From Trichococcus pasteurii (GTDB lineage Bacteria; Bacillota; Bacilli; Lactobacillales; Aerococcaceae): a DNA stretch of 64,000 nt. This document shows positions 1-64,000 of this stretch, one piece after another. Position 1 is the first letter of the stretch; each line of letters starts with the position of its first letter. The stretch is from the NCBI RefSeq assembly GCF_900112935.1, contig NZ_FONM01000014.1:1-64000 (forward strand), in the 5' to 3' direction. Both the position numbers and the translations under genes were made by a program. The notes below the pieces were generated by a model, which did no database searches, was not told the origin of the DNA, and worked only from the letters and a program-made list of their open reading frames with translations.

Positions 1-10
1 CTAAATCGTC

Positions 11-30
11 TGTCAACAATTTTTTCAAAT
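11..30 (-). promoter_or_regulatory. rRNA-type promoter, -35 and UP element only
   Basis: On the minus strand a perfect TTGACA lies at 16-11, preceded by an A/T tract (TTGAAAAAATTG). The -10 would lie outside the window. It repeats the -35/UP arrangement at 88-106, so it looks like the downstream member of a tandem pair. Confidence 0.4.
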
Positions 31-64
31 CATTTCAAAGCCGATTCTGGCGGACAACTTCTAT

Positions 65-106
65 ATACTATCATCACAGCCGAATGCTGTCAACGGTTTT
101 TTCAAC
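65..106 (-). promoter_or_regulatory. strong promoter of rRNA-operon type
   Basis: Reading the minus strand there is an A-rich UP-like tract (106-94), TTGACA at 93-88, a 17-bp spacer and TAGTAT at 70-65. Transcription would leave the window at its left edge. Two such promoters 77 bp apart are typical of rRNA operons in this order. That an rRNA operon lies beyond the edge is inference. Confidence 0.5.
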
Positions 107-163
107 TTATTTCTGAATGATTACCGACTATTCAAAAATAAAGACTTTGAGCAGTCTCTTCTG

Positions 164-193
164 CTGGCATTAATTCTCATTCCATTATATAGT
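164..193 (+). promoter_or_regulatory. possible promoter of the HAD gene
   Basis: TATAGT at 188-193 is a good -10. The best -35 is CTGGCA at 164-169 with an 18-bp spacer, which is weak. It lies about 50 bp before the TTG start at 245. Confidence 0.3.
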
Positions 194-244
194 AGACTTC
201 AATATCGGACAGCCACATTTAAGGGCAGAAAGCGAGTGTAGTGA

Positions 245-1090
245 TTGGATAAAAAAATTATTTTTTTGGATATTGATGGTACTTTGGTGACGGATGATGG
301 CTGGGTTCCCGCATCCGCTGCGGACGCATGCAGACAGGCCCGCTTGAATGGGCACGAAATTTATTTGTGCACCGGCCGTTCAAAACCGGAAATCTACGAT
401 TTCATCATGGAAATCGGCTTTGATGGCATCATCGGTGCTGGCGGCGGCTTTGTTGAGCTGAATGACGGAATGCTGTACCACAAGACAGTACCCGCCATCG
501 AAGTCAGACGGATGGTGGATTTCTTCAATCAGCATGGCGTTGACTTTTACCTGGAATCAAACGGCGGGCTGTTCGCCAGCAAGAATTTCCTGCCGCATGT
601 GGAACGCTGCATTTATGGTGATATCGACAACGACCCGGATGCCCGCAGACGCAAAGAAGAACAGCCGCATCCTTTCATTGAGGGCTTGATCTACGGTGAA
701 GAGGATCTGTATAAGACTGATGTCAATAAAGCCTGTTTCCTACAGAGCGACAAACTTTCTTTCGCACAGATCAAGGCGGAGTTCGAAAACGCCTTTGATA
801 CGATCCAATGCACCGTGCCTCAGTTTGGGGATGAAAGCGGCGAACTGATGGTTCCGGGTATACACAAGGCGACTGCAATCGAAGCGTTGCTGACACACCT
901 GGAGCTCTCAAAAGAACGGACAATCGCAATCGGAGACGGCTTGAACGATTTGGAGATGTTCGACTATTGTGCGGTCGGGATCGCCATGGGGAATGCCAAG
1001 GAAGAATTGAAGGCCGTCGCGGATCATGTCACAGGTTCGGTGGATGAAGATGGCCTGCATCAGGCATTCCGTACTTTCGGACTCATCTGA
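245..1090 (+). CDS. Cof-type HAD-superfamily phosphatase
   Basis: A 281-residue cytosolic hydrolase of the Cof/YidA branch of the HAD superfamily, which removes phosphate from small molecules such as sugar phosphates. Motif I is FLDIDGTLV (nucleophile Asp9, Asp11), motif II is the CTGR stretch (Thr43), and motif IV is GDGLNDLEMF (Asp231, Asp235); a large C2-type cap lies between them. The start is TTG, because the only nearby alternative (GTG at 241) runs into a stop after three codons. Its own promoter and the terminator at 1236 suggest a single-gene transcript. The substrate cannot be told from sequence. Confidence 0.9.
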   Translation: MDKKIIFLDIDGTLVTDDGWVPASAADACRQARLNGHEIYLCTGRSKPEIYDFIMEIGFDGIIGAGGGFVELNDGMLYHKTVPAIEVRRMVDFFNQHGVDFYLESNGGLFASKNFLPHVERCIYGDIDNDPDARRRKEEQPHPFIEGLIYGEEDLYKTDVNKACFLQSDKLSFAQIKAEFENAFDTIQCTVPQFGDESGELMVPGIHKATAIEALLTHLELSKERTIAIGDGLNDLEMFDYCAVGIAMGNAKEELKAVADHVTGSVDEDGLHQAFRTFGLI

Positions 1091-1235
1091 CGGCAACAGC
1101 AAAAAATCTTATCCATTTCATAAAATAATCTTCATAGTTTCTTCATACTTGAGATTTACTATGACTGTAGGCCAATCACAAACAATCTTTTTTTAATTTC
1201 TTTACTCCTCCAAAGTAAAGAGCAACTCCTTTAGG

Positions 1236-1266
1236 GCTGCCTGATAACTTCAGGCAGCTTTTTTTT
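1236..1266 (+). terminator. Rho-independent terminator
   Basis: A perfect 9-bp stem (GCTGCCTGA / TCAGGCAGC) with a 5-nt loop is followed by eight T. It closes the HAD transcript before proB. Confidence 0.85.
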
Positions 1267-1274
1267 GCTATATC

Positions 1275-1303
1275 TTAATTTTTTCGCCATTCCGTGATAC
1301 TAT
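1275..1303 (+). promoter_or_regulatory. possible proBA promoter
   Basis: TTAATT (1275-1280), a 17-bp spacer and TACTAT (1298-1303). The -35 is weak. It lies between the terminator and proB and would give a leader of about 90 nt. No T-box consensus (AGGGTGG..) is visible in it. Confidence 0.3.
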
Positions 1304-1398
1304 ATGAAGTAATACCTCGCTTGATGCGGGCTCAGCAATACATAAATAACTACTCTTTAATAGATGCAAAAAATCAAATCGTAAACGGGGATATGCAC

Positions 1399-2214
1399 AT
1401 GGAACCTATTCGCAACAAAATATTGGACTGCAAAAGGATCGTCATCAAAATCGGCACAAGTTCTTTGATGCTGGCCGACGGATCCGTCAACTACCAAACG
1501 TTCGACCGGCTTGCTTATGTCTTGACCGTTCTGCGCAATCAAGGCAAGGAAATCGTCTTGGTGTCATCCGGCGCGATCGGCGTCGGGCTCAACCGCCTGA
1601 ACCTGCCGCATCGTCCGAAAACCATCCCGGAACAACAAGCCGTCGCTTCTGTGGGGCAATCCGAGCTGATGAACCTCTACACCCGCTTTTTCTCGCACTA
1701 TAACCAGATCGTCGGGCAAATACTCATGACCCTGGATATCGTACAGTTCCCGGAAAGCCGCAGGAATGCCGTCAACGCTTTCGAGCAGTTGTTGAAAATG
1801 GGCATCATCCCGATCGTAAACGAAAACGATGCCGTCTCCGTTGAAGAACTGGATCACCTGACCAAATTTGGGGATAACGATCGCCTTTCCGCAACCGTTG
1901 CGGAAATCATCTCCGCTGACCTGCTGATCATGCTGTCCGACGTCCCAGGTTTTTATGATAAAAATCCGATGGCGTATCCGGATGCCGTGCTTTTCCATAC
2001 CATCCATGCCGTCACTGCAAAGGAAATGGCTTTGGCTGGCGGGAACGGTTCGAAATTCGGGACCGGCGGAATGGCAACAAAATTGAAAGCTGCCAAACGC
2101 ATCCTGAAGAACAAGCAACAGATGGTATTGACGCAAGCCACCGACCCGACCGTATTGTTCGATATACTGGCCGGCAAAGAAATTGGAACCTATTTTGTGA
2201 GGGAAGACAAATAG
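1399..2214 (+). CDS. proB: glutamate 5-kinase
   Basis: First step of proline synthesis: ATP-dependent phosphorylation of glutamate to gamma-glutamyl phosphate. The protein is one amino-acid-kinase domain with the early KIGTSS nucleotide-binding motif, [11 protein letters not shown], and the late K-G-T-G-G-M-A-T-K loop. At 271 residues it lacks the C-terminal PUA domain of the E. coli enzyme, as is common in Firmicutes. The frame is open from GTG 1294, but GGGG at 1387-1390 sits 8 nt before ATG 1399, and homology begins there. proA follows after 13 bp, so the two are co-transcribed. Confidence 0.95.
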
Positions 2215-2227
2215 AGGAGGATATTCG

Positions 2228-3478
2228 ATGAACAGTTTATTGCAAGAAATGGGCATTGCCGCGAAAGCCGCAGCCAACAGCCTGAGGAAAGCATCAACCA
2301 AACAAAAGAATGAGGGACTTTTGGCCATGGAAGCTGCCCTTTACGCGCATCAGGATGCCATCCTGACAGCCAATGCGAATGACATCGCAGCAGCAGAGGC
2401 TAACGGCTTGCCGACGCCGATGATCGAACGTTTGACTTTGAATCCGCAACGGATCAAAGGGATGGCGGACAGTTTCAAGGAAATCGCTCAACTACCTGAT
2501 CCGATCGGCTACGTTGAGGAAATGACGAAATCGGCCGATGGTTTGATGATCGGCAAGCAGCGTGTTCCGCTTGGCGTCATCGGAATCATTTATGAATCGC
2601 GTCCAAACGTCACAGCGGACGCGAGTGCCCTTTGCTTCAAATCAGGCAATGCCGTCATCCTGCGCGGCGGAAAAGAGGCATTGGAGTCCAATAAAGCCAT
2701 CATGACTGCATTGCAGGATGGGCTCATGAACGCCGGTTTCGCCAAGGAAACGCTCCAGCTGATCCCTGATCCGTCCCGCGAATTGGCCAGCGAATTCATG
2801 AAACTGAATGACTATCTGGATTGTCTGATCCCCCGCGGAGGAGCCGGGCTGATCCAGAACGTATTGAAAAACGCGACAGTGCCTGTCATCGAAACAGGTG
2901 TCGGGAATTGCCATTTGTACATCGATAAGGACGCCGAATTGGAAATGGCAACACGCATTCTGGTGAATGCGAAATGTTCCCGCCCTTCCGTCTGCAATTC
3001 CATCGAGACGCTGGTTGTCCACGAAGCAGTCGCCGAAACATTTCTGCCGGTTTTCGCCGAGGCTTTAGCGCCTTACAAAGTGGAATTGCGCGGCGATGCG
3101 AAGACCTGCAGCATCCTGCCTGAAGCTGTTCCAGCAACAGAAGAAGATTTCGCTGCCGAATTCTCGGATTTCATTTTGGCGGTAAAAGTGATTTCCTCTT
3201 ATGATGAAGCCATCGCGCATATCCAAAAATACAGCACAGGCCATTCCGAAGTGATCGTCACCGATCATTACCAAACAGCACAGAACTTCCTGAACGATAT
3301 CGATGCGGCGGCAGTCTACATCAACGCTTCTTCCCGTTTCACGGACGGCGGATGTTTCGGCTTCGGTGGAGAAATCGGCATCAGCACGCAAAAACTCCAT
3401 GCCCGCGGACCGATGGGATTGAAGGAATTGACTTCCTACAAATACATCATCTACGGCGAAGGCCAAATCAGATCCTAA
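2228..3478 (+). CDS. proA: gamma-glutamyl phosphate reductase
   Basis: Second step of proline synthesis: NADPH-dependent reduction of gamma-glutamyl phosphate to glutamate-5-semialdehyde. At 416 residues it is full length for the family and has the aldehyde-dehydrogenase fold. Visible motifs include [17 protein letters not shown] (about 116-132), the GGKEALESN stretch and the catalytic cysteine in RPSVCNSIE (Cys256). It has a strong AGAGGAGG site before ATG 2228 and follows proB directly. A terminator lies 26 bp downstream. proC is not in the window. Confidence 0.97.
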
Positions 3479-3504
3479 AAGGGATCCTCATCAAAAATGT
3501 TTAG

Positions 3505-3530
3505 AGCCGGGACACCGTTCCCGGCTTTTT
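3505..3530 (+). terminator. Rho-independent terminator of proBA
   Basis: An 8-bp stem (AGCCGGGA / TCCCGGCT) with a 6-nt loop runs into five T. Confidence 0.85.
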
Positions 3531-3569
3531 CTGTCCACCAGCAGCAAATACCGTCTACCGGCGAAAGGA

Positions 3570-4709
3570 ATGATTATAACAATGAAAAAGAAGATTGCAG
3601 TCATCGGCGGCGGCATCGTCGGTTCCACCGCCAGTTACTACTTGGCAAAAGCCGGCCACAGCGTCAGCGTATTCGACAGCGGAACAGGCCAAGCAACAGC
3701 CGCTGCAGCAGGGATCATTTGTCCTTGGCTGTCCAGACGCCGCAACAAAAAATGGTACCGTCTCGTCTCCGAAGGCGCGGCTTTTTATGACAAGCTCCTG
3801 GCCGACTTGGCTTCCGATGGTTTAAAGACGGCTGCCTACGCACGCTGCGGCGCCCTGATCCTGGGACAATCTGCCGACTATATCCAGGAGGTCCATGACC
3901 GTGCAATGGAACGCCGCGAGCAGGCGCCGCTGATCGGAAACGTCGCTATCCTCAAAGGCACCGAACTCAAAAAAATCTTTCCTCCGCTCAGTAACGTCGA
4001 ACAAGCCCTTTACGTAGGCGGTGGTGCCCGCGTGGACGGTCGGGAATTGACGAAGACCTTGCTGCAGGCGACAACCCAATTCGGAGGCACCATCCATAAA
4101 GAGACCGTCTCCCTCGCCAATGATAACGACGGCACCTTGGCCGTCCTGATGCCGGTCGGACCGCAAAAATTCGATGCGATCATCCTGGCAGCCGGCGCCT
4201 GGTTGCCCCAAATCCTCCAGCCGCTTGGGTATACGGTCGATGTCCGGGGCCAGAAGGGGCAACTGGTCGTCCTCCAAACCGAAGACAACGATCCCCAAAA
4301 CTACCCGGTCATCATGCCCCAAGGCGAAATCGACCTGCTTCCGTTCGGCCATGGGAAAACAGTCATCGGCGCAAGCCATGAGAACGACAAAGGCTATGAC
4401 CTGCAGCCTGATGCTTCCGTCACGGATCCGATGCTGGAACAAGCCTACACTTGGCTCCCCCAACTGAAAGATGCAGTAACCACAGAAATCCGTGTCGGCA
4501 CGAGGGCGTATACTTCAGACTTCAGTCCCTTCTTCGGCAGGGTACCGGGTTTGCAAAACTGCTTCGCGGCAAGCGGGCTCGGCTCATCCGGACTGACTTC
4601 CGGCCCGCTGATCGGCTATTTGTTGGCCGAATTGGCGCAAGGCAAAGAAAGCAGCTTACCAACCGAGGATTATCCGATCGCCACCTACGTCAAACTGGTC
4701 GGTCGCTAG
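3570..4709 (+). CDS. DadA-like FAD-dependent amine oxidoreductase
   Basis: A 379-residue flavoprotein of the DAO/DadA family, which oxidises amino acids or other amines. The N-terminus carries the dinucleotide-binding GGGIVGSTASYYLA followed by an acidic strand end (VFDS). The C-terminal FAD/substrate region has RVGTRAYTSDFSP and the glycine-rich GLGSSGLTSGP. Start choice is uncertain: AAAGGA lies only 2 nt before ATG 3570 but 12 nt before ATG 3582, so the protein may be four residues shorter. Its position next to proBA hints at an amino- or imino-acid substrate; this is inference. D-amino-acid dehydrogenase and glycine/sarcosine oxidase are alternatives. Confidence 0.8.
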   Translation: MIITMKKKIAVIGGGIVGSTASYYLAKAGHSVSVFDSGTGQATAAAAGIICPWLSRRRNKKWYRLVSEGAAFYDKLLADLASDGLKTAAYARCGALILGQSADYIQEVHDRAMERREQAPLIGNVAILKGTELKKIFPPLSNVEQALYVGGGARVDGRELTKTLLQATTQFGGTIHKETVSLANDNDGTLAVLMPVGPQKFDAIILAAGAWLPQILQPLGYTVDVRGQKGQLVVLQTEDNDPQNYPVIMPQGEIDLLPFGHGKTVIGASHENDKGYDLQPDASVTDPMLEQAYTWLPQLKDAVTTEIRVGTRAYTSDFSPFFGRVPGLQNCFAASGLGSSGLTSGPLIGYLLAELAQGKESSLPTEDYPIATYVKLVGR

Positions 4710-4799
4710 AAAAAAATAGAAATATTATCCGCTGATGCTTGTATTTTTTGCTATCTCAATGGACTTGGAATATAATTATGTTAAACGGAGGGGAAAAAT

Positions 4800-5195
4800 A
4801 TGTGGAAAGAATTTAAAACATTCATCATGCGTGGGAACGTGCTTGATCTTGCAGTCGGGGTTGTTATCGGGGGTGCATTTACAGCAATCGTCAATTCATT
4901 AGTTAAAGACATCATCACACCGATCATCGTAGCCTTGACCGGCAACGCAGACTTGACCGGCCTTTCATTCAAAATCGGACAGGCAGACTTCACGTATGGT
5001 AATTTCCTGCAAGCTGTGATGAACTTCCTGTTGATCGCACTTGTCCTCTTCCTGATGATCAAAGCAGTCAACAAACTGAAAAGCAAAATGCCTGCTGAAG
5101 AACCAGTGGAAGTCGAGGCTGAAGTACCGGTTGTTGAACTTTACCTGAAAGAGATCCGTGATTTGATGGTGAATCAGAACAAAAAAGCTGAATAG
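4800..5195 (+). CDS. mscL: large-conductance mechanosensitive channel MscL
   Basis: A 131-residue inner-membrane channel that opens under membrane tension to release solutes after hypo-osmotic shock. It begins with MWKEFKTFIMRGNVLDLAVGVV, which covers the N-terminal amphipathic helix and TM1. The second membrane helix is AVMNFLLIALVLFLMIKAV, and a charged cytoplasmic helix bundle ends the protein. Length and motifs are typical. There is a good GGAGGGG site before ATG 4800, and it has its own terminator. Confidence 0.96.
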   Translation: MWKEFKTFIMRGNVLDLAVGVVIGGAFTAIVNSLVKDIITPIIVALTGNADLTGLSFKIGQADFTYGNFLQAVMNFLLIALVLFLMIKAVNKLKSKMPAEEPVEVEAEVPVVELYLKEIRDLMVNQNKKAE

Positions 5196-5203
5196 CACTC
5201 AAC

Positions 5204-5242
5204 AAAACCTGCTCCCTGTAATATACGGGGGGGCAGGTTTTT
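5204..5242 (+). terminator. Rho-independent terminator of mscL
   Basis: AAAACCTGC (5204-5212) pairs with GCAGGTTTT (5233-5241). Inner C/G pairing extends the stem and a T run ends it. Confidence 0.85.
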
Positions 5243-5264
5243 AGATTCCACTTAAAAGCATACA

Positions 5265-5319
5265 AAAATGAACCCTATAGAGGGCACTTTTTCAGTGTCC
5301 ATTCTATAGGGTCCATTTT
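5265..5319 (-). terminator. terminator of the PTS operon
   Basis: A long imperfect inverted repeat (ACCCTATAGA ... TCTATAGGGT) lies just after the EIIA stop codon. On the minus strand it is followed by CATTTTTG. It probably works in both directions between the converging mscL and PTS transcripts. Confidence 0.7.
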
Positions 5320-5323
5320 CTTC

Positions 5324-5770
5324 TTAAAACGTATCGTCCTCTTCATCATCGTCTGCAATCATGGATACATGCCAATCACTGATGCTGCTCTTCCCTTGAG
5401 CGATCACAGCTTCGGCAGCTTCTTCCACAGGCGTCCCGATCAATTGATGGTTGATCCCTTCCAACAGCATCGGAAGGTTTACCCCGCCAATGATGTAAAC
5501 GGAATCTTGTAGCGGTTTCTCCAGACTATTCGTCACAAGTACCGATTGGTTGTACGGGCTGGCGCTCACCAGATCCACCAATACGATTACCCCGTCACCT
5601 TGGTTGACTTCATGGATGGATTCTTTGATTTTTTCGCCTAATGCCTGCACATCGTCTCCCAAGTTCAAGTTCGCCGTTGTGATATTATTGGTCGGCCCAA
5701 AGATCACTTCTGCTGAATTTTTAAGCCCATCGCTTAACGTACCATGTGTTGCAATGACAATCCCTAACAT
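5324..5770 (-). CDS. PTS mannose-class EIIA component
   Basis: Cytosolic phosphocarrier that takes phosphate from HPr and passes it to EIIB of the same operon. It starts [15 protein letters not shown] with the phosphorylated histidine at His9, followed by the EIIA-man fold ([29 protein letters not shown]). The tail is strongly acidic (DDDEEDDTF), like that of the EIIC in this operon. ATG 5770 is chosen because AGGAGG lies 7 nt upstream; the frame is open to 5803. It is the last gene of the operon, 36 bp after the M28-like gene. The sugar is unknown. Confidence 0.93.
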
Positions 5771-5806
5771 TGATAATCCTCCTTCGTTACGGAAAAGGCC
5801 CAATGC

Positions 5807-6688
5807 CTATCTGCACAATTCCATAACTTTCTCTATATTTTCCATATTTAGTGTTTTTCGATCCAAATCCGCTCTATCCAGGTAAAAGCTCGTCTTTTTT
5901 TCTTTCTCCGAAGTTTTTGCACTGAAGATATAAGTGATTCTTTCGTCTGACGACTGATGATCAATACTTAATTCCGACAATTTCGCCTTAGAAACATCAT
6001 TCCCGATAACATGCAGCGGCGCATCTGCACCTACGCAATCCAAAAAGAAAATCTTCGCTTTCTTATTTTGAGGCGTAAGCATTGCTTCCAGACCACTTTC
6101 CCCAAAAATGCCTTCATCCACAAAAGCGAAAGCTGTTTTCTCTCCCTTTGCCTCACTTATCATTACCAACATAGCAAGGACGGACGAAGTATTTCGAATC
6201 AATGTTCTTCGCTTAGGCAATCCCTTGGTGACCTTACCCAGCAAGTAAAAATAGATACCATAGGCAAGCGCGGTAAGCAAGTTACGGAGTGACAGCACAT
6301 CAAATGCATCCGAAGCGTACTGCGTGTAAAGGAGCGTTCCGGCAATACCTGCCATGATCAACAGGACCGAACTGACTATGATGAAACTGGTTGTTCGTTT
6401 TTCCTGTGCCTCCCGATCAAACAAAACATAAGGACCAAAATGTTGGATTGGCGTGTCATAATACGTGCAAATGATCCGATCCGCTTTTTCGATATCGCCA
6501 ACGTAAATGTTCCTTGAAGCATATTTTTTGTGACGATTGTACTCGATCACCTGCACATCTTTTCGCATGTCAGAAATATCCGCCACCAACGCCGATAGAA
6601 ACCGCTGTTTGCTTTTATCAGTACGACGCACACGATAAAAAGACTGATATCGAAATAGCCAATCTTTAAATTTTTCATTTTGCTGCAT
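5807..6688 (-). CDS. membrane protein with degenerate M28-peptidase-like fold, in PTS operon
   Basis: No function is established. Two membrane helices (about residues 101-121 and 135-153) split the protein. The soluble parts follow the order of zinc peptidase family M28: ICTYYDTP (76-80) matches the H-x-D strand, RNTSSVLAML matches the D-N-x-x-G helix, FAFVDEGIFGESG matches the E-E-x-x-G-x-x-G-S motif, and FFLDCVG matches the fourth metal-ligand strand. The first His is Tyr and the bridging Asp is Arg, so it is probably an inactive relative; this is inference from eye alignment. AGGTGG lies 8 nt before ATG 6688. It sits between EIIB and EIIA, so a role in controlling this transporter is plausible. 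Confidence 0.7.
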   Translation of the reverse strand: MQQNEKFKDWLFRYQSFYRVRRTDKSKQRFLSALVADISDMRKDVQVIEYNRHKKYASRNIYVGDIEKADRIICTYYDTPIQHFGPYVLFDREAQEKRTTSFIIVSSVLLIMAGIAGTLLYTQYASDAFDVLSLRNLLTALAYGIYFYLLGKVTKGLPKRRTLIRNTSSVLAMLVMISEAKGEKTAFAFVDEGIFGESGLEAMLTPQNKKAKIFFLDCVGADAPLHVIGNDVSKAKLSELSIDHQSSDERITYIFSAKTSEKEKKTSFYLDRADLDRKTLNMENIEKVMELCR

Positions 6689-6733
6689 AGTATTTGCCAC
6701 CTGTCATTTTGGTCACTGTTTTCCCGATTGAGA

Positions 6734-6761
6734 AAAGCAGTTATTGTGTAATAACTGCTTT
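6734..6761 (-). other. intercistronic hairpin in PTS operon
   Basis: A perfect 12-bp stem (AAAGCAGTTATT / AATAACTGCTTT) with a 4-nt loop lies between the EIIB stop and the M28-like gene. On the minus strand only TTTTCTC follows, so it is a weak terminator or an mRNA-processing/stability element. It could lower expression of the two downstream genes. Confidence 0.6.
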
Positions 6762-6777
6762 CCCGCCAGGATTTATT

Positions 6778-7281
6778 TTATAAACCGAATTGCTTTAATA
6801 CATCCACTAAACTGGAGCTTGAAGATGATGGTGTCGCTTGGAAATAGATGTTCTCAACGCCATAGTCTTCATTTAATTCTTTCAATTTCAATGCATCCGC
6901 TTTGTTCAGATAAACTGATTTTGTGACCAAAATATCGTCATCGCCTTTTTTAGCGATTCCGCCGATATTCAGATCCTTGATCGGAACACCATGTTTAACC
7001 AGATTATAAATTCCGGTCACTGTTTTCGTGATCAGGATAGCGCTGTACTCTTTAAATTTGAACTCATCCCAATAGAATTTGCACTTTTCTTCAGTCATGA
7101 CAATTGTTTTTTGCCCAGTACGGCTGCCCGCACTCTTGTACAAATCCTTCATGAATTTATCTTTGGCAACAACATCATCCACTACGAAGATCGAATTTAC
7201 TCCATCTCGTTGAGACAACGTCAACATAACTTGACCATGGATCAGTCTCTCATCTACACGCGCTAAATTTACAACTCCCAT
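6778..7281 (-). CDS. PTS mannose/fructose/sorbose-class EIIB component
   Basis: A 167-residue cytosolic EIIB that accepts phosphate from EIIA and transfers it to the incoming sugar. The N-terminus has RVDERLIHGQV with the phosphorylated His15. The family strands IFVVDDVVAKDKF and NIGGIAKKGDDD are also present. A serine-rich linker (PSSSSSS) precedes the last helix. AAGGGAAG lies before ATG 7281. It follows the EIID gene after 30 bp. Confidence 0.94.
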   Translation of the reverse strand: MGVVNLARVDERLIHGQVMLTLSQRDGVNSIFVVDDVVAKDKFMKDLYKSAGSRTGQKTIVMTEEKCKFYWDEFKFKEYSAILITKTVTGIYNLVKHGVPIKDLNIGGIAKKGDDDILVTKSVYLNKADALKLKELNEDYGVENIYFQATPSSSSSSLVDVLKQFGL

Positions 7282-7311
7282 TTTTCACACTTCCCTTTCT
7301 TAAATGACCTT

Positions 7312-8181
7312 TTACAGAATGCCTATACCGGCCAGAACAATCAAAATCAGCGTCAACCCTACTAATGCACGCGTTACCTTCAGACCTTTTTTGATGTAGA
7401 AGAAGTACACACCCAGAACAACAGCCAGCGGCAACATACCAGGCATGATCTTATCCAACATTTCCTGCATGATGAACGGACGACCTGAAATCTCAAATTC
7501 TAGGCTTGATGAAACTTTAACATAGTTTCCGGCTAAAATCCCCATCATAAACATACCCAGGATAGACAACATTTCGATAACAGTCTGGATTCCAGCACTG
7601 TGCATTACCCCTGTTGCATTTTTACCTGTCTTGAATGCGCTTCTTGCAAAGAATACACCTAATAATGCTTGGTAAAGAGCAAAAGCGATGAATGGGAACA
7701 AGGCGCCGATCGGGCTACCCATTTGTGCCCAAGGAACAGCGATAGCGATAAAAATGTATTGTACAGTTCCTGAGTCGATCGAATCACCGATCCCTGCCAA
7801 AGCTCCCATCAAACCTGCTTTAGTATTATACATCAGATCATCGGTCATGGTAACTTCTTCGTCGTTCACAACCTCTTTGGCGCGTTCTTGTTCCATCGAA
7901 GACATCAGACCTGTGATGACTCCGCCACCCCATGACAGTTGCGTATTGAAGAACAGCAATTGGCGTTTGTAGGCGGCTCTTAATTGATCCTCATCTTTGT
8001 ACAGTTTGCGCAGAATCGGCATCATCGCATAAAGGAGCGAAGGCGCTAAATAACGTTCGAATGAGTGAGGGATTTCGTTTGCAAAGTGCCAGCGTAAATA
8101 GGTTTTCGTTACATCTTTAGCGGTTATTTCTTCTGGAGCTAACATGTTTGTTTCTTTAGCATCTAGATTAGCGTTCATCAT
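7312..8181 (-). CDS. PTS mannose-class EIID component
   Basis: A 289-residue membrane subunit that forms the sugar channel with EIIC. It has the EIID signature YLRWHFANEIPHSFERYLAP, then the LSWGGGVITGLMSSMEQERA stretch. Several membrane helices and a C-terminal pair of hydrophobic segments (GMLPLAVVLGVYFFYI, ALVGLTLILIVLAGIGIL) follow. Start ATG 8181 or 8178 follows GGAAG. EIIC is upstream by 31 bp. Confidence 0.93.
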   Translation of the reverse strand: MMNANLDAKETNMLAPEEITAKDVTKTYLRWHFANEIPHSFERYLAPSLLYAMMPILRKLYKDEDQLRAAYKRQLLFFNTQLSWGGGVITGLMSSMEQERAKEVVNDEEVTMTDDLMYNTKAGLMGALAGIGDSIDSGTVQYIFIAIAVPWAQMGSPIGALFPFIAFALYQALLGVFFARSAFKTGKNATGVMHSAGIQTVIEMLSILGMFMMGILAGNYVKVSSSLEFEISGRPFIMQEMLDKIMPGMLPLAVVLGVYFFYIKKGLKVTRALVGLTLILIVLAGIGIL

Positions 8182-8212
8182 TTTTTCATCTTCCTTTCAA
8201 TTTGCATGCTTT

Positions 8213-9037
8213 TTAGAAATCGTCGTCATCGTCATCATCAAGAGATGCACTGCCAGCGGAAGCAGGAGCTGCTTTTGCACCCTGTCCTTTAGCCAGTACG
8301 AAAATGGCTGCAATCAGAGCGCCGATGATGGCATAGGTTACCATTGTGATTGATAAGGAAGATAAAACGACACTCATCAAGTAAGCCAGCAAGAAGAAAA
8401 CCATGTAGTCTTTACGGCCGATAACATAAATCGTTGTTGCAATACCGATAGCCGCTAGACCGCCACCGACAACTGTAAGAATATGGAACACAACCGTACC
8501 TTCAAGCGCAGTGATGACATCAGCGATAACTGGCGCTCCGAAGTACAAAGCAATGAACACTAACGGTACAAATAACAAGAAAGAAGCGATTGTCGGATAA
8601 AGGATGATCGATCTTACGATTGCACCGTCATTCAAGTCTTCTACGGCTTTATCGGTGTATTTACCCAAAAACGTGTTGATGAAGAATCTGAATTGGTACA
8701 GATAAGCACCCAATAAACCAACCGGTACAGCTACAGCTATCGCTGCTTCAGGCTGCAGGTTGCCCATCAAAGCAACCGGCACCGCGATCGCTGCTGCGAT
8801 TGATGGTTCAGAAGGCATCGTTCCCCCTGGAGAGAAAACCCCCATGTAAATCAGCTGAATCGCTGCTGTGATAATCATTGCTTGTTGAACGTCTCCCATT
8901 ACAATACCTGCGATCAAACCCGTCATCAAAGGAGAAAAACGTAACGTTAATGTCGCTCCACCTAAAAATGCACGTGACATGACTGCCCCTACCCAAAGTG
9001 CAATTAACATACTTTGCATTGCGGTAATATTTTCCAT
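8213..9037 (-). CDS. PTS mannose/sorbose-class EIIC component
   Basis: A 274-residue polytopic membrane protein that binds and translocates the sugar. Family signatures are LRFSPLMTGLIAGIVMGDVQ, GVFSPGGTMPSEPSIAAAIAVPVA and EAAIAVAVPVGLLGAYLYQ, with about eight hydrophobic segments. The end is a run of seven aspartates (DDDDDDDF). Its RBS (GGAGGTAT) lies inside the end of the upstream dehydrogenase gene and only 3 bp separate the two, so they are translationally linked. Confidence 0.93.
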   Translation of the reverse strand: MENITAMQSMLIALWVGAVMSRAFLGGATLTLRFSPLMTGLIAGIVMGDVQQAMIITAAIQLIYMGVFSPGGTMPSEPSIAAAIAVPVALMGNLQPEAAIAVAVPVGLLGAYLYQFRFFINTFLGKYTDKAVEDLNDGAIVRSIILYPTIASFLLFVPLVFIALYFGAPVIADVITALEGTVVFHILTVVGGGLAAIGIATTIYVIGRKDYMVFFLLAYLMSVVLSSLSITMVTYAIIGALIAAIFVLAKGQGAKAAPASAGSASLDDDDDDDF

Positions 9038-9040
9038 TGC

Positions 9041-10144
9041 CTATACCTCCGTATTTATGTATTTTTCTAAATCTATTATTGCTTTTTTCAAGACTGCTTC
9101 ATTGATCGTCATCGGCAACAAATGCACTTTTTGCTTTTTGTTGACCAGTTCGACTATGTTGTTGAGTTCCTCTTCCGGTAAAGGATACTCGCCCATTTCG
9201 GTTAATGATTTCGGTAAACTTAAAGCTTCATACATCGGGATCAACTCGTCAATCACTTGCCATTTGCCTTCCAGAGCCAACTGATAGAAAATGCCGTATG
9301 CCACTTTTTCACCATGCAAGTAGTTGTGGACACCCGGCAGGTACGCTGAAATCGCATCATGAATGGCATGAGCTGCAGTATTGCGGGCATATTTGTCGCC
9401 AAATCCCCCAACCAATCCGGCAACCCCGAATATGACTTCCGACACCTTGATAAACTCCGTGGATACATTTCCGTTGCGCATGTCTTCGATAGCTTTTAGA
9501 CCGTCTTCAGCGAGGACATCCTTGCAGATCCGCGCCGAATGCCGCGCAAGCATCAAGAAATTATTCGCTTCAAACTGCGGCTGCTCCAATATCATATCGG
9601 ATTCATACCACTTGGCTAAAGTATCCGCGATTCCTGCGATAAAGAATTTTATTGGCGCATCGATGACAAGCGTTGGATCAGTGATCAGAAATGCTGCCTG
9701 TCTTTTGTAATGCTCCGTTTTGCCTTCAGCGAGTCCATTATCTTTGTACATAACGGATAAGGGAGCCCAAGGTGCACAATTACTGGCCAGCGTCGGAACG
9801 ACACCGAAAGGTTTTTTCGTTAATGAGCCGACGTAGTACACCAGATCACACAATTTTCCTCCGCCGACGCCGATGATAAAGTCAAAGTTGCCATCTTCGA
9901 CTAGTTTGGCCAATCGATTTGCTTCATTATAGCTGCACTCACCGTTATATTTCTCATACTCGATTGCGAAGTCCTCATCCAGAAATTCCAAATACGGCCT
10001 TGCTTTCTCCCACGAAATCGTGCCATGAACAAGCAACACGCGTTTCGCACCGTATTCGTTCAGTATGTCAGGGATCATTTCCATCGCGCCTTGCCCATAC
10101 TTATAAAATTGCGGGCCAACTTTTACATTTACAACTGTATCCAA
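9041..10144 (-). CDS. iron-containing alcohol dehydrogenase family, glycerol-dehydrogenase-like
   Basis: A 367-residue oxidoreductase of the GldA branch. The NAD-binding turn is GVGGGKLCD (92-100). The predicted metal ligands are Asp174 in GIADTLAKWYE, His259 in AAHAIHDA and His277 in NYLHGEKVAYG, matching the Asp/His/His set known for glycerol dehydrogenase. It is the second gene of the PTS operon, so it probably oxidises or reduces an intermediate from the imported sugar or polyol. The real substrate is unknown. The start is TTG 10144 behind GGGAGGTG. Confidence 0.85.
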   Translation of the reverse strand: MDTVVNVKVGPQFYKYGQGAMEMIPDILNEYGAKRVLLVHGTISWEKARPYLEFLDEDFAIEYEKYNGECSYNEANRLAKLVEDGNFDFIIGVGGGKLCDLVYYVGSLTKKPFGVVPTLASNCAPWAPLSVMYKDNGLAEGKTEHYKRQAAFLITDPTLVIDAPIKFFIAGIADTLAKWYESDMILEQPQFEANNFLMLARHSARICKDVLAEDGLKAIEDMRNGNVSTEFIKVSEVIFGVAGLVGGFGDKYARNTAAHAIHDAISAYLPGVHNYLHGEKVAYGIFYQLALEGKWQVIDELIPMYEALSLPKSLTEMGEYPLPEEELNNIVELVNKKQKVHLLPMTINEAVLKKAIIDLEKYINTEV

Positions 10145-10159
10145 CTTTATACACCTCCC

Positions 10160-11164
10160 TCATGCTGTAATATAAGGACTTACTGGTTGCACGACCCGTC
10201 GAGGCATCCTCCCTTCCACTATCGCTTCACAGTCAGAAACACATTTGTCTCCCATTCCTTCCAGGCACTCCATTGTGTACGCGGATGTGTGCGGGGTCAC
10301 AATGATATTCGGATACTCCAGGAAAGGATGGTCACTGTGTCCTGGTTCAACTTCCAGTACATCTGTTGCATATCCGCGCAGTTTCCCGGTTTGGATCGCT
10401 TCGATGATTGCCTCTTCATCCACAAGCGCCCCACGAGCTGTGTTGGATATGTAGACACCGTCCTTCATTTTCGCAATGGCTTCTTTGGAAATCAGATGAT
10501 AGTTCGTTTCATTCAGGCTTGCGCAGAGGCAAATGACCTCGGCCCGCTCCAGAAGTTCATCCAATTCGACTTTCTTGCCGCCGAAAATCTCGATTTCCAA
10601 CGCGGTCTTGTTCGGATCGACCCCCAACACTTCACACCTGAATCCATAATGCAGGATTTCGACGGCTCGGCTGCCGATATTGCCAACACCAATGACACCT
10701 ACCGTTTTCCCGCATAAACCGTTTCCAATAAACCGCGCTCGATTTTCCCAGCCATCATTTTTGACTTCCTGGGCCGACTCAGTTGTGCGTCGCATCAATG
10801 CAAGTAAATTTGTAACATTATTTTCTGCAACTGCGTCGCGCTCAATCAGAGGTGGGACAATCGCGACAATCGTACCATGTGCCTTGGCAGCTTTCAGGTC
10901 TATATTGTTGTACCCGATTCCATGACGTGTGATCAACTTCAGTTCATCCTTATGTTCAAAAAACTCGCTAGTGAAAAATGGTGTTACACTCGCGATAATA
11001 ATATTATACCCTATTAAGGATTCAGCTAGTTGCTTTCCTTCAATAGAACTATCAAAATCAAAACGATCAACCTGTCCGATTTTTTCCAGTCTTTCCACAT
11101 GCGTGTCAAACATCTTCCCAAAACTGCTTGAATTGACGATGGCTATCTTATTTTCTTGAGTCAT
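10160..11164 (-). CDS. D-isomer-specific 2-hydroxyacid dehydrogenase
   Basis: A 334-residue NAD-dependent dehydrogenase related to phosphoglycerate dehydrogenase and D-lactate dehydrogenase. The Rossmann turn is GVGNIGS (159-165). The catalytic triad is visible: Arg244 in NTARGALVDE, Glu273 in VLEVEP and His292 in VTPHTSAYT. No ACT or other regulatory domain is present, so biosynthetic SerA is unlikely. It is first in the PTS operon, with a strong promoter 74 bp upstream and GGAGGGG before ATG 11164. It likely acts on a 2-keto or 2-hydroxy acid derived from the imported substrate. Confidence 0.88.
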   Translation of the reverse strand: MTQENKIAIVNSSSFGKMFDTHVERLEKIGQVDRFDFDSSIEGKQLAESLIGYNIIIASVTPFFTSEFFEHKDELKLITRHGIGYNNIDLKAAKAHGTIVAIVPPLIERDAVAENNVTNLLALMRRTTESAQEVKNDGWENRARFIGNGLCGKTVGVIGVGNIGSRAVEILHYGFRCEVLGVDPNKTALEIEIFGGKKVELDELLERAEVICLCASLNETNYHLISKEAIAKMKDGVYISNTARGALVDEEAIIEAIQTGKLRGYATDVLEVEPGHSDHPFLEYPNIIVTPHTSAYTMECLEGMGDKCVSDCEAIVEGRMPRRVVQPVSPYITA

Positions 11165-11209
11165 TTTTCTTTACCCCTCCGCTTGTACAACATATGTCCG
11201 CCAAATTTT

Positions 11210-11223
11210 TGTAATCGTTTTCG
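11210..11223. promoter_or_regulatory. cre site (CcpA catabolite control)
   Basis: TGTAATCGTTTTCG matches the consensus TGWAANCGNTNWCA at 13 of 14 positions on one strand. It lies 15-28 bp downstream of the minus-strand -10, within the early transcribed region of the PTS operon, a position where CcpA represses. Confidence 0.7.
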
Positions 11224-11237
11224 TAATTTATATTCTG

Positions 11238-11266
11238 ATTATAATAAATATTTTTTACTTTGTAAA
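11238..11266 (-). promoter_or_regulatory. promoter of the PTS/dehydrogenase operon
   Basis: TTTACA (11266-11261), a 17-bp spacer and a consensus TATAAT (11243-11238) on the minus strand, 74 bp before the first gene. Confidence 0.8.
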
Positions 11267-11288
11267 GCTAAAATAAAAAATATTTATT
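11243..11288. promoter_or_regulatory. perfect inverted repeat, predicted RpiR operator
   Basis: AATAAATATTTTTTA (11243-11257) and TAAAAAATATTTATT (11274-11288) are exact 15-bp inverted copies. The left arm covers the spacer next to the minus-strand -10. The span includes that -35, and the right arm covers the -35 of the plus-strand regulator promoter. One bound RpiR dimer or tetramer could control both transcripts. Confidence 0.65.
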
Positions 11289-11311
11289 ACTAATCGCGAA
11301 TATGCTATACT
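11283..11311 (+). promoter_or_regulatory. promoter of rpiR-HAD
   Basis: TTTATT (11283-11288), a 17-bp spacer and TATACT (11306-11311), 22 bp before the regulator ATG. The -35 is inside the inverted repeat, which suggests autoregulation. Confidence 0.6.
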
Positions 11312-11333
11312 ATCCCTAAGGAGGTGCTCATAT

Positions 11334-12209
11334 ATGTCAAAAAATTATATCCAAATGATTCTGAAACCGCACTACGAGACTTTTTCAGCCACTGAATTGA
11401 AGATTGCCGATTATTTCGTGAGCTTGGGTATGGACTTAGTGAACAAAACGTTGTCCAATTTAGCCGAAGAAACAGATTTTTCAGAATCAACGATTTTTAA
11501 ATTCGTGAAAAGAATAGGCTTCAAAGGTTTCCAGGATTTCAAAATCAGCGTCGCATCAAACTACCGTATGTCTGAAGAACGCACGCACCAGTTAGCCGTA
11601 TTTACCGACATTACCGCTTCGGACACGCCGAGCGATATTTCTAAAAAAGTCATTCAATCCTCACAAATTATGTTGCAAAGCCTGATGAGCAAACTATCCG
11701 GGGAAGCTCTGCAACAAGCTCTTGATATTATCGTGAATTCGAAAGCGCTTCACTTTTTTGGCCTTGGTTCCTCCGCGGTCATTGCGCTCGACGCCTACCA
11801 CAAGTTCTTGAGAACCGCCCTACCCGTAAACTATGTTTCGGATTATCATATGCAGCTGATGCACACTTCCAAATTAACGGAAAATGATTGCGTCTTCCTT
11901 TTCTCGCACTCAGGAAAGACGGCAGAAACAATCAAGATAGCGGAAGTAGCTGCCCATAATAAAGCCAAGATCATCTGTCTGACAGGGAATCCTCCAGGTG
12001 CTTTGAACCGATTGAGTGATGTCAGCATCGTAGTCGAAACGGAAGAATCCATTTTTCAGTCCGAGGCACTTTCAGCCAGATTACTTTATATCACAGTAGT
12101 GGACATCATCTACTTGTCGTATCTCTATCATGATGAGCATACAAACATAGAATCAATCGATACCATACGCGAAATCCTTTCGACAACAAAAATAGAGGTG
12201 GATAGATAA
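11334..12209 (+). CDS. RpiR/MurR-family transcriptional regulator
   Basis: A 291-residue regulator with an N-terminal RpiR helix-turn-helix (about 1-77, with TDFSESTIFKFVKRIGFKGFQDF as the recognition region). A C-terminal SIS sugar-phosphate-binding domain follows (about 120-260, with FGLGSSAVIALD and FLFSHSGKTAETI). It probably senses a phosphosugar of the divergent PTS operon. AAGGAGGTG precedes ATG 11334. Its stop overlaps the start of the following HAD gene (TAATG), so the two are translationally coupled. Confidence 0.92.
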   Translation: MSKNYIQMILKPHYETFSATELKIADYFVSLGMDLVNKTLSNLAEETDFSESTIFKFVKRIGFKGFQDFKISVASNYRMSEERTHQLAVFTDITASDTPSDISKKVIQSSQIMLQSLMSKLSGEALQQALDIIVNSKALHFFGLGSSAVIALDAYHKFLRTALPVNYVSDYHMQLMHTSKLTENDCVFLFSHSGKTAETIKIAEVAAHNKAKIICLTGNPPGALNRLSDVSIVVETEESIFQSEALSARLLYITVVDIIYLSYLYHDEHTNIESIDTIREILSTTKIEVDR

Positions 12210-13099
12210 TGCCAATTAAAGCAATCGTCTGTGACATGGACGGCACCTTGTTGACGGCTGACCATGACATCAGCCCCAAAACCCAGGAATTGCTCCTGTC
12301 GCTCCAGCAAAAAGGCATCACCTTGGTGTTGGCAAGCGGGAGAAGTTACTTGCGCTTGATGCCGGATGCCCTGAAACTGAAGATGGATTCCCATCAAGGC
12401 TATTTGATTGATGTGAACGGCAGCTCCATTTATGATTTCAACTCTCAAACCAGGGAAAGATTGGGGATAATGGATTCAGAAGACATCCAAAAAGTCACAT
12501 CCATATTCCGTAAATTCAACGTTGAGATCCAGTTCTCCCAGGATGCTGGCCTGTATACCTATTTGCCGGATTCGCTGTATGCCTTAAAGAAGAAGATCCG
12601 CGGCGAAATGAGACTGCCTGATGATTATCCTTGGGCTAGCGGCATGTACGGTTGGCTGTGCGATATGCGCGACGGCTATCCGGAACAAAAACTGATCCTT
12701 GATCTGAAGGAAGCGCCAGCTTCCTGCAACAAAATTTCCATCAGCCAAGACCCGCATTTTATGGAGGCTGTGACGCAATCATTGCCTCATTTAGGTCTGC
12801 ATGACGACTATGAATTGGTCTTCTCCGATGAAAGGAAACTTGAGATCACCAAAAAAGGCATCAGCAAAGGCAAGGCCTTGGATATCTTACTGGAAAAACT
12901 TGGCATCTCCAACGAAGAAGTGGCCGTTTTTGGCGACAGCGAAAATGACATCTCCATGCTTTCCGGCAGACCCTATTCCTTCGCAATGGCTAACGCGTTG
13001 CCCAAAGCCAAGGGCGCGGCAACCTATACAACGCCTTCCAACGATGAAGAAGGCGTCTATCATGGCTTGAATCAATTGGTATCAGAAGGACTGCTATAA
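12209..13099 (+). CDS. Cof-type HAD-superfamily phosphatase
   Basis: A 296-residue hydrolase with motif I CDMDGTLLTADHDIS, motif II LASGRSY, a C2 cap, conserved KGISKGKAL and motif IV FGDSENDISML. It overlaps the rpiR stop by one base and so belongs to the regulon of the PTS operon. It could dephosphorylate a toxic or dead-end sugar phosphate of that pathway; this is inference from context. It is only distantly similar to the HAD protein at 245-1090. Confidence 0.9.
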   Translation: MPIKAIVCDMDGTLLTADHDISPKTQELLLSLQQKGITLVLASGRSYLRLMPDALKLKMDSHQGYLIDVNGSSIYDFNSQTRERLGIMDSEDIQKVTSIFRKFNVEIQFSQDAGLYTYLPDSLYALKKKIRGEMRLPDDYPWASGMYGWLCDMRDGYPEQKLILDLKEAPASCNKISISQDPHFMEAVTQSLPHLGLHDDYELVFSDERKLEITKKGISKGKALDILLEKLGISNEEVAVFGDSENDISMLSGRPYSFAMANALPKAKGAATYTTPSNDEEGVYHGLNQLVSEGLL

Positions 13100-13114
13100 A
13101 CGAATAAAGAAAAG

Positions 13115-13148
13115 CGGGGCTGCCAACAGATGAGGCAGCCCCGTCTTT
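13115..13148 (+). terminator. GC-rich hairpin after the rpiR-HAD operon
   Basis: A perfect 10-bp stem (CGGGGCTGCC / GGCAGCCCCG) has a 9-nt loop and is followed only by TCTTT, so it is at best a moderate terminator. Confidence 0.5.
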
Positions 13149-13177
13149 GCGGTTGGGCGTTCGAGTTCGTGGCGGAA

Positions 13178-13258
13178 TTCCCCGCCAAAAGGGTTTTGAC
13201 GGGGACTCTCATGTTGTCCGCGGATGTTTTTCCCCGCCAAATGAGTTTTGGCGGGGAA
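13178..13258. repeat. two REP-like palindromes
   Basis: Two hairpins share the same arms. TCCCCGCCAAAA / TTTTGACGGGGA (13179-13205) has one mismatch, and TTCCCCGCCAAA / TTTGGCGGGGAA (13230-13258) is perfect. Both are followed by A-C/T-CTCA. They lie in the non-coding gap between convergent genes, the usual place for REP/BIME elements. Confidence 0.65.
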
Positions 13259-13286
13259 TCTCAGAGCAAAAACCCAACCCCCATAC

Positions 13287-13346
13287 AAAAAGGGTCCGTA
13301 TCAAAACCAGAATAGGAATTTCTGGCTTTAATACAGACCCTTTTTT
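13287..13346. terminator. bidirectional terminator
   Basis: AAAAAGGGTC (13287-13296) pairs with GACCCTTTTT (13336-13345), with further pairing inside (CCAGAA / TTTCTGG). T runs on both sides fit termination of the converging HAD and YdcF transcripts. Confidence 0.75.
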
Positions 13347-13398
13347 GCGCATTACCCCGGTGGACCGATGCATTCGTAAAAAAAATAAATTTTTCCTG

Positions 13399-14421
13399 TC
13401 AGAAATAGATCCTCCACAATCCAAACACCAGCACGCCCGCCAGCAACAGCGTATGCCCTTTGATCTGCAGAAAGATGAGTGCGATGAATTCGCGCAGAAA
13501 AGCATAAGGCAAAAAATAAAGCGGTGTCCAGGCACCCAAGCCGTCCGTTTCCAATCCCACACGGTGGGCGTAGAGACTGCTGCGGACCGCATGGAAGTTG
13601 TTCGTGATGAAGAGGCATTTGTAGCTTTCTTTATAAGCGTCCATAATGCTCTTGGAGTACAGAAAATTCTGGTACGTGTTGACGGACTTGTCTTCCTCAA
13701 GGATCAGTTCTTCTGGGATGCCTTTCTCGATCAGATAACGTTTCATGGCATAGGCTTCGGAAAAAGGTTCGTCTATCCCTTGCCCTCCACTCACAATCAG
13801 ACGGCAGGGCCGCTTCTGCGTACGATCGGTCTGATGCCGGAAAAACCGGATTGCTCTGTCCAAACGTCTCTGCAACAGCGGGCTGATGCCCCCGCCCGGC
13901 AGCAAGCCCGCTCCCAGGACAATGACGAAATCTTTATCGAGTGCAACCGGAATGAGTCCGTAAAAAGCGATCGCGATAAAAAACAAGATCAGCACCACAC
14001 CGAAATAGATGATGAAGTAGCCCATCAAGCGCATGAAGCGCCAGATCAGGTAATGATGGAACACAAAATAATTCAGCAGGAACAACAGGTCCATCAATAA
14101 AATGAAGGCGCCCACCGCGACCAGCAGGCCGAACCGTTTAGCCCAGCCCTCTTTTTTAAGCAATAGCACCCCATTGAAGACAAGCGCCAAACCAAAAAAC
14201 AGGAAAGCAAACGGTGAAATCAAGCCGAACAAAACACGGAAAAGCATCACCGCGTAACGGATCCACGCCACCTGGGGCGAGTCGTTGCCCTGCAGCATTC
14301 CCACGAAAAGGAAAAGCAGCGCCGCAACCAGCAAGTAGCTTTGGAATTGCCTGTTTCTCCCCATCGATCGGAGCTTCAGACCCCCGCCAAACGAAAATGC
14401 GCTCAATAAATAGAATAGCAA
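13399..14421 (-). CDS. YdcF/SanA-like (DUF218) membrane protein
   Basis: A 340-residue protein. The N-terminal half has about six membrane helices. The C-terminal half is the DUF218 domain, with FVIVLGAGLLPGGGISPLLQ, RLIVSGGQG, EDKSVNTYQN and CLFITNNFHAVRS. A last hydrophobic segment ends it. The family is linked to cell-envelope functions, but its reaction is not known. The start is TTG 14421, 7 nt after AGGAGGG. It ends the conserved dnaX-to-rsmI gene run. Confidence 0.8.
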   Translation of the reverse strand: MLFYLLSAFSFGGGLKLRSMGRNRQFQSYLLVAALLFLFVGMLQGNDSPQVAWIRYAVMLFRVLFGLISPFAFLFFGLALVFNGVLLLKKEGWAKRFGLLVAVGAFILLMDLLFLLNYFVFHHYLIWRFMRLMGYFIIYFGVVLILFFIAIAFYGLIPVALDKDFVIVLGAGLLPGGGISPLLQRRLDRAIRFFRHQTDRTQKRPCRLIVSGGQGIDEPFSEAYAMKRYLIEKGIPEELILEEDKSVNTYQNFLYSKSIMDAYKESYKCLFITNNFHAVRSSLYAHRVGLETDGLGAWTPLYFLPYAFLREFIALIFLQIKGHTLLLAGVLVFGLWRIYF

Positions 14422-14437
14422 CGGTCATCCCTCCTGT

Positions 14438-15310
14438 TTAGAAGCCGTGGAAAGCTTGATACACTTCCTGTTTCTTCATATCCCTGATTTTTGCAGTCTC
14501 TTTGATCGCATCTTTGGAAGAAAGACCCTGTTCCGACATCAGCTTTTCCACCAATTCGGTGACGCTGAGGTCATCAAATGTCTGTTCAACAGGCATTTCC
14601 GGGTTATCATTGCCGGCTATCATCAGGCAGATTTCCCCTCTGATTTCCGTTTCTTCGGCCCAAGCAGCCAATTCTTCCGCCGAACCCCGGATGAACTCCT
14701 CAAAGCGTTTCGTCAATTCGCGGCAAATGACGACTTGGCGCCCTTCACCCATCACGGTTGCGATATTTTTGAGCAGCTCCTTCAGCCGGTAAGGCGACTC
14801 ATAGAAAATCATCGTTTCTTCCCTGTTCTTCAACGACTCCAACTGCGCCACTTGATCCTTCTTCTTGCGCTCCAAAAAGCCGAAAAAGTAGAATGGCTGC
14901 GGCGCCAATCCGGAAGCGATCAATGCGGTCACACCGGCATTGGCGCCCGGTAACGGCACAACCGGCACGTTTGCGTTGATGCAGGCGCGCACCAAATCGT
15001 GGCCCGGATCGCTGATGGAAGGCATCCCCGCATCGCTTACTTGGGCGATGGATTGCCCGCCGAGGAGCTTATCCACCAATTGCGGAATGCGCTCCTGCGT
15101 GTTGTGTTCGTGAAAGCTGATCTGGGGCGTATCCACTTCGAAATGCGTCAACAGTTTCCGCGTATTGCGCGTGTCCTCAGCCGCAATCAGATCCACTTCA
15201 CGCAGTATCTTTATGGCACGGAAGGTCATATCCTCCAGATTGCCGATCGGTGTCGGCACTAAATAAAGCGTGCCGCTCTCGTGTTGTTCATAACTTTTTT
15301 GCAGTTGCAT
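14438..15310 (-). CDS. rsmI: 16S rRNA 2'-O-ribose C1402 methyltransferase
   Basis: SAM-dependent methylase that modifies C1402 in the decoding centre of 16S rRNA. At 290 residues it has the tetrapyrrole-methylase fold with LYLVPTPIGNLEDMTFRAI, the AEDTRNTRKLL motif, SDAGMPSISDPG, and PLPGANAGVTALIASGL. This matches B. subtilis yabC in sequence and gene order. GAGGAG precedes ATG 15310. Confidence 0.96.
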   Translation of the reverse strand: MQLQKSYEQHESGTLYLVPTPIGNLEDMTFRAIKILREVDLIAAEDTRNTRKLLTHFEVDTPQISFHEHNTQERIPQLVDKLLGGQSIAQVSDAGMPSISDPGHDLVRACINANVPVVPLPGANAGVTALIASGLAPQPFYFFGFLERKKKDQVAQLESLKNREETMIFYESPYRLKELLKNIATVMGEGRQVVICRELTKRFEEFIRGSAEELAAWAEETEIRGEICLMIAGNDNPEMPVEQTFDDLSVTELVEKLMSEQGLSSKDAIKETAKIRDMKKQEVYQAFHGF

Positions 15311-15358
15311 CCTTGTTCTCCTCTGATTTCGATTCGTTTTGTTGGCTCTGGCAATCCG

Positions 15359-15658
15359 CTAAATCCCGTCCGGTTCAGAGCTGAATACGCTGATCCCGCG
15401 CACCATCAAAAAATTCTCTTTCTGTTTGCGGCTCAGCTTCTTGAATGCCGCCTCTGCTTTGGTCGCTTCCGCTCTGGAGCCGAATACTTCATTGTAAATC
15501 ATTCGGACAGGGCGGCGTGCCTTGGTATATTTGCTGCCGATGCCTTTATTGTGCTCCTGTTCGCGCCGAAGCGTGTCCGTCGTGTAGCCGGCATAAAAAG
15601 AATCATCTTTGCAATGCAGCACATAAAAGTAGTGCTCACTGCTCGCCATAGAGGACAT
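15359..15658 (-). CDS. GIY-YIG domain protein, YazA/UPF0213 family
   Basis: A 99-residue single-domain GIY-YIG protein. The motif reads YFYVLHCKDDSFYAGYTTD, with the conserved Arg in the next helix (LRREQEHN) and the K-Y-T-K-A-R-R-P-V strand. Family members resemble nucleases, but no activity has been assigned. Its first 23 bases overlap the end of the upstream methyltransferase gene. B. subtilis yazA lies at the same place. Confidence 0.88.
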   Translation of the reverse strand: MSSMASSEHYFYVLHCKDDSFYAGYTTDTLRREQEHNKGIGSKYTKARRPVRMIYNEVFGSRAEATKAEAAFKKLSRKQKENFLMVRGISVFSSEPDGI

Positions 15659-16388
15659 CCCTTACCTTCTGGCTGTATTCCCCTTCTTCATTGTACACAA
15701 CGAGCGGCGGCAACACACGGAAACCATCTTCCTTGCCGTCCTTGATGCCTTCGATCAGGATCATGTTCGCTTCCTTATTCTGTTTCGGGTAGATGAACTG
15801 CAGCTTTTTGGGCGCAATCCGGTTGTTCCGCATCGTTTCCAGGATCTCCATCAAACGATCCGGGCGATGGACGAAATAGGCCTTGCCTTTCATCTTCAGC
15901 AGATGGCTCGTCTGTTTCATCAATTGGTCCAGCGTCAGATGGATTTCGTGCCGCGCAATCGCAAAAGCATCCAATTCATTCGTGAAACTGGATTCGGTCA
16001 GCTTGAAGTAGGGCGGGTTGCAGGTGATGACGTCGACGGAATCCGGTTTGATGAAGCGGGTCACGTCGTTCACATCAGCGTGCAGGAAGGAAACCTTCTC
16101 CTCCAACTGATTGAGTTGGACTGTCCTGCGGGCCATATCCACCAAACGGTCCTGCAGTTCCACCCCGACAATCGGGTTCTTGGTTTTCCCCGTCAACAGG
16201 AACGAGACAGCCCCGTTTCCGGCGCAGAGATCGACTATCTTTGCCGGCTTCACGCGCGGCAATTCCGCGAAATCAGCCAACAGCACCGCATCCAGCGAAA
16301 AAGAGAACACGGCTGAACTTTGGATGATCTGGATGTTTTCCCTCTTCAGCACATCCAACCGTTCGCCTTCCTTTAATACATTATCCAT
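15636..16388 (-). CDS. trmN6: tRNA1(Val) (adenine(37)-N6)-methyltransferase-like
   Basis: A 250-residue class I SAM methyltransferase (B. subtilis YabB family) that N6-methylates an adenine in tRNA. The SAM loop is IVDLCAGNGAVSFLL and the catalytic motif is CNPPYFK, typical of amino-methyltransferases. AAAGGGG precedes ATG 16388. It overlaps the GIY-YIG gene, as in other Bacilli. Confidence 0.88.
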   Translation of the reverse strand: MDNVLKEGERLDVLKRENIQIIQSSAVFSFSLDAVLLADFAELPRVKPAKIVDLCAGNGAVSFLLTGKTKNPIVGVELQDRLVDMARRTVQLNQLEEKVSFLHADVNDVTRFIKPDSVDVITCNPPYFKLTESSFTNELDAFAIARHEIHLTLDQLMKQTSHLLKMKGKAYFVHRPDRLMEILETMRNNRIAPKKLQFIYPKQNKEANMILIEGIKDGKEDGFRVLPPLVVYNEEGEYSQKVRDVLYGEQ

Positions 16389-16466
16389 TCCAATACCCCT
16401 TTATCTATATCATCAAGCATACAGCAACCGACAGAACCGTCAGCCGGCACGTCCGTTACGCTTATC

Positions 16467-16503
16467 CTCAAAACAGAGGCCAGGACTTCTGTCCCCGCCT
16501 CTG
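16467..16503 (-). terminator. possible terminator after yabA
   Basis: On the minus strand CAGAGGC and GCCTCTG form a 7-bp stem followed by TTTTGAGG, in the 167-bp gap between yabA and trmN6. Confidence 0.45.
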
Positions 16504-16555
16504 CCAGTCATACATCCATCATTTGTTAACAGCACCCGCAGTTGCGGGACACTTC

Positions 16556-16906
16556 TCAGTTTTTCCGATCTCTTTCGCCGTAGATGACATCGATACAGAA
16601 AACACAGGGCTCATCATTAAGTCGACGGGAACCATAATAAACATTGCAGACATGAAAACCGTCCTCGTACAGCTTCTGTAAGTTCAGACGGGACTTCGAC
16701 ATTTCTGGCTCTTGCTTCTGCGCATCTTCTTTTTCCTTCGTAAGGAAATCAATCCGATCGCGCAGATGCTGGTTCTCGATTTGAAGATTTGCGTTCTCTT
16801 CTATCAGGTCATCCATCTTCTCTTGAATCTCTTTAACATCTGCTCCCATCGACGAAATACGGCTTTCCACCCGATGGAATTGGTCATACAAGGCACGTTT
16901 ATCCAT
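16556..16906 (-). CDS. yabA: replication initiation control protein YabA
   Basis: Negative regulator of DNA replication initiation that bridges DnaA and the DnaN clamp. The N-terminal part is a coiled coil ([16 protein letters not shown] to about residue 60) for tetramer formation. The C-terminal part has the zinc-binding CNVYYG and EPCVFC cysteines. ATG 16906 is preferred over 16921, because family proteins begin MDKR. It lies between ricT and trmN6, as in B. subtilis. Confidence 0.93.
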
Positions 16907-16964
16907 TTTATCCACTCGCATTTTCCATACTTATTTTTCAATCTTGTCGTGCAGATCTAACATT

Positions 16965-17759
16965 CTATAATTCTGAACTGGCAAACTCAACCGTCTTGTT
17001 GTGCTCGAACAGACGCACTTTGACGACTTGACTGAGCACATTCAATTCCACAACTTTCCCCTTGCCCTCGGGCGTCATTACTTCCTGCCCATAATCAGGC
17101 ATCGCCTTTCTGAGCGAAACATACGTGTCGTTCTCATAATTCAGGCAGCACATCAAGCGGCCGCACAAACCGGATATTTTGGTAGGATTTAAGGACAAAC
17201 CTTGGTCCTTCGCCATCTTGATCGAAACAGGCACAAAATCACCCAAGAAGGTCGAACAGCAGAGTGTCCTTCCGCAAGGGCCGATTCCTCCAAGAATCTT
17301 GGCCTCATCGCGGACGCCGATCTGATGCAATTCGATCCTCGTGCGGAAAACAGCTGCCAACTCGCGGACCAATTCCCGGAAGTCGATCCGGCCTTCCGAA
17401 CTGAAATGGAAAGTCAAACGGCTGCGATCAAAAGTGTATTCCGCTTTGATCAGCTTCATCTCCAATTTCAGCTGCTTCATTTTCGTCTTGCACACGGCAA
17501 ATGCTTCTTTCGCCTCTGCGCGATTTTTTTCATCCTGCTCGAGATCCTTTTCGGTCGCGACGCGGATGATATGTTTATGCGAAAGGATGCCGCCTTCATC
17601 ATTGTTGCATTGTTTATCGACAATGACGACTTGGCCAATATCGACAGCATTCCCATTATTTATGATCAATTTTTCGTCCATTTTGTACTTTGTCTGGCCT
17701 GCTTCATAATAAGAGATGGGCCCGACAGGCATAAAACGAACACCAATTACGTTTTTCAT
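16965..17759 (-). CDS. ricT: PSP1-domain protein RicT (YaaT)
   Basis: A 264-residue subunit of the Fe-S RicA/F/T complex, which in B. subtilis acts with RNase Y in mRNA maturation and affects competence and biofilm formation. The cysteine cluster is visible: GIGPCGRTLCCSTFLGDF and LCGRLMCCLNYEND. The N-terminus begins VIGVRFMPVGPISYYEAG. GGAGAAAG precedes ATG 17759. It lies in the holB-yabA gene run. Confidence 0.93.
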   Translation of the reverse strand: MKNVIGVRFMPVGPISYYEAGQTKYKMDEKLIINNGNAVDIGQVVIVDKQCNNDEGGILSHKHIIRVATEKDLEQDEKNRAEAKEAFAVCKTKMKQLKLEMKLIKAEYTFDRSRLTFHFSSEGRIDFRELVRELAAVFRTRIELHQIGVRDEAKILGGIGPCGRTLCCSTFLGDFVPVSIKMAKDQGLSLNPTKISGLCGRLMCCLNYENDTYVSLRKAMPDYGQEVMTPEGKGKVVELNVLSQVVKVRLFEHNKTVEFASSEL

Positions 17760-17784
17760 TTTCTTTCTCCTCCAGAAGCTTTAT

Positions 17785-18789
17785 CTATAGGCTATTCCCG
17801 AGCGCGATTTCTTCCAGTACCCCTTGGAGCTGAACATTTGCTTCCAGATGTTTCTTTCCATTGAGGATATTTTCCATATGCCGGGTGATTTCCTGAGGAT
17901 GCAGTTTTTCTGCAATGCGCTCGTACTCTTTTCCGTGATTTTTGTTGACGATAGCTTGCTTATTGCTGTACTTGGTATACAGTAAATCACGGTAATAGAA
18001 TAATAGCAAGTCCAAAAAAAAGTACCCATCATTTTTGTCCTTCAGCCCGTCCATCAAGTCGGTCTGCACAAACACAAATGCTTGGGGATTTTTATCGGTC
18101 ATCAGTTGGAACCAAGCCCACGTCCGCTTCTTGGATTCGTGGAATCTTTCCTCTTGGTTCAACAACAGGGCCTCTTCTTGGTTATTGGTGATGGCCGCCA
18201 ACAACGCCGCATTTTCATGCTGAATCCCTTGCGCCTCCAAGGTTTCTCCCAACGCTTGCTTATTGACGACCTGGAAATGGACGATTTGGCACCGCGAGCG
18301 GATGGTCGGCAGGATGTTCTCCTTTGCCGTGGTCATCAGAATCAGGTACGTGTCGTTCTGCGGCTCTTCCAAAAATGTAAGCAGACTGTTCGAAGCGCTG
18401 ACCGTCATTTTTTCGGCATCATAAATCAGATAAACCTTGCGGCTGCCTTCCATCCCGCTTTTGGAAAGTTCCGCCTTCAGTTCACGGACTTGATTGACTT
18501 TGATGGTGTTGCCATCCGGACTGATTTCCGCCACATCGGGAAATCCGCCTGCCGCAATCCGAAGGCAATGATTGCAGTGTCCGCAAGCCTGCCCATCCTG
18601 CAACTCCTCGCAAAAGAGCGTCTGAGCTATCCAACGCGCCAATTCTTCTTTGCCGGTTCCCCGTGCCCCTTCAAACAAGTAGGCATGGACCAGCCGTTTT
18701 TCCTGAATCGTCCGTTGGAACCTTTCGAGCAGTTCCGGTTGTTGCCTCATCAAAAGCTGTGTCACACCATCCATCCTTTCCTTCGTCAT
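17785..18789 (-). CDS. holB: DNA polymerase III delta' subunit
   Basis: A clamp-loader subunit of 334 residues. The AAA+ P-loop is GARGTGKEELA and the zinc cysteines are CEELQDGQACGHCNHC. LIYDAEKMTVSASNSLLTFLEEP and the SRCQIVHF sensor region follow. Its ATG shares a base with the stop of darA (TGATG), so translation is coupled. The partner dnaX is at 23.8 kb. Confidence 0.95.
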   Translation of the reverse strand: MTKERMDGVTQLLMRQQPELLERFQRTIQEKRLVHAYLFEGARGTGKEELARWIAQTLFCEELQDGQACGHCNHCLRIAAGGFPDVAEISPDGNTIKVNQVRELKAELSKSGMEGSRKVYLIYDAEKMTVSASNSLLTFLEEPQNDTYLILMTTAKENILPTIRSRCQIVHFQVVNKQALGETLEAQGIQHENAALLAAITNNQEEALLLNQEERFHESKKRTWAWFQLMTDKNPQAFVFVQTDLMDGLKDKNDGYFFLDLLLFYYRDLLYTKYSNKQAIVNKNHGKEYERIAEKLHPQEITRHMENILNGKKHLEANVQLQGVLEEIALGNSL

Positions 18790-19118
18790 CAGAATCTGTG
18801 AAAACTATCTACCGGTAAAACAAACACGGTCGCTCCGCCCACATGCACTTCCATCGGATAGGCGATTGCGTTGTCCAACGGCACATCCATGCTTACTGGA
18901 GTCGCCACGAATTGCTCGCGCGCTTCGCAGTTGGTTTTGATGATCTGCAATACTTCATCGACCCGTTCGTCTTCCACACCGATCATGAAGGTGGTATTGC
19001 CGGCGCGTAAAAATCCGCCTGTAGAAGGCAATTTCGTAGCGCGGACGTTCGCTTCCACCAACTCATCGGACAGGATAGCACTGTCTTTATCTTGAATTAT
19101 AGCCACAACTAATTTCAT
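18789..19118 (-). CDS. darA: cyclic-di-AMP receptor DarA/PstA
   Basis: A 109-residue PII-like protein that binds the second messenger c-di-AMP; its effectors are still poorly known. It begins MKLVVAIIQDKDSAIL, with the conserved TKLPSTGGFLRAGNTTFMIG loop and a C-terminal GGATVFVLPVDSFHRF. ATG 19118 has GGGGGAT just upstream; the longer frame to 19226 has no homology. This is B. subtilis yaaQ, in the same place between tmk and holB. Confidence 0.95.
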   Translation of the reverse strand: MKLVVAIIQDKDSAILSDELVEANVRATKLPSTGGFLRAGNTTFMIGVEDERVDEVLQIIKTNCEAREQFVATPVSMDVPLDNAIAYPMEVHVGGATVFVLPVDSFHRF

Positions 19119-19183
19119 TGTGAATCCCCCACTTTCTGTATGTTGAAAAGGCTGATCAGTGATGCTTGAAAAATGATCTTGCT

Positions 19184-19825
19184 CTAAAAATAGCTTGGGT
19201 ACCTGTTTTTGATGATATGATAGCACGCTTCCGCTACAGCTTCACGGCTCATCGTCCCATCGACGACCACTATCCGTTCCGGATTAGCCTTCGCCAATTG
19301 CTGATAGCCTGCTCGGACCTTTTCATGGAAAGCGAGCTTTTCCTGGTCCAAACGATTATATTCCCGTTCGTCCAGATTCGCATGGATCCTTTGAATGCCC
19401 ACTTCCGCCGGGACATCGATATACAACGTCACATCCGGCTCGATACCTTCTGTCGCGAATTCGTTTATTTCACGGATACCCTCTTCACCGATACCTCTTG
19501 CGTAGCCTTGATAAGCGATTGAACTATCTACAAAACGATCACAAAAAATGACGTCTCCACTTTCCAAAACGGGCAACACCTTTTCGATCAGGTGCTGGCG
19601 GCGGCTTGCCGCATACAATAAAGCCTCTGTCCTAGAATCCATATCCGTATGCAAAGGATCCAGTATCAACGAGCGGATCTTTTCCGCGATCGGGCTTCCA
19701 CCCGGTTCTCTCGTCGCTACCACTTTACGGTTCATCTCTTGCTGCAGACGCGGCACTACTTGCTGCAACGCGGTTGTCTTGCCTGAGCCATCCGGCCCTT
19801 CGATTGTGATGAAAATCCCTCTCAC
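19184..19825 (-). CDS. tmk: thymidylate kinase
   Basis: Phosphorylates dTMP to dTDP for DNA synthesis. The P-loop is GPDGSGKTTA, the DR(Y/F) motif is FCDRFVDSSIAYQGYARGIG, and the TREPGG motif is also visible. GTG 19825 is preferred: TAGGAG lies 8 nt before it and the protein then begins with a standard RGIFITIEG. GTG 19834 is the other option. Length about 213 residues. Confidence 0.96.
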   Translation of the reverse strand: MRGIFITIEGPDGSGKTTALQQVVPRLQQEMNRKVVATREPGGSPIAEKIRSLILDPLHTDMDSRTEALLYAASRRQHLIEKVLPVLESGDVIFCDRFVDSSIAYQGYARGIGEEGIREINEFATEGIEPDVTLYIDVPAEVGIQRIHANLDEREYNRLDQEKLAFHEKVRAGYQQLAKANPERIVVVDGTMSREAVAEACYHIIKNRYPSYF

Positions 19826-19961
19826 TTTGCACACTCCTACGATTCTAATACTTCCATTATACGCTAAATGAAAGTTTTTTTATACAGATGAATCCGATAT
19901 AGCTTTGTCAATTTTGCAACAATTAATTGCCGTTGTTGGCTTTTTCCGAAAATAAAACCCG

Positions 19962-19994
19962 AAAAGGACAGCTCCATTCCACATGGGCTGCCCT
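19962..19994 (-). terminator. terminator of the MarR/ABC operon
   Basis: On the minus strand GGGCAGCCCAT pairs, with one bulge, with ATGGAGCTGTCC and is followed by TTTTC. It lies just after the exporter stop codon. Confidence 0.6.
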
Positions 19995-20004
19995 CTTCAT
20001 ATTG

Positions 20005-21825
20005 TTATGTTTGCTTCATTTGGGTGTTATACAGCGTCGTGTAGATGCCGCCTTTCTTGACGAGTGTTTCGTGGTCGCCTCGTTCAACGATTTTGCCTTT
20101 CTCCAGTACCAGGATTTCATCAGCCGACAGGATCGTCGAAAGACGATGGGCAATGATCAGGCTCGTGCTCTTGGCTAGGATTGGCTCGATCGCTTCCTGG
20201 ATGGCGTGCTCAGAGATGGAGTCCAAGGAGGATGTCGCCTCGTCGAAGATGATCAGCCCAGGTTTCCGAAGAATGATCCGGGCGATCGAAAGCCGCTGCT
20301 TTTCGCCACCGGAAAGCTTCATGCCGCGGTTGCCCACGACGGTGTCGTAGCCTTTCGGCAGTCCGCTGATGAAATCATGGATATTGGCTTCACTGCAAGC
20401 TTTCTCGATTTCGGCATGCGTTGCATCCGGCTTGGCGTAGAGCAGATTTTCTCTGATCGTACCGTTGAACAAGTACGTGTCCTGCGTCACCACTCCGATG
20501 TGCTGGCGCAAATAGGCCAGATCGAGTTTGCGGATGTCGACGCCGTCCAAAAGAATCCTTCCGCCCGTCACATCGTAGAGGCGCGGAATCAGGTTGATGA
20601 TGGTGGACTTACCCGCTCCAGAAGGCCCGACGATGGCAACGGATGATCCCGGCTTCAGTTCGAAACTGACGTTATTCAAGATCGGCTGTTGCAGATCATA
20701 GTGGAAGGAAACCTCTTCAAAAGTCAACTCGCCTGTAAACGACTCAGGCTTGAGCGCCTCTGGATCGTTGTCGATTTCCACAGGCAGATCGAAATACTCG
20801 AAGATACGGTCGAAAAGCGCCATCGAACGGATCACATCGACTTGGATGTTCAACAAGGAATTGACCGGTCCGTACATCCTGCCCAGGAGCGCCACCATGA
20901 CAGTGATGTCCCCGATCGTCAAATCCGTATTGCCGTATTCGATGATGAGGATCCCGCCGACCAGATAGATCAGCATCGGGCCGATGTTCGTGAAGACAGT
21001 GATCACTACCCGGAACCACTTGCCTGCCATGCTTTCCTTGATGTTCAAGCGAATCATCTGTTTGTTGGCTTCCTGATAGCGGTCGAATTCGTAGGCTTCC
21101 GTGACGAACAGTTTTGAAAGCAATTGGCCGCTGACGCTGAGGGTTTCGTTCAGGATCTGGTTGATGTCGTCATTGTGCTTCCGCGACTCCAAAGTGATTT
21201 CCCAACGCCTTTTGCCAACGCGCTTCGTCGGCAATATGAACAATGGCACCACCACGATGCCGATCGTCGCCAGCAAAGGGCTTTTCGTGTACATCGTGAC
21301 GAGCGCAACCGTCAACGTCGCAAAATTCTGCAGGATGCTCGTCCACGTGCCCGTCAGCACGCTCTGTACGCCGCCGATATCACTGGTCATACGGGTGATG
21401 ATGTCGCCTTGCTTGCTGGTCGTGAAGAACCGGTGCGACATCCGCTGCAGGTGGCTGTACATCTTATTGCGCATATCATAAGTGATGTTTTCCGCCATCC
21501 AGACATTGACATAGCTCTCCACGATGCTGATCAGATTGGCGATGATCAGCACACCGAACGAAAGCCCGATCAGACGAATCAGCACAGGCAGGTCCTGCTG
21601 CAACAGGCCTTCGTCGATGATGCGGCCCGTCAGAATCGTCGGAAACACTCCGAATACCGACGAGGTGATGATCGCCAGCACGGAAACGATGAGCTGTTTC
21701 CAATAAGGGATGAGATAGCTGAACATCCGCTTCAGTAACGGCGCCGTGATTTTGGGGCTGTTCTGTTTTTCTTCCTCCGTCAGGAAACCGCCGCGGCCGC
21801 CTTTGAACCCGTTGCCGCCCATCAT
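20005..21825 (-). CDS. ABC exporter, fused permease and ATPase
   Basis: A 606-residue half-transporter of the multidrug/lipid exporter type. Six membrane helices (about 35-320) precede an ATPase with Walker A GPSGAGKST, signature LSGGEKQRLSIAR, Walker B LIIFDEATSSLD and the H-loop IAHRLST. It overlaps the MarR gene by 4 bp (ATGA), so the pair is co-translated. This fits drug or toxic-compound efflux induced by a ligand of MarR. It acts as a homodimer, or with a partner not found here. The substrate is unknown. Confidence 0.92.
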   Translation of the reverse strand: MMGGNGFKGGRGGFLTEEEKQNSPKITAPLLKRMFSYLIPYWKQLIVSVLAIITSSVFGVFPTILTGRIIDEGLLQQDLPVLIRLIGLSFGVLIIANLISIVESYVNVWMAENITYDMRNKMYSHLQRMSHRFFTTSKQGDIITRMTSDIGGVQSVLTGTWTSILQNFATLTVALVTMYTKSPLLATIGIVVVPLFILPTKRVGKRRWEITLESRKHNDDINQILNETLSVSGQLLSKLFVTEAYEFDRYQEANKQMIRLNIKESMAGKWFRVVITVFTNIGPMLIYLVGGILIIEYGNTDLTIGDITVMVALLGRMYGPVNSLLNIQVDVIRSMALFDRIFEYFDLPVEIDNDPEALKPESFTGELTFEEVSFHYDLQQPILNNVSFELKPGSSVAIVGPSGAGKSTIINLIPRLYDVTGGRILLDGVDIRKLDLAYLRQHIGVVTQDTYLFNGTIRENLLYAKPDATHAEIEKACSEANIHDFISGLPKGYDTVVGNRGMKLSGGEKQRLSIARIILRKPGLIIFDEATSSLDSISEHAIQEAIEPILAKSTSLIIAHRLSTILSADEILVLEKGKIVERGDHETLVKKGGIYTTLYNTQMKQT

Positions 21826-22262
21826 TGCTCACCCGCTTGGTTTCTGAAGTCCTCCAAGGATTTTGTCAGTTTTTCGCAGAGCGCAACAAATTGTTCCTGC
21901 TCAGCCAGCGTCAAGCTTTTATTGATGTGCTCCCTTTCCGTTTGGCGCACTGCCTTCATTTTCTTCAATAAAACATACCCCTTTTCCTGGATAAAAATCC
22001 GGTTCCTGCGCTGATCGGCCGGATCTGGCTGACGCGTCAAAATCCCGTCCGCCTCCAGCCGGTTCAGCATTTCCGTCAAGGAAGCCGGACGGATCCCCAT
22101 CCGGTCCGCCAATTCCCGCGAACTCATCCCGTCGTTTTCCTGCAATACCCGCAAAAGCCTTCCCGCTCCTCGCGATTCGTGCTTGGCGGGATTCTCCTTG
22201 CGCCGCAGCGTGCGCATCAGCTTCATCGCGCTGCTGATGACATCTTTATTTTGTTCTTCCAT
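21822..22262 (-). CDS. MarR-family transcriptional regulator
   Basis: A 146-residue winged-helix regulator. LLRVLQENDGMSSRELADRMGIRPASLTEMLNRLEADGILTRQPDPADQRR forms the DNA-binding helix and wing. GGAGGAGG lies upstream of ATG 22262. The promoter contains two copies of a palindrome, so it very likely represses itself and the coupled ABC exporter. Confidence 0.92.
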   Translation of the reverse strand: MEEQNKDVISSAMKLMRTLRRKENPAKHESRGAGRLLRVLQENDGMSSRELADRMGIRPASLTEMLNRLEADGILTRQPDPADQRRNRIFIQEKGYVLLKKMKAVRQTEREHINKSLTLAEQEQFVALCEKLTKSLEDFRNQAGEQ

Positions 22263-22280
22263 AATGATTTCCTCCTCCAG

Positions 22281-22295
22281 ATAGTTAGGTACCTA
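22281..22295. promoter_or_regulatory. MarR operator 1
   Basis: ATAGTTAGGTACCTA contains the palindrome TAGGTACCTA (22286-22295). It lies just downstream of the minus-strand -10 and is the inverted copy of operator 2. Confidence 0.65.
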
Positions 22296-22308
22296 TCCAT
22301 TCGCCCCC

Positions 22309-22337
22309 ATTATATTAGGTACCTAACTATTTTGCAA
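22309..22337 (-). promoter_or_regulatory. promoter of marR-ABC
   Basis: TTGCAA (22337-22332), a 17-bp spacer and consensus TATAAT (22314-22309) on the minus strand. Operator 2 fills the spacer. Confidence 0.75.
22316..22330. promoter_or_regulatory. MarR operator 2
   Basis: TAGGTACCTAACTAT, the exact reverse complement of operator 1, lies between -35 and -10. The palindrome centres are 30 bp apart, close to three helical turns. Confidence 0.65.
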
Positions 22338-22366
22338 CAAAAATGCCTAAGCATCGTTTTGAACGA

Positions 22367-22396
22367 TAAAAAAACCAGACCGCCGCCGGTCTGGTT
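22367..22396 (-). terminator. terminator of the dnaX-yaaL operon
   Basis: A perfect 10-bp stem (AACCAGACCG / CGGTCTGGTT) with a 4-nt loop is followed on the minus strand by a T run, 6 bp after the yaaL stop. Confidence 0.85.
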
Positions 22397-22401
22397 CTTT
22401 G

Positions 22402-22713
22402 TCATTCCGAATGGAAAATGTCTTCCGCGCGGTTCGTCCGCTTGCGCCAACGGAATTGCTTGGCTTTTTTCGGTGCGGAAATGTCCGCTTGGATTTGTCT
22501 TTCTTTGGCTTCACGCAGCAGGAACAGATATTTCGCTTCCGCTATCTTCTCGAAGATACGCAACTCTTCCGGCAAATCATAGGCATTCTGCTGCATTTGA
22601 GCCAAGGTGGTGTAATGTTGATGGACATCGCTGATCAAGTCGACCAGTTTTTCGTCGTATTTCTGCTTTAAGTGTCCTTGCTTCTTGCTTGCGCTGTTCA
22701 AATGGAATGCCAT
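22402..22713 (-). CDS. YaaL family protein (DUF2508)
   Basis: A 103-residue soluble, highly charged helical protein of unknown function. It is assigned by sequence character (KLVDLISDVHQHY, EAKYLFLLREAKER) and by its place after recR, where B. subtilis has yaaL. The basic C-terminal half (KKAKQFRWRKRTNRAED) could bind nucleic acid. GAGGAA precedes ATG 22713. Confidence 0.75.
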   Translation of the reverse strand: MAFHLNSASKKQGHLKQKYDEKLVDLISDVHQHYTTLAQMQQNAYDLPEELRIFEKIAEAKYLFLLREAKERQIQADISAPKKAKQFRWRKRTNRAEDIFHSE

Positions 22714-22749
22714 CTTTTTTCCTCGTTCCCCCCGTTGTTGCTGCCCTTG

Positions 22750-23346
22750 TTACAGTTCCCGGCGCCCGTCGATGGCGCGGAAGAGGGTCATCTCATCCGC
22801 GTATTCGATGTCGCTGCCGACCGCCAGGCCGTAAGCCAGACGCGTCACTTTGATGCCCGCCGGCTTGATCAGGCGCGAAAGGTACATCGCTGTCGCTTCC
22901 CCTTCGGCTGTCGCATTCGTCGCGATGATGATTTCCTTGACGGTCTCATCCTGCAGTCGTTTGATCAGGCTGGCGATGTTCAGATCTTCCGGTCCGGTAC
23001 CTTCCATCGGCGAAAGGACGCCGTTCAACACATGGTACAAACCGTGGTATTCCCGGATTTTCTCCATCGACATGATATCGCGGGGATTTTCGACCACCAG
23101 GATAATGGACTTGTCCCGTGTATTGTCCGAACAGATGTTGCATGGATCTGATTCGGTAATATTACCGCAGATGGCGCATTGGTGTAAATCCCTTTTTGAT
23201 CGGATCAGCGCATCAGCGAACGCCAGCACAGCCTCCTCGTCCATGTCCAGACAGAAGAAGGCCAAACGGGCTGCAGTTTTTTGCCCGATGCCCGGCAATT
23301 TCATGAAACTCTCGATTAATTTAGCTATGGGTTCTGGGTATTGCAT
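22750..23346 (-). CDS. recR: recombination mediator protein RecR
   Basis: A 198-residue DNA-binding ring protein that works with RecO/RecF in gap repair. The N-terminal helix-hairpin-helix ([16 protein letters not shown]) is followed by a four-cysteine zinc finger ([16 protein letters not shown]) and a Toprim domain ([26 protein letters not shown]). It is full length. It follows ybaB in the conserved dnaX-ybaB-recR operon. Confidence 0.97.
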
Positions 23347-23464
23347 CTCGAAAAATCCCCTTTTCTTCTCTCAAAAGAAACGAGGCTGGGACTAAAGTCA
23401 ACACTGCCCGACTTGTCTCACCCTCGCTCCCCTCATTCATTTTGGTTATTGCCTACGGTCTGGC

Positions 23465-23779
23465 TTAGAAGCCTGGGATCGCATTGGCAAATTTGCCCAA
23501 TTTCGCTTTCGTTGCTTCATCAATCTTGCTTAATGCGTCATTAGTCGCCATCAGGATCAGATCTTGCAGCATTTCCACATCTTCCGGATCGACCGCTTCG
23601 GGTGCGATGACAACATCGGTGACTTTCTTGTCGCCTGTCATCGTGATTTTGACCAGATCATTGGATGCCGCACCGACAAACTCGGTTACGTTGAGTTCTG
23701 CTTGTGACTGCTCCAATTCTTTCTGCATTTTTTGCATTTGTTTCATCATGCCTTGCATATTTCCCATTCCGCCTCGCAT
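23465..23779 (-). CDS. YbaB/EbfC-type nucleoid-associated protein
   Basis: A 104-residue dimeric DNA-binding protein. The N-terminal helix is rich in Met, Lys and Gln (GNMQGMMKQMQKMQKELEQS), followed by the VTGDKKVTDV strands and a C-terminal helix. It lies between dnaX and recR as in most bacteria. AGAGGGAG precedes ATG 23779. Confidence 0.93.
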   Translation of the reverse strand: MRGGMGNMQGMMKQMQKMQKELEQSQAELNVTEFVGAASNDLVKITMTGDKKVTDVVIAPEAVDPEDVEMLQDLILMATNDALSKIDEATKAKLGKFANAIPGF

Positions 23780-23846
23780 TAAATGACTCCCTCTCTGTGT
23801 GTGTAGTTTAGTTTTTTTTCATAGCTTGTATTCATTTCGAACGCCG

Positions 23847-25793
23847 TCAGTCCTCGACGACAGTTACGACTTCGTCTCCGAAAAGGCTCAGCGCCTGATC
23901 GACGACTTCCTGTTCTTTTTGTTCCTCGATCACAATCGGATCCGTTTCGACCGCAAAATCATCGGCGAAATTCCCGGGATGGTAATCACCGCGGAAGCCG
24001 TCTTCCATTTCCGGCATCGGCGGTTCCGGCGGCAGATCCAGGTCGGCCGCCGCAGTCTCATCGACCGTTGTTGCTGCCTGCTGTTTTGGAGCAGCCGGCT
24101 GTGCCGTAGGTTTTGGCGCAGCTTGCTTCGGTTCGCCATCGGAACCGGCAGCCGGGCTGCCGTTCCGGTTCTGGATAAAGTTGCGTCGCACCGACGTCCA
24201 TTGCTCTTCGGTCAAGCACACCAATTCGCCTGGACGCTGCAGCATCCGCTGCGTCGCGGCATCCACGGCCGCTTGCAGTTCGGCATCCTCCGTCGCTTTT
24301 TGGCAAAGGATATCGTACTGGAACGCCAGGATGAAACTGGTCGGGCTCGCCGCCACCGGATTGGCCTGCTTCAGTACGGCGCGCTGGGTGACCGAGAGCA
24401 CGTCCAGGATGTCCGTCCAGAAATCGCGGACCCTGGCCAGATCCTGCTTCGTCGCCTCGCCCAAAATCTGGTAGGTTCGGCCCATATTCGGCTTGAAGCC
24501 GGCTGAAGTATTCGATTGACGGGCGGTTTCCTTTTTGGCAGGCGCCGCTTTGGCACCTTCCTGCGAAACGGTAAGGTTCCCGGAAGCGATCAGTTCCTGC
24601 AGCTTCGCGAGTTCCTTTTTGACGAGCTCCAATTCGTGCGCCAGCCTCTGGACTTCTCCGCTAGGCGCCGTTTGTGTGCTCGGAACTGCCGCTGTTGCCG
24701 TTGCCTGGGCATGCGGCTGGGACAGCTTCACTGCCAATACTTCCAGATAGATGTCCGGTTGCGTCGAGAAGCGCATCTCGCCTTGGGTTTGGTTGAAGGC
24801 TTCGATCATTTCGTAGAGGAACGTTGCCGGTGCTTCCTGCGAGAAAGTCTGGAAAGCTTCGCTGTACTGTTGTGTATTGTCCGCAAAGGCCTTGCCTTTT
24901 GTCTGCTGATAGACCAGCACATCCCGCGCAAACAGGATCATCTCCTCAAGAAAACGACCGGCTTCTTTGCCGGCACTGAGAATTTCCTGCAGCAGCTGCA
25001 GCGCCGTTTCGGTCTCTTCATGCAGCAACGCGCCCGAGAAGGAAATCATCATTTCCTCAGTCAGACTGCCGGACACCTTCACTGCATTGTCGAAAGTGAC
25101 CGATTCCGAGCCGTAGGAAATGACTTGGTCAAGCAGGCTGAGCGCATCCCGCATCCCGCCGTTCGCGGAGCGCGCGATGACATGCAGCGCCTGATCATCA
25201 TAACTGATTTTCTCCTCCTGCAGAATATAGGCCATCCGGTTGATGATGTCCTGGTAGGAAATCCGCTTGAAGTCGAAACGCTGCGTCCTCGAAATGATCG
25301 TCAGCGGAATCTTGTGCGGCTCCGTCGTAGCCAAAATGAAGATGACATTTTCCGGCGGTTCCTCCAGCGTCTTCAGGAGCGCGTTGAAGGCCCCGGTCGA
25401 GAGCATGTGGACCTCATCGATGATGTAGACTTTGTAGTCGGCTTGGGTCGGCGCATAACGCGCTTTGTCGCGGATGTCGCGGATTTCTTCCACGCCGTTG
25501 TTGCTGGCGGCATCGATTTCGATGACGTCGTTCAAACGTCCTTCGGTGATGGCCCGGCAGGTTTCGCATTCGTTGCACGGCTCCCCGTCGACGCGATGAT
25601 GGCAGTTGATGGCTTTCGCAAAAATCTTGGCTGCACTCGTCTTACCCGTTCCCCGCGGCCCGGTGAAAAGGTAAGCATGGCTCGTTTTCCCCTGTATTAA
25701 GGCATTCTTCAACGTCTGCGTGACCGCTTCCTGACCTGCGATGTCTCCGAACCGCTGCGGGCGCCAGACCCGATATAGTGCTTGATAGCTCAT
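23847..25793 (-). CDS. dnaX: DNA polymerase III gamma/tau subunit
   Basis: Clamp-loader ATPase. It starts MSYQALYRVWRPQRFGDIAGQ, with Walker A GPRGTGKTSAA, the zinc cysteines CHHRVDGEPCNECETC, the DEVH Walker B (YIIDEVHML) and the ISRTQRFDF sensor. The C-terminal tau part has an Ala/Pro/Gln-rich linker and an acidic tail. ATG 25793 follows GAGGGA; the frame is open up to 25931 but without homology. About 648 residues. No SRP RNA gene was seen upstream. Confidence 0.96.
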   Translation of the reverse strand: MSYQALYRVWRPQRFGDIAGQEAVTQTLKNALIQGKTSHAYLFTGPRGTGKTSAAKIFAKAINCHHRVDGEPCNECETCRAITEGRLNDVIEIDAASNNGVEEIRDIRDKARYAPTQADYKVYIIDEVHMLSTGAFNALLKTLEEPPENVIFILATTEPHKIPLTIISRTQRFDFKRISYQDIINRMAYILQEEKISYDDQALHVIARSANGGMRDALSLLDQVISYGSESVTFDNAVKVSGSLTEEMMISFSGALLHEETETALQLLQEILSAGKEAGRFLEEMILFARDVLVYQQTKGKAFADNTQQYSEAFQTFSQEAPATFLYEMIEAFNQTQGEMRFSTQPDIYLEVLAVKLSQPHAQATATAAVPSTQTAPSGEVQRLAHELELVKKELAKLQELIASGNLTVSQEGAKAAPAKKETARQSNTSAGFKPNMGRTYQILGEATKQDLARVRDFWTDILDVLSVTQRAVLKQANPVAASPTSFILAFQYDILCQKATEDAELQAAVDAATQRMLQRPGELVCLTEEQWTSVRRNFIQNRNGSPAAGSDGEPKQAAPKPTAQPAAPKQQAATTVDETAAADLDLPPEPPMPEMEDGFRGDYHPGNFADDFAVETDPIVIEEQKEQEVVDQALSLFGDEVVTVVED

Positions 25794-25950
25794 CCATTTC
25801 CCTCTTTCACTTTTGCTTCGTCCATCTATTATAAGGGAAAAACAGTAAAATAGAAAGGCATCACTCTGCGGCTTTCCTGTGTAATATAAGCTCGGATTTT
25901 GCTTGGTTTTGAGGATTTCCAGCCTACACAAAACGAGGAAACAATAATAA

Positions 25951-25979
25951 TTGACAAAAAGTAAGTCGTGCCTTATAGT
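25951..25979 (+). promoter_or_regulatory. promoter of the VOC dioxygenase gene
   Basis: Consensus TTGACA (25951-25956), a 17-bp spacer and TATAGT (25974-25979). The transcript start region contains overlapping palindromes TTCGAA/GAATTC (about 25995-26005), a possible repressor site. Confidence 0.8.
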
Positions 25980-26081
25980 GAATCTATCGAATAGTTCGAA
26001 TTCGTATTAATTAAATTTGTGATACTATTCCATCCGGAAAACGACTAGATAACAAATACAATCAAAAAGGGGAAAATCAAC

Positions 26082-26933
26082 ATGACAGCATTTTGGAATT
26101 TGGGCAGAGTTGCCTTGAAAGTCAATGATTTGAAGAAAATGACGCAATTCTATCAGGAAGCGCTGGGCTTGGATTTAATGGAAGAAAAAGAAAACTCGGT
26201 TGTATTGGGGGTTGCCGCAGACAACACGCCATTGGTCGAATTGATCCAATTACAAACACCATCCAACCGCAAAAGAACGACCGGACTTTTCCATTTGGCG
26301 ATCCTTTTGCCGACCCGTGCGGATTTGGGATCGTTCCTTTATCATTTGCTGACGAATAAATATGATTTGGAGGGCGCCAGCGACCACGGCTACAGCGAAG
26401 CCATCTACTTCCACGATCCGGAGGGCAACGGCATCGAGGTCTACCGCGACAAAGAACAGTCGGCTTGGGATGTTCGTCCGGACGGGAAAATTGAAGGCGT
26501 CACGGAAGCAATGGATGCGGATGGTGTAATCGGGGCGATGGTCAAAATTTATGACGGCATCCCTGCCGGCTCCATCATGGGCCATGTCCATCTGACCGTC
26601 CATGATCTGGTCGAAACCCAACAATTTTACGAAAATGTGCTCGGCATTTCCTTGAAGTCCGACTTCTTCGGACAAGCGAAGTTTTTCGCCGCAGGAAACT
26701 ACCATCACCACATCGGCTCGAATATGTGGGCAGGAAAACAGCTGCCTGCCGCTGATGAAAAACAACCAGGCTTGGCCTACTTCACTTGGGTAGTCGCCGA
26801 CAAGGCAGCTTATGAGGCGCTGAAAGGCAGACTGGTTCAGGCAGAGGTTGCGTTCGAAAATACAGACAACACCCTTATCTTCAAAGACAACAGCGGCATC
26901 GAAATCCACGCTGTCATTCATCAAGGCGAGTAA
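26082..26933 (+). CDS. VOC-family ring-cleaving dioxygenase, CatE-like
   Basis: A 283-residue protein with two vicinal-oxygen-chelate (glyoxalase-fold) modules. Module one runs from LGRVALKVNDLKKMTQFYQEALG to YFHDPEGNGIEVYRD, and module two runs from GHVHLTVHDLVETQQFYENVLG to FKDNSGIEIHAV. Candidate metal ligands are the His of GHVHLTV, the His of YHHHIGSN and the Glu of GIEIH. B. subtilis CatE is a catechol-2,3-dioxygenase induced by quinones; the same role is likely but not proven. Its stop codon directly abuts the inserted tnpB element. The terminator at 28365 may originally have been its own. Confidence 0.85.
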   Translation: MTAFWNLGRVALKVNDLKKMTQFYQEALGLDLMEEKENSVVLGVAADNTPLVELIQLQTPSNRKRTTGLFHLAILLPTRADLGSFLYHLLTNKYDLEGASDHGYSEAIYFHDPEGNGIEVYRDKEQSAWDVRPDGKIEGVTEAMDADGVIGAMVKIYDGIPAGSIMGHVHLTVHDLVETQQFYENVLGISLKSDFFGQAKFFAAGNYHHHIGSNMWAGKQLPAADEKQPGLAYFTWVVADKAAYEALKGRLVQAEVAFENTDNTLIFKDNSGIEIHAVIHQGE

Positions 26934-27090
26934 GTGAACTACCCCCACTTAGCTAATCCTTGCGGATTTGCGCTTGAAGTGGGAGCTTCCTACGAACTCC
27001 TTCCTTACCTGCGTATGTCTTTGCAAAGCAGAGGGAATGGATATGGTGTAGGCTCAAAAGGCAGTACCTGCCTCATGGTTTTTCTTTTAC
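26934..27090 (-). ncRNA. predicted omega-RNA (guide scaffold) of the tnpB element
   Basis: In this family the guide RNA scaffold covers the 3' end of tnpB and the right end, and the guide is the host sequence just past the end. Here the minus strand holds strong hairpins up to 26934. The guide would be antisense to the last bases of the VOC gene. Inferred from family knowledge and position. Confidence 0.4.
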
Positions 27091-28166
27091 TTGGCCAAGA
27101 CCAAGAGGTTCCTGCTGGCGTTGATGTCCCGGTCGTGAGTGGTGCCGCACTCCGGACAGGTCCATGCCCGAATGTGCAGGGCCTTCTTGCCGTCGCGCTG
27201 ACCGCAGGCGGAACAGATTTGGCTGGAAGGATAGAACCTGTCCGCTTTGATGAGCGTCCCGCCTTTCCATTCGGCTTTGTACGCCAATTGCCTGCAGAAT
27301 TCGGACCAGCTTACATCCCCAATCGCTTTCGCAAGTTTGTGGTTCTTCATCATATTCGAACTCCGCAACGTCTCGATCACGATGACTTGGTTTTCGTCCG
27401 TGATTTGATCGGAGAGTTTGTGCAGGAAGTCCTTGCGTTGGTTCACAATCTTTTCGTGTTTTTTGGCCAGTACCAAGCGTGCCTTTTCCCGGTTCTTGCT
27501 GCCTTTTTGCTTGCGGGACAAGGCGCGTTGGGCTTTCTTGACTTTCTGTTCGGACCGGTACAGGCATTTCGGGTTCGCATGTTTCACGGATTCGTCGGCA
27601 TCATTTGTGGTGACGGCGAAATCGGAAATGCCGAGATCGATGCCGATTTTGTGTTCCGCCGGCACCCATTCGGGAACTTCCTGCTCAACCAAAATGGAAA
27701 TGAAGTATTTGCCGGTCTTCGTCATGGAAATCGTGCAGGATTTGATGAGGCCATCAAAATCCCGGTGCTGCCTGATTTTGACGAAGCCGATTTTCGGCAG
27801 TTTGATTTTGTTGTCTTCGATGCGGATGTTCCCTCCCTGGTTGTTGGTGGTGTAGGAGTCGTTAGATTTGTGTTTGCTTTTGAATTTCGGGAAACCGACG
27901 GATTTATCGCGGAAGAAATTTTTGTAGGCTTTTTCCAGATTTTGTTGGGCGTTCGCCAAAGCGAGGCTATCCACATCCTTCAGAAAAGGGAACTCGTTTT
28001 TGTACTGCGCCGGCGTATTTTTCAGCATCTGGTTCGTTTCCTTGTAGTGTTCGATTTTGTCGTTCAGCATTCGGTTGTAGACAAAACGGGCGCATCCGAA
28101 ACAGTTTGCGAAATATGCCTTTTGGATTTCCGTCGGATAGAGCCTGAATTTGTAAGCTTTTAGCAT
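27087..28166 (-). CDS. tnpB: TnpB RNA-guided nuclease
   Basis: A 359-residue TnpB with a complete RuvC-like site: Asp177 in KIGIDLGISD, Glu265 in VIVIETLRSSN and Asp347 in HDRDINASRN. The zinc ribbon is intact (CSAC at 318-321, CPEC at 337-340). The N-terminal MLKAYKFRLYPTEIQ and LANAQQNLEKAYKNFF are typical. TnpB cuts DNA next to a short target-adjacent motif, guided by omega-RNA, and helps retain the transposon. The gene looks intact. GAGGTGAAAAC lies just before ATG 28166. Confidence 0.95.
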   Translation of the reverse strand: MLKAYKFRLYPTEIQKAYFANCFGCARFVYNRMLNDKIEHYKETNQMLKNTPAQYKNEFPFLKDVDSLALANAQQNLEKAYKNFFRDKSVGFPKFKSKHKSNDSYTTNNQGGNIRIEDNKIKLPKIGFVKIRQHRDFDGLIKSCTISMTKTGKYFISILVEQEVPEWVPAEHKIGIDLGISDFAVTTNDADESVKHANPKCLYRSEQKVKKAQRALSRKQKGSKNREKARLVLAKKHEKIVNQRKDFLHKLSDQITDENQVIVIETLRSSNMMKNHKLAKAIGDVSWSEFCRQLAYKAEWKGGTLIKADRFYPSSQICSACGQRDGKKALHIRAWTCPECGTTHDRDINASRNLLVLAK

Positions 28167-28364
28167 TTTGTTTTCACCTCTTTGGCTTCATTATACACCT
28201 CCGAACGTAGGTTCGGCAAAAGGTGAGAGAACGCCTTGCCAACAGAACGAAAAAGTAACTTTCACCTATGGTGAACCGAAATTCATCTCCCACTTTCACT
28301 GGTGCTTCGCACCGAAACGCTTAGAAGTGGGAGACTTCTTTCGGAAAAACGTTAAATTATATCC

Positions 28365-28409
28365 AAAAAGCGTAACCGGCGGAAATCTCTCGTCGGTTAC
28401 GCTTTTTTT
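28365..28409. terminator. bidirectional terminator
   Basis: A 14-bp stem (AAAAAGCGTAACCG / CGGTTACGCTTTTT) has T runs on both strands. It may be the original terminator of the VOC gene, now separated from it by the insertion. Confidence 0.85.
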
Positions 28410-28498
28410 GGGATATAATCGAAAAAATTACCAAATCATAAAGTTTTTAGAGTACACCCTAGGTTTCGGAAAGTGTGAGAGGTGAGCATTGAGCTTCA

Positions 28499-28837
28499 TC
28501 ATACAATTTTTTCGTTTTTTTGAAAGATGACTTTTACTTTCATCAGCAGTTCATCGATTAGTTTTTCTGGTACGGTTTCGACATAACTATATTTCCTCGC
28601 GTTATAATCGATTGTTACCAATTGATCCAGCAAAACTTTTCCTGAAGACTCTGTGCCTCTTAATGGCACGTACAAAGGATAATTGCGTTCCGTATTTGAA
28701 ATGGGAGCAAATACAGCCACATTAGCATAGTCACTGACCCCATGATAGCTCAAACAGATATACGGTCTATATCCTTGCTGCTCATGCCCTTGTTTGGGGT
28801 CTAAATTGATTTTCACAATATCTCCTTGTTTTACCAT
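28499..28837 (-). CDS. MazF/PemK-family mRNA interferase toxin (copy 1)
   Basis: A 112-residue MazF-like endoribonuclease. It begins KQGDIVKINLDPKQGHEQQGYRP, then PICL..., APISNTERNYPLYVPL, and VLLDQLVTIDYNARK with the conserved Asp. It overlaps the antitoxin gene by 7 bp, the usual arrangement. A near-identical copy lies at 44129-44467. Confidence 0.93.
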   Translation of the reverse strand: MVKQGDIVKINLDPKQGHEQQGYRPYICLSYHGVSDYANVAVFAPISNTERNYPLYVPLRGTESSGKVLLDQLVTIDYNARKYSYVETVPEKLIDELLMKVKVIFQKNEKIV

Positions 28838-29076
28838 TTTTCATTCCCCACTGGCGAAAGGCTTTGCAATTCTGCAGTGAATTTTTCTCCGTCGTAACCT
28901 TTGAACAGTTCTTGAAAAGTCAGTTCCTTTTCGGCTTTGGTCAACACAATTGAATGATTGATAATTTCTACATTCAGTTCATCATCTTTCTCTACTTCAA
29001 GTGCTTCCAACACACTTTTAGGCAAGCGGATTGCGTGACTGTTCCCCCATTGTTTGACAGGTAATTGCAGCATCAT
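28831..29076 (-). CDS. MazE-like antitoxin (copy 1)
   Basis: An 81-residue AbrB/SpoVT-type DNA-binding antitoxin: KQWGNSHAIRLPKSVLEALEVEKDDELNVEI, then an acidic tail that would wrap the toxin. ATG 29076 is chosen because AAAGGGGG lies upstream and because the second copy starts there; the frame is open to 29133. The promoter region carries GTATCTACTTTGTATAC, a probable autoregulatory site conserved in both copies. Confidence 0.9.
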   Translation of the reverse strand: MMLQLPVKQWGNSHAIRLPKSVLEALEVEKDDELNVEIINHSIVLTKAEKELTFQELFKGYDGEKFTAELQSLSPVGNEKW

Positions 29077-29296
29077 AATGCCCCCTTTCTTTGAGTTCAT
29101 CTTACCACCAAAGTATCTACTTTGTATACACATCCGCTCACCTTCTTTAAATTACGAGCCAGCATTGGAACAGTGTCTCTTGAACTATGGTAAAATAATA
29201 CAGGGGTTGTCCAACCAACGCAGCAGTTAAGTTGAAAAATTGGAGAACCGGTATTCTCAATCAAATACTAGGAATGATTCACTTGAGGTGGGAAAT

Positions 29297-30025
29297 GTGG
29301 AAACATTGATTTATAATCTTTTAGCATACATAAACAATTCTCTTGATAAGGATATCAACTACCATATAGCGAAAACGTTGCTCGAAAATTTTCATAAAAT
29401 CGAGGGATTTTCATTAGAAACAGCAGCAGATGTCTGCAATGTAGCCCCTTCTACAATTAATCGTTTCTGCAAAAGAATTGGTTTTAAAAATTTTTCAAAC
29501 TTAAGAAATTCTGTAATTAAGAATGGGGCACCTCTTGAAAAGAACGCTATTGATCTGAGTGGAGAAAGGTTTATAGCGCAATTAAAGGAAAACGTGGAAA
29601 TAATTGAGAATATCCCAAGGGAACAGATTGAGCGGATCGTAAAACAAATCAGCAGCTCCCGCAGAGTTGTGATATTAGGTTTTGAAAAGCATCAGATCCA
29701 AGCTTTGGAGTTACAAAAAAAAATACTTCTTGCAGGGAAATTTTGTGAATGCAATACAAATATTTTCAAGCAAATGGATGCTCTGGACACATTGACAGAG
29801 GCAGATATGATCATCACTATTTCCATACAGGGACAATTACTGTCAGAGGAATTCCTCTTATTTGAAAAAATTAAAAGGACAAAGGGAAAGAGCTTACTGA
29901 TTACCTTCTCGAAGCCGCATCAACATCCAAATTTATTTGATGAAATTTTACAGTGCGGAAAAATTGAAAACAGTGCTGTCAGTAGCCAAACCTTATTAAG
30001 ATTGTTTGATGTATTGTTCCATTGA
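29297..30025 (+). CDS. RpiR/MurR-family regulator of beta-glucoside genes
   Basis: A regulator with the RpiR helix-turn-helix (ETAADVCNVAPSTINRFCKRIGFKNFSNLR) and a SIS-type sugar-phosphate domain (RVVILGFEKHQIQALEL, DMIITISIQG). GTG 29297 fits best: GAGGTGG lies just upstream and homology begins there (ETLIYNLLAYI). The frame is open from TTG 29240. A terminator separates it from the two phospho-beta-glucosidases, which it probably controls. Confidence 0.83.
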   Translation: METLIYNLLAYINNSLDKDINYHIAKTLLENFHKIEGFSLETAADVCNVAPSTINRFCKRIGFKNFSNLRNSVIKNGAPLEKNAIDLSGERFIAQLKENVEIIENIPREQIERIVKQISSSRRVVILGFEKHQIQALELQKKILLAGKFCECNTNIFKQMDALDTLTEADMIITISIQGQLLSEEFLLFEKIKRTKGKSLLITFSKPHQHPNLFDEILQCGKIENSAVSSQTLLRLFDVLFH

Positions 30026-30053
30026 TCCCAATAGTAACATTCTTCTTAGCCTC

Positions 30054-31616
<1,563 letters not shown>

Positions 31617-31627
31617 AACTAATTTAT

Positions 31628-31664
31628 ACTAAAATCAGAAACGAAAAAAGTCGAAAGAAGGAAT
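31628..31664 (+). repeat. leader direct repeat, copy 2
   Basis: Near-identical to 30101-30136, with one base difference (AAACG for AAACA) in the shared core. It precedes the second glucosidase gene. Confidence 0.8.
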
Positions 31665-31666
31665 AG

Positions 31667-33115
<1,449 letters not shown>

Positions 33116-33130
33116 ATAGAACTTACAAGG

Positions 33131-33163
33131 GGGTGTCTCAAACTAAAATGAGACACCCTCTTT
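33131..33163 (+). terminator. terminator of the glucosidase pair
   Basis: A perfect 10-bp stem (GGGTGTCTCA / TGAGACACCC) with an 8-nt loop, followed by TCTTT. Confidence 0.75.
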
Positions 33164-33208
33164 GCTTATGGATATAATAGCGCCTTATGTTATAAGGAGT
33201 GCCCTTAG

Positions 33209-33265
33209 GAATGGTCCTTCAATAGGTTCATGGCCAGATTGATTTGTTGCTGAGCAAATTTGCGA
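33209..33265 (-). pseudogene. remnant of a serine resolvase C-terminus
   Basis: The minus strand encodes [17 protein letters not shown], almost the same as [17 protein letters not shown] in the intact resolvase at 35434-36000. The nucleotides also match closely. Nothing else of the gene remains. The rest of the 33116-33444 gap holds only the terminator at its left end. Confidence 0.7.
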
Positions 33266-33444
33266 GTGGCGTAAAAGCAAACACAGTGTCCAGAAAATGG
33301 TTCTTTTCTGGACATTGCTTTTTTGGGTTTGTTTTTCTCAAAAAGGGCTGAAATAAGTGTCCATAAACCCGTTACAAATTCTATGTCCAATTAATCATTC
33401 TGGATAAAGTTATGGTACAATGAGATAAAAAAGAAGGTGATTTT

Positions 33445-34062
33445 TTGAAAATTGGATACGCACGTGTTTCTACTGGATTACAGAATTTGGATCTCCAGGA
33501 AGATAGTCTGGAAAAATTTGGCTGTGAGAAAGTTTTTACAGATCACATGAGTGGCGCAAAGAGTAATCGCCCAGGATTAGAAACAGCGATTGAATTTGTT
33601 CGTTCAGGGGATACACTCGTTGTTTGGCGATTAGATCGGCTTGGGCGAAATATGGAAGACTTGATTACGATTGTCAATCGTTTGAATAATCGAGGTGTGA
33701 GTTTTCACAGTTTACAAGAAAATATCACGATGGATAAATCAAGCTCGACCGGTCAATTAATGTTCCACCTGTTTGCAGCGTTTGCAGAGTTTGAACGGAA
33801 TTTGATCTTGGAACGTTCTGCAGCCGGACGTGCCGCTGCACGTGCACGTGGTAGATTTGGTGGACGACCAGAAAAGTTGAGCAAAAGTGACTTGGAACTT
33901 ATGAAGACGTTAATCGATAATGGAACACCTATTAAAACAATTGCCAAAAGATGGAATGTTTCCCGTACAACCATTTATCGTTACCTTAACAAATTAGAGG
34001 CAACGAATCATAAATATACATCTGTCAACTCGCCAAGTAGCATACGAAATAGAATTGAGTAA
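33445..34062 (+). CDS. serine recombinase, resolvase/invertase family
   Basis: A 205-residue site-specific recombinase. The catalytic Ser9 lies in GYARVST; the active-site Arg stretch is WRLDRLGRN, and the oligomerisation helix is FAEFERNLILERSAAGRAAARARG. A C-terminal helix-turn-helix (IKTIAKRWNVSRTTIYRYL) reads the site. The start is TTG 33445 behind AAGAAGGTG. It belongs to the transposon-resolvase/Pin group and is not closely related to the one at 35434. Confidence 0.92.
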   Translation: MKIGYARVSTGLQNLDLQEDSLEKFGCEKVFTDHMSGAKSNRPGLETAIEFVRSGDTLVVWRLDRLGRNMEDLITIVNRLNNRGVSFHSLQENITMDKSSSTGQLMFHLFAAFAEFERNLILERSAAGRAAARARGRFGGRPEKLSKSDLELMKTLIDNGTPIKTIAKRWNVSRTTIYRYLNKLEATNHKYTSVNSPSSIRNRIE

Positions 34063-34123
34063 AGAGCAACATTGCTCTAAGCTTTAATTTGGGAATTGTT
34101 ATGGAATAATTGTTGGGGAAAAA

Positions 34124-34165
34124 AATGGAAAAGTAGATTCCGTTGTTAGGAATTACTTTTCCATT
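34124..34165 (-). terminator. terminator of the secreted-protein gene
   Basis: A perfect 12-bp stem (AATGGAAAAGTA / TACTTTTCCATT) with a T run on the minus strand, 32 bp after the stop codon at 34198. It may also act on the resolvase transcript. Confidence 0.7.
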
Positions 34166-34197
34166 CTGAGTATTATATACGCATAAAAATTAACCGA

Positions 34198-34692
34198 TTA
34201 CCATATCGGAGAATAAGTGGCTATCATCTCAATGGCAAATGTTCCAGAATTTGGATAATAAGGATTTTTTCGTGCAATCAGCATAATACCTTGCCCTGCA
34301 TTGTAAGCATTTGAATAATACTGATATCTCATTAAGTCTGAAGTGTAGGCTAAATATCCTGCCACTACCGTGATACGACTCCAAATTGTAGGAAGGAATG
34401 CTCCAAATACGCTTATTACTGTCGGTGCGTTCATTGTTTGATACATTTTAGGTAAGAGATTTTTTAATTGACTATTTGATATGAAAGTGGCGTTAGTGTA
34501 CTCGTATGGGATAGGAATATACATTGGAGTGATAATGGGATCATCTTTGTCTATACGGACTATGGACGGAGCTGTGGTGGTTCCAGAAATTTCAACGGGA
34601 GGCTCTTCAGCTGCATAAGCCACTGGAAGTGAAAAACTGGAGGTTAGAAGTACTGCGGTTGAGGCGAAAATGATTGTTTTATATTTTCTCAT
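34198..34692 (-). CDS. secreted protein of unknown function
   Basis: A 164-residue protein with a clear signal peptide (about 1-27, ending PVAYA before AEEPP). The mature part has a Pro/Thr-rich start, the motif SNSQLKNLLPKMYQ, a hydrophobic middle (APTVISVFGAFLPTIW) and an aromatic C-terminal half. The SQL..LL motif recurs in the secreted protein at 62701 (TDSQLLKLLEF). It is divergent from a small membrane protein gene at 34828. Secreted toxin with membrane immunity is one reading, but it is inference. Confidence 0.6.
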   Translation of the reverse strand: MRKYKTIIFASTAVLLTSSFSLPVAYAAEEPPVEISGTTTAPSIVRIDKDDPIITPMYIPIPYEYTNATFISNSQLKNLLPKMYQTMNAPTVISVFGAFLPTIWSRITVVAGYLAYTSDLMRYQYYSNAYNAGQGIMLIARKNPYYPNSGTFAIEMIATYSPIW

Positions 34693-34827
34693 GTAAATCT
34701 CCTCTTTCCTTCTTGAAGTTATAAAAAAATTATTAGTTTTTAATATTTTTTTATGTTATTATTCTAACAAACATTTTACTGTTTTGTAGCACTAAATTTA
34801 TTAATATTTCAGAAAAGAGGAAATAAC

Positions 34828-35052
34828 TTGAAGACCTTAAAAAAAATGTGGCGATTTTTAGATCGTTGGAATACAATAACCGGTTATTTAATAGGTGGAG
34901 TCTGGCTTTTATATAATGGGAATTTCTACAACAATGGCATGGTAGATATTAAATATGTTTATTTCTTTAATATTAGTGGTACATTGATGCTTGTTTTAGT
35001 GGCCCTAAAAATTTTTGAAAAATTTTTTAAAAAAAACAAAGGCAATCAATGA
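34828..35052 (+). CDS. small two-helix membrane protein (family copy 1)
   Basis: A 74-residue protein with a basic start, two membrane helices (about 17-33 and 46-64) and a lysine-rich tail. It is about 75 percent identical by eye to the protein at 40898. They share KMWRFLDRWNTITGYLIGG and YVYFFNISG. The start is TTG 34828 behind AGAGGAAA. The upstream DNA (TTTTTTATGTTA..., TTCAGAAAAGAGGAAAT) is also shared by both copies. No known function; a bacteriocin-immunity-like role is only a guess. Confidence 0.65.
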   Translation: MKTLKKMWRFLDRWNTITGYLIGGVWLLYNGNFYNNGMVDIKYVYFFNISGTLMLVLVALKIFEKFFKKNKGNQ

Positions 35053-35433
35053 AACAATGATTTAATGGATAAGGACATGGACTACAAGTTGAGAAGACCC
35101 TAATCTATAGCAACTAATCTTACAATACCAAGAATTTACCGGGACTTTGACCAAGCAGACAATCATCAATGCCCTGGAGTAGGATAAGCTATTAATTCAA
35201 TAACTGTTGGAATCTTAGAGTAAGGTAGAGAGACTGCTTAAAAGTATAGCCAAATCACTCCCGCTATATGCAGGAGTGATTTATCATTTAAACAGTAAAA
35301 AACTCTCAATGGAAATTTAAAATAACTATATAATAATCTCTGTTAGCAATTTTGCTTGTCGCATATCATCTCATATAGGTGGCTTTTTTTTCTCCGCACA
35401 GGCGACTCAATCTGAGCGCAACACTCGTTTTAT
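35053..35433. other. gap without a recognisable gene
   Basis: No ORF with support. A hairpin AAATCACTCC / GGAGTGATTT (35252-35282) without a T run could end the 74-residue-protein transcript. Confidence 0.5.
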
Positions 35434-36000
35434 CTAAGCCTCAGTACTTAATTGCAGTTTTCTCTTATTCCGTGTCAAAGTACTCTTGCTGATGCCAGTC
35501 ATTTTCTCTACCTCTTTATAGGAATGACTCTCCAATAGATTCATGGCCAGATTGATTTGTTGCTGATTGAATTTTTTGGGTCGGCCTTCCCGAAAGTCGG
35601 GTTTCTGCTTGGCCAGTTCTTTCCCTTCCTGCGTACGCTCCACAATCAGATCGCGCTCAAAATCCGCAAAAGCGCTGAAGATGGTGAAGATCAATCTTCC
35701 GGTGGACGTGTTTTCAATAATTCCTAGATTCAGCACATTGATCCGCACGCCCTTCTCGAATAAGAGCTTAATAGTGTTCAATGCGTCTTGCGTGCTCCGA
35801 GCGAAGCGGTCCAGTTTCGTCACAACCAGCGTATCCCCCGTTTCAATTTCCTGAAGGAGTTTTTGGAATTCGGGACGATCACTTTTTGTTCCGGTGATTT
35901 TCTCGAAGTAGACCCGGTCGCAGCGTTCCTCCTCGAGGTGACGCAGCTGTCCTTCCAGATCTTGTTGGCGGGTACTCACCCGTGCGTAGCCATATTTCAT
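35434..36000 (-). CDS. serine recombinase, Tn3-type resolvase family
   Basis: A 188-residue resolvase. The catalytic Ser lies in [45 protein letters not shown] and a C-terminal helix-turn-helix follow ([24 protein letters not shown]). ATG 36000 is chosen by homology, with GAGAGGG upstream; the frame is open to 36141. A remnant of its paralogue lies at 33209. One of a pair of 40-bp direct repeats lies just upstream. Confidence 0.92.
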
Positions 36001-36080
36001 CTTTTTTTGCCCTCTCTTTTGACCATAAGTTATGACACCTTTGTATCCCTTGATTTTACTAGAGCAAGGAAGCGTAGTCA

Positions 36081-36120
36081 ATACTCTTGAGTTATGATCA
36101 TGACCACCTAACCTGTGCGC
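36081..36120. repeat. direct repeat A, near resolvase
   Basis: This 40-bp stretch starting ATACTCTTGAGTTATGATCA recurs at 37274 with about seven differences, in the same orientation. It lies 80 bp upstream of the resolvase start, where a res site or element end would be. The rest of 36001-36383 has only a TATAAT (36273-36278) without a good -35. Confidence 0.65.
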
Positions 36121-36383
36121 AAAAAAACACAGGTTATTCAATTATCAAAGTTTCTCTCACTAATTAGTTTCTTAAAGAAGATAAAATACAGTGGGTACGC
36201 AGAGGTATGTTTTTTCATTTCTGATTTCAGGGTACGGTGAATAATTCGGCAAAAATTATAATTCAAGTATGATATAATTTCTTCAATCTTAAGGCTAATT
36301 GTATAGACGTAGTTTTGAATCTTCTTTGAGTAGTAGCATAGGATAGATACCGATTCACAAACTTATTTTAAGGAGATTATAAA

Positions 36384-37085
36384 ATGGAATATAACTGCTA
36401 CGGGCAACCTATTGGATCAAGTTTAAAAAAAAGTTGTTTTAGAGAACTGAATGCAACAATAATAGAAGGAAGCACTTGCGATTTAATCCATGCATCAGAG
36501 AGCCATGCACACTTATTTTATACCGACATTTTCAAAAAAGGACTTACTGCGCCAGATTGGACTTATCTGCCCTTCTCATCCTTTCAATCAGAAGAAGCGT
36601 TTTCTGATATTTTCAACAAGACTTTTTTGTCCGACGACCCTTACTTTTTTGGAATTTGGAATAAAGATCATTCAAAAGTGCTAGGCACTCTTTCGCTGAT
36701 GCGTAACGATCGACAAAATGGCGTTATCGAAGTAGGTTATGTAATATATAGCCAGCAATTAAAAAAAAGCATTCAAGCTACCGAAGCACAGTATTTGTTG
36801 GCAAAGTATGTTTTTGAGAATTTAGGGTATAGAAGATATGAATGGAAATGCGATAGTCTAAATGAGCCTTCTAAATTAGCTGCAAAGAGGTTAGGATTTG
36901 AATATGAAGGCACATTCCGGCAGGCAGTTGTATACAAAAATAGAAACCGCGATACATCGTGGTTCTCAATGCTTGATTGTGAATGGGAAAAGAATAAAAA
37001 AAGGCTTGAAAAATGGCTATCGCCGGATAATTTTGACCAAGACGGAAAACAGCTGCTTTCTTTAAACAACCTAAATCGTATTTGA
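36384..37085 (+). CDS. GNAT acetyltransferase, RimJ/RimL-like
   Basis: A 233-residue N-acetyltransferase of the RimL type. The fold is seen in DPYFFGIWNKDHSKVLGTLSLMRND, GVIEVGYVIYSQQL, and the acetyl-CoA-proximal RYEWKCDSLNEPSKLAAKRLGFEYEGTFRQ. The substrate could be a protein N-terminus, an amino sugar or an antibiotic. AAGGAG precedes ATG 36384. The gene sits between direct repeats A and B, so it may have been carried in as a cassette. Confidence 0.85.
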   Translation: MEYNCYGQPIGSSLKKSCFRELNATIIEGSTCDLIHASESHAHLFYTDIFKKGLTAPDWTYLPFSSFQSEEAFSDIFNKTFLSDDPYFFGIWNKDHSKVLGTLSLMRNDRQNGVIEVGYVIYSQQLKKSIQATEAQYLLAKYVFENLGYRRYEWKCDSLNEPSKLAAKRLGFEYEGTFRQAVVYKNRNRDTSWFSMLDCEWEKNKKRLEKWLSPDNFDQDGKQLLSLNNLNRI

Positions 37086-37273
37086 CTGAGTACGCCAACA
37101 GTTTCAGTAACTTACAAATAACGTTGCTTCTGGTAGCTACGCCTCCTGTGTCAGGCTTTTCAAGATATTTTTTCTTCCCAATGATTTTTTTAAGTATCCA
37201 TCTATCACTCTAGATTCTAGCTTATGGGTAACATTTGTGCATACCAATCCTCATTTATTTGAGTATTGCGAAC

Positions 37274-37313
37274 ATACTCTTGAGTTGTGACCATGACTAT
37301 CTAACTTATGCAC
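37274..37313. repeat. direct repeat B
   Basis: ATACTCTTGAGTTGTGACCA... matches repeat A (36081-36120) at about 33 of 40 bases in the same orientation. Confidence 0.65.
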
Positions 37314-37324
37314 CCAGACAAAAT

Positions 37325-37362
37325 AAAAAACTGATTATGAGTTCCGTAATCAGTTTTTTTGT
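37325..37362. terminator. bidirectional terminator
   Basis: AACTGATTA / TAATCAGTT with A and T runs on the two sides, between the convergent GNAT and hypothetical genes. Confidence 0.75.
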
Positions 37363-37373
37363 TTGTATTGAAT

Positions 37374-37922
37374 TTAATATCTTCTATTGATACGGTTATT
37401 TTTAATTTCATCTATGGGATTATTGGACTCTCTAAATACTAGCTCGATCCCCTCCTCATCCTTTACCTTCAGGTCATTATTATGGCACCACTCAAATATT
37501 CTTTCGGCTACAGAAATACTTTTCGAGTATAGACGGTATATTTGCCCGTTTTTAAAATTGATTTTTACTTCTAATGTCACACTATCAGACGGTAAAATTC
37601 CCATTACTAAATCAAGTTTCTTTTGAGTATTCACTTCTATCAGCTCGATTTCCTCAACTAGATGAGTTAATTTGAAACGTAAGCTGTTCTTCCAGTTTAG
37701 TGATTGCGGTTTAAATTCAAAAAAGTTGATTTCTTTGTTTGAAAATTCACATAAATACGGAGAACCTACCGAATTCATTGTCTCTGGATAAAAATGTCCA
37801 TCCATTTTGAATGTGACTTCAACACGTTGCTTTTGCAGTGTTTTGTCAAATTCTTCCCAAAACTCACTATTTACTCCTCTTCTTAAATCGCCACTTTTTT
37901 CAAGACTTTCTTTATTAAGCAT
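37374..37922 (-). CDS. hypothetical protein
   Basis: Not recognised. About 182 residues, soluble, with mixed charge; no signal peptide or membrane helix. ATG 37922 follows GGGAGGG; the frame is open to 37973. AT-rich like its neighbours. Confidence 0.6.
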   Translation of the reverse strand: MLNKESLEKSGDLRRGVNSEFWEEFDKTLQKQRVEVTFKMDGHFYPETMNSVGSPYLCEFSNKEINFFEFKPQSLNWKNSLRFKLTHLVEEIELIEVNTQKKLDLVMGILPSDSVTLEVKINFKNGQIYRLYSKSISVAERIFEWCHNNDLKVKDEEGIELVFRESNNPIDEIKNNRINRRY

Positions 37923-38098
37923 AAACACCCTCCCAATAGTGACATAATGAATGAAGCCAACAAAATAGAACATTTTCTAAGACCCTCTTAGTATATCGCT
38001 ACCATCTCCATATTAAAAATAATATGGGGAGAACATCGTAGTGTGACGTCCTCCATTCTTTTTTATGAATACAGCATCTCAAACGCCACACCGCTCAA

Positions 38099-38164
38099 AA
38101 TGTAAAATATTTTTGACATTATCACTTGTTTTATGTACACTTGAAATGTAAAAAACATTTGACA
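38099..38164. promoter_or_regulatory. paired direct repeats flanking the promoter
   Basis: AATGTAAAATATTTTTGACA (38099-38118) and AATGTAAAAAACATTTGACA (38145-38164) match at 17 of 20 bases. The first contains the -35, the second lies downstream of the -10. They are candidate binding sites for the small regulator encoded downstream. Confidence 0.5.
38113..38141 (+). promoter_or_regulatory. promoter of the small-regulator operon
   Basis: Consensus TTGACA (38113-38118), a 17-bp spacer and TACACT (38136-38141), 40 bp before ATG 38181. Confidence 0.75.
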
Positions 38165-38180
38165 AAGGGGAGCTTATCGT

Positions 38181-38477
38181 ATGCGAAAAAAGGATGAAAT
38201 GGAGCAGCGGATGGCGAATAAATCTGCTAAGATTACATTGTTTGTTACTGTCACGGCCTTATTTATTATAGGGGGCATTGAGGCTTTTAGGAATGATATG
38301 AAAACGAATATCCTTCTGGTGATTGCTCAGTTTTCGGTTTCCCTTGTTATTTTACTTGAACGGTATTATTTATCTAAAGCGAATGGAGATGACTCATTCA
38401 AAAAAACACTGATACTGACTCTGGTTTTTGTAATCATTCTGTTGGCTATTCTACTGGGAACAGCGTCTTTAGCCTGA
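38181..38477 (+). CDS. three-helix membrane protein partnered with a regulator
   Basis: A 98-residue membrane protein. The charged start MRKKDEMEQRMANKSAK is followed by hydrophobic segments at about 19-36, 43-60 and 76-95. The family commonly sits next to a small Cro/XRE regulator, as here. Its last base overlaps the regulator start (TGATG). Function unknown. Confidence 0.8.
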   Translation: MRKKDEMEQRMANKSAKITLFVTVTALFIIGGIEAFRNDMKTNILLVIAQFSVSLVILLERYYLSKANGDDSFKKTLILTLVFVIILLAILLGTASLA

Positions 38478-38671
38478 TGAAAAATAATATCAAAGAACTC
38501 CGTAAAGCCATGAAAATATCGCAACAAGACCTGGCTGACCGCTGCAATGTTACACGTCAAACGATCAATGCGATTGAGAATGAGAAATATGATCCCTCTC
38601 TGCAATTAGCTTTTGATTTAGCTAAAAACTTAAACACTACCGTCGATAAGTTATTTATTTCGGAGCAGTAA
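38477..38671 (+). CDS. small Cro/XRE-family transcriptional regulator
   Basis: A 64-residue single helix-turn-helix protein of the YozG type: LRKAMKISQQDLADRCNVTRQTINAIENEKYDPSLQLAFDLA. It is translationally coupled to the preceding membrane protein. The pair behaves like known regulator/membrane-protein modules whose signal is often unknown. Confidence 0.9.
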   Translation: MKNNIKELRKAMKISQQDLADRCNVTRQTINAIENEKYDPSLQLAFDLAKNLNTTVDKLFISEQ

Positions 38672-38692
38672 AAAATTGAAGATAGACGAAAC

Positions 38693-38913
38693 TTATACAC
38701 CTGAAATTGCTTCCTCTTGATTTCCTAATGTTTCAATTCCATAAAGTTGAAAAGTAGGTTGCATATAAACTGCAGTACCATTTGATACCAACACGAAATT
38801 TCCCAGAGCACTATCTTTCGTTCTGGCGTCAAATGATAACCTTCCAGTATCTCATTGCTTGAACATGCGGCTAGCATTACTGTACTTATGCAAGCTAAAA
38901 ATACTTTTTTCAT
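38693..38913 (-). pseudogene. frameshifted lipoprotein gene
   Basis: The N-terminus is a lipoprotein signal peptide (MKKVFLACISTVMLAACSSNE, lipobox LAAC). After LTPERKI the reading must shift frame to continue as LGNFVLVSNGTAVYMQPTFQLYGIETLGNQEEAISG. That matches the lipoprotein split by the IS at 57750-60012. It is truncated at the 3' end. Confidence 0.75.
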
Positions 38914-38951
38914 TCTTACCTTCTAAGGTTGCGAATACATTCACAGGAATT

Positions 38952-39185
38952 TTACCTTTTAATATTCTCAAATGAGTTTATCCAAGAGACGACTTTAAGG
39001 AGAACTATTAATAGGAAACCGCCCAAGAAAAAGAATATATAAAATTTACTTCCGCCATATTCAATAATGAGTTGGGAAGAAAACAAAGCAGCTATAATGC
39101 AATAAATGAATACAACGAGAAGGTATTTATTCCTTTTAAAATAATCAATAACGCCATGACTCCGTTTTTTTCGGAAGAATTTCAT
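38952..39185 (-). CDS. small two-helix membrane protein
   Basis: A 77-residue protein with a basic start (MKFFRKKRSHG) and two membrane helices (about 22-40 and 48-68). Not recognised. A decayed copy is readable at 60676-60797. It follows a truncated secreted protein gene (39217) in the same direction with a 31-bp gap. Confidence 0.6.
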   Translation of the reverse strand: MKFFRKKRSHGVIDYFKRNKYLLVVFIYCIIAALFSSQLIIEYGGSKFYIFFFLGGFLLIVLLKVVSWINSFENIKR

Positions 39186-39216
39186 AATTTAACATCCTCT
39201 CAAATAAATAGTAATT

Positions 39217-39492
39217 TTAGTAAGGATTTACACTCCAAAAATACCAAGTGGCAGTGGAACCATAAACCCTCGTGTTTTGAATAAGGGTATAGGGTTCCCG
39301 ATTTTCTTTAACGGCTCCTACTACTGTGGGATGGGTAGCCTGTCTTGTAATATAGTAAACCTCACTGAAGAAGTAATCGGTGGTACTTGCAATAATTCCT
39401 GCTTCTACAGCTCTTTGCAATGCAGAACTTACAAAAGCCTGACTTATTTGAGTATTTCCGTTAAAGACAAAAACTGCTATTGCCGTAAGGTT
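39217..39492 (-). pseudogene. 5'-truncated secreted-protein gene
   Basis: The open frame runs from a stop at 39495 without any ATG. It reads AFVSSALQRAVEAGIIASTTDYFF...TWYFWSVNPY. It lacks a signal peptide and its 5' end abuts the GNAT gene stop. TTG 39420 is an internal start with no good RBS. The aromatic C-terminus and the adjacent small membrane protein resemble the pairs at 34.2 and 62.7 kb. Confidence 0.45.
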
Positions 39493-39505
39493 TCAGTTGC
39501 AAATC

Positions 39506-40051
39506 CTATTTCCATTTTTGCCTCAAAAGCCCATAAACTATGTGATCTACATAATGGTCGTACAGCCACTCTGCTTGTCTTAATATGCCTTCCTCTGTAA
39601 AGCCAAAACGTTCCGGGAGCGCTCTACTTTTTTCATTTTCAGTTGCGACGCATACTTCGATTCTATCAAGTCCTAGTTCTTTAAACCCATAGTCAATAAC
39701 AGCCTTAAGCGCTCTGGACATAATTCCCTTACCTTGAAAATTTTCGCCGATCCAATAACCAACAACACCACTTTTATTCCTTTTATTAAAGGCATTAAAT
39801 CCTATTGTTCCCGCTATTTTTCCTTTATAAATAATGGCGAAAGATTTTAGGTAGCCACCATCTTCCGCCATTATTTTTAATCTTGTTCTGATGTATTGAG
39901 TGATATCTTCTAAACTCTCAATCTGATCGAGCCAACCGAGCCATTTTCTTAAATGTTCTTTGGAATGAATGGTCAAATTGTAGAACTCCTCGGCGTCGCC
40001 TTCATCGAACATTCTCAAAGAAACCTCTTCATCAATCCTATATGCTAACAT
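39506..40051 (-). CDS. GNAT acetyltransferase, RimJ/RimL-like
   Basis: A 181-residue ribosomal-protein-alanine-type acetyltransferase. It shows VSLRMFDEGDAEEFYNLT, HLRKWLGWLDQIESLEDI, AGTIGFNAFNKRNKSGVVGYWI, the acetyl-CoA loop GENFQGKGIMSRAL, and ALPERFGFTEEGILRQAEWLYDHYVDHIVYGLL. The last motif is typical of RimJ/RimL. GGAGGGGAGG precedes ATG 40051. Confidence 0.9.
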   Translation of the reverse strand: MLAYRIDEEVSLRMFDEGDAEEFYNLTIHSKEHLRKWLGWLDQIESLEDITQYIRTRLKIMAEDGGYLKSFAIIYKGKIAGTIGFNAFNKRNKSGVVGYWIGENFQGKGIMSRALKAVIDYGFKELGLDRIEVCVATENEKSRALPERFGFTEEGILRQAEWLYDHYVDHIVYGLLRQKWK

Positions 40052-40119
40052 TCTTCCCTCCCCCTCTACCGATATGGCTTGAATATAGCATCATTCCATA
40101 CCAGTATTCATAAATGTCC

Positions 40120-40653
40120 TTACAAAAACCTTGTCCATACGAGGTTTGCAGGGCAATAGACAGTAAAACTGTCTTCAGGGATATGCAGTTCCTGGCTGAT
40201 GACTTCCCTGAATTGCTCTACTGACATTCCAAGCCACAATCGATAACTGTTTTTTCCGTATGTGTTCCAGATCGCCAGTTCCGCTAGATGAGGGTAATCC
40301 TCAATTTCAGGCCGAGAGATTTTTTTAAAAGTTACGATATAATCGAAGCTTGTTTTTTCTATTGGAAATACTTTGACTTTGAAATTTTCCAAAGGAACCT
40401 CAAGCTCCTTATGAATTAAATGAATGATGTCTTCAGCATTCATCGCTACATTTCCTTTGAATGAGTATGCTCCAAATTTTTCCCAATGTGCAAGCTTTCG
40501 AAAGACTTCAAACCAACGTATGTCTGTATAATGTTCGGGGTCAAACGTGATAATTGCATTGAAACTGGACGTTGGAGATAAATACTTCTTTGATTGTTGC
40601 CAGGAATATCCCACTATCCCTACGACGACCACCAATATTAAAATCTTATCCAA
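40120..40653 (-). CDS. hypothetical membrane-anchored protein
   Basis: Not recognised. From TTG 40653 (AAAAGGGGGAA lies about 7 nt upstream) it is 177 residues: one N-terminal membrane helix (DKILILVVVVGIVGYSW) and a soluble domain of alternating strands and helices. The frame is open to 40827. It is divergent from the second copy of the 74-residue membrane protein. Confidence 0.6.
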   Translation of the reverse strand: MDKILILVVVVGIVGYSWQQSKKYLSPTSSFNAIITFDPEHYTDIRWFEVFRKLAHWEKFGAYSFKGNVAMNAEDIIHLIHKELEVPLENFKVKVFPIEKTSFDYIVTFKKISRPEIEDYPHLAELAIWNTYGKNSYRLWLGMSVEQFREVISQELHIPEDSFTVYCPANLVWTRFL

Positions 40654-40897
40654 TTTGCTTTCCCCCTTTTTGGTTAAATAGCTCTTCCAATCGTACGGAC
40701 CACTGGCACTACAAATCAGTGAAGTACGTCCTAATATACCTAATATATATGCACACAAATTTTGGCGTTTCCCATTAATGGAACGTCTTCTTTTTCGTTG
40801 TATATAAATATGTTTTTTTCTAAACATTTTTTATGTTACTATTGTATCAAATAATTTATTTTTTCTATAGTTAGAACTTCAGAAAAGAGGAAATGTC

Positions 40898-41122
40898 ATG
40901 GAGTTTTTCAGAAAAATGTGGCGATTTCTAGATCGTTGGAATACCATAACCGGTTATTTAATAGGAGGAATCTGGCTTTTATTTAATGGAAATTTCTACA
41001 ACAATGGCATTACAGACATTAGATATGTTTACTTCTTTAATATCAGCGGCATACTAATGCTTGTTATCGTGGCCCTAAAGATTTTAGAAAAGGTTATGAA
41101 AAAAAAGAAAGAAAATACGTAA
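40898..41122 (+). CDS. small two-helix membrane protein (family copy 2)
   Basis: A 74-residue paralogue of the protein at 34828, with the same KMWRFLDRWNTITGYLIGG start, the same two helices and a KKKKEN tail. ATG 40898 follows AAAGAGGAAA. The conserved upstream sequence suggests the same regulation. Confidence 0.65.
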   Translation: MEFFRKMWRFLDRWNTITGYLIGGIWLLFNGNFYNNGITDIRYVYFFNISGILMLVIVALKILEKVMKKKKENT

Positions 41123-41263
41123 TAACGTGGGACTGCTAAGCTACGCCATTGGAAATTACTATCCAAGCCAACCCAAACAATTCGGCAAAAAGTACACGCC
41201 AGCATCATAAAACGTTTTTAAGTTACTTGCATAATAACTATAGAGATACGGGGCCAAAGCGAT

Positions 41264-41521
41264 ATGGACGATAGTATACCACCCTACGTTGATTTTCCTG
41301 AGTATAACGAATTCTCCCAAAGTTACTTGTGGCCTGTTACCGTAAAATACAAAGGACAGCCGGAGATTCATTTTTCTGTTTCAAAGTCGGACACGATCAG
41401 TGCTTTTCACTCAATCGAAAACGGTTCAGAAGAACCTATTCTGATCGGCTCCCGTTTTTTTGAAAGGAAAAATTTAGACTTTATGGCGTTTGAAGGCCGC
41501 ACTTATGCTTTTTCTAACTGA
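41264..41521 (+). CDS. conserved hypothetical protein (paralogue of 60948)
   Basis: An 85-residue soluble acidic protein. DFPEYNEF, YLWPVTVKY, SKSDTISA..SIE and FEGRTYAFS are shared with the 93-residue protein at 60948. No known function. ACGGGG lies upstream of ATG 41264. Confidence 0.65.
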   Translation: MDDSIPPYVDFPEYNEFSQSYLWPVTVKYKGQPEIHFSVSKSDTISAFHSIENGSEEPILIGSRFFERKNLDFMAFEGRTYAFSN

Positions 41522-41583
41522 TGGACCTTTATCCAACGTCTTGTGAATTTAATTACAAAAAAAGAACAGAAAGAAGAGAGAAA

Positions 41584-41931
41584 ATGAATCATAGTCAGCG
41601 TTTCTCAATATTCAGTGTTCAAAGCTCATTTGCAATATTGCTTCTTCCTCTTATCAGCGGGATATTTTCTTATTCTTACTTACCTGACCGAATCGCCATA
41701 CACATTAACGAACTGGGACAAGCGGATAACTATCTCTCAAAGTTGGCATTCTTAATCGGGCTTCCTGTTGCGGGCTTGCTTTTTCAACTGTATAGAGTGG
41801 TGCGCTGCAAGAAAAAAGACCCTACAATGAATGTTTTCGGCGGGAACAGAACCAGCTCTAGTATCTTGTTATTCCCGATTTTCTTTGACATCGCTTATTT
41901 CTCTGCAGTTCTTTACAATTTGAATATCTGA
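41584..41931 (+). CDS. DUF1648-type membrane protein
   Basis: A 115-residue membrane protein. The segment LPDRIAIHINELGQADNYLSK is the DUF1648 signature found in SdpI-like immunity/signalling proteins, followed by LAFLIGLPVAGLLFQLY. SdpI C-terminal helices are missing, so it is short for the family. ATG 41584 follows AGAAGAGAG; the frame is open from 41521. Confidence 0.65.
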   Translation: MNHSQRFSIFSVQSSFAILLLPLISGIFSYSYLPDRIAIHINELGQADNYLSKLAFLIGLPVAGLLFQLYRVVRCKKKDPTMNVFGGNRTSSSILLFPIFFDIAYFSAVLYNLNI

Positions 41932-42144
41932 TCGAGTCGGCTTTATGACCGTGGATTCCTTATTCATTAGACCATGAGTTTCTGTTGGTCATTGATTAAT
42001 GTAGGTTATTTAGATTGATTACGGTTCGGAAATTCAATTCTTTATTCAAAGGCTTCCATAAGAAATACCCAACCATACAATTTCATAGTTTTTTCAAAAA
42101 GATTGATGAACTGAATTCAACAAAAGTTATGACGGAGGGAAAAA

Positions 42145-42975
42145 ATGTCCTTACTCAATATTGAATCTATTAAAAAAAATTATTCGAATTTTACGTTACA
42201 AATTGATGATTTAAAAATTGCTCAGAATGAAATCGTGGGTTTGATTGGTGACAATGGTGCCGGAAAAACCACAATGTTAGAAGCAATCAAATTCAGTCCA
42301 GAGAACAATACCATCTTATTCAAAGATCAAATATTAAAAAATGATGATCCACATCTTGGATATTTAAAGAGTTGGGGTCCTCTGTATAGTTCTATGAAGA
42401 TTCGAGATTTTATTCATATGTACAAAAGCACATTTCATGAATGGGATCAGAATTTATGCGAAAGCTTACTGAATAAATATGGCATCTTTTATAAAAGTGG
42501 GGAAACAAATATTGGAGATTTATCGACAGGAAAATTAATGCAGTTGTATTTCGTACTTACACTATGTCATAATCCTCAATTCCTACTTTTTGATGAAGCT
42601 ACTTCAGGATTGGACCCGTTCATAAGAGAAGAGATCAATTCGGATCTAAAGGAATTTGTAAAAGAACATAAAATTGGAATGATTTATTCGTCTCATATCA
42701 TTTCGGACATAGAGAAAATCGCGACACGTTTACTCCTGATTCGAGCTGGCAAAATTATTCTTGATGAAGAAATTGACAAACTAAAAACGGACTATTTTGT
42801 CTGTTCGAAAAGAGACTTGAATAACTGTTCAGCGAATAGCTTTTCGATAATAAACAGTTTCGAAGATAGAATGGTTATCAAAGTAATGGATCCGTCTTTG
42901 AAAGAAATATTTAAAAACAAACAGCATACTATTGAAAATATAATTTTTGGTTTGTATGGAGGGGCTTATGCTTAA
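42145..42975 (+). CDS. ABC transporter ATP-binding protein
   Basis: A 276-residue ATPase of the BcrA/YtrB-like class. Walker A is GDNGAGKTTM, the signature is LSTGKLMQLYF (slightly unusual), and Walker B is LLFDEATSGLD. It has the H-switch SSHIISD. GGAGGG precedes ATG 42145. It overlaps its membrane partner by 8 bp. The small size and the ABC-2 partner suggest export of a peptide or drug, or self-protection; the substrate is unknown. Confidence 0.92.
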   Translation: MSLLNIESIKKNYSNFTLQIDDLKIAQNEIVGLIGDNGAGKTTMLEAIKFSPENNTILFKDQILKNDDPHLGYLKSWGPLYSSMKIRDFIHMYKSTFHEWDQNLCESLLNKYGIFYKSGETNIGDLSTGKLMQLYFVLTLCHNPQFLLFDEATSGLDPFIREEINSDLKEFVKEHKIGMIYSSHIISDIEKIATRLLLIRAGKIILDEEIDKLKTDYFVCSKRDLNNCSANSFSIINSFEDRMVIKVMDPSLKEIFKNKQHTIENIIFGLYGGAYA

Positions 42976-43600
42976 GATTGTAAAAAAAGATATTTTAATT
43001 TCCAGAAAAAATTTATTGCTTGTTTCTGCGTATATTGTATTGGTTCCGGTTTTATTTTACTTGACTAAGGATGACAAGCAGATGTATTTGCCGTTTTACA
43101 CGAGTCTTTTCCCAATAGCCTTTTTCCTTAATAGGAATTGCTATCAAGAAGACAATGTTAATATTAGACAGTTTATTCGTACATTAGGTGTTAGCCAAAA
43201 GAAATTTATGCTGGCAAAATATCTTATAACATTGGCGATTATAGTTTTCGCAACAGCTACAACAGCTATTGAACAACAATTATTATATGGATCCTTTTCT
43301 CCATTTATTTTATCAATAGCATTTTTTGTAACCGCCATGTATGCAGGGGTATTTCTATTTTTGTTCTATGTATTCGATTACTCTTACTCGCAATTTACTT
43401 TGTACGTTATTATGGGCGTGCTACTAATAGGAATTGCTTTATCCAAATTTAACTCAAGTCTTTTCAGCGACCTCTATGTTCAGCTGGATCAGTTACATCC
43501 CGCTATTATCTTCGCACTGTCACTAGTTCTCTATTCGTTAATTTTTTTCATTTCGACAGTTAATAAAATTCTGTATAGCTATCACGCAAATAAAGGATAA
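42968..43600 (+). CDS. ABC-2 type permease
   Basis: A 210-residue membrane protein with six hydrophobic segments, partner of the ATPase just upstream. ATG 42968 follows GGAGGGG and overlaps the ATPase gene; the frame is open from 42947. It resembles the ABC-2 family in its N-terminal KIVKKDILISRKNLL and its even helix spacing. Confidence 0.8.
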   Translation: MLKIVKKDILISRKNLLLVSAYIVLVPVLFYLTKDDKQMYLPFYTSLFPIAFFLNRNCYQEDNVNIRQFIRTLGVSQKKFMLAKYLITLAIIVFATATTAIEQQLLYGSFSPFILSIAFFVTAMYAGVFLFLFYVFDYSYSQFTLYVIMGVLLIGIALSKFNSSLFSDLYVQLDQLHPAIIFALSLVLYSLIFFISTVNKILYSYHANKG

Positions 43601-43756
43601 TTAAATACCTGCCAAATATCTATGAATTACTTGATATCGCCAAAGAAAATTAGCAGCAGGGATGGAGCTATCACCACCTAGTGACCCTGACATTATCACT
43701 GGGGTTACCTTGGTCTTAAATAAAATAGTGACTAACTCAATGTTTTAAAAAAAAAT

Positions 43757-43805
43757 AAAAGTTAAAGGCATCCGTCATGAATAATGGTGGATGCCTTTAA
43801 CTTTT
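43757..43805. terminator. bidirectional terminator
   Basis: A perfect 17-bp stem (AAAAGTTAAAGGCATCC / GGATGCCTTTAACTTTT) in the 528-bp gap after the ABC permease. Confidence 0.8.
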
Positions 43806-43924
43806 CTCAAATTGATTATCTTTCCTTCACACAATTTATTGTACACTTATAATCCCACACGTAGAATCCAATAAAATCAACATTTTACAGGTGATGGTTT
43901 TGGGTACATCCTAAAACGACACAC

Positions 43925-43980
43925 GAGCATTAAAAGAGTGAGTAGCAAGGATGTCCCTTTTACTCTCTCTTTTAATGCTC
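43925..43980. repeat. long inverted repeat
   Basis: GAGCATTAAAAGAG / CTCTTTTAATGCTC form a 14-bp perfect stem; further pairing inside (GAGTA / TACTC) extends it to about 20 bp. No gene lies in 43601-44128. This may be a second terminator or a small palindromic element. Confidence 0.55.
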
Positions 43981-44128
43981 GCTTATTTTTCCAAATAATC
44001 AAGTACCTCTGCTTTTTTAGGTTCCCGCACGCGGGGACTTGTGTCCGGAAATTTGGTAGCTGTATAAAAATCAGAAGCTTTAACCAACTCACCCTCCGGG
44101 AAGTATGAGAGGTGAACATTGAAATCTG

Positions 44129-44467
44129 TCATACAATTTTTTCGTTTTTTTGAAAGATTACTTTTACTTTCATCAGCAATTCATCGATTAATTTTTCTGG
44201 TACGGTTTCGACATAGCTATACTTCCTAGCATTGTAATCGATTGTTACTAGTTGATCCAGCAAAACTTTCCCCGTAGACTCTGTTCCTCTTAATGGCACA
44301 TACAAAGGATAATTGCGTTCCGTGTTTGAAATGGGAGCAAATATAGCCACATTAGCATAGTCACTGACCCCATGGTAACTCAAACAGATATATGGTCTAT
44401 AGCCTTGTTGCTCATGTCCTTGTTTAGGGTCTAAATTGATTTTAACAATATCTCCTTGTTTTACCAT
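44129..44467 (-). CDS. MazF/PemK-family mRNA interferase toxin (copy 2)
   Basis: A 112-residue toxin that differs from copy 1 (28499) only at two residues (AIFAPIS for AVFAPIS, ESTGKV for ESSGKV). It has the same IDYNARK motif and the same 7-bp overlap with its antitoxin. The match continues outside the genes on both sides, so the whole module was duplicated. Confidence 0.93.
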   Translation of the reverse strand: MVKQGDIVKINLDPKQGHEQQGYRPYICLSYHGVSDYANVAIFAPISNTERNYPLYVPLRGTESTGKVLLDQLVTIDYNARKYSYVETVPEKLIDELLMKVKVIFQKNEKIV

Positions 44468-44706
44468 TTTTCATTCCCCACTGGCGAAAGGTTTTGTAAT
44501 TCTGAAGTGAATTTTTCTCCGTCATAATCTTTGAATAGTTCTTCAAAAGTTAATTCCTTTTCGGCTTTGGTCAACACAATCGAATGATTAACAATTTCTA
44601 CATTTAATTCATCATCTTTCTCTACTTCCAGTGCTTCTAATACACTTTTTGGTAATCGTATTGCGTGACTGTTCCCCCATTGTTTGACAGGTAATTGCAG
44701 CATCAT
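44461..44706 (-). CDS. MazE-like antitoxin (copy 2)
   Basis: An 81-residue AbrB-type antitoxin, nearly identical to the one at 28831. The differences cluster in the acidic toxin-binding tail (FEELFKDYDGEKFTSELQN for FQELFKGYDGEKFTAELQS), which may limit cross-neutralisation. The same GTATCTACTTTGTATAC motif lies upstream. Confidence 0.9.
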   Translation of the reverse strand: MMLQLPVKQWGNSHAIRLPKSVLEALEVEKDDELNVEIVNHSIVLTKAEKELTFEELFKDYDGEKFTSELQNLSPVGNEKW

Positions 44707-44975
44707 GAATCCCCCTTTCTTTTAGTTCATTTTAACACCAAGGTATCTACTTTGTATACACATCAGTTCGCCTTTTTTCTCAATTGCGAGTCAGCTTGTA
44801 TTGCCTTGTGCTGCAGGAACAGTAGATCATAGTCTGGACTCTTAAGGTATTGTAATAAACTACTGAAATAGTGACGTGTACAGCATCAATATGGGGAATT
44901 GCCACACCAAAGGCACTACTCCGTAAGGCTGTGTGAAACTACCTTTACCGATACCATTGATAGGGTCTCATTTCC

Positions 44976-45674
44976 TTATTTATTATTTTCATTCGATGCT
45001 TTTACAGTCGCCTCAACCATATCTCTCAGCATTTTTTTGGGGTCTTTTGCCTTCACTATACCACTGGTACAGCCAACTCCATCTGCTTGCAGCAAAATTG
45101 TTCGATAGACATCATCTGCCGTGCTGATTCCAGCTGCTTGCATAACTAATATATTCGGATTAAGACTCTTAACAGCTTCGATGGTTTCTTTAACATAGCT
45201 CTCATCGCTTGTTTTACCGGTACCAATTAACTCTGAAGGTTCGCACAGAATAATATCGGGGCTTAGCATTGTTATTGCCTTTGCCTCTGCAATTGAATCT
45301 GCACATACAATTGTTATTATTTCAAGTTCAGCTGCGCGCTTAATCGCTTTAGCTAATCCATTCAAAGTCAAGGGACGTTCAGCGTGATTTAGAAATACTG
45401 CACGTGCACCTGCTTCATAAAGTGATTCGGGTAACACATGACCCATTCCTTTATCCGGATTAATGCCATCTAAATGCTGGGCTGTCACAATAATATTTTT
45501 GGAATTTGATGAAACAGCTGCAATATCGGCGAAGGGAGCGGTTACAAAAATTGAAATCGGAAATTCTTCTGCTAGTGCATCTGCTTCTCTGACTAGTTCC
45601 AATAAATTTTCTCCAAACAAATAGGATTTGGGGTTAAAAACAAAGAATGGTGTGCGGATATTAGTTTTTGCCAT
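44976..45674 (-). CDS. archaeal-type triose-phosphate-isomerase-like protein
   Basis: A 232-residue TIM barrel of the short archaeal TpiA type: FNPKSYLFGENLLEL, AQHLDG, FLNHAERPL (His position of the active site), CEPSELIGTG (catalytic Glu and flexible loop) and ADGVGCTSGIV (phosphate site). The normal Asn-Lys start is Asn-Pro-Lys here. As an isolated gene it is probably not the glycolytic enzyme; in some Firmicutes such proteins act on other aldose/ketose phosphates. AAAGGAG precedes ATG 45674. A truncated duplicate lies at 52 kb. Confidence 0.75.
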   Translation of the reverse strand: MAKTNIRTPFFVFNPKSYLFGENLLELVREADALAEEFPISIFVTAPFADIAAVSSNSKNIIVTAQHLDGINPDKGMGHVLPESLYEAGARAVFLNHAERPLTLNGLAKAIKRAAELEIITIVCADSIAEAKAITMLSPDIILCEPSELIGTGKTSDESYVKETIEAVKSLNPNILVMQAAGISTADDVYRTILLQADGVGCTSGIVKAKDPKKMLRDMVEATVKASNENNK

Positions 45675-45751
45675 GACTTTCTCCTTTCATTTATCAAATG
45701 CTCGGCTGAGAAATACGCTTGGCTTGTAGCCGGTTGCGCCCTTCAGTGTTA

Positions 45752-45781
45752 ATTATAGGGCCCTAGATTATTAAACGCCAA
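45752..45781 (-). promoter_or_regulatory. promoter of the isomerase-like gene
   Basis: TTGGCG (45781-45776), an 18-bp spacer and TATAAT (45757-45752) on the minus strand. CTATAT...ATATAG (45791-45811) just upstream is a possible operator. The TATAAT and its surroundings are kept in the duplicate at 52.1 kb. Confidence 0.6.
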
Positions 45782-45835
45782 TTCTAACTTCTATATAATA
45801 AATGGATATAGTTTACCTCTATCAATGTCTGCAAC

Positions 45836-45885
45836 AAAAATAGGACAAGACTGAAATCATTGTGGTTTCGTCCTGTCCTATTTTT
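45836..45885. terminator. bidirectional terminator
   Basis: AAAAATAGGACA / TGTCCTATTTTT with further inner pairing. It lies 41 bp past the FTR1 stop. Confidence 0.8.
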
Positions 45886-45925
45886 ACTTTGCTACACATC
45901 TATATAGGTTGCCATCGGATTTATG

Positions 45926-46771
45926 TTATTGCGCGAGCGAATTTAATTTACTCGCTTCTTTATTTATTTCCCTGTGCCAAACGTAGAAAAGCGAACCTGT
46001 GTAAAGGTACTGCATGATAAATTGAAGGATTTCCGGTTTGGAATACCAGCCGAACAGGACATACAGAGGCAAGCCAAGCAGTCCTTCTTTATGGTAAAGA
46101 ACGGTCTCAGAGAGGTCAAAAGCTTTAATAAATAGCGGACTCTCACTGGATAATAGGTTCATGGAGCCAAGCGCGGATAGCCCTTCATGGATACCGTAAC
46201 CAAGCAAGAAGCCGGCTTGCAGGATAAGATAGGCCAAGGTGATATTGAACAGAATCCTTAAATTGACTTTCACCAGCGAATGATTGATAAGGACTGCCAA
46301 CACTAAAGCTGCTGTAATCCCCGCAAACAGTGCTGCGATGCCGTACTGTCCGGCAAAAGTGAAGATCGCTACCTCTACGCCCTCACGCGCGACCATTATA
46401 AAAGCAACGCTGGCAATCCCGAAGGCAGATAGATTTTGGCTGACACTGCTTTCCACAGTTGAGACCATGTTTCGGCCGTGCTTAATCATCCAGTAGATGA
46501 ACGTAGTCACCAATGCCAACGCAACGAAACTTGCTCCGCTCTCCCATAATTTCGCCACTTGGTCCATTCTGTCGATTGCTTTGGACAGGATGTAAAGAAT
46601 GCCCCCGATTCCAAGCGATGCAACAATGCCACCAATTGTCCCATAGTAAACATATTTCCGCAAAGACTCATTTTTGCTTTTCCTCAAATACTGAAGAATG
46701 ATGCTGACGATAAGGAATGCTTCCAAGCCTTCCCTGAAACCCATGATAAACGCGGGCAGAAATGTATCCAT
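45926..46771 (-). CDS. FTR1/EfeU-family high-affinity iron permease
   Basis: A 281-residue membrane protein with seven hydrophobic segments and the two iron-binding R-E-x-x-E motifs of the family: FREGLEAFLI near the N-terminus and AREGVEVAIF in the middle. It imports iron together with an oxidase or an EfeO/EfeB partner, but none is next to it. AAAGGAG precedes ATG 46771. A Fur box in the promoter supports iron control. Confidence 0.92.
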   Translation of the reverse strand: MDTFLPAFIMGFREGLEAFLIVSIILQYLRKSKNESLRKYVYYGTIGGIVASLGIGGILYILSKAIDRMDQVAKLWESGASFVALALVTTFIYWMIKHGRNMVSTVESSVSQNLSAFGIASVAFIMVAREGVEVAIFTFAGQYGIAALFAGITAALVLAVLINHSLVKVNLRILFNITLAYLILQAGFLLGYGIHEGLSALGSMNLLSSESPLFIKAFDLSETVLYHKEGLLGLPLYVLFGWYSKPEILQFIMQYLYTGSLFYVWHREINKEASKLNSLAQ

Positions 46772-46822
46772 AGTGATTCTCCTTTAAATGTATTAGTCCA
46801 GACCGTATTATTTCATGATGTA

Positions 46823-46841
46823 ATTGAGAACGATTCTCATT
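46823..46841. promoter_or_regulatory. Fur box
   Basis: ATTGAGAACGATTCTCATT holds the 7-1-7 palindrome TGAGAAC-G-ATTCTCA, close to TGATAATNATTATCA. It lies immediately downstream of the -10 of the FTR1 promoter. Confidence 0.75.
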
Positions 46842-46847
46842 CACATC

Positions 46848-46876
46848 ATTATGGGGGCATCGGTTTAACTTGTCAA
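46848..46876 (-). promoter_or_regulatory. promoter of the iron permease gene
   Basis: Consensus TTGACA (46876-46871), a 17-bp spacer and CATAAT (46853-46848) on the minus strand. Confidence 0.8.
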
Positions 46877-47033
46877 TGAGAAAATTCTAATTTTAAAAGA
46901 TATCGTTCTATCCGAGGCGTTGTCAGGAATCCAGGGGTTAGGTGGAAGACTCCACTTTACTCGGAACACGTTTCAGCACGAGATCCACTAATCCTCACTC
47001 AAGCGAGGATGTTCTGGTATCGACGGCTCTATT

Positions 47034-47073
47034 GTAAACATATGTATATATTTGTTTACATATGTATTATAAT
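47034..47073 (+). promoter_or_regulatory. promoter/operator of the DinJ-like gene
   Basis: AACATATGTATA and TTACATATGTAT repeat with CATATG centres 20 bp apart (47039 and 47059), running into TATAAT at 47068-47073. This fits autoregulation by the antitoxin. Confidence 0.55.
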
Positions 47074-47101
47074 GGTTGCATAATAAAGGAGGCGAATTTC
47101 C

Positions 47102-47392
47102 ATGGCTACAATCAGAATTGACGATGAACTCAAAAAAGACGCTGACAAAATGTTTGATGAAGTTGGGATGAATACTTCAGTTGCTGTAAAAATATTTCTT
47201 ACGAGATTTGTCAAAACAGGTAAATTTCCCTTTGAAATTGAAGCCTTCGATTATCAACCAAGTGAAGAAACAAAAGAAGCATTCGAAGAAACTGCTGAAA
47301 TGATAAAGAGATCAGATCTGGAGAATAAGGAAGATTTGAACAGCTACTTCTCAAGAATGAAACGAGAAGCAGATGAGGAAATGCATGCTTAA
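47102..47392 (+). CDS. RelB/DinJ-family antitoxin, orphan
   Basis: A 96-residue antitoxin. The ribbon-helix-helix start ATIRIDDELKKDADKMFDEVGMNTSVAVKIFLTRFV is typical of DinJ, followed by an acidic tail (KRSDLENKEDLNSYFSRMKREADEE). AAAGGAGG precedes ATG 47102. A terminator lies 20 bp after the stop, and no YafQ/RelE toxin follows. Confidence 0.88.
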   Translation: MATIRIDDELKKDADKMFDEVGMNTSVAVKIFLTRFVKTGKFPFEIEAFDYQPSEETKEAFEETAEMIKRSDLENKEDLNSYFSRMKREADEEMHA

Positions 47393-47412
47393 CTTTTACA
47401 TCAGAAAAAATT

Positions 47413-47453
47413 AAAGAAGATGACCCCGATTGCTTATCGAGATCATCTTCTTT
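47413..47453 (+). terminator. terminator of the DinJ-like gene
   Basis: An 11-bp stem (AAAGAAGATGA / TCATCTTCTTT) with a 19-nt loop, followed by TATGTT. The loop could be shorter through inner pairing (CGAT / ATCG). Confidence 0.6.
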
Positions 47454-47578
47454 ATGTTGCATCTTGCATGCCTTTGTAGTGTAATTTTCTAATTCTCTGT
47501 TGAATCAAGGTAAAATGTCAGCCCTGGTTTACACCCTTGCTTTTGCCGTGATCAGCTAGCTCTGGAGATATGTTGTGT

Positions 47579-48400
47579 TTATTCCCAAACGGGTATGGAC
47601 GATTTGTTGGTAACTTCATCTATGATTTTTTCGACTTCAGGAGTTTGATAATAATCGACGATGATTTGGAAATCAGGATCTTCAGTTTCATCTTCTCGGG
47701 AAGCAATCACATTATAATATGGCTTGGATGATTCAGCCACAGGTTCAAGGAAAATAGCATCCTCAGTAGGCACTAAGCCTGCATCGGCAGCCATGTCATT
47801 ATTGACTACGGAGGCGTCAACGTCGGTCATAGCGCGAGCAGTTTGATTGGCAGCCAGGACAGTAAATTTTAGGTTTTTCGGATTTGAAGTGATGTCATTT
47901 ACAGTAGGTAATAAGCCCTTCTCTGCATCCAATTCAATCAGTCCGGCAGCCTGCAACAACAGCAACGCTCTGGATTCGTTCGAAACATCATCCGGTATCG
48001 CGATTTCCCCACCATCCGGTATTTCATCTACAGATGTGTGTTTTTCGGAAAAAAGACCCATCGGATTCAGTGTTGTATAGGCGATTGTCGTGTTGCTGTA
48101 TCCCGCATCTTCATTCACTTGTTCCATGTAAATTTCAGTCAAAGCCGCGTGCAGATCAATTTCGCCCTCTTCCAAAGCTTGGATCGGTTTCACATATTCC
48201 GTGAATTTTACCAGCTCAATTCTTACAGGTTCGTTATTTTCTTCGAGTTGTTGTTGAACATGTTCCCACACCTCATTACGTTCACCAACAACGCCAATTT
48301 TTACAGTCCTGATATCTTCTTGAGCCGCTTCTTGGCCACAAGCAGCGAGAAATAATACAGCAGCTCCCATAGTAAACAAACTTTTAACTATTCTTCTCAT
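47579..48400 (-). CDS. metQ: MetQ/NlpA-family methionine-binding lipoprotein
   Basis: A substrate-binding lipoprotein of the MetNIQ type. It has a signal peptide with lipobox LAACG, then [57 protein letters not shown], and [12 protein letters not shown]. These match the NlpA/MetQ fold. The start is 48400 or 48412. It overlaps the msrA stop, so the two are co-translated. No MetN ATPase or MetI permease gene lies nearby, so it must share one encoded elsewhere. Confidence 0.85.
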
Positions 48401-48932
48401 GTTTTTCCACATCTCCCCATACTTCGTTTAAGCGATTCTGTCTATCTTCCTCCAAGGGTATCATTCGCTCATGGTTTCCCTCTTTTTTATAAAAATCCTG
48501 ATGGTACTCTTCAGCAGGATAAAAGATGCTTGCAGGCGAAATTTGCGTGACGATCGTTGCAGCGATTGCCAGCTTATCTTTCAGCTCCTCTTTTGAGCGT
48601 TCCGCAATTTCTTTCTGTGTTTCCGAATGATAAAAGATTTCCGGACGGTACGATGATCCGCGGTCCATAAACTGTCCCATGGCATCTGTCGGATCCGTTT
48701 GTTGCCAATAAATATCCAGCAACTCCCCATAGGAAATCACACTATTATCAAAAGTGATCTGGATCGCCTCTGTGTGCCCGGTTCCTCCTGCCTTCACTTC
48801 CTCATACGTCGGATTTTCTTTGAAACCCCCGGTATAGCCTGAAACAACGGACTCGATTCCAGGTCTTTCGTCAAACGGTTCAAGCATGCACCAGAAACAT
48901 CCTCCGGCAAGCGTTGCAATTTCTTTGGACAT
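48384..48932 (-). CDS. msrA: peptide-methionine (S)-S-oxide reductase
   Basis: Repairs oxidised methionine (S-sulfoxide). The catalytic motif is [16 protein letters not shown], followed by [19 protein letters not shown], and [15 protein letters not shown] 48932 gives the usual short start ([10 protein letters not shown]); the frame is open to 48950. It forms an operon with metQ, joining methionine repair and uptake. Confidence 0.95.
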
Positions 48933-49190
48933 AGTCTTATTCTCCCCCAAAAATGGCGTTCCGCCAATTCATAACATTTTTTCATTATATAGCAGGAAGT
49001 TACTTTTAGATAGTGAAACAAAATCGATCACTGATGATCGGTTTTTCCGAACACTGCGGCTTGCCCACTCTGAAAATCATTGACTTTTCCTGTAATTAAA
49101 TTATCCTATAAACATACCAGAAATGAGTGTTATGAAAATCGATGCGTTTTCATCGGAAGCGTATTGATGATTCAGGATAGCGAGGGAAAC

Positions 49191-50057
49191 ATGCAAAAGA
49201 CAAAAAATCAGACACAAATCTATGCCTTTGTTACAGTGCTGCTGTGGGCATCAGCATTTGTCTTCACAAAAATCGCGCTGACTTACTACACGGCAGAAGC
49301 GATAGGCGTTCTCCGTTATGTGATCGCTTCGCTATTATTCATTGTAATCGGGGTTTTCCAAAAAATTGGATTGCCGGAGAAAAAAGATATCCCTAAATTC
49401 CTGCTGGCCGGTGCTTTAGGGTTTTCGCTCTATATGATCACCTTCAACCAGGCTTCAAAATCGCTGACGGCCGCAACAGGCAGTGTTGTCATCGCCTCCG
49501 CACCTATCTTGACGGCCCTGTTTGCTTGGATGATATTCAAGGAACGAATCCGCTCGCTGGGATGGGTCGCAATCATCATTGAATTCATCGGAATACTGAT
49601 TTTGACATTATGGAATGGCATCCTTTCGGTGAACGCAGGTATTTTCTGGATGTTTGGCGCAGCCGTCTGCATCAGTGGCTATAATCTGCTGCAACGTTCC
49701 TTGTTGAAAAAATACTCTGCCTTACAATCAACAGCTTACAGCGTTTTGGCTGGAACCCTGTTTCTGCTGTGGTACTTACCGGATGCGGCGGTCCAATTCG
49801 GCAATGCCCCACTTCAGCAGTTGCTGGTGATGATTTTTCTGGGTGTATTCCCCAGTGCACTTGCGTATATGTTGTGGGCAAAAGCGCTGATGCTCGCACA
49901 AAAAACAAGCGAGGTAACGAATTACATGTTTGTTACGCCATTGCTGGCCGCTTTGATGGGCTTCCTCATAATGGGAGAGATCCCTGCATTGTCGACATGG
50001 TTGGGCGGCCTGATGATCTTTGCCGGCTTGTTGCTGTTCAAAAAAGCCAATACGTGA
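49191..50057 (+). CDS. EamA-family (DMT) transporter
   Basis: A 288-residue membrane protein with ten helices in two EamA repeats. The first begins YAFVTVLLWASAFVFTKIAL and the second FWMFGAAVCISGYNLLQRSLL. It probably exports amino acids or other small metabolites. ATG 49191 follows AGGGAAAC; the frame is open from 49080. A frameshifted copy lies at 53437. Confidence 0.9.
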   Translation: MQKTKNQTQIYAFVTVLLWASAFVFTKIALTYYTAEAIGVLRYVIASLLFIVIGVFQKIGLPEKKDIPKFLLAGALGFSLYMITFNQASKSLTAATGSVVIASAPILTALFAWMIFKERIRSLGWVAIIIEFIGILILTLWNGILSVNAGIFWMFGAAVCISGYNLLQRSLLKKYSALQSTAYSVLAGTLFLLWYLPDAAVQFGNAPLQQLLVMIFLGVFPSALAYMLWAKALMLAQKTSEVTNYMFVTPLLAALMGFLIMGEIPALSTWLGGLMIFAGLLLFKKANT

Positions 50058-50161
50058 TAGGCACATCGTCAACAACAACGTTATCTTAGAGGATATGTTC
50101 GCAAAGATTCGCTATCTTTTCGGCGACTGATTCGTTGAATGGATTTTTGTTAAAGCATATG

Positions 50162-50205
50162 AAAAGCGCCTTCCGATACGGACTTTCGTATCGAGAGGCG
50201 CTTTT
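50162..50205. terminator. bidirectional terminator
   Basis: AAAAGCGCCT / AGGCGCTTTT with the inner stem CGATACG / CGTATCG, between two convergent genes. Confidence 0.85.
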
Positions 50206-50282
50206 GCTATTTTCACTTTTGAATCCAAACTTAGCTTCTGCTGACATCCCTTGGAAAAAAGAATACTAGTGCTTGAAGTTAG

Positions 50283-51671
50283 TTATTCTATCTTAAAAGC
50301 TTTTTCCTTCGCTAAATAGAATGGGCGTAAATACGCGACTGTGTTGGATAATGGCAACACATCCGCACTTAGATTGATATTCAATACATTTGTTAAATAG
50401 TCCCTTCTGACAGAAATCCGTTCCCATAATTCCGGATAGGATTTTTGTATTTCATGCTGGAGGTTTTCATCAGCTATAGCAACGCACTCTTCGGCACTCA
50501 CTCCGGTATACCCAGGTACCGATGGGATGATATCGATCTGCAGAATCATGCCGCTTTTCAGTTTCTCAGAAGAATCTGCATAGATTGGGGAGGACATCCA
50601 TTCTTCATCCGCTGTCAGATGCCCTGGATTCAAATGCCAATGATATTTGCTTTTAGGGAATACATCCTCAATAAGCTGGTACAATTCATTTCCGGCCATT
50701 CCAACTTTTATGTTTTCCAGCCAACTGACTACAGCTGCAAAATACGGTTTTGCTACGGCTTCCAAATAATCTCTTTGCGTATCCGGAAGTTGCTCTGCTT
50801 GCTCAACCACAAACCCGGTTCGACTGGATAAACCACCTTTGAATCCGGTGGTCAGGGACATAGGCTCGCCCAACTGAATTTCTTTATGAGTGGGATATAT
50901 ATTGGCAAGTTCAAAGCGCTGCCCTGCTGCCGCAATCGTGACGACTGAATTGTACTGCCCATCGGCGTTCAACAAATTTCCGATTTCTGTTTCTTTGCAG
51001 CCCGGTTCAATAGCATTCATGGCACGTAACATACAGCGCGAAGACAGGTTAGCGCCATATTCGTAATGCGCGATTTCGTTGGCGTTATTCGTGGTCCGGA
51101 CTCCGTTATCCCCAATCATCACATACGCACCATTAACTAACTCACACTCTGTTGGGATGGTATTTTTGAGGGCATCTACAATAAAATACGGTACATCAAA
51201 CAGTGTGGACGGATCGCTTTGCTTCGTCGTAAACATTTTCCAGCCGATCACACCGACCCGTTTCTTTTTGGCGATACCCAAATCAAGGAATATGGATTCA
51301 AGTGTTTTTTCATTCTCCATCGGCTGGTTAGGCAATGAGAACTGTGGGTAATGGATCAAATCGGCCGGAACACGTGCATGCGCACATAGTTTTAAGTTCT
51401 CATTGCCAAGAATCAAAGTAAATTTCTCTGGATTTTCGACAACTAGCAGACCTTCTTCAAAACGGGGAATAAAACCGGTTAAATATTCAAAATTGCTTGC
51501 ATGCTCTTTATCCGCATAAATAATCAAAGCTTCAAAGTTTTCTTCACTCATTCTCTGCAACAGTTTTTGTTTCCGTTCAGCAATCGTTTCAGCATTTAAA
51601 AAAGTAGGGGCGACACGCTCGAACACTTGCGGCTCGGGTATACTCTCTAATGTAATTTTTTTGTTCAGCAT
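50283..51671 (-). CDS. M24-family (Xaa-Pro aminopeptidase-like) protein, degenerate site
   Basis: A 462-residue protein with an N-terminal creatinase-like domain and a C-terminal pita-bread domain. His351 in NPGHLTADEEW and the Glu pair in VSAEECVAIADE fit the metal site. However, the usual first two aspartates are replaced: the strand reads MSLTTGFKGGLSSRTGF (271-287), with Thr and Ser. It may be inactive or have a changed metal site. ATG 51671 follows AGAGGAG; the frame is open to 51713. Confidence 0.75.
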   Translation of the reverse strand: MLNKKITLESIPEPQVFERVAPTFLNAETIAERKQKLLQRMSEENFEALIIYADKEHASNFEYLTGFIPRFEEGLLVVENPEKFTLILGNENLKLCAHARVPADLIHYPQFSLPNQPMENEKTLESIFLDLGIAKKKRVGVIGWKMFTTKQSDPSTLFDVPYFIVDALKNTIPTECELVNGAYVMIGDNGVRTTNNANEIAHYEYGANLSSRCMLRAMNAIEPGCKETEIGNLLNADGQYNSVVTIAAAGQRFELANIYPTHKEIQLGEPMSLTTGFKGGLSSRTGFVVEQAEQLPDTQRDYLEAVAKPYFAAVVSWLENIKVGMAGNELYQLIEDVFPKSKYHWHLNPGHLTADEEWMSSPIYADSSEKLKSGMILQIDIIPSVPGYTGVSAEECVAIADENLQHEIQKSYPELWERISVRRDYLTNVLNINLSADVLPLSNTVAYLRPFYLAKEKAFKIE

Positions 51672-51725
51672 ACTATTCTCCTCTTTTGTCTTTGATAATA
51701 GCTTCTGTACCACTTTTAATGCGAC

Positions 51726-51792
51726 TTACGCATTCCCAACAACAGAAGAAATGCCAGTATCCGCAAAGTAACTGTTACTGAGCCGAGAAATT
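51726..51792 (-). pseudogene. fragment of a methionine aminopeptidase gene
   Basis: The minus strand encodes [17 protein letters not shown] then a stop. It matches [17 protein letters not shown] of the intact map gene at 54431. Only about 20 codons remain, just upstream of the M24 gene. Confidence 0.6.
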
Positions 51793-51964
51793 TTCATGCT
51801 TACTTCTTATCGTACTGATACCTATCACAGTTTACTATTTGATTTTCAGAAATGAGGAATATAACATGTTCTTTCATCGAATCCTTCTAACCCTGCCATG
51901 ATGTAAGACCAAATTTTAATCGGTTATGGATAGTGCATAACCTATGCTCTAAGAAAAAGGGTTC

Positions 51965-52211
51965 TATAATCAATGGCACTACTCTCTACACCCATCGGAA
52001 ATTGTTTTGCTCTTTCAAATAATACGGTCTCATTTCCTTATTTATTGTTTTTATTCGCTGCTTTTACAGTTGCCTCGACCATATCTCGCAACATTTCGGC
52101 CATTTGAAGTTGCGCCCTACAGTGTTAATTATAGGGTGCTAGATTACTAAATGCCAATTCTAACTTCTATATTATAAATGGATATAGTCTATCTCCATCA
52201 ATGTCTGCAAC
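51965..52211 (-). pseudogene. internally deleted duplicate of the isomerase-like locus
   Basis: 52012-52095 matches the 3' end of the gene at 44976 (TCATTTCCTTATTTATT..., CGACCATATCTC). 52110-52211 matches its promoter region (CAGTGTTAATTATAGGG..., ATCAATGTCTGCAAC). The coding middle is gone. The right edge is fused to a truncated gene at 52198. Confidence 0.7.
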
Positions 52212-52401
52212 TAGAAGAGAAAACGGACACTTCTACATCATTTTCTTTAACAATCTGCTTAATTCCTTCTTTATAGGAGAGGGAGATTGTCTCTGCTTGT
52301 GCCTGGGCAGGAAAAAGAGACGAGACAAAAGAAAATAGTATTATTGAAAGTATCATTGATATATTCAATATTCTTTTTATATTATTCATGAGTACCTTCA
52401 C
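52198..52401 (-). pseudogene. 3'-truncated secreted-protein gene
   Basis: 67 codons: an N-terminal signal peptide (hydrophobic core SMILSIILFSFVSSL, ending AQAQA before ETISL), a short mature part, then SCRH and a stop. Those last codons come from the duplicated isomerase promoter DNA, so the original gene was cut off by that rearrangement. It lies 16 bp after the thioredoxin-like gene in the same direction. Confidence 0.55.
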
Positions 52402-52417
52402 TTTAGTTAGATTTTAA

Positions 52418-53044
52418 TTACCCTTCACCATCCACAAATTGATTTATCTCTTCGAGGCTCTTAACTCCATCTATACGCTTTGTCTCTTCCCCCTTGGAAT
52501 ATTGCCGCAATGAAGGGATCTTTGAAACATCCAATTCACTTAATCGCTCATCCTGTACTTGGACAGCTGATAAATCGACAATATAAACATTTTCGTCTTT
52601 ATTGAATCGAAAGAAAGAGGCTTCATAAACTGGTTTCATTTTTTGGCAATATACACAGCTATCTGCACTGTAAATTAAATAGTAGCCATCTTTGTTAAAA
52701 ACTTCACTAATCTCTTCAATATCATTTAATGTGATTTTTTCTATCTCGAGATTAGGCTTAAACATGACAAACATACCAAGAAACAAAGCTAAGGAGATTG
52801 TCCAAATAGTGGTTATAGTTCTTATTTTGGGAGACATAGTAATCTTTTGACCCAGAAATAGCCGTAGTAGAAAATAAATTAAAAATAGGGTGACAGTGGG
52901 GACCAGAATATAAAGTGTGCTGTTCCAAGTTCTCGGAGCACCAACAAAAAAATAGTAGAATACCAAAGCGATGGATATTGTTACTCCTACTGCTGGCTGA
53001 AATGAAAAATAGGTATACATTTTTTGTCTTTCTGACTTATCCAT
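52418..53044 (-). CDS. membrane protein with thioredoxin-like domain
   Basis: A protein of about 208 residues. Three membrane helices (roughly 10-27, 40-60, 75-92) are followed by an extracytoplasmic thioredoxin-like domain with the redox motif SCVYCQKM and the cis-Pro stretch SKIPSLRQY. It resembles the bacteriocin-transport accessory proteins that help form disulfides in exported peptides. The truncated secreted protein just downstream could have been its client. ATG 53044 follows AAAGGA; the frame is open to 53068. Confidence 0.7.
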   Translation of the reverse strand: MDKSERQKMYTYFSFQPAVGVTISIALVFYYFFVGAPRTWNSTLYILVPTVTLFLIYFLLRLFLGQKITMSPKIRTITTIWTISLALFLGMFVMFKPNLEIEKITLNDIEEISEVFNKDGYYLIYSADSCVYCQKMKPVYEASFFRFNKDENVYIVDLSAVQVQDERLSELDVSKIPSLRQYSKGEETKRIDGVKSLEEINQFVDGEG

Positions 53045-53301
53045 CTCATCATCCTTTCCACTTTCCAAGTGACAAGCTTTTAAAAATACTTGCTGTGGAG
53101 AAACCTAGAAACATATTCCATTATTGGTAGCGCTATCTTGTCTTTATCATATCACTTGTCGTATAATTGTCAATATAAATTAAATATTTTGTTAAATTAT
53201 CTATCATTATCCAGCGAAGTAAATAGACATATAGTTCTTTTTATTCGGTTTTTGTATTACACCACTTTACAACTTTTCACGCCCCTCAGGGCATAAAAAT
53301 A

Positions 53302-53345
53302 CAAACAACCCCAAATTTTTTGTATGATTGATTTGGGGTTGTTTG
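53302..53345. repeat. 15-bp perfect inverted repeat
   Basis: CAAACAACCCCAAAT / ATTTGGGGTTGTTTG with a 14-nt loop, in the 392-bp gap 53045-53436. There is no T run outside the arms, so it may be an operator or a palindromic element rather than a terminator. Confidence 0.6.
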
Positions 53346-53436
53346 CTATGAATCAATTATATCAAAAAGAGAATTTATAAAGCTGAATGAATTTTCACCA
53401 GGAGTGACTTGTTTATTCAAGAACGCGAAGGGAAAA

Positions 53437-54302
53437 ATGCAAAAGACAAAAAATCAGGCTCAACTATATGCTTTTATTACAGTGCTTCTATGGGCGTCGG
53501 CATTTGTTTTTACAAAAATCGCGCTGACTTACTATACCGCAGAAGCGATAGGCGTTCTTCGTTATGTGATCGCCTCTCTATTATTTATAGCAATCGGAAT
53601 TTTTTACAAAATTGGATTTCCGGAAAAAAGGATTTCCCTAAATTCCTGCTAGCCGGTGTTTTAGGTTTTGCGCTATATATGATCACCTTCAACCAAGCAT
53701 CCAAATCGCTGACAGCAGCAACGGGAAGTGTTGTCATCGCATCGGCACCTATCCTGACTGCTCTGTTCGCCCGGATCATTTTCAAGGAAAAAATCAGACC
53801 CTTAGGCTGGCTCGCGATTGCAGTGGAGTTCAGCGGCATTCTGGTTTTGACCTTATGGAGCGGCATCCTTTCAGTGAATGCAGGCATATTATGGATGTTT
53901 GGAGCAGCTGTCTGCATCAGCAGCTATAATCTTCTGCAACGTTTTTTACTGAAAAAATATTCTCCCTTACAAGCGACGGCTTACAGCGTATTTGCCGGAA
54001 CGCTATTCCTGTTGGTGTATTTACCGGATGCGGCGATACAATTCGGCAATGCCCCTCTCTATCAGTTGTTGGTGATGGGTTTCATGGGTGTGTTCCCAAG
54101 CGCACTCGCGTATATGTTGTGGGCAAAAGCACTAACAATGGCGCAAAAAATAAGCGATGTAACGAATTATATGTTTGTTACCCCATTATTGGCCGCTTTG
54201 ATGGGCTTCCTGATAATGGGCGAGATCCCTACATTGGCGACATGTGTTGGTGGGTTGATGATATTTGCAGGATTGCTCCTATTTAAAAAATCAAATGCAT
54301 GA
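53437..54302 (+). pseudogene. frameshifted EamA/DMT transporter (paralogue of 49191)
   Basis: Closely similar to the transporter at 49191 (MQKTKNQAQLYAFITVLLWASAF...). At about 53621-53630 one A is missing from an A run, so PEKK-D-FPKFLLAG becomes PEKRISLNSC and stops. The rest of the protein is intact in the next frame down to 54302. It may be a true pseudogene, phase variation in the A run, or a sequencing slip. Confidence 0.8.
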
Positions 54303-54341
54303 TCACGTGCTATCCGCGAGTGTAGATAGCTAAAATGGTAT

Positions 54342-54377
54342 GTAAAAAAGCACAGAAATTAACCTGTGCTTTTTTAC
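54342..54377. terminator. bidirectional terminator
   Basis: AAAAAAGCACAG / CTGTGCTTTTTT with an 8-nt loop, between the convergent DMT remnant and map. Confidence 0.85.
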
Positions 54378-54430
54378 ATGCAAGTGTTTGTCCTTGTCCC
54401 GCAAACGCGCCTATTGGAGTTTCAAAGCTC

Positions 54431-55183
<753 letters not shown>

Positions 55184-55269
55184 TCACTTCTTAAAGCATT
55201 TTTGATTATCTTTCCAGTTAGATTCTATCACAAACGGAAGAAATATTTCTTCAGCGACACCAAATAAAG

Positions 55270-55653
55270 CTATCTCTTTTTGAATGGCACAAATTTTTTA
55301 ACAATCCATTTTGCGCAGAAAAATCCTATCGCCAACGAGCCGAGTAATAGCAGTAGCGAAGGGACTAACTTATTGAGTCCCTCGCCATAGAAATAATCGT
55401 GAAAAATCTGCATACCTGCGAATATTATCCCGGCGGAAAGAACACTGCCGACCACGTAGTAGAGGCCCGTAGTCAAGGAGCTGCTCCTATGATGCACGTG
55501 CTCATCGGGATTGTTCATGCTCCCTCCCGAGTGCGTGAGATTCGGGCCATCAAACTTGTTGTTTGCACCCTGACCGATATTGACTCTGGAATAGATGGAA
55601 CTGTCCACATTACTTTTGTGGTCGTACTTTTTCTGATTGTCTCGCGTACTCAT
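55270..55653 (-). CDS. hypothetical two-helix membrane protein
   Basis: 127 residues. A hydrophilic, His/Asn-rich first half (about 1-60) is followed by two membrane helices (LYYVVGSVLSAGIIFAG and LVPSLLLLLGSLAIGFFCA) and a basic tail. Not recognised. It is the most downstream of the small membrane-protein genes between 57.4 and 55.3 kb. Confidence 0.55.
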   Translation of the reverse strand: MSTRDNQKKYDHKSNVDSSIYSRVNIGQGANNKFDGPNLTHSGGSMNNPDEHVHHRSSSLTTGLYYVVGSVLSAGIIFAGMQIFHDYFYGEGLNKLVPSLLLLLGSLAIGFFCAKWIVKKFVPFKKR

Positions 55654-55765
55654 TCCTGCACCCGCTTTCTTTTAAATACAAAGCTTCCGTTTTAGAGATC
55701 CGTTTGCTTCAAATTCATAATGCTATTGCGCACCTTTTTATCCCCTTTCGCAAGTACCCTTTGAA

Positions 55766-55969
55766 TCAATTCACTACTATGAAAAATATCGGGATCCAGA
55801 ATAGTGTCGTTATGATGATGGCTCCGATCAAAGCTACCAAAACCAGCCGCGCTTGCTGCACATTTTGTGTTGCTTTGACTTTTTTATAAAGAAAAAAGAG
55901 CAGACCGACTATGACCAGCAAAAAAATACCATAAATCAAAAAGCCTGCGAGTTGGTTAGTGGCTGACAT
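55766..55969 (-). CDS. small hypothetical membrane protein
   Basis: 67 residues with two membrane helices (LIYGIFLLVIVGLLFFLY and LVLVALIGAIIITTLFWIPIFF). Not recognised. It lies 21 bp after the next upstream gene in the same direction, so they are probably co-transcribed. Confidence 0.55.
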   Translation of the reverse strand: MSATNQLAGFLIYGIFLLVIVGLLFFLYKKVKATQNVQQARLVLVALIGAIIITTLFWIPIFFIVVN

Positions 55970-55990
55970 AATAGTTCATCTCCTCTTGTA

Positions 55991-56332
55991 TCATCCTTGA
56001 TTTTGAGTATTCCGTGTTTCTCTGCTGCTCTCAATCTTACTTTTGGCAAAAAGCAGCAAAAACAGGATCAGCAGAACTATTGCATTTAGGAGCAAGCCTA
56101 TATGAGAAGGTAGGATATTAACGAGTATGGCCAGCACGACCAAGTTGAAAACATCTATACTCAGAGAAACCAATTTTTTCTCAGTCGCTTTTCTGCTGTA
56201 GACAAACAATAAAGCACTGCCCAGCCCGATCACGAACCACCAGAACAAAGGGACGTTTGGGTATTGGACTGCTCCAATTAGCGCTGTGCAAGCGAATACG
56301 TAAGCAAAAAGATTGGATTTATTAGTAATCAT
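55991..56332 (-). CDS. hypothetical membrane protein
   Basis: 113 residues with four hydrophobic segments covering most of its length and a short charged tail (KSKIESSRETRNTQNQG). Not recognised. Confidence 0.55.
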   Translation of the reverse strand: MITNKSNLFAYVFACTALIGAVQYPNVPLFWWFVIGLGSALLFVYSRKATEKKLVSLSIDVFNLVVLAILVNILPSHIGLLLNAIVLLILFLLLFAKSKIESSRETRNTQNQG

Positions 56333-56422
56333 GGCGTACCTTCTTTCTCGTGAATATTTAAATATTTTCTAATAAGTTTTATCCATCATATGATTGCAAC
56401 AAATACTTTATTATTCTTACAG

Positions 56423-56560
56423 TCATACTTTCAGTAAAAATGCACGTTGACCTTTAGACCGCTGTCTCTTTTTTAAGAAATAACGGATGATCAAACCTAG
56501 AATTGCGATAAGAGCTAGTGCGCTTACTAACGTCCACCCAGCATCGAAAACTTCAATCAT
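56423..56560 (-). CDS. 45-residue single-helix membrane peptide
   Basis: A short gene starting MIEVFDAGWTLVSALALIA: one membrane helix (about 9-25) and a strongly basic end (KKRQRSKGQR). A perfect GGAGGAG site lies upstream of ATG 56560. It starts 5 bp after the stop of the preceding DUF3139-like gene, so it is likely translated with it. Function unknown. Confidence 0.6.
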   Translation of the reverse strand: MIEVFDAGWTLVSALALIAILGLIIRYFLKKRQRSKGQRAFLLKV

Positions 56561-56565
56561 GGCCC

Positions 56566-56949
56566 TTACTCCTCCCTGAAAATAATTTTATCAGTCGAAT
56601 AAATCGTCCCTTCAGAAACGTATCCCATTATCCAATCATCAACTTTAAAAGAATAGTCATAACAATAATCTAAGGGGCTCTCCTTAACAGTAAAGGAAAT
56701 TACATAGCCGCTTCGGGCACTCTTGTAATCTTTCCGAATTTTCTGTATCTGAATATCTTCTTCCGCAATCCCTTCTTTTCCCTCCAGCAACTCATAGAGA
56801 TTTTGTTGCGCGATATAGCTTTTCAAAGGAAATTCATAAACATAGAATCCCGTTATCAATAAAATCAGGAATCCGAGTGCAATCCATCCAGTTTTTAGCT
56901 TTTTGATGTCAATCCGCTCCTTTGCATAGGTGTTGCTGCTCTGATGCAT
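56566..56949 (-). CDS. DUF3139-like membrane-anchored protein
   Basis: 127 residues. A membrane helix (TGWIALGFLILLITGFYVYEF) is followed by an extracytoplasmic domain with the helix AQQNLYELLEGKEGI and strands ending in YSFKVDDWIMGYV. This pattern resembles DUF3139, of unknown function. Start ATG 56949. Confidence 0.6.
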   Translation of the reverse strand: MHQSSNTYAKERIDIKKLKTGWIALGFLILLITGFYVYEFPLKSYIAQQNLYELLEGKEGIAEEDIQIQKIRKDYKSARSGYVISFTVKESPLDYCYDYSFKVDDWIMGYVSEGTIYSTDKIIFREE

Positions 56950-57067
56950 TCAGTATTCATTCGCATCAACCAAAAAATCATCATACATATTGGATCAACA
57001 GCGTTGCGAATAGGACGACCGCTGTAAAAACATAGAGATTCCAGCGCCCAGGACTCCATAAAATATT

Positions 57068-57445
57068 TTATTGCTGCTCTGCCTTCTTCTCGATATAAAC
57101 GTTCCGGACAACAACCAAAAGAAATAGAAAGGTCAAAAAAAGGATTACTTCAACTATGGAAGTCGGCCAAATTCCAGGAATCCATCTGACTATCAACATG
57201 AGAATCATATAGAAGAGTACTGATTTATTATTTTTTGATTTATACTCCGGAATTTTACGTTTGACTGCATACGCCACTAAGTAGGAAATTATTACTCCTG
57301 ATACAATCAAAATCAAAAACAGGATAGCGTTCTCTTTCCCGTTATCAAAGTTCAAAAAAGTGTTGCATACCAGACTTATAAGAATCAGCCCGATATAGCT
57401 GATGAAATCATTAATCAACGCAATCCGATCCATTTTAGCCACCAT
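57068..57445 (-). CDS. hypothetical four-helix membrane protein
   Basis: About 121-125 residues, starting at 57445 or at ATG 57433 (AGGAGAGG lies upstream). Four membrane helices are visible. Not recognised. The same frame continues for 27 codons past the TAA as a hydrophobic stretch (NLYVFTAVVLFATLLIQYV). Confidence 0.55.
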   Translation of the reverse strand: MVAKMDRIALINDFISYIGLILISLVCNTFLNFDNGKENAILFLILIVSGVIISYLVAYAVKRKIPEYKSKNNKSVLFYMILMLIVRWIPGIWPTSIVEVILFLTFLFLLVVVRNVYIEKKAEQQ

Positions 57446-57473
57446 TCCTCTCCTTTGGTGAAAATTGCAGAAC

Positions 57474-57749
57474 TTAATTTTTACCGAGAACTACTTCTAC
57501 TTGCTCCCTGACTTCGAGAGAATCTTTTTCGTATACAAATTCAACGTAAATTGTTTTTCCCACCTCAATCTGCTCACTTTTCAGCACAGGCCCAATTAAT
57601 TCCCCCTCAAGCGGCGATGTCCTAGTGTCGAGGACGCCATACTGATTTTCTCCAACATTAAGGGAGTAAATCAGATTCTTCTTGCTATCATAGATTCTTA
57701 TGCCTGCACCACTGACCACTTCCGCTTCGTTTTCCAATGTTTCAATTCC
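57474..57749 (-). pseudogene. 3' part of the lipoprotein gene split by the IS
   Basis: The minus strand reads GIETLENEAEVVSGAGIRIYDSKKNLIYSLNVGENQYG...VEVVLGKN. Its start matches the end of the paralogue at 38693 (YGIETLGNQEEAISG). Together with 60186-60013 it makes one lipoprotein of about 150 residues, with an all-beta extracytoplasmic domain resembling DUF5067-type proteins. That likeness is loose. Confidence 0.8.
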
Positions 57750-57990
57750 CTGACTGCTCCCCATGGATAAATCCAGGGGGTTCCAAAGGCTGTTGGGACG
57801 TCACGGACCGTACTGGCGATATTTCCAAAAAAGTGGAGATGTCGTTTTTCTATTTCCGTTCTATTCCCAAAAGCCCTTAGACTTTCTCAACAAGGCGCCC
57901 GATGGTACCATTCGCGTTGAAGGCTCACAGCTGAACCTTTTGGTTGCTCTTTACATTTGTTAAGCTAATTGAAAATCTCGCAGTCCGAAA
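57750..57990 (-). ncRNA. predicted omega-RNA of the IS200/IS605 element
   Basis: The minus strand from the end of tnpB to the element's right end (57750) is non-coding and rich in hairpins. By family rule it is the guide RNA scaffold, with the guide beginning at 57749 (GGAATTGAAACATTGG). Inferred, not directly visible as an RNA. Confidence 0.45.
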
Positions 57991-59474
57991 TTGCAGGACT
58001 GGTGTCCGGTTGATTGGCAGAGCGTCTGGATGCAGGTGTCGTGGTGCGCCATGAAGGTATCAAACGTCGCGCTACATTTTGTGCGGTCAGTCTCGTTGCG
58101 TGTCGGTTGGCTGTTTTTCAGGAGGAATGCACTGTACAGATCCCGTTGGACAAGCTGTCCGCCAACAAAGGTCGTACGTTCATCACGTGTCTTTTTGATA
58201 TACGTATCGTTTACGTGGTTATACTGGCTGGCACGAAATTTAAAAGTATCCACCTCGTACAGCGCACCCCCTTCTTGGGGTGCTTTTTGCTTCACGATGG
58301 CGATCAACATGGCCGGCGCATGATAGCCGATGGACTTGCCATAGCGTTTCTTGCGGTTGAACCGCCCGTTCTTGTTGACGGTCGTTTCTTTAGCCCGCTT
58401 CATCAATGCACGGAAATCCATGTCCTCCACATAAACCTGATTACCCAGTGCCAGGATGGCATTGGCGGTTTTGTTGTGGGCTTCTTTTAATGCCACCGCC
58501 CGACGGCGGTAGAGGTCCTTCAAGCGAAACATTATTTTCATGTAGTTCTTGCTCCGTACCCAAGTCAACTTGACACCCTGCTTGACGGTGCCGTCGACAT
58601 TAAAGTTGGCGGGGTTGGTTGCGCGGCGACTCCGGTCCAGTTTTCGTTGCAAAAGATGAATTGAATGGTCATAGGACGCTCCTTCTGGAAACAATTCCTT
58701 CAAGATGACGCCGTCATCACCTGCCACCGCCACCGTAGAGGTACCGATGTCAATGCCCACTTCCGCATTCGGAGCGGGTTGCCGGCGGGGCATACCTGTA
58801 TTATTATTGCGTTTCACTGGCGGGAGGCCTTCCAACACAAGTTGCAGGAAGTACTGATTGCCGCCCTTGAACACTTTGCGTATGATGCGGCAGTATTTCA
58901 CCCGGTGCAAGGAAAGGGATTCCTGAACAAATAAATCGTTGGCACGGATAGTGACGGGCAGAACCAGCCCGTTCCACTCCAAACGGTCGCCTTTGAAGCG
59001 CATGCCCGTAGCGTTCGACTTGCCCTCCAACGATTCCAGCTGGCCGAACTTTTTGAAACGTACCTTTTTGCCTTTGCCATGTAGAAGGGAGGACACACTT
59101 GTCCAGACCGTAGAAGCGATTTTTTGTGCGGTGAAGCTGTCGATATGCTTCTTGTACGCCTCGCGCATCCGTCCGATGTAGGCATGCAAAGCGTATTCCG
59201 TCATACCGAAGGTCTTTTGGATCGTTTGCAATTCCTTGTTGCACGCCGTCACACGATTCTTGTCGTTTGCTTTGATGGACAAGCGGCGTTCTGCCAGCAC
59301 GTCTCGGTATCGACGGTTCTTATACAACTCTGTTAGCTGCGTCCGCGCATGGTACAAGACCTTGTTATAAATTTTTTCAGCAATTTTGAAACGCTTATCC
59401 AGCACTGCTTGTTCATTTTGATGTGTAACAAGTCCCAGCTCTACGACGAATGAAGCTGTTTTGCTTTTAGCCAT
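57960..59474 (-). CDS. tnpB: TnpB nuclease, large form without zinc ribbon
   Basis: 504 residues, longer than the usual 360-400. The RuvC-like acidic residues are present: Asp242 in VGIDIGTSTVAV, Glu350 in VYVEDMDF and Asp445 in VQRDLYSAFL. The region that normally holds two C-x2-C pairs reads TFKFRASQYNHVNDTYIKK and has no cysteine at all. An extra C-terminal tail follows. It is 34 bp downstream of tnpA with AAAGGAGG before ATG 59474. Higher GC than its surroundings fits recent arrival. Confidence 0.9.
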   Translation of the reverse strand: MAKSKTASFVVELGLVTHQNEQAVLDKRFKIAEKIYNKVLYHARTQLTELYKNRRYRDVLAERRLSIKANDKNRVTACNKELQTIQKTFGMTEYALHAYIGRMREAYKKHIDSFTAQKIASTVWTSVSSLLHGKGKKVRFKKFGQLESLEGKSNATGMRFKGDRLEWNGLVLPVTIRANDLFVQESLSLHRVKYCRIIRKVFKGGNQYFLQLVLEGLPPVKRNNNTGMPRRQPAPNAEVGIDIGTSTVAVAGDDGVILKELFPEGASYDHSIHLLQRKLDRSRRATNPANFNVDGTVKQGVKLTWVRSKNYMKIMFRLKDLYRRRAVALKEAHNKTANAILALGNQVYVEDMDFRALMKRAKETTVNKNGRFNRKKRYGKSIGYHAPAMLIAIVKQKAPQEGGALYEVDTFKFRASQYNHVNDTYIKKTRDERTTFVGGQLVQRDLYSAFLLKNSQPTRNETDRTKCSATFDTFMAHHDTCIQTLCQSTGHQSCNFGLRDFQLA

Positions 59475-59508
59475 ACGTGTTCCTCCTTTCTTGATGATTG
59501 CTTTGCAT

Positions 59509-59919
59509 TTACTGGCGTTGTGAGGTCTTTTGGCTTTGGATGTATTGCTGAATCATTTCAAGCGGTGCCCCACCCACTGTGGAAACGAAATAGCTATTCG
59601 ACCAAAGAGTGGGTAGCTTCGTCGTCAGTTCCTTAAACTCCTGTCTCAGCACGCGGGAAGAAACTCCCTTGATGCGTTTGACTGCTTTGTGAACCCCGAA
59701 TTGCGGGTCTATATCCAATAGGAGGTGAACGTGGTCTGGCATGATCTCCATTTCCTGAATTTCGACGGATAGACCGGTGCACGTTTCTACAATGAGCTCC
59801 TTTAAGCGTGCCGCTACTGGTCCGACAAGGACCTTTCGCCGATATTTTGGACACCAGACAACATGGTAGGTACAAGAATAAATGATGTTATGATTTGATT
59901 TATATTTTTTATTTTCCAT
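59509..59919 (-). CDS. tnpA: IS200/IS605 TnpA Y1 transposase
   Basis: 136 residues from ATG 59919 (the frame is open to 59964). The HUH motif is MPDHVHLLLDI (His63, His65). The catalytic tyrosine is probably Tyr126 in QQYIQSQKT. IIYSCTYHVVWCPKYRRKV is the family start. It cuts and joins single-stranded ends during peel-and-paste transposition. The gene appears intact. Confidence 0.94.
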   Translation of the reverse strand: MENKKYKSNHNIIYSCTYHVVWCPKYRRKVLVGPVAARLKELIVETCTGLSVEIQEMEIMPDHVHLLLDIDPQFGVHKAVKRIKGVSSRVLRQEFKELTTKLPTLWSNSYFVSTVGGAPLEMIQQYIQSQKTSQRQ

Positions 59920-60012
59920 ATATTGATTATACAGCGAATTCCCACATAATACACCTAAGTGCACGTCTTATATCCCCATAGCTAAAGCAAGGGGCTTTAC
60001 GACGCTCTTTCG

Positions 60013-60186
60013 GTAAAGTTGAAAAGTGGGTTGCACATAAGTTTCGGTCCCGTTTGAAACCAAAATAAAATTTTCCAGCGCAACATCTTTGGTACGAGCA
60101 TCAAATGAAAAAACTTCCAGTTTCTCATTACTTGAGCACGCGGCCAGCAGAGCTATGCTTATGACAGTTAACAATATTTTCTTCAT
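60013..60186 (-). pseudogene. 5' part of the lipoprotein gene split by the IS
   Basis: Signal peptide with lipobox LAACSSNE, then LEVFSFDARTKDVALENFILVSNGTETYVQPTFQLY, where homology to the paralogue stops at the IS boundary. The frame runs on into the element as RKSVVKPLALAMGI and stops. Confidence 0.8.
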
Positions 60187-60279
60187 TAGTCGCCTCCCGG
60201 GATTCTGAATGCTTACATGATACTTTGCCTTTTATAATAGAGCGTTTTTATATTTAGTCGTGGTGGATGCGGCATTTTT

Positions 60280-60609
60280 TCAAGAACTTGTATCCTCTAT
60301 TTGATAAGAAATGGCACTATTCGTCAGCGCTCCCATTTCGTCCACACTTAAAACATCTTTTGTTTTGTATATTTTCTTGTCTATACAAACAATAGGCAAG
60401 ATATCCATTCCATGCGTCTCTATTAAATTCCAAACATCTTGATTTTCTTTAAATTCTTTTTGCGAATGTATTAAAGAATACAGAAAATAATTATTGGGAT
60501 CTTTAAATAAATCTTTGTACATGCTTAGCGAACGCATTATTTCAATAGCTACTTCCACTTTTTCAGACTGTACGTTCATTTTGTCAAACACATAATATTC
60601 AATATCCAT
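60280..60609 (-). CDS. ArsD-like thioredoxin-fold protein without the metal cysteines
   Basis: 109 residues. The pattern EYYVFDKMN, then FKENQDVWNLIETHGMDILPIVCIDKKIYKTKDVLSVDEMG follows the ArsD family (F-x-x-N-x-x-V-x-x-L-x-x-x-G-x-x-x-L-P-x-x-x-V-D-G, then Y-P-S-x-x-E-L). The N-terminal cysteine pair that binds arsenic in true ArsD is missing, so a role in arsenite transfer is unlikely. No ars genes lie nearby. The assignment is by eye. Confidence 0.5.
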   Translation of the reverse strand: MDIEYYVFDKMNVQSEKVEVAIEIMRSLSMYKDLFKDPNNYFLYSLIHSQKEFKENQDVWNLIETHGMDILPIVCIDKKIYKTKDVLSVDEMGALTNSAISYQIEDTSS

Positions 60610-60675
60610 AATGAACCTCCCAATGCAACTCTGCCAACACGAATAGTATCCGTCGTTTATTTTCAGATGATGTTA

Positions 60676-60797
60676 TCCAAGCATCGAGAAGAAAATAAAT
60701 CAGTTATAACGCAATAATTGACTATAGAAGCACTACCGATTATCTTCAACATATCTATGATACCGCTAATCCATTTTTTTTGCGAGAATTTCATAAT
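60676..60797 (-). pseudogene. decayed copy of the small membrane protein at 38952
   Basis: GAAGAAAATAAATCAGTTATAACGCAATAA and the end GCGAGAATTTCATAATATG match 39075-39190 (with GAAGAAAACAAAGCAGCTATAATGCAATAA and GGAAGAATTTCATAATTTA in fragments), but the frame is broken. The rest of the 60610-60947 gap shows no gene. Confidence 0.55.
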
Positions 60798-60947
60798 ATG
60801 TCAGCCCTCAAAATATAAGTAATTTGTTGATCTTTATTTAATCGTAGTTAGGCGTCCTGGAAATACAGAGTGCTTTTTAAGCTAAATATTAGGTATTATG
60901 CTAAGCTATTCACATACCAAATAAAAAATAGGAGCTGACATAACAAT

Positions 60948-61229
60948 ATGGATTATAAAAAACAATTAATGCAACCGTTCTACGACTTCCCCGAGTATAA
61001 CGACCTTACCGAAGATTATCTGTGGCCAGTTGAAGTAAAGTATTATGACCAATCAACAATTGAATTTCACCTTCCAAAATCGGACATAATAGAAGCTATG
61101 TATTCAATCGAACAACGATTAGAAGATGCGTCAAATGAACCATTTAAGATAGGTGACCGTTCTATTGCAAAGGAAAATTTAAATTACATCTCTTTTGAAG
61201 GCCGAACGTATACTTTTAGTAAAGCGTAA
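60948..61229 (+). CDS. conserved hypothetical protein (paralogue of 41264)
   Basis: 93 residues. DFPEYNDL, YLWPVEVKYY, PKSDIIEAMYSIE, SIAKENLNYISFEGRTYTFS match the 85-residue protein at 41264 along its whole length. Acidic and soluble, function unknown. GGAG lies about 12 nt before ATG 60948. Confidence 0.65.
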   Translation: MDYKKQLMQPFYDFPEYNDLTEDYLWPVEVKYYDQSTIEFHLPKSDIIEAMYSIEQRLEDASNEPFKIGDRSIAKENLNYISFEGRTYTFSKA

Positions 61230-61328
61230 ATAACTGAATAATATATCAGCAATCTATGAGCAGAAAAAAATACGCTAAAGTAATTTACTGCTTCTTTTCC
61301 TGCTCGACTACATAGCCGACCGAAACAT

Positions 61329-61874
61329 TCAGTATTCATAGAAACTTTTTTCCCAATCAGCATAGCAATCCATCGTATGCATAAGGCGAATCGCTTGATA
61401 GAGTTCTTTTTGGTCCTGATAAGTGGACTCAGTTGTTCTAAAGAAACAATCGTCGCCATTAGAAAAGCAGAAAAAAGCTTGGATGGTCTCATGCAGTTCC
61501 GAGCCCGGCAGGATTTCTTGACCGAATGGGTCGGAATGAAGCCGCTCCGCTCCAATCACGACTACCGGTATTTTTCGGGCGATTTTTTTCAAAGGTTCCC
61601 GGTACTCCTTTTGAGCCACAATGCGGAACTGAGAGGGATAGATGAATAACGCAGCGGTATCTTTTAAGGTGCTCTGAAACAGCGAATCGTTTATCAACTC
61701 TTGTGATCTGATGGATTCATAGTAGAAGAACGCACTTTGAATGTTGTTCGTTTTTCCGAGCGTTGCTACTTTGAGTCGCCCTGCTATTTTGGTCATTTTG
61801 GATTTTCTTTGAAAAAATAGAGTAGGCAGGAAGAACACAAGAACAAAAACAGCACACAGAATATAGATCATCAT
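61329..61874 (-). CDS. hypothetical membrane-anchored protein
   Basis: About 181 residues from ATG 61874 (GAGGAGG lies upstream). One N-terminal membrane helix (IYILCAVFVLVFFLPTLFF) is followed by a soluble cytoplasmic or external domain. Not recognised. Confidence 0.6.
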   Translation of the reverse strand: MMIYILCAVFVLVFFLPTLFFQRKSKMTKIAGRLKVATLGKTNNIQSAFFYYESIRSQELINDSLFQSTLKDTAALFIYPSQFRIVAQKEYREPLKKIARKIPVVVIGAERLHSDPFGQEILPGSELHETIQAFFCFSNGDDCFFRTTESTYQDQKELYQAIRLMHTMDCYADWEKSFYEY

Positions 61875-62090
61875 TTCGCCTCCTCGCCTCCTTTCAAGTT
61901 TTGATGTGGATACATTCAACTTACGCCAAAACTGATGAATAGACTAGCAACCAGTGGTTTACATGGCCGCACTTTATCAGGTTCTGCGCCATCCGCAACC
62001 AATAAGTGCGGATGTGCAATCATTCGTTTCTAGAAAAAGAAGGCTATCTACGCTATCATGAAGGAAAGCAATCGAAAGGGGTGCAAAATA

Positions 62091-62612
62091 ATGTTATTAG
62101 GAGAACGATTGAAAGAAACCCGCCAAAAGAAAGGCGTATCGCAAAGCACAGTCGCTGAACATCTGAATATCAGCCGTCAGTCCATTTCCAAATGGGAAAA
62201 CAACAGCAGTTATCCGGACTTGGACAATCTCGTGCGATTGAGTGAATATTACGAAGTCACTGTTGATGACCTTTTGAAAGAGAATCAGGGATTAAAAAAA
62301 AAAATAGAAGAAAACAACGAGAAGATTAAAGACTCCCAAAAGAAGTTGGCCTATATCCAGGCGAATGGTGAGCGGGATGAAGGATTAGTCCTGCTGATGC
62401 TTAATCTTCTCAGTTGTTTGATTGCTCCCTTAGGTTTGTTTATCACTCCAATTATCCTGAAAAGAAACAAAGCAACAAACACCTTCTATAAACTGGTGTT
62501 TGTTGCGGGAGTGATCAGTCTCTTGGTCAACTTATTCGGTTTGTATGCGCACTTAGGCAATCTATTCCACTGGGGCGGACCCTCCAGCGTGGAGTACATA
62601 GGAAATCAATAG
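62091..62612 (+). CDS. XRE-family regulator with membrane domain
   Basis: 173 residues: an N-terminal helix-turn-helix (GERLKETRQKKGVSQSTVAEHLNISRQSISKWEN), a coiled-coil linker (about 70-95, KKKIEENNEKIKDSQKK) and two membrane helices (about 105-125 and 136-155). It is a membrane-tethered DNA-binding protein. ATG 62091 follows AAAGGGG; the frame is open from 62058. It precedes the secreted-protein cluster and may regulate it. Confidence 0.85.
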   Translation: MLLGERLKETRQKKGVSQSTVAEHLNISRQSISKWENNSSYPDLDNLVRLSEYYEVTVDDLLKENQGLKKKIEENNEKIKDSQKKLAYIQANGERDEGLVLLMLNLLSCLIAPLGLFITPIILKRNKATNTFYKLVFVAGVISLLVNLFGLYAHLGNLFHWGGPSSVEYIGNQ

Positions 62613-62700
62613 GGAATGGAGATTGCGTTACTTCCTATTATAAAATAGGGGTTCACGAACAGTTAACTGAGATATAAAAAATTAGAAAAGAGGTATCGTT

Positions 62701-63231
62701 ATGAAATTTAAAAACAATATCGTTCCTGTGTTGTGTGGCGTATTATTATTTAGTAGTGTTTCTCCAGCTTTTGTTGCTTCTGCTGCTGAATCTAGTCCGA
62801 TCGAGATGAACGCTGCAGAAATTAATAAAGATGCTTTGCTAGAGTACGCAATAGAGTTAGGCGTTTATTTCACTGATGATGAAGTTATAATTACTGACAG
62901 CCAACTTTTAAAACTACTAGAATTTCAAGGTGTTGGAATTCCTGAAGATGGGTCACAAGGCGGAATCTCTTTATTTAGAGAGGGCGTGACCAAAATTGTC
63001 TCTAGAGGGAGTGGTTCTTGGGATATTTATTTAAGTGCTTCTTTCATAAGAAATTACTATTGGGCAATTGGTGCTGCAGCAACCCTTATCGGGGTAATGG
63101 CTCCTGGCATTGGATGGGGACTTGCTTATGCTGCAGTAGCACTCGTTGCTGATTTAGTCAGCTCAAACACTCAAAACGGATATGTCGTTTCCATTAGAAA
63201 CTATGGAATCTCAGGTGCGTACATGCAATAA
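62701..63231 (+). CDS. secreted protein of unknown function, bacteriocin-like features
   Basis: 176 residues with a signal peptide (about 1-28, FVASA before AESS). The mature part has TDSQLLKLLEF, shared in pattern with the secreted protein at 34198. A long Gly/Ala-rich hydrophobic stretch follows (WAIGAAATLIGVMAPGIGWG and LAYAAVALVADLV). It is followed after 14 bp by a small membrane protein gene. Secreted membrane-active peptide plus immunity protein is a reasonable but unproven reading. AAGAGG lies upstream of ATG 62701. Confidence 0.6.
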   Translation: MKFKNNIVPVLCGVLLFSSVSPAFVASAAESSPIEMNAAEINKDALLEYAIELGVYFTDDEVIITDSQLLKLLEFQGVGIPEDGSQGGISLFREGVTKIVSRGSGSWDIYLSASFIRNYYWAIGAAATLIGVMAPGIGWGLAYAAVALVADLVSSNTQNGYVVSIRNYGISGAYMQ

Positions 63232-63245
63232 GAGGAGGCAGACTG

Positions 63246-63509
63246 ATGACCAACTTTTTAAAATATATAAAAGGAAAGAACTTAGCTCTACTGGTTTTTA
63301 CAACGTTTTACTTTTTCCTAAGCCGGTTTATGCTTGAAATAGATCGAATTTTTCTTAATACACCAACTGGTGTTTACGTATCCTATACATTTTTCACTTT
63401 AACATTCATATTGATTGCACGATCAATTAAAATTGAAAAGCAAGTAAAATTATTCATACTTGTCTTAGGTGTTCTTTTTGGGATACTCATGGGTTTCGCT
63501 TTTCTATAA
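63246..63509 (+). CDS. three-helix small membrane protein
   Basis: 87 residues with hydrophobic segments at about 13-30, 42-58 and 66-86. It follows the secreted protein directly, with GAGGAGG upstream, so both are on one transcript. Its place and size suit an immunity function, which is inference. Confidence 0.6.
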   Translation: MTNFLKYIKGKNLALLVFTTFYFFLSRFMLEIDRIFLNTPTGVYVSYTFFTLTFILIARSIKIEKQVKLFILVLGVLFGILMGFAFL

Positions 63510-63650
63510 CAAAAATTGTAAGCTACGCATTTTTTAATACACTTCTTGTACTCCTTTATAGAATTTGTAAAATCTAGAACTTAGTATTTTTACTTATCCC
63601 AGCCTATATAAATTGTGGAAGAAATAATAAAAAGTTAGAAGGTGATAACA

Positions 63651-63797
63651 ATGGACGCGGTAAAAAATTTTCTTTTAGCCTTTCTACCATTCGTGGCTAT
63701 TTATCTAGGTGCATTATCAGTTGTAAGGAATGATATCAAAAAATTAGAAAAAAAAATAAATGACTTGGAAGAAAAAATTGAAAACTTAAATAAATGA
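63651..63797 (+). CDS. 48-residue membrane peptide with coiled-coil tail
   Basis: It starts MDAVKNFLLAFLPFVAIYLG: one N-terminal membrane helix, then a charged heptad-like tail (KKLEKKINDLEEKIENLNK). AGAAGGTGAT lies upstream of ATG 63651. Its stop overlaps the start of the next ORF (ATGA). Not recognised. Confidence 0.6.
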   Translation: MDAVKNFLLAFLPFVAIYLGALSVVRNDIKKLEKKINDLEEKIENLNK

Positions 63798-63949
63798 ATC
63801 TACAAAATTATTATTTTGAACACTATGCTTGTTTTTTGAAGAAAAAGCTAAATTATAAATGTGCAATGCTAAAGTATGGTGATGCAAACAGCGGTTGCTT
63901 AGCAAAAGCAACGCAAAAAAAATGTGATTTACGCTACCAATACGAATAA
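63794..63949 (+). CDS. 51-residue cysteine-containing ORF, coupled to the preceding gene
   Basis: It begins MNLQNYYFEHYACFLKKK and contains four cysteines (13, 23, 35, 44) in a basic, aromatic-rich chain. It overlaps the previous gene by 4 bp, which supports translation. The cysteine spacing could suit metal binding or disulfides. Not recognised, and short enough that chance cannot be excluded. Confidence 0.4.
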   Translation: MNLQNYYFEHYACFLKKKLNYKCAMLKYGDANSGCLAKATQKKCDLRYQYE

Positions 63950-64000
63950 AGAAGAGCCAGATATAATGAAAAATAGATCCGTTGGTACTAGTAAATCTGT

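Follow-up and report, generated by a model that had tools for sequence, protein, structure and literature searches.

The window, a 64,000-nucleotide stretch of DNA from Trichococcus pasteurii, contains a 2,263 bp insertion sequence (57750..60012, minus strand) that splits a predicted lipoprotein gene directly after the tetranucleotide TTAC. Judged by its sequence features, the element belongs to the IS608 group of the IS200/IS605 family: it has a Y1 HUH transposase, it is inserted at a fixed tetranucleotide without duplication and it carries guide tetramers by its end hairpins. We consider it very likely that the proposal holds as a whole, that is, an IS608-group insertion sequence of a Trichococcus-type host which includes a predicted omega-RNA-guided TnpB. 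The element is mostly an ordinary member of a known family. What stands out are a TnpB clade in which the TNB domain is without zinc, and three classes of DNA guide and target.

Element ends, empty sites and insertion flanks

Read on the minus strand, the first base of the element is 60012 and the last base is 57750, with the genes tnpA and then tnpB between them. At the left junction CAACTTTAC is followed by CGAAAGAGCG, and at the right junction GAGCAGTCAG is followed by GGAATTGAAACATTGG, where the longer reading of the right flank on the same strand is GGAATTGAAACATTGGAAAACG. The ends are fixed by four empty sites together with 11 further distinct left ends found in the genus. The two flanks are the 5' part (60013..60186, minus strand) and the 3' part (57474..57749, minus strand) of the split gene, which when joined encode a predicted lipoprotein of 149 amino acids with orthologues in four genomes. 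An IS200/IS605 element with readable ends that splits this gene had been proposed in a preliminary description of the DNA, and both the four empty sites and the Y1 TnpA agree with it. The span given there, 57729..60016, had the right location, but it additionally took in the TTAC (60013..60016) and 21 nt of the right flank.

The joined flanks, 543 nt in length, were used as the query for empty sites in 13 genomes of the genus. The lipoprotein gene is present in four of the 12 other genomes, and all four carry the empty allele in which CAACTTTAC is followed by GGAATTGAAACATTGG, i.e. TTTAC before GGAATTGAAACATTGG, with neither a gap nor a duplication at the junction. An empty site in relatives, as anticipated earlier, was thereby found with TTAC and a seamless junction in every sister genome that has the gene. 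Over its first 24 nt the right flank in the window differs from each of these alleles at position 18 only, and therefore a TnpB with this guide should recognise all four.

TTAC (60013..60016, minus strand) is found directly before the left end in all 12 distinct insertions of the genus with a readable left end, a count from which L003/L021, L011, L017 and L018 are omitted as these copies have no left end, and it is also present in 4/4 empty sites. The frequency of TTAC in the window is 0.0033 (0.33% of tetramers), and 12 of 12 by chance would be about 1.5e-30 as a simple product which assumes independent sites. The motif had been suggested to be TTAC or TTTAC. The shorter form stands, and the longer one is ruled out because the base preceding TTAC varies (T in seven, A in two, C in two and G in one of the 12 insertions). 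The first base of the right flank is T in six, G in four, A in three and C in two of 15 distinct right flanks, so that among these flanks the C preference of IS608 at +1 was not found. TTAC is observed here as an insertion flank, which is the doing of TnpA; its role as the TAM of TnpB is predicted by analogy with ISDra2, as described in the excerpts of PMC8612924.

The transposase and its DNA guides

The tnpA gene (59509..59919, minus strand) encodes a Y1 HUH transposase of 136 amino acids from its ATG, with a reading frame that extends upstream to a GTG at 59964. The protein matches the Y1_Tnp profile (2e-44) and the NCBIfam model transpos_IS200 (154.3 bits, with a cut-off of 55). Among solved structures its best match is the HUH Y1 TnpA of ISHp608, the IS608 transposase (3.9e-56, 65% identity over 131 amino acids), and in this alignment the HVH, tyrosine (Y127) and glutamine (Q131) columns are kept. 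The order tnpA-tnpB is shared with IS608 as well.

IS608 is described to insert 3' of TTAC, which is paired by the left-end guide GL AAAG, with A+16 and A+17 pairing with T-3 and T-4, and to have the right-end sites TCAA and GAAT (excerpts of PMC5934647). The element in the window likewise has TTAC as its left flank, AAAG as GL (+15..+18; 59995..59998, minus strand), a left-end hairpin of 21 nt (CCCC...GGGG, +19..+39; 59974..59994, minus strand) followed by AT, and a right guide that starts with GAA. There are also differences to IS608. GL lies one base nearer to the left end, and at the right end the cleavage site CR is TCAG (57750..57753, minus strand) with GAAC as GR (57780..57783, minus strand), so that compared with TCAA and GAAT the last position is changed on both sides. 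The right-end hairpin (57759..57779, minus strand) was identified, like CR and GR, by reading the sequence and by comparison with relatives. The DNA folding energy of the two ends shows no excess over shuffles (z -0.88 and -0.36), hence the end hairpins rest on the comparison with IS608 and with relatives.

In all 17 relatives whose right end was readable by eye (L036-L042, L044-L047, L070, L072, L074, L075, L077 and L078), the right hairpin is preceded by GAAC and followed by TCAG. No right end was recognised in L071, L073 and L076. The left-end guide covaries with the target: among the 13 relatives in which a left end could be recognised, it predicts the flanking tetranucleotide in 12, where the predicted one is the only one of TTAC, TCAC, TGAC and TAAC located 16-26 nt before the guide end. 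AAAG is combined with TTAC in six relatives (L040, L044, L045, L046, L070 and L072) and GAAG with TCAC in two (L036 and L038), while TGAC occurs with CAAG in two (L047 and L071) and with CAGG in another two (L075 and L077). The rule could not be fitted to L074, which has none of the four tetranucleotides in the 16-26 nt range, and in L037, L039, L041 and L042 we could not make out a left end. The left-end cores were identified by visual inspection, and the 12 agreements are not independent events because several of the relatives are closely related. Within the open-licence literature we found no paper on this covariation of guide and target.

A TnpB without a zinc ribbon

The tnpB gene (57960..59474, minus strand) encodes a protein of 504 amino acids. 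It matches the NCBIfam model guided_TnpB (5.2e-23, 81.9 bits with a cut-off of 100) and Pfam OrfB_IS605 (25.6 with a cut-off of 30.5), in both cases with a score below the cut-off. The RuvC triad consists of D242, E350 and D445 and is invariant in 16 of 16 aligned proteins. An AlphaFold2 model of the protein (mean pLDDT 84.7) matches TnpB and Cas12f structures in its fold, with the ISFba1 TnpB (PDB: 8iaz) as the best Foldseek match (E 2.6e-14, TM 0.73 by target). The sequence identity to this protein is, unlike the fold, low at 15%, and a sequence search against the PDB with TnpB gave nothing meaningful.

The TNB region of this TnpB contains no cysteines. The TNB zinc ribbon (Pfam: PF07282) was not detected in the window protein at E up to 0.001, nor in any of the six nearest relatives at E up to 0.01, compared with four of the four scanned members of the zinc-bearing clade. 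None or one TNB cysteine is found in the window TnpB, in the two other copies of its own genome and in L036, L038-L042 and L070. The motif ASQ(Y/F)xH...KK...R is common to these low-cysteine TnpBs, and L037 is of the same kind. In the next clade, four or more TNB cysteines are present in 11 of the 11 proteins shown. The zinc finger is reported for 'many TnpBs' in the excerpts of PMC10711439, which means not for all of them, so the loss of the cysteines does not exclude a protein from being a TnpB. No paper on TnpBs that lack the TNB zinc finger was found by title or abstract within the open-licence literature. With regard to IS608, the TnpB here is without the zinc ribbon, with the ISHp608 TnpB itself outside the comparison.

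We tentatively propose, at somewhat less than an even chance, a TnpB clade in which ASQ(Y/F)xH...KK...R replaces the TNB zinc ribbon and which is still active, and that in this clade and in its zinc-bearing sister clade the TAM tracks the DNA guide of TnpA (TTAC, TCAC or TGAC). If this is true, the TAM of each element could be read from four bases at its left end, and the lineage would be a natural series for the re-coding of the TAM at position -3. The three guide and target classes would offer a test of the joint evolution of target choice by TnpA and TAM choice by TnpB, and a TNB domain without zinc bears on the purpose of this domain in the ancestors of Cas12. In an N-terminal comparison of TnpBs, which included the position that we take to be equivalent to K76 of ISDra2, no column separates the three classes.

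The right-end RNA and the predicted guide

Downstream of the tnpB stop codon, 210 nt (57750..57959, minus strand) form a structured right end, the predicted omega-RNA scaffold, which folds better than its shuffles (z -3.24, 0/200). Rfam at the gathering threshold gave no match within the window. We aligned 18 right ends, of which 11 are from the genus and seven from relatives with a TnpB identity of 38-44%; the copies L009 and L011, the relative L040 with its right end of 310 nt and all zinc-bearing relatives were left out. Two stems and an inner stem with 15 nested pairs are common to all 18. The sequences used for testing the structure are those it was drawn from, and 98.1% of their cells are paired, compared with 80.6 +/- 1.3 in shuffles, none of 500 of which reached as high a value. 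Thirteen pairs are changed on both sides, and slid registers pair 33-49%.

Covariation also supports stem 1 (57921..57938, minus strand), whose loop is the predicted pseudoknot partner of the last element bases before the guide. In the seven relatives 40 of 42 pairs of this pseudoknot are possible, a score which is reached by 0.7% of permutations, with three of the seven relatives sharing one loop. All 11 genus copies have 5/5 pairs in a register shifted by one base, and over all 18 rows in the register of the relatives 77.8% of the cells are paired. The omega-RNA pseudoknot of ISDra2 lies at -6..-2 before the guide (excerpts of PMC10097598), and compared with it the position of the pseudoknot here indicates that the first base of the guide is the first host base. 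The predicted guide is thus GGAATTGAAACATTGG (57734..57749, minus strand), with its length of 16 nt set after ISDra2 (PMC8612924, in excerpts); the right flanks vary among the copies. That the guide equals the right flank had been suggested before, and the covarying RNA with its guide-adjacent pseudoknot supports this prediction.

Further features are shared with ISDra2, namely the D-E-D residues of RuvC, a guide in the right flank and a pseudoknot from the last bases before the guide, as far as the excerpts of PMC8612924 and PMC10097598 describe them. In contrast to ISDra2, the predicted TAM is TTAC rather than TTGAT, TnpB has no CCCC zinc finger, and the conserved RNA is located after the tnpB stop codon, whereas the ISDra2 RNA is described to overlap the 3' end of tnpB.

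Proposed mechanism and a guide-like remnant

TnpA would place the element, as a single strand, immediately 3' of TTAC without target duplication, by a chemistry assumed to be that of IS608; the left-end guide AAAG would select TTAC through base pairing. The right end would be transcribed and processed into an omega-RNA with its pseudoknot abutting the element end, and the guide would be formed by roughly the 16 nt of host DNA that follow. By analogy with ISDra2, TnpB together with this RNA would cut the empty allele, TTAC-GGAATTGAAACATTGG. Such a cut may favour re-copying of the element after its excision or into empty alleles. The retention of insertion sequences by TnpB has already been published (PMC8612924), and so has a gene-drive effect of TnpB in plasmids (PMC11870625), both according to excerpts of these papers. 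With its ends, predicted TAM and predicted guide, the element is a fully specified TnpB system that can be tested. The guide agrees with four natural empty alleles over positions 1-17, and there is one natural near-target that differs at the motif.

The near-target is a paralogous 5' remnant of the lipoprotein gene (38710..38913, minus strand), which is about 200 bp long, is 78% identical to the gene and contains a one-base frameshift. It reads CAACTTTAT followed by GGAATTGAAACATTAGG, and its guide-like sequence is preceded by TTAT (38741..38744). The preliminary description had correctly reported TTTAT before a nearly identical sequence in a paralogue, but the match to the guide region is exact for 14 nt only, with mismatches at 15, 17, 21 and 22 of 24, and the paralogue is no intact gene. 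The genome's own assembly of 46 contigs was scanned for TTAY followed by guide bases 1-14 with up to three mismatches, which gave 12 hits compared with two for a reversed control. The remnant, with its TTAT, is the single perfect match in the genome. The scan also hits the element's own right junction, with TCAG in place of TTAY, and the other ten hits have two or three mismatches, none of them beginning with TTAC. A TTAC followed by the guide was not found in the assembly of 46 contigs.

It is plausible that the remnant escapes the predicted cleavage through its TTAT motif. ISDra2 still cleaves, at a reduced level, when two mismatches fall within 13-16 (excerpts of PMC10097598). The differences of the remnant at 15 and 17 may therefore be too little protection, which would leave the motif as the main safeguard. 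This safeguard would fail if TnpB tolerates TTAT, in which case the remnant would be cleaved at least weakly and the cleavage tolerated via repair or low expression. We regard this as rather unlikely, although an archaeal TnpB takes variant TAMs and edits at them (excerpts of PMC11043419), the 14 matching nt that follow TTAT in TTAT-GGAATTGAAACATTAGG cover the roughly 12 nt that are most important for ISDra2 (PMC10097598), and a left cleavage site TTAT is frequent among other IS605 elements (10 elements, from a survey covering six species, excerpts of PMC9956272). The same archaeal TnpB is, however, stricter at such weak TAMs, where mismatches are costly, and the remnant carries mismatches. 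Moreover, none of the 12 insertions is flanked by TTAT, though the flank reports on TnpA and not on TnpB.

Selection could also have driven the change, with TTAT as an escape mutation from this TnpB, since the remnant is the only perfect match in the genome and is without the C. This is the least probable of the alternatives and very improbable in itself: the remnant is frameshifted, and the outgroups do not polarise TAT/TAC, both outgroup genes having TTT at this codon. Empty alleles were compared at two further insertion sites, L002 and L016, taken from ten candidates. At the L016 site the occupied allele and one of ten empty alleles have TTAC, which is absent from the other nine. Of these nine, four agree with the guide over 20 nt and one has a difference at position 12; another four differ at 12 and 14, as does the lone allele with TTAC. 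Motif changes beside an intact or near-intact guide region are hence common in relatives at this site; such a change needs no selection, and this element is not its evident cause. At the L002 site TTAC is found before the guide region in nine of nine matched alleles. Six of them can also be aligned on the left; in these, 14 bp separate an upstream TTAC from the guide-side TTAC, and it is the latter that is absent from the occupied allele. The L081 allele at this site has TGAC instead of TTAC as the upstream motif. We therefore return to the reading that the remnant is probably spared mainly for its TTAT, which is most likely a neutral difference rather than a selected escape.

The nuclease activity itself may also be questioned. 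Nuclease-dead TnpBs of the TldR type have lost RuvC catalytic residues. If the TnpB of the window had become a TldR-like, RNA-guided DNA binder and were no longer a nuclease, the missing zinc-ribbon cysteines and the scores under the family cut-offs would fit. We consider this highly doubtful, as D242, E350 and D445 are invariant in the 16 aligned proteins, tnpB is open in all three copies of the genome and the element is inserted at many sites within the genus. A TldR-type loss of RuvC catalytic residues was not found in the window TnpB, where the triad is intact.

Distribution

Among the genomes searched, close copies of the element are confined to Trichococcus-type genomes: they are found in 9 of 13 genomes of the genus and in none of the 47 others of the family. 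A search at the level of the order gave one match of 28 bp among 40 genomes. Phages had no close match to the element and viral contigs no relative of it, and the excerpts of the Trichococcus genome paper (PMC6950789) contain no mention of transposons or insertion sequences. Eleven plasmid records partly match the element, eight of these over annotated tnpA genes, and none spans 80% of it. A scan of named genomes detected six loci, of which four are in Trichococcus species and two in contigs recorded under the name Sedimentibacter sp. SX930. These contigs coincide with contigs of the genome G012, which is placed in the genus of the window.

Insertion sites and relatives of the element

In the genome that holds the window, the L002 copy (contig C21) has its left junction at L002:1504. 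Here 14 bp are missing from the occupied allele; in related empty alleles they separate two TTAC-like motifs. The empty site forms an inverted repeat (TTTTGTCA...TGACAAAA), of which one arm is missing from the occupied allele. The loss of the 14 bp may be a TnpA-mediated deletion between the TTAC motifs.

Another copy in the same genome, L003 (contig C18, positions 1501-3600), has a tnpA cut off in its 5' part, together with a complete tnpB and right end. This copy is probably immobile on its own and, despite the truncated tnpA, is perhaps capable of producing both guide RNA and nuclease. The relative L038 has tnpB together with a left and a right end (on the minus strand of its locus, at about 1299..3006), and no tnpA match was found there. 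L038 is possibly mobilised in trans.

The TnpB proteins include two sister groups, which differ in the zinc cysteines of the TNB region. These are absent from the group of L036-L042 and L070, and present in the group of L044-L047, L071-L075, L077 and L078.

Flanking gene and database records

The split lipoprotein gene is adjoined by an ORF (window 60280..60609, minus strand) that scores 33 bits against the ArsD-like Pfam model, above its cut-off of 27, but only 32.9 against the corresponding NCBIfam equivalog model, below its cut-off of 90.

Two records with related loci, L023 (MUZD01000010) and L024 (MUZD01000002), are titled Sedimentibacter sp. SX930 and coincide with contigs of a genome that is assigned to the Trichococcus-type genus of the window; their title is probably wrong.
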